DNA of 20,467 nt. It comes from a virus. This document shows positions 1 to 20,467 of the stretch, in pieces. The DNA is taken from the IMG/VR virus record IMGVR_UViG_3300022200_000261, positions 1 to 20,467 of that record; one strand, given 5' to 3'. The first letter of the stretch is position 1, and each line of letters begins with the position of its first letter. The notes under the pieces were generated by a model that saw nothing but the letters and a program-made list of their open reading frames with translations, searched no databases and was not told the origin of the DNA. A program made the translations under genes and the position numbers.

Positions 1-44
1 TTCCTAGTGTCAGTCTGTCTCAACTAAGGTAATTAGAGCAAAGT

Positions 45-569
45 ATGGCTACACAGAGAGAAGTTGCTGAACATTTAGACTTATCAGTTAAAAGAGTCTC
101 AGAACTCATTAGAGACGGTATTTTGCCCTCTAAAATGGGTAAAAGTCCGCTAAATATGGATGTTTGCAGGATTGCTTACATTTCTTACCTTAGAAAACTG
201 GGTGGATACCATAAAAGATCTGGTACAGGCGATATTGCAGAAGAGAAGACCAAACTTACTGCAGCTCAAGCAAGAAAGGCAGAATTAGAAGTAGAGCAGT
301 TAGAAGGAAATCTTATTCCTGCTCAATTGGTACAAGATACATGGATTGAATATGTATCTAACGCTAGAGCAAAGTTAATAGCTTTACCCACAAGAATTGC
401 ACATCAAGTAATCTCTGTGGATAACTATGCTGAAGCAGAACAAGTCATAAAGGAGAGAGTTCACGAAGCATTGGATGAACTAGCAAACAATGGAATACCT
501 AAGAAATATAGAAAAGGTGATACAGGAGACGAACCAGATATGGGCAGCTCCACCGAATCTCAAGATTAG
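45..569 (+). CDS. terS: Terminase small subunit (Nu1-like)
   Basis: This 174-residue protein is the likely DNA-recognition subunit of the packaging terminase; it would bind the packaging site and load the large subunit. Residues 2-27 read as a winged helix-turn-helix (TQREVAEHLDLSVKRVSEL), as in lambda Nu1. Residues 63-95 are charged and helical, followed by a GNLIP motif and a segment ending in LPTRIA that is usual in this family. The length fits. The ATG at 45 has only a weak AGAG upstream. The gene lies directly before the large terminase gene and its 3' end overlaps it by up to 80 nt, so the two are probably translationally coupled. Family membership is inferred from the motif pattern and gene order. 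Confidence 0.85.
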   Translation: MATQREVAEHLDLSVKRVSELIRDGILPSKMGKSPLNMDVCRIAYISYLRKLGGYHKRSGTGDIAEEKTKLTAAQARKAELEVEQLEGNLIPAQLVQDTWIEYVSNARAKLIALPTRIAHQVISVDNYAEAEQVIKERVHEALDELANNGIPKKYRKGDTGDEPDMGSSTESQD

Positions 570-2310
570 TTCTTGGGCAGATACCTATCGCAAACTTTCA
601 CCTGAAGCATCTGCTGAAGCAGGTCAGTGGAGAACTGATAGGGCAGAATATCAAAGAGACATCATGGATTCATTCTGTGACCCTAATATTGAAAGAATTG
701 TGGTCATGACCTCAGCACAAGTCGGCAAAACGGAGATTCTGCTAAACTCCATTGCATATTACATAGATCAAGACCCATCACCTATGCTTATAGTGCAACC
801 TACTCTTGCTATGGGTCAGGCATTCTCAAAAGACAGACTTGCAGCAATGATTAGAGACACAGAAAAGATCAGAGACTGTGTAAAAGACTCAAAAAGCAGA
901 GATAGTGGCAATACAACTATGCATAAGAAGTTCGCAGGTGGTAGTTGTACTATCGTTGGGTCTAATTCGCCAAGTGGATTGGCTAGTAGAAGTATCAGAA
1001 TCCTCTTAATGGATGAGATAGACCGTTGGGAAACTTCTGCAGGAAGCGAAGGTTCGCCTATATCTTTGGCTATTGCTAGAACCAAGACTTTCGCAAATCG
1101 CAAAATCTACATGTGTAGCACACCAACCATTAAAGGATTATCAGCAATTGAAGCTGCATTCGAAGAATCAGATAAACGTTATTACTATGTTCCGTGTCCA
1201 GAATGCCAACATATGCAAGTTTTGAAATGGAAAAACGTAGTCTGGGAAGAAGACAAGCCTGAAACTGCTACTTATGCCTGCGAAGAATGCGGTTCAGTCA
1301 TTGAAGAATCTAAAAAGCAATGGATGATTAAGAATGGTGAATGGAGAGCAACAGCAGAAAGTTTCAAAACAGCAGGATTCCATATCTCAGAGCTTTATTC
1401 TGTTTGGTCAACTTGGGGTCAGATGGCTAAAGCATTTCTTGAATCTAAAAAGAATCCAGAAACATTAAAGACGTGGGTCAATACAGCTCTTGGTGAAACT
1501 TGGGAAGAACAAGGAGAAGCTGTTGAGTATGAAACACTTCTTGAACGTAGATTGAACTATGATCACACCTCAGTTCCAGAAGATGTTTTAATTTTGACTA
1601 CTGGTGTTGACGTTCAGAAAGATAGATTGGAATTACAAACCGTTGGATGGGGTAAAAACTATCAAGCGTGGGTCTTGGATTATAAGATTCTTTGGGGAGA
1701 CCCAAATGCATTTAATGTTTGGAACGATTTAGATGCTTATCTCAAGAAAAGATTTAAAACTGAAAGCGATAGAATGATTCCCATCTCTTGTTGCACCGTT
1801 GACTCTGGTGGTCATCATACTCAAAGAGTTTATGAATTCACTAAAGCAAGACAGGGTAGAAGGGTATTTGCAATCAAGGGTTCAAATCAAACTGGTAAAG
1901 CAATTGCAAATAGACCTACTTTTGTTGGTAAAAATAAAGCTGTTCTTTATCCAGTTGGAACTGACACAGCAAAAGAAGCAATTTTTGCAAGATTGTCTAC
2001 CGACAAAGAAAATACAACGCTAAATTTTTGTTCAGATCTAGACGAGGAATACTTTAAGCAGCTCACAGCAGAAAAAAGAATCACAAAGTTTGTAAGAGGA
2101 AGGAAAACTCTTGTTTGGAAGCAAGTTAGACCAAGAAACGAAGCATTGGATACATTGGTTTACAATTTTGCAGCTATCTACATCTTGAATCCCAACTTTG
2201 ACATCATTGAAGAAAAAATACTGACTAATGAGTCAAAACCACAAGAAAAACATGAAAATAGACTAAAAAGACCCATAAATAGACCTAATTTCGCTACTTC
2301 TTGGAAATAA
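490..2310 (+). CDS. terL: Terminase large subunit (GpA-like ATPase/nuclease)
   Basis: This 606-residue protein is the motor that pumps DNA into the prohead and cuts concatemers. The family entry signature SSWADTYRKLSPEASAEAG is at 27-45. A Walker A-like SAQVGKTE is at 75-82 and Walker B LLMDEID at 172-178. Two Cys pairs (CPEC 236-239 and CEEC 264-267) form the probable zinc knuckle of GpA proteins. The nuclease half shows acidic residues in GVDVQ (D374), VDSGG (D438) and EALDTLVY (D554). The ATG at 490 overlaps the small subunit by 80 nt, which is long; GTG at 517 is an alternative start that keeps all motifs. GpA-type terminases usually act at cos sites, so unit-length packaging is inferred. 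Confidence 0.95.
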   Translation: MEYLRNIEKVIQETNQIWAAPPNLKISSWADTYRKLSPEASAEAGQWRTDRAEYQRDIMDSFCDPNIERIVVMTSAQVGKTEILLNSIAYYIDQDPSPMLIVQPTLAMGQAFSKDRLAAMIRDTEKIRDCVKDSKSRDSGNTTMHKKFAGGSCTIVGSNSPSGLASRSIRILLMDEIDRWETSAGSEGSPISLAIARTKTFANRKIYMCSTPTIKGLSAIEAAFEESDKRYYYVPCPECQHMQVLKWKNVVWEEDKPETATYACEECGSVIEESKKQWMIKNGEWRATAESFKTAGFHISELYSVWSTWGQMAKAFLESKKNPETLKTWVNTALGETWEEQGEAVEYETLLERRLNYDHTSVPEDVLILTTGVDVQKDRLELQTVGWGKNYQAWVLDYKILWGDPNAFNVWNDLDAYLKKRFKTESDRMIPISCCTVDSGGHHTQRVYEFTKARQGRRVFAIKGSNQTGKAIANRPTFVGKNKAVLYPVGTDTAKEAIFARLSTDKENTTLNFCSDLDEEYFKQLTAEKRITKFVRGRKTLVWKQVRPRNEALDTLVYNFAAIYILNPNFDIIEEKILTNESKPQEKHENRLKRPINRPNFATSWK

Positions 2311-2312
2311 TC

Positions 2313-2340
2313 TTGACATTTCCCATATAGACCATAGTGT
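2313..2340 (+). promoter_or_regulatory. Possible weak promoter in the terminase-connector gap
   Basis: The 67-bp space 2311-2377 is one of the few real intergenic gaps in the window. It holds a perfect TTGACA at 2313-2318. The best -10 candidate at normal spacing, TAGTGT at 2335-2340 (16-nt spacer), matches the consensus at only three positions. It could drive head genes independently of terminase, but a chance match in AT-rich DNA is quite possible. Confidence 0.2.
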
Positions 2341-2366
2341 TTTACTTGGATATATCTAAATTAAAC

Positions 2367-2370
2367 GAGG
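2367..2370 (+). promoter_or_regulatory. Ribosome binding site deciding a TTG start
   Basis: CGAGG ends 7 nt before TTG at 2378-2380. There is no in-frame ATG near this site, so the spacing supports TTG as the true start of the connector gene. Confidence 0.65.
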
Positions 2371-2377
2371 TTTTTGT

Positions 2378-2992
2378 TTGGCTAACAAATTTGATTTGAC
2401 AAATTATCCTACTCAAGTTCCTAGCGAATTACAGCTTGGGGATTTCTGGGCATGGAAAAGAGATGATCTTGCTAGCGATTATCCAGTAGCAGATTACTCA
2501 CTATCTTATGAATTCAATTTAATTGATGGTGCAACTGCATCTAATTTTACTTTGACTGCAACAGAGTCAGGAGATGAATACATAATTTCAACCTCAAGCA
2601 CCTCTTCATATTCTAAAGGCAACTACAACTGGATTTCTTACATCACCAGAAGTTCAGACTCAGCTAGAATTAAATTAGAAGAAGGTTTTGTAGAAGTACA
2701 AGACAACTATGCAACTACTTCTGCTTCAGTTAGAAGTCATGCAAAGAAAGTTCTAGATGCGATTGAAGCTGTGATTGAAAATAGAGCAACTATGGATCAG
2801 CAATCCATGAGCATAGCAGGCAGATCATTATCAAGAATGTCTATCAATGAACTTTTAACATTCAGAGATAGATATAAGTCAGAATATTTACGAGAAGTAA
2901 AAAGAGCTAGAATCAAAAACGGTCTTGGTTCTGGAAATACAATAAAAGTTAATTTTGGACACAACGTCACAACACCTAAGAGTTATAAATAA
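2378..2992 (+). CDS. gpW-position head-tail connector with extra N-terminal domain
   Basis: This 204-residue protein sits exactly where lambda carries gpW, between large terminase and portal. Residues 1-105 (FDLTNYPTQVPSELQLGDFW onward) look like a beta-rich domain. Residues 115-175 are helical, with RSHAKKVLDAIEAVIENRAT and a gpW-like segment AGRSLSRMSINELLTFRDRY. The C-terminus is basic and ends in a beta-like VNFGH stretch. gpW is much shorter, so this looks like a two-domain version. I recall similar proteins annotated as hypothetical in other prophages. The role (joining or completing the head-tail connector) is inferred from position and the C-terminal motif. It starts at TTG with a good ribosome site and ends in TAATG shared with the portal start. 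Confidence 0.65.
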   Translation: MANKFDLTNYPTQVPSELQLGDFWAWKRDDLASDYPVADYSLSYEFNLIDGATASNFTLTATESGDEYIISTSSTSSYSKGNYNWISYITRSSDSARIKLEEGFVEVQDNYATTSASVRSHAKKVLDAIEAVIENRATMDQQSMSIAGRSLSRMSINELLTFRDRYKSEYLREVKRARIKNGLGSGNTIKVNFGHNVTTPKSYK

Positions 2993-4497
2993 TGGCATGG
3001 TATAACAACATCTTTAATAGAACTGAAGTCAAGGCAAAAAAACGTCAAGCCTATAGAAGATCTTATTCTGGTGCTAATGCAGGAAGATTATTTGCAGATT
3101 TTTTAACTACTTCTACCAGTGCTGATGCTGAAATAAAAGACAACATACGAGTCCTTAGAGACAGAGCAAGAGAGTTAGCAAGAAACGATAGCTATATTGC
3201 TAGATACTTAAATCTGATGGTGTCTAATGTTATCGGTAAGCATGGCATAAGAGTTAGCTCTAAGGCGAGACTAGATGACCCTGTTAACATGGGTAAGCTA
3301 GACCTAAGAGCTAACCAGTCCATTGAGGAAGCATGGAACGAATGGACAAGATTAGGAAATTGCACAACTAACAAAAGATTAACATTCTTAGATTGTCAGA
3401 AAATATTTATTGAATCTCTTTGCAGAGATGGTGAAGTTTTAATCAGAAAAATAAAAGATCTCAAATCACCTTTTGGATTTAGAATTCAATTCTTAGAAGC
3501 AGATCATCTGGATGAAAATAAAAATGATTACTACAAAGAAACTGGTAATCGTATCAAGATGGGTGTTGAAGTAGATAAGTTTGATACACCTATTGCTTAT
3601 CACCTTTATAAAGATCATCCTTACGAAAGAACCTACCTAAACAAGAACCAACACATTAGAGTGCCTGCTGATGAAATCATTCATGCTTTCTTACCACAGA
3701 GAGCAGAGCAAACTAGAGGTGTTTCTTTGGTTGCAACAGCTATGGCTAATGTCAAAATGTATTCAGGCTATATGGAAGCAGAGGTAGTTGCAGCACGTGT
3801 ATCTGCAAGTAAGATGGGATTCTTTGTAAGTCCAGATGGTGACGGTTACGTTGGTGATGGTGAATACGAAGACGGATTCAGTCCTACTATGAATGCTCAA
3901 GCAGGTGTCTTTGAGCAACTACCTGCAGGAATGGACTTTAGAGCATTTGACCCAAACCATCCTACATCTGCTTTTGAATCATTCACAAAAACTGTGCTTA
4001 GAAGTATCGCATCTGGTTTAAACATTTCTTATCATTCACTTTCTAACGATTTAACTTCTGTGAACTACAGCTCTATCAGACAAGGAGCTTTAGAAGATCG
4101 CAGTATGTATCAGATCTATCAACAATTTGTAATCGAACACTTCATTGAGCCAATATTCAGATCATGGTTAGAAATGGCAGTTTCAACAAACTATATTAAA
4201 CTTCCTGTTTCTAAAGTTGATCAATTTGCTAATGCGGTAACATTTATTCCAAGAAGTTTTGCTTGGATAGACCCACTAAAAGAAATGCAAGCTAACGTGA
4301 TTGGATTACAAAACGGAACGCTTACTTATTCTGATATTTCTGCTTCTTATGGAAGAGATACAGAAGAATTATTTGAACAACATCAAAAAGAAATAGAGTT
4401 AGCTAAACAATATGATATCGAATTAGCCTATCAACCTTTTGGCTCTAAGTTGCCAGTAGAAGCAAAGATACAAGGTGGAGATGACGATGAGCTATAA
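2992..4497 (+). CDS. Portal protein (lambda gpB family)
   Basis: This 501-residue protein would form the dodecameric ring through which DNA enters and leaves the head, and would anchor terminase and connector proteins. It shows the family pattern throughout: a basic N-terminus, IRVLRDRARELARNDSYIAR at 50-69, NVIGKHGIRV, the LEADHLDE motif, VPADEIIHAFLPQRAEQTRG, and VNYSSIRQGALEDRSMYQ near the helical tunnel/crown region. Length matches the lambda-type portals. The start overlaps the preceding stop in TAATG and the 3' end overlaps the capsid frame by 11 nt. Its Asp/Glu-rich C-terminal tail encodes the Shine-Dalgarno of the next gene. Identification is by recalled family motifs. Confidence 0.95.
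   Translation: MAWYNNIFNRTEVKAKKRQAYRRSYSGANAGRLFADFLTTSTSADAEIKDNIRVLRDRARELARNDSYIARYLNLMVSNVIGKHGIRVSSKARLDDPVNMGKLDLRANQSIEEAWNEWTRLGNCTTNKRLTFLDCQKIFIESLCRDGEVLIRKIKDLKSPFGFRIQFLEADHLDENKNDYYKETGNRIKMGVEVDKFDTPIAYHLYKDHPYERTYLNKNQHIRVPADEIIHAFLPQRAEQTRGVSLVATAMANVKMYSGYMEAEVVAARVSASKMGFFVSPDGDGYVGDGEYEDGFSPTMNAQAGVFEQLPAGMDFRAFDPNHPTSAFESFTKTVLRSIASGLNISYHSLSNDLTSVNYSSIRQGALEDRSMYQIYQQFVIEHFIEPIFRSWLEMAVSTNYIKLPVSKVDQFANAVTFIPRSFAWIDPLKEMQANVIGLQNGTLTYSDISASYGRDTEELFEQHQKEIELAKQYDIELAYQPFGSKLPVEAKIQGGDDDEL
4474..4480 (+). promoter_or_regulatory. Ribosome binding site for the capsid fusion frame
   Basis: GGTGGAG lies 6 nt before ATG at 4487, inside the end of the portal gene. In-frame alternatives GTG 4475 and ATG 4481 overlap or touch this site, so 4487 is the preferred start. 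Confidence 0.7.
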
Positions 4498-7060
4498 ACC
4501 AACTGAAGGAATGGTCACTGAAGCTCAAAGAGGTTTAGATTGGCGTAGAGAACATGGCAGAGGTGGTACTGAAGTTGGTATCGCTAGAGCAAGAGATATT
4601 GTTAATGGAAAGAATCTTTCTGAATCCACCGTCAAAAGAATGTATAGCTTCTTTTCAAGGCATGAAGTAGATAAGCAAGCTGAAGGATTCTCTCAAGGAG
4701 AAGACGGATATCCATCTAATGGCAGGATTGCATGGGCATTGTGGTCGGGTGACGAAGGCTATTCTTGGTCAAGACAGATTGTTGAAAGATTAAAGAAAGA
4801 AGACGAAAGAATGTACGAAGCTAGACCATATCCCAACGAACATGCAGCAAGAATTAATAATCCAGATAAATACGTTGAATTTGCAAGAGATAATGATGAG
4901 TTTGGTTCAGGCATACACGTTATTTATGGAATATTAGAAGATCGAAGCTCAGAAGTTCAATCAATAAGATTCGATTCAAGTAAGTTTACACCAGATGAAG
5001 CTAAGGCATGGCTAGAAGAACATGATTATAATTATATTGAGTTTGAAGAAGCTATTGAAGAAAAGGCATTATCTGATAAATTAGAAGAAGGCACACTATC
5101 AACCGACAAGGAGTTAACAATGGATAGTAAACAAGACAGACATATTCTTGAAGTGAATGAGACCGATGACTCTGTTGTTATCTCGTTTGCTAAAGAACAC
5201 AAAGAAGATATAGAAGAATCTGAGCCAGTAGAAATAGTGGATGAAGAGAATTCTATGCATGAGGAAGAAGAGAGAAAAGTAGTTGATCTTATGAGATACA
5301 GAACTATTGATCTTTCCAGAGCTGATCATATTGATGAAAAAAATCGCAGGGTCAGAGTTGGTGTATCTTCTGAATCACCAGTAGACAGAAGTTTTGGAAG
5401 AGAAGTCTTAGGACACAGAGCAGAAGATATTGACATGGAATTTATGTCAAGCGGAACTGCTCCTTTTCTATTAGATCATGATATGACCAAGCAAATTGGT
5501 GTTATCGAAGAGTTCAAACTAGACGAGACTGCTAAGAGGACAATTGCAGTAGTAAGATTTGGAAAATCTGCTCTTGCTCAAGAAGTGTTTGAAGATGTAA
5601 AAGACGGAATTCGAATGAATATATCCGTTGGATACAAAATAAATAAAATGGAACGTGTCAGCGATGACAAAGGAGACTACTACAGAGCTAACTGGACACC
5701 TTTAGAGGTAAGTTCAGTTGCAGTACCTGCAGATCAGTCAAAAGCTGTCGGAGTTGGTCGTTCTGAAACTAACCTTAATTTCAAACAGGAAATAAAAATG
5801 GAAAAACAAATTAAACAAGATATTAATCTTGACGAGGTTAGATCTAAAACTGTTGAAGAAGCTAAAGCTGAGTTCAAAAGAAACTCTAAAGAGATCATTG
5901 ATCTAGCTGTTAGACACAACAAAAGAGATCTAGCTGATAAAGCAATTTCTGAAGGTATTTCTGTGGAAGAATTTAGAGGTGTCCTCTTAGAGAATATCGC
6001 TAATGACAAACCATTAGAAACACCATCAGATATAGGTATGACAGCTAAAGAAGTCAAAAGATTTAGCGTAGTAAAAGCTCTTAGAGCTTTAGCTAATCCA
6101 ACTGACAGAAAAGCTCAAGCAGATGCAGCATTTGAATTTGAATGTTCAGAAGAAGCTGCTAGACAAAATAGAACAACTGCACAAGGCATCATGCTTCCTG
6201 CAGACGTTCTAGCTCAATGGGGTCGAAGAGATCTTAACTCTTCTAATGATTCAACTTTAATCCCTCAGGATTTCAAAGGTGGAGATTTCATTGACGTTCT
6301 AAGAAACCAATCTTCAGTTATGGCTGCAGGTGCAACTATGTTACGTGGTCTTCAAGGCTCTGTAGTTATACCCAAGAAAACTGCTGCTTCTAGCGGTGGT
6401 TGGATTGCTACTGAAGGAAACGCTGCTTCTGAATCAGAGTTCACATCTGGAAGCGTAACCATGTCACCTAAAGTGATTGGTGCTTTCACAGATGTTACTA
6501 GATTGCTTTTACAACAAAGCTCACTAGACATTGAGAACTTGATCAGAGATGACCTTACTCAATCAATTGCTATCGCTATTGACTTGGGTGCATTAGCAGG
6601 TTCTGGTTCTTCAGGACAGCCTACAGGTGTCAAAAACACTTCTGGTGTTAACACAACTACATTTGCAGCAGCTAATCCAACTTTCGCTGAGATCGTTGGA
6701 ATGGAATCTGCAGTTGCAGCAGACAATGCTTTACTTGGCAACTTGTCTTACATTTGTAAGCCTGCTGACTACGGTACATTGAAAACTACTTCTAAAGATT
6801 CAGGTAGTGGTCAATTTGTAGTTGAGCCAGATGGCAGAATGAATGGCTACAACGTAGTTAGATCAAATCAAGTTACTTCAGGTGATTTCTACTTTGGTAA
6901 CTTTGGTGATCTATTAATTGGTATGTATGGTTCTCTTGATATCACAGTTGACCCTTACAGCTTATCTAACACTGGTTCTATCAGAATCGTTGCTCTTCAA
7001 ACAGTTGATGTAGCAGTTAGACATGCTGTTAGCTTCTGTGTATCTAATGACGGTGCATAA
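4487..7060 (+). CDS. Fused head accessory region, prohead protease and HK97-type major capsid protein
   Basis: One open frame of 857 residues from ATG 4487 (861 from GTG 4475) carries three blocks. Residues 1-105 contain GLDWRREHGRGGTEVG, STVKRMYSFFSRHEVDKQ and GRIAWALWSGDEG, a domain I recall in phage head-gene neighbourhoods but whose function I do not know. Residues 110-190 contain RPYPNEHAARI and VIYGILEDRSSEVQSIRF, another recurrent head-module motif. Residues about 265-430 are a U35-type prohead protease, with catalytic candidates H331 (LLDHD) and S380 (NISVGY). From residue 438 on comes the major capsid protein, with an N-terminal helical delta/scaffold region and HK97-fold signatures such as SGGWIATEG and LGALAGSGSSGQPTGV. 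The capsid is normally a separate gene. Here no stop separates them, but internal starts exist at 5120 and 5798. Self-cleavage of the long product is likely. Confidence 0.9.
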   Translation: MSYKPTEGMVTEAQRGLDWRREHGRGGTEVGIARARDIVNGKNLSESTVKRMYSFFSRHEVDKQAEGFSQGEDGYPSNGRIAWALWSGDEGYSWSRQIVERLKKEDERMYEARPYPNEHAARINNPDKYVEFARDNDEFGSGIHVIYGILEDRSSEVQSIRFDSSKFTPDEAKAWLEEHDYNYIEFEEAIEEKALSDKLEEGTLSTDKELTMDSKQDRHILEVNETDDSVVISFAKEHKEDIEESEPVEIVDEENSMHEEEERKVVDLMRYRTIDLSRADHIDEKNRRVRVGVSSESPVDRSFGREVLGHRAEDIDMEFMSSGTAPFLLDHDMTKQIGVIEEFKLDETAKRTIAVVRFGKSALAQEVFEDVKDGIRMNISVGYKINKMERVSDDKGDYYRANWTPLEVSSVAVPADQSKAVGVGRSETNLNFKQEIKMEKQIKQDINLDEVRSKTVEEAKAEFKRNSKEIIDLAVRHNKRDLADKAISEGISVEEFRGVLLENIANDKPLETPSDIGMTAKEVKRFSVVKALRALANPTDRKAQADAAFEFECSEEAARQNRTTAQGIMLPADVLAQWGRRDLNSSNDSTLIPQDFKGGDFIDVLRNQSSVMAAGATMLRGLQGSVVIPKKTAASSGGWIATEGNAASESEFTSGSVTMSPKVIGAFTDVTRLLLQQSSLDIENLIRDDLTQSIAIAIDLGALAGSGSSGQPTGVKNTSGVNTTTFAAANPTFAEIVGMESAVAADNALLGNLSYICKPADYGTLKTTSKDSGSGQFVVEPDGRMNGYNVVRSNQVTSGDFYFGNFGDLLIGMYGSLDITVDPYSLSNTGSIRIVALQTVDVAVRHAVSFCVSNDGA
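5108..5113 (+). promoter_or_regulatory. Internal ribosome binding site for a protease-capsid product
   Basis: A perfect AAGGAG stands 6 nt before the in-frame ATG at 5120, within the long capsid frame. It is the strongest Shine-Dalgarno match in this gene and falls exactly at the boundary between the accessory region and the protease block. Confidence 0.65.
5120..7060 (+). CDS. Probable internal-start product: prohead protease plus capsid protein
   Basis: Translation from the internal ATG at 5120 would give 646 residues lacking the first 211 of the long frame. The product begins MDSKQDRHILEVNETDD, passes through an acidic linker (EEEERK), then carries the protease block with the LLDHD and NISVGY motifs and the full capsid protein. 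The AAGGAG at ideal spacing is the evidence. Nested starts are known for lambda C/Nu3, where scaffold and protease share a frame. Here the arrangement would separate the protease from the upstream accessory region. Whether the protein is made is not shown by sequence alone. Confidence 0.5.
   Translation: MDSKQDRHILEVNETDDSVVISFAKEHKEDIEESEPVEIVDEENSMHEEEERKVVDLMRYRTIDLSRADHIDEKNRRVRVGVSSESPVDRSFGREVLGHRAEDIDMEFMSSGTAPFLLDHDMTKQIGVIEEFKLDETAKRTIAVVRFGKSALAQEVFEDVKDGIRMNISVGYKINKMERVSDDKGDYYRANWTPLEVSSVAVPADQSKAVGVGRSETNLNFKQEIKMEKQIKQDINLDEVRSKTVEEAKAEFKRNSKEIIDLAVRHNKRDLADKAISEGISVEEFRGVLLENIANDKPLETPSDIGMTAKEVKRFSVVKALRALANPTDRKAQADAAFEFECSEEAARQNRTTAQGIMLPADVLAQWGRRDLNSSNDSTLIPQDFKGGDFIDVLRNQSSVMAAGATMLRGLQGSVVIPKKTAASSGGWIATEGNAASESEFTSGSVTMSPKVIGAFTDVTRLLLQQSSLDIENLIRDDLTQSIAIAIDLGALAGSGSSGQPTGVKNTSGVNTTTFAAANPTFAEIVGMESAVAADNALLGNLSYICKPADYGTLKTTSKDSGSGQFVVEPDGRMNGYNVVRSNQVTSGDFYFGNFGDLLIGMYGSLDITVDPYSLSNTGSIRIVALQTVDVAVRHAVSFCVSNDGA
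5787..5790 (+). promoter_or_regulatory. Internal ribosome binding site for free capsid protein
   Basis: AGGA in ACAGGAAAT lies 7 nt before the in-frame ATG at 5798, at the protease-capsid junction. Confidence 0.6.
5798..7060 (+). CDS. Probable internal-start product: HK97-fold major capsid protein alone
   Basis: The ATG at 5798 gives 420 residues, a normal size for an unprocessed HK97-type capsid protein. The product starts MEKQIKQDINLDEVRSKTVE. Residues 1 to about 115 are charged and helical, like the delta (scaffolding) domain that the protease removes. From about 120 (GIMLPADVLAQWG) the shell-forming fold follows, with SGGWIATEG and LGALAGSGSSGQPTGV typical of the family. A capsid needs hundreds of these subunits but few proteases, so independent initiation here would solve the stoichiometry problem created by the fused frame. 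The cleavage position is inferred, not seen. Confidence 0.65.
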   Translation: MEKQIKQDINLDEVRSKTVEEAKAEFKRNSKEIIDLAVRHNKRDLADKAISEGISVEEFRGVLLENIANDKPLETPSDIGMTAKEVKRFSVVKALRALANPTDRKAQADAAFEFECSEEAARQNRTTAQGIMLPADVLAQWGRRDLNSSNDSTLIPQDFKGGDFIDVLRNQSSVMAAGATMLRGLQGSVVIPKKTAASSGGWIATEGNAASESEFTSGSVTMSPKVIGAFTDVTRLLLQQSSLDIENLIRDDLTQSIAIAIDLGALAGSGSSGQPTGVKNTSGVNTTTFAAANPTFAEIVGMESAVAADNALLGNLSYICKPADYGTLKTTSKDSGSGQFVVEPDGRMNGYNVVRSNQVTSGDFYFGNFGDLLIGMYGSLDITVDPYSLSNTGSIRIVALQTVDVAVRHAVSFCVSNDGA

Positions 7061-7079
7061 TAGTTAATGCTTACTTGGA

Positions 7080-7101
7080 ATGGGGGGAGTAATCCCCCCA
7101 T
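7080..7101 (+). terminator. G6/C6 hairpin after the capsid gene (partial terminator or mRNA stabiliser)
   Basis: ATGGGGGG (7080-7087) pairs perfectly with CCCCCCAT (7094-7101) around the loop AGTAAT. It begins 20 nt after the capsid stop. The 8-bp stem is striking in AT-rich DNA. No T-tract follows (CTTAAATATG), so it is not a classic complete terminator. Capsid mRNA 3'-end protection, attenuation, or control of the next start (ATG 7109, 7 nt beyond the stem) are all possible. Confidence 0.6.
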
Positions 7102-7108
7102 CTTAAAT

Positions 7109-7321
7109 ATGAAAAAATTTTTAATTACACAAGATACAGTGGCAAAAGGCGAAAGAGTCAAAGCAGGAGATGTGGTTGAACTTCCTGAAGACGTAGGTTA
7201 TGAGCTATGTGCTTATGGCAAAGCTGCTCCACACATTGAAAAAGCTAAACCAAAAAAAGAAAATAGAAGCGTGGGTTTAGAAAGCTCAGAGGAAGCTCCT
7301 AAGAAAAGAGCTAAAAAATAA
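7109..7321 (+). CDS. Small Lys-rich phage protein (head-completion region)
   Basis: From ATG 7109 the protein is 70 residues, MKKFLITQDTVAKGERVKAG onward. An in-frame ATG at 7067 would add 14 residues encoded by the hairpin, which look like non-coding sequence, so 7109 is preferred. Residues 1-45 form a compact beta-type unit with VKAGDVVELPEDVGYELCAYGKA, a pattern common in small phage structural-module proteins. The tail (47-70) is Lys/Glu-rich and probably disordered. No clear Shine-Dalgarno stands at the right distance; the nearest purine run is inside the hairpin stem. Its position after the capsid matches lambda FI, but I see no real sequence basis for calling it FI. It ends in TAATG shared with the next gene. 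Confidence 0.7.
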   Translation: MKKFLITQDTVAKGERVKAGDVVELPEDVGYELCAYGKAAPHIEKAKPKKENRSVGLESSEEAPKKRAKK

Positions 7322-7722
7322 TGCCACCTATCGAAAGTGCTGCAGATTTTACTTCTTATCTTGATACCACAACAGGACACGGAGTAACTGCAACATTTTT
7401 CGAGACTGGGGTTTTATTTGATGATTTTCCCTTAATAGATACTCTTGGTTTTATAGATGATGGATTATCTGTCTTTATAAAACTCATCATTGACCAAGAA
7501 TATTTCAGCATACAAGGTGAATCGGTCAATGTTGCAGGTCATCAACCTAGAGCAATCATTAAATATTCTGATGCACCTAATGTTTCACAAAACGACAAAA
7601 TTGTTGTTGATGCAATTACCACAGATCAAGGTAATGTCTTAAAAGCACAAACAGAATTCAGAGTCAGAGTTGTCGAGCCAGATAACACAGGCATGGTTTC
7701 ACTTGTGCTTGAGGAACAATAA
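7321..7722 (+). CDS. FII-like head-tail joining protein, copy 1
   Basis: This 133-residue protein resembles the next one. Shared positions include YLD...GH, TAT, a P-A pair before DAPN, GN-LKA and a C-terminal TG...L-LEE. The order of elements (V..G..P.A, DAPN..Q.D, then a V.....D.TG.....L end) matches lambda FII-type tail-attachment proteins, which sit below the portal and receive the tail. It carries about 20 extra residues (near 28-50, ETGVLFDDFPLIDTLGF) that copy 2 lacks. It starts and ends in TAATG overlaps, implying tight translational coupling. The function is inferred from pattern and position between capsid and tail-terminator genes. Confidence 0.6.
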   Translation: MPPIESAADFTSYLDTTTGHGVTATFFETGVLFDDFPLIDTLGFIDDGLSVFIKLIIDQEYFSIQGESVNVAGHQPRAIIKYSDAPNVSQNDKIVVDAITTDQGNVLKAQTEFRVRVVEPDNTGMVSLVLEEQ

Positions 7723-8072
7723 TGTCTCAATTTAGATTGGAGACAGAAGCAGATATGAGTGCTTACCTTGATATCAATTATGGTCATGCAATTACTGCAA
7801 CTTATACAAGAAACGATGTAGATTCTACGATTAACATTATCTTAAATAATGAATACGTAGAACAAGAAGAAGGCATAGGAGTGGAAGCATTAAAACCTAT
7901 TGCCTATTGCAGAACCGTAGATGCACCTAATGCATCTTACGGAGATACATTAGCAGCAAGTGCTGTTACTGATATAGAAGGAAATATATTAAAAGCAGCA
8001 CAAACTTACACGATAGTAAATGTGCAAACAGACAGAACAGGTTTTACAGCTATGGAGCTAGAGGAAGTATAA
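7722..8072 (+). CDS. FII-like head-tail joining protein, copy 2
   Basis: This 116-residue paralogue of the preceding gene begins MSQFRLETEADMSAYLDINY and keeps GHAITATY, NEYVEQ, DAPNASYGDT, GNILKA and TGFTAMELEE. It lacks the insert of copy 1 and is close to the size of lambda FII (117 residues), so it may be the standard connector while copy 1 has diverged, perhaps to cover another head-tail completion role such as that of Z, which is not recognisable here. It ends immediately before the next ATG with no spacer. Confidence 0.6.
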   Translation: MSQFRLETEADMSAYLDINYGHAITATYTRNDVDSTINIILNNEYVEQEEGIGVEALKPIAYCRTVDAPNASYGDTLAASAVTDIEGNILKAAQTYTIVNVQTDRTGFTAMELEEV

Positions 8073-8510
8073 ATGTCTCATGTAAGACAACAGATCAGAG
8101 AATACTTTGGAACTACATTAACTGGTTTAACAACCACAGGTTCTAACGTAACTGAATCAAGGGTTTATCCTCTTGAAACATTACCTGCTTTAGTGATTTA
8201 TACAAAGTCAGAAAGCTCAGAACCTATGGTTATAGGAACAAACAGAGTATTAATGAGAGAGCTAGAAGTTGCAGTAGAAGGCTATGCAAAAGCTACTATC
8301 AACTTTGACGATACTATTGATACAATATGTAAAGAGGTAGAAGAAGCAATATCGGCAGACGTAACATTAGGTGGTATTGCAAAAGATGCATTCATCAATT
8401 CTACTGAAATTAATTTTAATGGAGAAGGCGAAAAGCCTTTGGGTTACGTAAATATGACATTCTTGGTTCAGTATCATACTCAAGAACAAGATGTTGAAAC
8501 AGCAGTTTAG
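8073..8510 (+). CDS. Tail terminator / minor tail protein (gpU-like)
   Basis: This 145-residue protein lies between the connector genes and the tail-tube gene, the position of lambda U. It opens with a helix (MSHVRQQIREYFGTTLTGL), then SRVYPLETLPALVIYTKSES, a conserved pattern in tail-terminator/completion proteins where a strand carrying LPALVIY follows a short variable stretch. Next come RELEVAVEGYAKA, a helix DDTIDTICKEVEEAI, and a final strand pair ending NMTFLVQYHT. The alpha/beta layout and length fit the family, in which a hexamer caps the tail tube and binds the head connector. The stop codon overlaps the Shine-Dalgarno of the next small gene. Confidence 0.6.
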   Translation: MSHVRQQIREYFGTTLTGLTTTGSNVTESRVYPLETLPALVIYTKSESSEPMVIGTNRVLMRELEVAVEGYAKATINFDDTIDTICKEVEEAISADVTLGGIAKDAFINSTEINFNGEGEKPLGYVNMTFLVQYHTQEQDVETAV

Positions 8511-8513
8511 GAG
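8508..8513 (+). promoter_or_regulatory. Ribosome binding site of the 53-codon gene
   Basis: TAGGAG, sharing the TAG stop of the tail-terminator gene, ends 6 nt before ATG 8520. This near-ideal site is the main evidence that the short gene is real. Confidence 0.7.
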
Positions 8514-8519
8514 ACAAAA

Positions 8520-8681
8520 ATGAAAATGATTAGTCCAAATGGAAAAGTTTCTATAGATGCTCATCCTTCTAAGGTTGAAAGTCTAAAGAATAAGGGTTGG
8601 AAAGAAGAAGCAGCCCAAAAAGAAATTAAATCTTCTTCTAAAAAGTCGAAAGACGAGGTAATTGAAAATGGCGACACATAA
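8520..8681 (+). CDS. Small basic protein between tail terminator and tail tube genes
   Basis: This 53-residue reading frame starts MKMISPNGKVSIDAHPSKVE and ends with a Lys/Ser/Glu-rich tail. It has one of the best Shine-Dalgarno sites in the window, fills a space that would otherwise be a 157-bp gap in a tightly packed operon, and overlaps the next gene by 14 nt. The N-terminal half (HPSKVESLKNKGWKEE) resembles short phage proteins that end in a 'V..L...GW' motif followed by a charged tail, much like the gene at 7109 with its ordered head and Lys-rich tail. I do not recognise a function. A small head-tail accessory role is only suggested by position. Confidence 0.65.
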   Translation: MKMISPNGKVSIDAHPSKVESLKNKGWKEEAAQKEIKSSSKKSKDEVIENGDT

Positions 8682-9057
8682 AGGTAGCGAAGGTATTATC
8701 AAGGTTGGAGCTAATTCTGTAGCTGAGATTAGATCTTATTCTATAGAAGAATCTGCTGATACTCTTGAAGATACTTCAATGGGTGATAGTGCTAGAACTT
8801 ATAAAACATCACTAACTTCTTTTTCTGGAAGTTTAGATGTGTTCTGGGATGAAACTGATACCAATGGACAAGGTGCTTTAAGCATAGGTTCAGAGGTTAC
8901 ATTGAATGTTTATCCTGAAGGAGATACATCTGGTGACACTTATTATACTGGTACGGCTATTGTCACAGGCGTTTCAAGATCAGCTTCATATGATGGTCTT
9001 ATAGAAGCATCGATTTCTGTGCAGGGTTCTGGTGCATTAACATCAACAACAGTATAA
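8668..9057 (+). CDS. Major tail tube protein
   Basis: This 129-residue protein begins MATHKGSEGIIKVGANSVAE. The pattern SIEESADTLEDTSMGDSART, GSLDVFWDETDTNGQGAL and the closing VTGVSRSASYDGLIEASISV is typical of short siphovirus tail-tube proteins with a beta-sandwich that hexamerises and stacks into the tube. GAGG at 8655-8658 is 9 nt before ATG 8668, while an in-frame TTG at 8662 is too close to it, so 8668 is preferred. The next genes are the tail chaperones and tape measure, as expected. It lacks the C-terminal Ig domain of lambda gpV. Confidence 0.85.
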   Translation: MATHKGSEGIIKVGANSVAEIRSYSIEESADTLEDTSMGDSARTYKTSLTSFSGSLDVFWDETDTNGQGALSIGSEVTLNVYPEGDTSGDTYYTGTAIVTGVSRSASYDGLIEASISVQGSGALTSTTV

Positions 9058-9061
9058 GAAA

Positions 9062-9397
9062 ATGTCAGCAATAGATAATCTAGTAGCTCATTATAAGAGC
9101 AAAGGACAAAAACTTATTGAAGTACCTGAATGGGGTGATGGCGAACAACCTATGAAAATATTTTGTGAACCCATCACCTTATTTGATATGAAGAAGTTTA
9201 TGAAACTTGCTAAAGATGATGAGGTTGAGATGCTTGTATATGTTTTGATATACAAAGCATTAGATGAAAATGGAGATAAGTATTTTACTATTGAGCATAA
9301 AAATAAATTATTAAATAATGTCGATAGTAGTGTTTTGGTGAGAGTGGCAACTGAGATAATGGGTAATATATCGCAAGGAGAGATGCAAAAAAAGTAG
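9062..9397 (+). CDS. Tail assembly chaperone (gpG-like, zero-frame product)
   Basis: This 111-residue protein, MSAIDNLVAHYKSKGQKLIE onward, is a helical tail assembly chaperone that would coat the tape measure and recruit tube subunits. It has the usual order: a short beta start with EWGDGEQPMKIF, then helices ending VLVRVATEIMG. It terminates at TAG 9395-9397 immediately after CAA AAA AAG, a slippery site that allows production of a longer gpG-T form. The position between tail tube and tape measure is diagnostic. The Shine-Dalgarno is weak (AAGAA), and coupling to the upstream stop 4 nt away is likely. Confidence 0.85.
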   Translation: MSAIDNLVAHYKSKGQKLIEVPEWGDGEQPMKIFCEPITLFDMKKFMKLAKDDEVEMLVYVLIYKALDENGDKYFTIEHKNKLLNNVDSSVLVRVATEIMGNISQGEMQKK

Positions 9398-9549
9398 CTG
9401 AAGATAAGCAGCTATATTCTATGTATGCTCTAGCAGAAAGATTACACAAAACTGTTGCTGAAATTGAGGAAATGACCTTAGAAGAATTTAACGGTTGGAT
9501 TGCTTATCTAAATATACAACAAGAGGAAATTAAAAAACAAAATGCCTAA
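9062..9549 (+). CDS. gpG-T fusion chaperone made by -1 ribosomal frameshift
   Basis: A -1 slip on A AAA AAG (9388-9394) lets the ribosome bypass TAG at 9395 and continue at GTA 9394 for 51 more codons to TAA at 9547-9549, giving 162 residues. The added part reads VAEDKQLYSMYALAERLHKT and continues with VAEIEEMTLEEFNGWIAYL. LAERLHKTVAEIEEM is a signature I know from gpT-type segments of tail chaperones, so the second frame is clearly coding although it has no ribosome start of its own. The end overlaps the tape measure start (ATG 9542) by 8 nt. In lambda the G:GT ratio controls tail assembly; the same is inferred here. Confidence 0.85.
9375..9414 (+). promoter_or_regulatory. Programmed -1 frameshift cassette (SD-like element, slippery site, hairpin)
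   Basis: AAGGAG (9375-9380) lies 7 nt before the slippery A AAA AAG (9388-9394). TAGCTG (9395-9400) then pairs perfectly with CAGCTA (9409-9414) around an 8-nt loop. This is the same set of parts as the E. coli dnaX frameshift signal: an upstream anti-SD pairing site, A AAA AAG, and a downstream stem. The stem starts with no spacer, closer than in dnaX. Confidence 0.75.
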
Positions 9550-11266
9550 ATCTGATTACAAAATTAGACTAACAGCAAGGAACGAAACAGGTTCTGCTTT
9601 TAATAAATTTAAGAGAGACATAGATTCTACTCAAGATTCTATTAGAAGTCTAAGAAATCAGATCATAGCTGCTTTTAGTGCTAGAGAGTTAATTCAAGCA
9701 GGAGATACCTTTGTAAACCTACAAAACAGAATGGGTGCTTTAACTGGTACTGCTGAAGGAACAGCACAAGCTATGGCACATATGAAACGAATTGCATTAG
9801 AATCAAGAAGTGATTTTGATGCGGTTGGTGACTTGTTTGCAAAAATTACTTTTGCAACAAAAGAAATGGGATTGTCTCAGCAGCAAGTTGCCGATGCGAC
9901 ACAAACTGTTGCCAATACATTTATCATATCAGGTGCTTCAGCTATTGAAGCTGCAAACGCTTCTAGACAGTTAGCTCAAGGTTTAGCATCTGGAACTCTT
10001 AGAGGTGATGAACTTAATTCTGTTATGGAGCAGAACTCTGCTCTGGCTGAATTATTAGCTAAAGGTTTGGGTGTTTCCACTGGTCAGTTAAGAGAAATGG
10101 GTGCTGCAGGAAAAATTACAGCACAAAATATATTGCCTACACTTATATCAGCAACAGCAGAGACATCCAAAACTGTTGCAAATATGAACACAACCATTGG
10201 ACAAGCCATAGGTAATCTTAGAACTCAATTTATCACTTTAGTTGGAGACTTTAATTCTTCAACCAATGCATTTGGAAATGTTGCTGCTGGAATTAATTAT
10301 GTAGCACAAAACATGGAATTATTAATTATTCCAGTCACAGCTTTAGCAGTTACAGCTATTCCTTCTTTAATTTCTGCTTTAGCTGCTTTAAAAGTTGCAA
10401 TCATGGCTAATCCAATTGGTTTGCTTGCCACTGGTTTTGCTGCATTAGTTAGTATCATGATGATAGCCAATAAAAATTCTCAAGAATTTGGCACAACTAT
10501 TGAGGAATTAAGTCAATCACGTATAGAACAAGTAAATTTATTGCTTGAAGCAGAAAAAAAATATGAAAGATTTGGTGCATTTAAATACGAACAAGATATA
10601 AAAAGACATAAACAAAATATTGAAGATATTGATGTATTAATTCAAACAAAAGAGAAACAGTTAGATATAGAAGAAAAATTAAATAATGCACTTAAAGATT
10701 TAAGCAATAATACTAAAAATGATTTAAAAGATGCTATACAAATTACCAAAGATTTTGCTGACACAATTGAGGGTCAACTTACTAATGCATTTCAAAACTT
10801 TTTTGATTATACAAGCAAACAATTTTTAGACTTTAAAAACTTGGCAACTTCAGTTGCTAGAGCTGTTTTTAATGAATTAATCAATGTATTCATAGTTCAA
10901 AAATTAGTTGGAATGGTAACAGGAAGTATAAAAGATATTAGTGCAACGCTTGAAGGCTCTACCTCTAAAGCAGCATCATTTACCAATTCTTTATCTGTTC
11001 CAAGTTTAGAGGGCGGTGGTTTTACTGGAATGGGTTCTAGATCAGGTGGAATAGATGGCAGGGGTGGATTCCCTGCAATTCTACATCCAAATGAAACCGT
11101 CATTGATCATACAAGAGGTCAAAGCATGAATGGAGCTACTGTAAACTTTAATATATCAACAGTAGATGCAGCAGGATTTGATGAATTGCTTGCATCAAGA
11201 AAAGGAATGATCACAGCTATTATCAATAACGCTATGAATCAAAGAGGTAAGATGGGTGTAGTATGA
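9542..11266 (+). CDS. Tape measure protein
   Basis: This 574-residue protein sets tail length and probably helps DNA cross the cell envelope. Residues about 45-235 match the conserved tape-measure N-terminal domain (LTGTAEGTAQAMAHMKRIAL, SGASAIEAANASRQLAQGLA, SGTLRGDELNSVMEQ). Residues 258-309 are a long hydrophobic block that could span membrane. Residues 318-395 are charged and coiled-coil-like. The C-terminus has the usual Gly-rich segment (GGGFTGMGSRSGG) followed by FPAILHPNETVIDH. It is shorter than lambda H (853 residues). Taking about 1.5 angstroms per residue as the known relation, a tail somewhat under 90 nm is inferred. It starts inside the gpG-T frame and its TGA stop overlaps the next ATG. 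Confidence 0.95.
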   Translation: MPKSDYKIRLTARNETGSAFNKFKRDIDSTQDSIRSLRNQIIAAFSARELIQAGDTFVNLQNRMGALTGTAEGTAQAMAHMKRIALESRSDFDAVGDLFAKITFATKEMGLSQQQVADATQTVANTFIISGASAIEAANASRQLAQGLASGTLRGDELNSVMEQNSALAELLAKGLGVSTGQLREMGAAGKITAQNILPTLISATAETSKTVANMNTTIGQAIGNLRTQFITLVGDFNSSTNAFGNVAAGINYVAQNMELLIIPVTALAVTAIPSLISALAALKVAIMANPIGLLATGFAALVSIMMIANKNSQEFGTTIEELSQSRIEQVNLLLEAEKKYERFGAFKYEQDIKRHKQNIEDIDVLIQTKEKQLDIEEKLNNALKDLSNNTKNDLKDAIQITKDFADTIEGQLTNAFQNFFDYTSKQFLDFKNLATSVARAVFNELINVFIVQKLVGMVTGSIKDISATLEGSTSKAASFTNSLSVPSLEGGGFTGMGSRSGGIDGRGGFPAILHPNETVIDHTRGQSMNGATVNFNISTVDAAGFDELLASRKGMITAIINNAMNQRGKMGVV

Positions 11267-11868
11267 GTGGTGCTTTTCCTACAAGTCCTAAGTTTAGGGC
11301 ATTAGAATTTAAAAACGTAAGACCAGTGATCATGAATCACAGTCTTTCTGGTAGAAGGGTGGCAAGGCAAATAGGTTCACAATATTTCACATTCACAGTC
11401 CAGATGCCACCATTAAAATACGATAATGCTATGGATGTATTTGCCTTTTTACAAAAACAAAAAGGTGGATTTGAAACTTTTACTATTCAATATCCAACAG
11501 ATAATAGAGGAGCTGACAAGGCAGAAACAGATATACAAGTAGTATCAGCTCATTCAGCTTCAGATGGAACAATAGACCTAGACGGTTTCTCTACATCAAC
11601 ATCTGGTGTTTTAAAGGCAGGAGATCTTATTTCTTTTGCAGGTCATTCAAAGGTTTATATGGTTCAAGCAGACGTAGATTCTGACGGAACTGGAGCTGCT
11701 ACAGTATTAATAGAACCAAATCTTGTAACAACATTAGCAGATAATGAAGCGGTCACAGTCAATAAACCAAGTTTTACAGTTTATCTCACATCTGAGGAAA
11801 TTTTATTTGCTACAGACCCATCTGGATTTTACAGCATACAGTTTGAAGTAAGAGAAGTTATCACATAA
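11263..11868 (+). CDS. Distal tail / minor tail protein (gpM position)
   Basis: This 201-residue protein follows the tape measure by a 4-nt ATGA overlap. Residues 1-85 (FPTSPKFRALEFKNVRPVI, VARQIGSQYFTFTVQMPPL, GGFETFTIQYP) look like the ring-forming beta fold of distal tail proteins at the tube-tip junction. Residues about 88-170 appear to be an inserted beta domain with VLKAGDLISFAGHSKVYMVQ, a motif I recall in marine phage tail proteins. The N-terminal fold resumes at SFTVYLTSEEI. The position equals lambda M, but similarity to lambda M itself is not evident. The role is inferred from position and layout. Confidence 0.6.
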   Translation: MSGAFPTSPKFRALEFKNVRPVIMNHSLSGRRVARQIGSQYFTFTVQMPPLKYDNAMDVFAFLQKQKGGFETFTIQYPTDNRGADKAETDIQVVSAHSASDGTIDLDGFSTSTSGVLKAGDLISFAGHSKVYMVQADVDSDGTGAATVLIEPNLVTTLADNEAVTVNKPSFTVYLTSEEILFATDPSGFYSIQFEVREVIT

Positions 11869-12419
11869 TGGCAAGATCAATTAGCTCAGGTTTGCAAACT
11901 CAAATAGCAAACGATGCTAATAAAATTGCTTTTCTTCTAGAATTTAATTTTTCAACACCTTTCAGAGTAACCAATCATTATAGCGATATCACTTATGATT
12001 CTAATTCTTATGAAGCAGGCGGTGAATATGTTTCTATTGATGCAAGCACAGAAACTGGAGAAGCTAAATCAGAACAAATAAATATTGTGTTATCTAATGT
12101 TACTTCTGATGTTAGAAATTTAATTGAAAACGGCGATTATACTAATGTTACTTGTAATATTTATATTGCCTTCTTTGATAGCAATGAAGCATTAGTAGAT
12201 GCTACTACTTATTTTTCTGGTTTCATTAGCTCTGTATCAATACAAGAAACAAGAAATATGTCTAATCTAACTATGCAAGTTTCTAATCACTGGGCAAACT
12301 GGAATCTAAAAAAGGGAAGACATTTTACAGATGAATCTCAACAAAATGTTTATTCTGGAGATGTTGGTTTTGAATATGCAGACCAAACAAAAGAAGATAT
12401 TAGATGGGGTGCTGACTAA
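11868..12419 (+). CDS. Tail tip hub protein (gpL position, DUF2163-like)
   Basis: This 183-residue protein begins MARSISSGLQTQIANDANKI and has a two-part layout. A first beta domain contains ITYDSNSYEAGGEYVSIDAS, and EQINIVLSNVTSDVR leads into a second part with YFSGFISSVSIQET. The C-terminal segment WNLKKGRHFTDESQQNVYSG followed by FEYADQTKE resembles the end of DUF2163/hub proteins that bridge distal tail and tip proteins in siphoviruses. No Fe-S cysteine cluster like that of lambda gpL is seen: the single Cys lies in the NVTCNIYI stretch. It is bounded by TAATG overlaps on both sides. Confidence 0.6.
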   Translation: MARSISSGLQTQIANDANKIAFLLEFNFSTPFRVTNHYSDITYDSNSYEAGGEYVSIDASTETGEAKSEQINIVLSNVTSDVRNLIENGDYTNVTCNIYIAFFDSNEALVDATTYFSGFISSVSIQETRNMSNLTMQVSNHWANWNLKKGRHFTDESQQNVYSGDVGFEYADQTKEDIRWGAD

Positions 12420-15400
12420 TGGTTTGGCAAAGTGTAGTAAGAGTATTTCAAGCAGTTGCAGCAACTTATGCAAAATATAAAACATATATAGATTTTGCAG
12501 CTTTTGTTATAACTGTTGGAACAGGTGTTAAAGCATACAGACAAGGTCAAGAACTTTTATCAAAAGGTCAGGCAATTCTAGGTCAAAAAACTGCTCAAGG
12601 TGGAAAGATACCAGTCATTTACGGAAGAAGAAGAGTAGGTTCTACTCTAGCTTTTTTACATACTCATGATGGCAGAAGTAAAGATTTATTTGTGGTCTAT
12701 GCTTTATCGGTTGGAGAAGTAGATGAGATTGAATTAGATACTATTGAAATCAATGGTGTATCTATTAAAGATACGAAAGTATTTAGACAGGGATTTTATG
12801 CAGGCTCAGATAAAATAGCTTCTGGTGCAGGCTCTTTATGTACAGCATCTCAGGTGGGAAGGGTGCAAGAAGAAAATGCAAAACCAAAAGGAACTGACCC
12901 AACAAAAAGATACAGAATGGTTTTTAATGCTCATCACGGAGCAAGCGATCAAACAGCAGACCCCATGCTTAATGCATCAGTTCCTACAGAATGGACTACA
13001 AACCATAGATTGAGAGGAGTTGCTTATATTGCAGCATCTTTTGAATATGATAGTAGAGGAATGTTTTCTAGCATTCCGCAGCTCACTGTAGTTGTTAGAG
13101 GTAAAAAACTTTATGACCCTAGAAAGGATGGCTCAATATCTGGTGGCTCTGGTAGTCACAGGTACGACACACCAAGTACGTTTGAATGGTCAGATAATGC
13201 AGCTCTTTGTTTGCTGGATTATTTAAGAGACGATGAATACGGTAAAGGACTTGCGAGCAGTGCGGTTAACTTACAATCATTTCAAACCGCAGCAAGCACA
13301 TCAGACGAATTAGAAGATACTCCAGATTATGACGGTACAGCATCTTCAGCTACGTTCTCTGGAACGTCTGGAAATAATTTTATTAACGTTGATGCAACCA
13401 CTTGGGCAAATTCAAAAGTTGGTGGAAAGTTAACATTAGTAGATTCAGGTGCTGCTACCGAATTTGATGCAGTAGATATTATTGATTCTTCTAGATGGCA
13501 AGAATACGATGCAGCTAATCCAACCTATCAGGTAGTTGTTAATGATACTCTTTCAGCGAATTACACCAATGAATCTGGAACTGCATTAGTTAAGGTAAAA
13601 AGATTTCATTGTAATGGTGTTGTAGATACCAACAAAAATGTCTTAGAGAATACACAAGAACTCTTAGGCAATATGAGAGGTATTCTTAACTACATAGATG
13701 GTAAATATGAAATAACCTTAGAAGATACAGCATCCTCTACATTCACAGTTACAGATGACCATATTGTTAGCGATAATGGCATAACCGTCAGCTATGAAAA
13801 CAAATCAGAAAAAGCAAACAAAGTAGTAGTTCAATTTTTCAATGCATTAAAGAAATACGAAATGGATACAGTCACTGTATTTCATGATGCGACACCTAAT
13901 TACAAATCAGATGATGGTGGAGAAGAATTAGAACTGGTTGTAGATTTTCCTTATATAGTTAATAAGTACGTTGCTTACAATATGGGTGAAGCAATACTTG
14001 GTAGATCAAGAAACCAAATGACTATTAGCTTTACTGGTACTCCAGAGCTTTACAAAGTTAAAGTCGGAGATGTCATTACTGTTGCTTATACACCTGTAGG
14101 ATTTACAGGAAAGCTATTTAGAGTTGAAGCAATGGCATTACAACCTAATGGATTAGTGGATGTGCAGTGTATTGAATATCTGGACATTTATACTTGGGAA
14201 GCACCGCCACAAGAAAACATAGAAAATATTGTAAGAATACCTGCAGGATTTGAGGTTAAAGCTCCAACAGGATTAGCATTTACTGATTCTAATAGCAGCT
14301 CAACAGGAAGACCTTTTCTTTCTTGGAACGAACCAACAGACTTTCCTAATTACGAATACAGGGTTTCTATCGTAGATGCTTCAAGCAACAAACTACTTAA
14401 TAAGATTGTTGATGATGAATTTGTTGATTGTAATTTCTTACCAGTAGGCTCTAACTATGTTGCTTCCGTCTCTTCTATCAATTCAGTAGGCTCAGAATCC
14501 GATGCTGCAACTCTTACTTTTAGTGTTAGCGTTGCACCAGTTGCTCAAGCAGATTTAAAAGATGCAATAGTTTCTACAGCTAAACTGGTTGATGATGCGG
14601 TAACCAATGCCAAGATAGCTGTGGATGCAATTCAGGGCGATGTCATTGCAGCAGGAGCAATTACAGAAAACAAACTTTACACAGGTGCAGTAACTACAGA
14701 CAAACTTGCTGCTAATGCAGTAACAGCAGCAAAAATTACAGCAAACACAATTACTGCATCAGAAATAGCAACAGGAAGTTTAACTTCAGCTTCAGGAGTA
14801 TTTGGTGATATATCTGCTGCAAGTATTACTTCAGGAACTTTAGCTACAGCAAGACTAAATGTATCAGACATTATTTCTACAGGATCTATTATTGTTTCAG
14901 GAGATAATGTTTCTTCTTTAACCAATGATTCTGCTTACATAAATGGCGGTCAAGTTAATTCTAATGTGACTTCAATAAGTGGTGGAGTTATAACTACTGG
15001 TACAGTTGCAGCAGCAAGAATAGATGTTTCAGGAGTTATCTCAGCAGGAAGCATTATTGTTAGCGGAGATAATGTTTCTAATCTTACGAATGATTCTGCT
15101 TATATTAATGGCGGTCAAGTTAATTCTAATGTGACTTCAATAAGCGGTGGTGCGATAACTACTGGAACTGTGGCAGCAGCAAGAATAGATGTTAGCGGTG
15201 TAATTACAGCAGGCTCTATTATTGTAAGCGGTGATAATATTACAACGCTTACCAATAATGCAGGTTATACAGATTTTGATGCAAACGATGTAGAAACTGC
15301 GATTGCTAATAATGTAACCACTATAAGCGGCTCTAAAATAACTACAGGAACTATTAATGCTTCATTAGTTTCTGTTACTAATTTATCGGCAACCAACATA

Positions 15401-15982
15401 ACAACAGGAACTTTATCTGCATCAAGATTAAATATAGATGGAATTACTTTAGAAAATAGTGGCGGTCAATTAATAATTAAAAGCGGTGGCGTAGATACAA
15501 CTCAGCTTGCTACCGATGCTGTAACTACAGTTAAATTGGTTGATAGAGCAACTTCAGTATTTGCAACTGCGACAGGTAGTGTCGGATATTGGTATGTAGA
15601 TAATTTAGCTCAAACAGCTATTGTTACTACAGGTGTATTTCAAGCACCATCTGCTACAGGCAATACTTTCTTTGTTATTGGCAATACTTATATTAATGCT
15701 AACTCAGGTAGTTCTACTGCTGACTGGTGTGAGCTGCAAGTACAAAGAAGAAGTGCATCAACTAGCGGTGGTGTAAGTTCTGCTGCTTATTCAACCATTG
15801 CAACAATTAGAGCAAGGGGTGAAACAGGAGAAGCATTGCAATCTATTATTGCTAACGATGCTTATACAGCAGATTATTATTATCAATATAGAGTAACGCT
15901 ACAAACTAATGGAACTGGAGTGCTTTATAGCACTAGAAGTTATGGCATAAGTGGCATACAAGTTATAGTGAATTACAAATGA
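12419..15982 (+). CDS. Tip attachment / host specificity protein (gpJ-like)
   Basis: This 1187-residue protein would form the trimeric tail tip that binds the host. Residues 1-55 are helical with a hydrophobic stretch (IDFAAFVITVGTGV). GGKIPVIYGRRRVGST at 61-75 is the conserved gpJ entry motif. Residues about 250-600 fit the Phage-tail_3 hub domain (EWSDNAALCLLDYLRDDEYG). Residues 615-705 read as a fibronectin type III-like domain (PTGLAFTD ... FLSWNEP). Then come short alternating repeats (AKLVDDAVTNAKIAVDAI, TTDKLAANAVTAAKITANT) and 55-residue repeats with SIIVSGDNVSSLTNDSAYIN. The C-terminal ~150 residues (from VFATATGSVGYWY) form a separate domain that may contact the receptor or the fibre. 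No separate gpI or gpK genes precede it. Confidence 0.9.
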   Translation: MVWQSVVRVFQAVAATYAKYKTYIDFAAFVITVGTGVKAYRQGQELLSKGQAILGQKTAQGGKIPVIYGRRRVGSTLAFLHTHDGRSKDLFVVYALSVGEVDEIELDTIEINGVSIKDTKVFRQGFYAGSDKIASGAGSLCTASQVGRVQEENAKPKGTDPTKRYRMVFNAHHGASDQTADPMLNASVPTEWTTNHRLRGVAYIAASFEYDSRGMFSSIPQLTVVVRGKKLYDPRKDGSISGGSGSHRYDTPSTFEWSDNAALCLLDYLRDDEYGKGLASSAVNLQSFQTAASTSDELEDTPDYDGTASSATFSGTSGNNFINVDATTWANSKVGGKLTLVDSGAATEFDAVDIIDSSRWQEYDAANPTYQVVVNDTLSANYTNESGTALVKVKRFHCNGVVDTNKNVLENTQELLGNMRGILNYIDGKYEITLEDTASSTFTVTDDHIVSDNGITVSYENKSEKANKVVVQFFNALKKYEMDTVTVFHDATPNYKSDDGGEELELVVDFPYIVNKYVAYNMGEAILGRSRNQMTISFTGTPELYKVKVGDVITVAYTPVGFTGKLFRVEAMALQPNGLVDVQCIEYLDIYTWEAPPQENIENIVRIPAGFEVKAPTGLAFTDSNSSSTGRPFLSWNEPTDFPNYEYRVSIVDASSNKLLNKIVDDEFVDCNFLPVGSNYVASVSSINSVGSESDAATLTFSVSVAPVAQADLKDAIVSTAKLVDDAVTNAKIAVDAIQGDVIAAGAITENKLYTGAVTTDKLAANAVTAAKITANTITASEIATGSLTSASGVFGDISAASITSGTLATARLNVSDIISTGSIIVSGDNVSSLTNDSAYINGGQVNSNVTSISGGVITTGTVAAARIDVSGVISAGSIIVSGDNVSNLTNDSAYINGGQVNSNVTSISGGAITTGTVAAARIDVSGVITAGSIIVSGDNITTLTNNAGYTDFDANDVETAIANNVTTISGSKITTGTINASLVSVTNLSATNITTGTLSASRLNIDGITLENSGGQLIIKSGGVDTTQLATDAVTTVKLVDRATSVFATATGSVGYWYVDNLAQTAIVTTGVFQAPSATGNTFFVIGNTYINANSGSSTADWCELQVQRRSASTSGGVSSAAYSTIATIRARGETGEALQSIIANDAYTADYYYQYRVTLQTNGTGVLYSTRSYGISGIQVIVNYK
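14852..15364 (+). repeat. 165-bp in-frame tandem repeats in the gpJ-like gene
   Basis: Copies start at 14852, 15017 and 15182, an exact 165-bp (55-codon) period. A 35-bp stretch from GGCGGTCAAG is identical at 14945 and 15110. The third copy is longer and diverged (to about 15364). Each encodes an SG-I-I-VSGDN.S.LTND.AYINGG unit, probably beta-rich shaft. Confidence 0.9.
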
Positions 15983-16365
15983 TGAAACAGATAAGTTGGT
16001 ACGATTCAGAAGGCAATATAAAACATTGCCAAACAGTGCAAGAAGGTCTTGAGGATGTTTCTTGTCCTGAAGATGGTTTGCAATGGATAGAAGGTCATCC
16101 TGAATTAATACAGAATTCTAAAGTTGTTAATGGCGAAATAGTCAATGGTAATAATGATTCGATTCTTCCAGTATTAGAAGAATTAAGAATATATAGAGAT
16201 CTTAGACTAAGAAGATCTGATTGGACACAAATGATTGATTCGCCTTTATCTGATGCAAAGAAAGCAGAGTGGGCAACTTACAGGCAACAATTAAGAGATT
16301 TACCATCTCAATACACAGAGAACGACAATATTGATGATGTAGTATTTCCTACACAACCAACATAA
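15979..16365 (+). CDS. Tail-fibre-linked chaperone-like protein
   Basis: This 128-residue protein lies between gpJ and the fibre gene and overlaps the gpJ stop by 4 nt (ATGATG; the second ATG, at 15982, is equally possible). The N-terminal part (ISWYDSEGNIKHCQTVQE) is beta-like. The C-terminal part RIYRDLRLRRSDWTQMIDSP, then DAKKAEWATYRQQLRDLP, is the widely shared motif of small phage tail proteins annotated as tail assembly chaperone or tail-fibre assembly protein (XkdW/DUF4376 type). It probably helps the adjacent long fibre fold or attach. The function is inferred from motif and neighbours. Confidence 0.75.
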   Translation: MMKQISWYDSEGNIKHCQTVQEGLEDVSCPEDGLQWIEGHPELIQNSKVVNGEIVNGNNDSILPVLEELRIYRDLRLRRSDWTQMIDSPLSDAKKAEWATYRQQLRDLPSQYTENDNIDDVVFPTQPT

Positions 16366-16391
16366 ACTACAATAGGGGAAGAGGATTTTAA

Positions 16392-19300
16392 ATGGCAACT
16401 CACGATTATAATATAGCAAATCAGACTGGTGCTAATTTTAGAGCAGACTTAAATAATGCTCTATCAGCAATACTTTCTAACAATGCATCAGCTACAGAGC
16501 CAACAACTACTACTGCTTACATGCTTTGGGTGGATACAACTAATAATCTACTCAAAATGCGAAACAGTGCTGATAATGCATGGATTACTTTACCAGTATC
16601 AATAACTACCTCAAACACTGTAGATATTGATGGTGGCACAGTTAATACCATTACTTCTCTTTCTTTTAGTTCTGGTGAAACAGTTACAACAATATTAGAT
16701 GAAGACGATTTATCTTCTGATTCTGCTTCTGCATTAGCTACACAACAATCAATTAAAGCGTATGTAGATAGTCAAGTTACAGCTCAAGATCTGGACTTTC
16801 AAGGCGACACAGGTGGAGCTTTATCTATAGACTTAGATTCTGAAACTTTTACTATTGCAGGTGGCAATGGTATAGATACTAGCGGTGCTTTAAATACATT
16901 AACTATTGCTATTGATAGCTCAGTTGTAACTCTTACTGATACACAGACACTAACAAATAAAACTATAGATGCAGATAGCAATACTATTTCTAACTTAGAA
17001 GTAGATAACTTAAAATCAGGAGTTCTGGACACAGATCTCACATCTGTTTCTGCTTCAGACGATACTCTAGCTTCTTCTAAAGCAATTAAAACTTATGTTG
17101 ATGCACAAGTAACAGCTCAAGACTTAGACCTCACAGATGGCATTACAAGCATTTCTATAGACTTAGATTCTGAAACACTTTCAGTTCTTGGCGGTACAGG
17201 TGTTACCTCTACTGCTTCAGGTAATGGAGTTACTTTAGCTATTGGTCAAGATGTTGGCATAACTGCTGATGTTACCTTTAATACAGTTTCAGCAGATTTG
17301 ACTGGTGATGTTACTGGTACAGTTTCAAGCATAGCCAATCATTCAACCTCAGATCTTTCTGAGGGTACAAACCTCTACTATACAACTGCAAGATTTGATT
17401 CTGCTTTTAGCGGTAAATCCACCTCAGACTTAACTGAAGGAACTAATTTATATTTCACAGACGAAAGAGTTGATGACAGAGTTAATAGTCTTTTAGTTGC
17501 AGGCAGCAATGTCACACTTACTTACGATGATGTTTCTAATACTTTAACTATTGCAGCTACAGAAGATAATTTATCCAACAACGATACAGACGATTTAGCT
17601 GAAGGCAGCACTAATCTTTATTACACAGATGCAAGAGCAAGAGCAGCTATTTCTGCTTCAGGCGATTTATCTTATAACTCCACCACAGGAGTAATATCAT
17701 TTACAGAAAGAACTGATGCAGAGGTTAGGGGTTTAGTATCTGCTTCAGGTGATCTTTCTTACAATTCAACTACAGGCGTATTTAGCTTTACAGAAAGAAC
17801 TGATGCAGAGGTTAGGGGTTTAATCTCAGGTGGTACAGGAGTTACTTATAACAACACCACTGGTGTTATTTCTATTGGTCAAGCAGTAGGAACTTCCGAC
17901 AATGTAACCTTTGGTGATGTCATAGTTTCAGGAGATCTTACTGTTTCAGGAACTACTACTACAGTTAATACTGAAACTATTAATCTTGCAGACAACATCA
18001 TTCTATTTAACTCTAACGCTACAGGCACACCTACTGAAAATGCAGGTATAGAAATTGAAAGAGGAGATGCAACTAATAAAACTCTTCTTTGGAACGAAAC
18101 AGATGATAAATGGACTGTTGGCTCAGAAACTTTTGTTGCAGGCACTTTTGAAGGTGCATTAACTGGTAATGTTACAGGTACAGTTTCTAGTCTTGCTAAT
18201 CATGACACCGATGATCTTTCTCAAGGTTCAACTAATTTATATTATGCAGATAGCTTAGTAGATTCTCATCTATCAGGCGGTACTGGTGTCACTTACTCAA
18301 GTGGTACTATTTCTATAGGACAATCAGTAGGTACGACAGATGATGTCACATTCAATAGCGTAACAGTTACAGATGAAGTAATAGGTGATATTGATGGTGC
18401 AATTCAAACACCTATTCGCAATACTACAGGAAGCACCATCTACAAAGGACAAGCAGTTTATGTTACAGGTTTATCAGGTAATACACCTACAGTAGCTTTA
18501 GCAAAAGCAAATAGTGCATCAACCATGCCTGCGGTTGGTATAGCAAGAGCCGATATTAATAATAATGCAACTGGACAAATGACTGTTCTAGGTACACTAG
18601 ATGGTATTGATACTTCAGGTTCAAATAACATAGAAACTGGAGTGACATTAAGCGTCAATGATGTCTTATATATTAGTGCCACAGAAGCAGGTAATGTTAC
18701 AAATACTCCACCAACAGGCGAAAGCAATCTTATTCAAAACTTAGGTAGGGTAGTTAGAGTTAGCCCTAACACTAATATGACATTTAGTGTACAGGGTGCA
18801 GGAAGAACTAATGCAACACCAAACCTAAACTCAGGCAAGATCTTCTATGGCAATGGCTCAAATCAATCTGTAGCTACTACCCTAGATACAAGCATAGTTC
18901 CTGAGAATACCAACCTTTATTACACTGATGCTAGAGCAAGATCAGCAATTAGTGTTTCAGGTAACGCTCTTTCTTATGATTCAGGAACAGGGGTTATCAC
19001 TTCTAATTATGAAGAAAGCCCTACTTTTACAGGTACAGTAACTGCTGCTGGTTTGACTGTTGATGGGGCTGGAACATTTCAAGGCTCTTCAACGCAAGTC
19101 GATCTTATCGAAACTGATGTAGTCGGAAATAATACACGATTGCGTCAAACGGTTGGGGATTTCTTCATCCAGACTGTAGATGATGCTGGAACAAGCCCTG
19201 TTTCTCGTTTCAACCTTGACCACGCCACAGGAGACATCTCTTTCTATGACGACACAGGCACAACTCAAGCATTATTTTGGGATGCAAGTGCTGAGAGATT

Positions 19301-20467
19301 GGGAATTGGAACGACTAGTCCTGCTTCAGAAATTCATGTAGTTGATGCAGTAGCAAGTGCAGGTATAAGATTAGAATCTTCAGATACAGGAAATAGTTTT
19401 ATTGCATTTGATGACCAATCTGCATCCAATCAATCAAGAATATACTACAACCATTCAACAGATTCTCTGCAATTTACTGTTAATGGTGATTCAGAAAAAC
19501 TTCGCATAGACTCATCAGGACGCGTTGGTATTGGTACGACTTCGCCTAGTGAGAAGCTAGTAATACAAGAAGGCAATGTTGCAATTAAAAGTACTACTAT
19601 ATCGCAAGAAACTCCTTTTTACTTTATGCGTGATGATAGTGGACAAACGGCAGATTATGTAGCCAGTATTGGAATGCAAGCGGCTTCTTCAAGTGATTGG
19701 CGAGGTGTTATTACATTTAATGCAAAATCAGGGTCAGCCTACAACAATAACACAATTGCAGAACGCATGAGAATAGATTCATCAGGCAACGTTGGTATTG
19801 GTACGAGTAGTCCTACACAAAAATTAGATATATCGGGCGGTCACCTTAGGCTGGACGATGCTCGGAGAATTAGGTTTGGCGGTGGAACAGCAGCTATCGA
19901 AGGTAGTGGCTCGTCTAACATCTTGAGCCTTATTACAAACAACACAGAAAGAGTGCGTATCGACTCATCAGGAAATGTTGGTATAGGCACTACAAGTCCT
20001 GCTTCTACATTGCAGATATATACTGATGTTAATGGAGTATCAAATGTTTTAGATGTAACAAACCAAGCATTATCATCTTCTGCTGGTGCTAGTGCTGTAA
20101 TACGCTTGGGCAGAACAGATACATCAGGAAGAAGAGTAGCAATCGCTTCTATTGCTGAAGGAATTAACAGTCTTGATACTGCTTTAGACTTTCAAACTAA
20201 CGAAACAAGCCGACTCCGTATCACCTCATCAGGTAATGTTGGTATAGGTACGACTAGTCCTAGTTCAAACCTGCACATTAGTAACGCAACAAATCCTAGC
20301 TTTTTCTTAGAAGATACCAACGGAGCTAAATTGCGTATATCTGCGTTCAATGACCGTATTCAGTTTGAAAATGAGAATATTTATAACGATATTACCTTCA
20401 ATACTGGTGGCTCAGAAGTCATGCGCATCGACTCATCAGGCAACGTTGGTATAGGTACGAGTAGTCC
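16392..20467 (+). CDS. Very long repeat-rich tail fibre, 3' end beyond the window
   Basis: The frame opens at ATG 16392 (GAGG 7 nt upstream) and I read it codon by codon to the window edge with no stop: at least 1358 codons. It starts MATHDYNIANQTGANFRADL, a common fibre anchor, with a MLWVDTTNNLLKMRN segment near 43-57. The shaft holds repeated motifs: VTAQDLDF/DL with SIDLDSETF/L twice, 111 residues apart; LYYTDARARAAIS-type units near 17,350, 17,600, 18,220 and 18,900; SYNSTTGV-SFTERTDAEVRG twice; and the INLADNIILFNSNATGTPT region. From about 19,290 on, GNVGIGTTSP units recur. The missing C-terminus may hold a receptor-binding domain or an intramolecular (S74-type) chaperone; this cannot be seen. 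A host-binding role is inferred. Confidence 0.85.
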   Translation, partial: MATHDYNIANQTGANFRADLNNALSAILSNNASATEPTTTTAYMLWVDTTNNLLKMRNSADNAWITLPVSITTSNTVDIDGGTVNTITSLSFSSGETVTTILDEDDLSSDSASALATQQSIKAYVDSQVTAQDLDFQGDTGGALSIDLDSETFTIAGGNGIDTSGALNTLTIAIDSSVVTLTDTQTLTNKTIDADSNTISNLEVDNLKSGVLDTDLTSVSASDDTLASSKAIKTYVDAQVTAQDLDLTDGITSISIDLDSETLSVLGGTGVTSTASGNGVTLAIGQDVGITADVTFNTVSADLTGDVTGTVSSIANHSTSDLSEGTNLYYTTARFDSAFSGKSTSDLTEGTNLYFTDERVDDRVNSLLVAGSNVTLTYDDVSNTLTIAATEDNLSNNDTDDLAEGSTNLYYTDARARAAISASGDLSYNSTTGVISFTERTDAEVRGLVSASGDLSYNSTTGVFSFTERTDAEVRGLISGGTGVTYNNTTGVISIGQAVGTSDNVTFGDVIVSGDLTVSGTTTTVNTETINLADNIILFNSNATGTPTENAGIEIERGDATNKTLLWNETDDKWTVGSETFVAGTFEGALTGNVTGTVSSLANHDTDDLSQGSTNLYYADSLVDSHLSGGTGVTYSSGTISIGQSVGTTDDVTFNSVTVTDEVIGDIDGAIQTPIRNTTGSTIYKGQAVYVTGLSGNTPTVALAKANSASTMPAVGIARADINNNATGQMTVLGTLDGIDTSGSNNIETGVTLSVNDVLYISATEAGNVTNTPPTGESNLIQNLGRVVRVSPNTNMTFSVQGAGRTNATPNLNSGKIFYGNGSNQSVATTLDTSIVPENTNLYYTDARARSAISVSGNALSYDSGTGVITSNYEESPTFTGTVTAAGLTVDGAGTFQGSSTQVDLIETDVVGNNTRLRQTVGDFFIQTVDDAGTSPVSRFNLDHATGDISFYDDTGTTQALFWDASAERLGIGTTSPASEIHVVDAVASAGIRLESSDTGNSFIAFDDQSASNQSRIYYNHSTDSLQFTVNGDSEKLRIDSSGRVGIGTTSPSEKLVIQEGNVAIKSTTISQETPFYFMRDDSGQTADYVASIGMQAASSSDWRGVITFNAKSGSAYNNNTIAERMRIDSSGNVGIGTSSPTQKLDISGGHLRLDDARRIRFGGGTAAIEGSGSSNILSLITNNTERVRIDSSGNVGIGTTSPASTLQIYTDVNGVSNVLDVTNQALSSSAGASAVIRLGRTDTSGRRVAIASIAEGINSLDTALDFQTNETSRLRITSSGNVGIGTTSPSSNLHISNATNPSFFLEDTNGAKLRISAFNDRIQFENENIYNDITFNTGGSEVMRIDSSGNVGIGTSS
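16773..17205 (+). repeat. 333-bp spaced duplicate segment in the fibre
   Basis: A segment coding QVTAQDLDF ... LSIDLDSETF at 16773 recurs as QVTAQDLDL ... ISIDLDSETL at 17106, exactly 333 bp (111 codons) later. Both are followed by a G-G/T-G-I/V turn. The DNA has diverged more than the protein. Confidence 0.7.
17652..17825 (+). repeat. 87-bp tandem repeat in the fibre
   Basis: Two copies (17652-17738 and 17739-17825) have an exact 87-bp period (29 codons). They share a 36-bp identical block starting at 17700 and 17787. A diverged partial third copy follows to about 17880. The near-identity of the second half points to recent duplication. Confidence 0.85.
19290..20467 (+). repeat. GNVGIGTTSP module array in the fibre
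   Basis: Six units with the core (R)IDSSGNVGIGT(T/S)SP are present: one diverged at about 19,295 and five anchored by TCATCAGG at 19512, 19779, 19965, 20226 and 20433. Spacings are 267, 186, 261 and 207 bp, so different modules of 62-89 residues lie between near-identical hinges. The window ends inside the sixth unit. Confidence 0.9.

Follow-up and report, generated by a model that had tools for sequence, protein, structure and literature searches.

Probable nested in-frame start sites at the domain boundaries of an accessory-protease-capsid fusion frame in a marine phage

Protease-capsid fusions and nested genes in phage heads

In phage lambda, an internal in-frame start after the protease of C gives a second, co-terminal scaffold product, Nu3. 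Protease-capsid fusion genes are also already known (phrog_617, NF045541; PMC8508860). The two-part fusions with an S78-type protease, found in phiHAP-1, VP882, ep3 and R4C, belong to phrog_617 and NF045541 and are annotated as a single 'major capsid protein'. Gifsy-2 and Pseudomonas phage MD8 (PMC8508860) carry a protease, a scaffold and a capsid protein in one frame, with a protease of the unrelated ClpP type. The word 'internal' does not occur in the MD8 paper (PMC8508860).

Gene 006 of roseophage R4C encodes a 629-aa protease-capsid fusion. Its T=7 shell of 415 subunits was modelled solely from residues 362–629, which make up the last 268 residues of the fusion, and neither 'protease' nor 'cleav' is found in the text of the structure paper (PMC10276861). 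The R4C shell is therefore without the upstream parts of the fusion, and R4C alone does not tell internal initiation from cleavage. In CRP-822-type roseophages a longer frame of this kind was annotated only as 'major capsid protein', in a publication for which cultured CRP-822 and CRP-406 were both purified and from which 'protease' and 'fusion' are absent (PMC12629253). A description of a nested capsid start in protease-capsid fusions was not found in the open-licence papers searched; that literature also appears to be silent on its double nesting and on how widely it occurs among fusions.

The fusion frame and its domains

The window, meaning the whole 20.5-kb stretch of IMG/VR DNA analysed here, belongs to a marine phage and has a head operon of lambda-like layout. 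Genes for the two terminase subunits, small and large, for head-tail joining and for the portal come first, then the frame at 4487–7060, then head closure and tail genes. This gene order and homologous head genes are common to the CRP-822-type phage family, whose members CRP-811, CRP-821, CRP-823 and CRP-406 have the same three-part frame, with an internal start at the capsid boundary and, in most, at the protease boundary too. The frame overlaps the 3' end of the portal gene (stop 4495–4497), is open from GTG 4475 or ATG 4487, and closes with a stop at 7058–7060. The initial annotation had described an accessory region, a prohead protease and an HK97-type capsid protein without a separating stop, and the frame is indeed open throughout its 857 codons. 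The SD and ATG at the gene start are retained in relatives. The features of the frame are as follows.

4487–7060, plus strand: full-length frame, accessory, protease, delta and capsid, 857 aa, 94.9 kDa
4476–4489, plus strand: first start, GGTGGAG-type SD (−7.0 kcal/mol) and ATG 4487; GTG 4475 also possible
4487–4819, plus strand: accessory module A1, residues 1–111, five-helix domain, phrog_2859 (model pLDDT 93)
4883–5059, plus strand: accessory module A2, about residues 133–191, small alpha/beta segment
5108–5122, plus strand: internal start 1, AAGGAG, 6-nt spacer, ATG 5120 (M212)
5120–7060, plus strand: predicted product 2, protease-delta-capsid, 646 aa, 70.5 kDa, opening with a conserved M..RHI..ET motif
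5294–5761, plus strand: predicted S78-type prohead protease domain, about residues 270–425 (H331 and S380 invariant)
5787–5800, plus strand: internal start 2, AGGA, 7-nt spacer, ATG 5798 (M438, invariant)
5798–7060, plus strand: predicted product 3, delta domain and capsid protein, 420 aa, 44.7 kDa
5798–6241, plus strand: helical delta (scaffolding) domain, about residues 438–585, its end placed where, by homology, the modelled part of the R4C capsid 8gta begins
6242–7057, plus strand: mature HK97-fold capsid protein, about residues 586–857, 28.1 kDa

Two further features of the operon were seen downstream. The PF05354/phrog_82 head-closure family matches two adjoining genes (7321–8072), which suggests a tandem duplication. 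In the interval 9062–9545, the tail assembly chaperone gene ends in ATG CAA AAA AAG TAG, a classic slippery run, and the −1 frame is open almost as far as the tape measure gene, which lies at 9542; a G/GT programmed frameshift is likely here.

In the AlphaFold model the domains are separated by low-confidence linkers, two of which (residues 186–220 and 425–452) hold the two internal starts, in agreement with their earlier placement at the domain boundaries. A third linker (residues 581–599) lies where removal of the delta domain is expected. The phrog_617 profile matches residues 270–855. The protease is predicted to be of S78 type rather than the ClpP type of Gifsy-2 and MD8-like fusions. Its part of the frame matches the phrog_80/3244 head maturation protease and scores 31.5 bits against TIGR01543 (cut-off 59); close homologues pass the PF04586 cut-off. 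The catalytic residues named previously, H331 (LLDHDM) and S380 (NISVGY), are at their given positions and are invariant among 53–56 relatives.

Beyond what was first described, the capsid part opens with a delta domain (about residues 438–585). The capsid protein is of the HK97 fold, with Phage_capsid PF05065 at residues 591–852 (E 2.6e-38), and its best PDB match, by sequence and by fold, is the R4C capsid 8gta.

The accessory part likewise proves to consist of at least two modules. For the A1 fold, a Foldseek match at E < 0.001 was not found, and the highest-scoring VIA hit, with a Z of 4.3, was a designed helical protein. The BRX match in A2 was weak, under the Pfam cut-off, and was set aside. 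A1 is a mobile phage module that is found either standalone or N-terminal to head proteases (A1 carriers L449, L450, L451). It stands alone in phage PaBG, beside topoisomerase genes; in Pontimonas phage phiPsal1 it lies N-terminal to the prohead protease, and in Vibrio phage 1.013 it forms the N-terminus of a large protein of the head operon, encoded immediately 5' of the capsid gene. Relatives have other modules between A1 and the protease, such as Hva1 Tudor and DUF5824-like domains. CRP-811 has three SD and ATG sites in this interval (L082, 4892–4946), one of them just 5' of the Hva1 Tudor module, as if inserted modules each keep their own start.

Conservation of the two internal starts

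The sites are as initially described, with AAGGAG at 5108–5113 and a 6-nt spacer before ATG 5120, and AGGA at 5787–5790 and a 7-nt spacer before ATG 5798. Two such sites at two boundaries had been called unlikely by chance. The window alone is only suggestive on this point; its relatives and a shuffle test decide in favour. In 80 close relatives both internal starts are present, nearly always with an SD. SD energies throughout assume the standard 16S tail, which may not be that of the host. In a set of 68 representatives sharing less than 85% identity, the ATG is preceded by an SD at least as strong as −5 kcal/mol in 82% at the capsid boundary, in 72% at the protease boundary and in 82% at the gene start; of 1255 further in-frame ATGs, 6% have such an SD. 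The boundary figures refer to the best ATG in a search window (average 1.4 capsid and 3.5 protease ATGs) and are somewhat inflated. A synonymous-shuffle test that holds the protein fixed was therefore applied to 60 non-cyanophage representatives. SD and ATG occur together at the capsid boundary in 56 of these, against 27.4 expected (z about 9), and at the protease boundary in 47, against 36.6 expected (z about 3.5). The initial annotation would have counted the proposal as refuted if close relatives retaining the fusion had lost the two internal sites; no such loss came to light across the relatives.

The SD before ATG 5798 is weak in the window itself, at about −4.3 kcal/mol, and conservation is therefore the real test of this site. 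M438 is an invariant column within a variable linker in alignments of 53–56 relatives, down to about 40% identity, and virtually every fusion examined retains the start. The SD is found in all three codon phases, 5–8 nt from the ATG, and is therefore not a by-product of one peptide. RNA structure is lower around this start than around other in-frame ATGs. In the cyanophage-type (S-CBS1-type) group the SD is absent at the equivalent position, yet an ATG or, in a few cases, a GTG is kept, and codons other than these were not found in the tabulated sequences. The leader at the capsid start of this group has 1.6 G per 24 nt versus 7.2, and less structure. Cyanobacteria depend less on SD sequences. 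After the protease, the frame contains an in-frame start with a ribosome site that leads to the same stop and has been maintained by selection, as expected of a nested in-frame gene pair of the lambda C/Nu3 type.

ATG 5120 has the strongest SD of the 22 in-frame ATGs in the window (−8.0 kcal/mol). In the window's clade, Glu codons inside this SD are GAG over GAA by 70:9, and inside the 5798 SD by 28:5, versus 593:2616 (18% GAG) elsewhere; the sequences are related and p values for this comparison are nominal. Among the 39 representatives with the RHI motif, 32 have an ATG no more than 12 codons upstream, 28 of these with an SD. L371 and L375 have a GTG in place of the ATG next to the motif and keep the SD (−7.1), while in L153, L185, L206, L245 and L401 the start next to the motif is missing or moved. 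The 5120 start has therefore held across the window's clade and in most carriers of the motif, but is less widely conserved than that at 5798. There is a good probability that it is real in the window's clade, and it is frequent but not universal further out.

Two groups of relatives show other arrangements. S-CBS1-type relatives without the accessory module have a frame that begins near the homologous position, and the distant L441 and L443 have a protease gene followed by a capsid gene of its own. In CRP-823 (L083, about 5050) the accessory region has one T more than that of CRP-821, which splits the frame upstream of both internal starts; this fits independent downstream initiation, but the added base falls within a run of Ts and could reflect an error in sequencing. 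Other split frames were considered as natural proof, namely a nonsense codon in the protease of L213, one in the accessory part of L263 and a frameshift inside the delta domain of L332. These resemble sporadic mutations or misassemblies and were given no weight.

Internal starts in other fusions

The two-part S78 fusions have protease and capsid parts homologous to those of the window, but are without the N-terminal accessory modules and hence without a 5120-type start. In almost every one that was examined, the protease is followed by an internal ATG or GTG, which in many cases has an SD. Of 45 representatives, 40 have an ATG within the first 60 codons beyond the protease, in 22 cases with an SD at least as strong as −5, and a GTG is present in several of the remainder. 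These fusions occur in phages of Escherichia, Salmonella, Vibrio, Halomonas, Rhodobacter, Acinetobacter, Burkholderia and Achromobacter.

Gifsy-2 and MD8 resemble the window in having the protease, scaffold and capsid in one frame, and differ in their ClpP-type protease and their lack of accessory modules. Within the Gifsy-2 clade (L453–L532), a conserved SD and ATG lie directly after the protease in 16 of 17 representatives (M221 in Gifsy-2, from whose record the capsid gene alone was used); in the 17th the protease end was not located. The window shares with lambda C/Nu3 an in-frame start after the protease and a co-terminal nested product. Unlike in lambda, however, the major capsid protein itself is part of the nested product, the protease is predicted to be of S78 type and there are two nested starts.

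Proposed mechanism and alternatives

The reading that we consider probable, with considerable confidence, is of one frame with three in-frame starts and one stop, in which delta-capsid is the main block of the shell and the longer forms bring the protease in. Initiation at ATG 4487 would give the full accessory-protease-delta-capsid protein, at ATG 5120 the protease-delta-capsid form, and at ATG 5798 delta-capsid, which is expected to be the most abundant product and to supply most of the shell. The ratio of the products would be governed by start strength and not by separate genes. Judging from the sequence, it is very likely that the internal starts allow free shell protein to be produced in large amounts, together with smaller amounts of the fused forms. 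The longer forms would enter the shell via their capsid domain, placing the protease on the inward-facing N-terminal side, and A1 and A2 of the longest form would be placed on this side as well. The protease may then strip the delta domain from all subunits, its own included, to leave shell subunits of about 28 kDa; the cut site for this step is set by homology alone. The initial annotation had proposed an excess of free capsid protein and delivery of the protease by the fused form; both remain inferences, in keeping with R4C and a rough packing estimate. Its suggestion that the fused form releases itself by cleavage is plausible for an S78 protease.

A single polyprotein could be envisaged instead, with initiation at 4487 only and all subunits made full length and cut by the protease, as HK97 removes its delta domain. 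The fused protease with its conserved catalytic residues and the absence of everything upstream from the R4C shell subunits would both agree with this. It leaves unexplained the invariant start codon, the SD codon bias, the phase shifts of the SD and the exchange of ATG for GTG, and 415 copies of the 585 upstream residues would take up ~80% of the interior by a rough estimate that assumes an HK97-like prohead inner radius of 21 nm, by which a prohead made wholly of full-length subunits would be overfilled. A polyprotein is considered very improbable. Somewhat less improbable, though still unlikely, is that only the 5798 start functions, giving two products, and that the 5120 site is a by-product of coding a Lys/Glu-rich linker. 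AAGGAG codes KE, which is common in such linkers, the site is not universal and its excess over shuffled sequences is modest; against this stand the preference for GAG inside its SD, its presence throughout the close relatives and the swap of ATG for GTG with the SD kept in L371 and L375.

It could also be that the SD-like motifs do not initiate translation and are ribosome pause sites for stepwise domain folding, or relics of separate genes. Their position in interdomain linkers would agree with this, and the modular accessory region does suggest past gene fusions. Pausing, however, would not call for a start codon a set distance away, and in the cyanophage group the start codon persists where the SD is absent, while relics would be expected to decay across relatives at 40% identity. 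We regard this explanation as the least probable of all.

Implications for phage head assembly

Under the nested-start reading, an internal start after the protease may be general in tailed-phage fusions, including those with unrelated protease families, and may set the ratio of shell to protease. The second start of the marine clade would then dose the accessory module, amounting to a three-level co-assembly with the protease and cargo as minority fusion subunits. This broader proposal is put forward tentatively, with the balance slightly in its favour.

Databases annotate such frames as one 'major capsid protein' of 600–1000 residues. Should the internal start prove to be in use, the C-terminal part of each frame would be the capsid gene proper, which would affect capsid-based taxonomy, mass spectrometry matching and structure modelling for hundreds of abundant marine phages. 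Nested starts would offer a simple answer to how one fused gene supplies many shell subunits and few proteases, and a testable route for targeting the protease and cargo into proheads.
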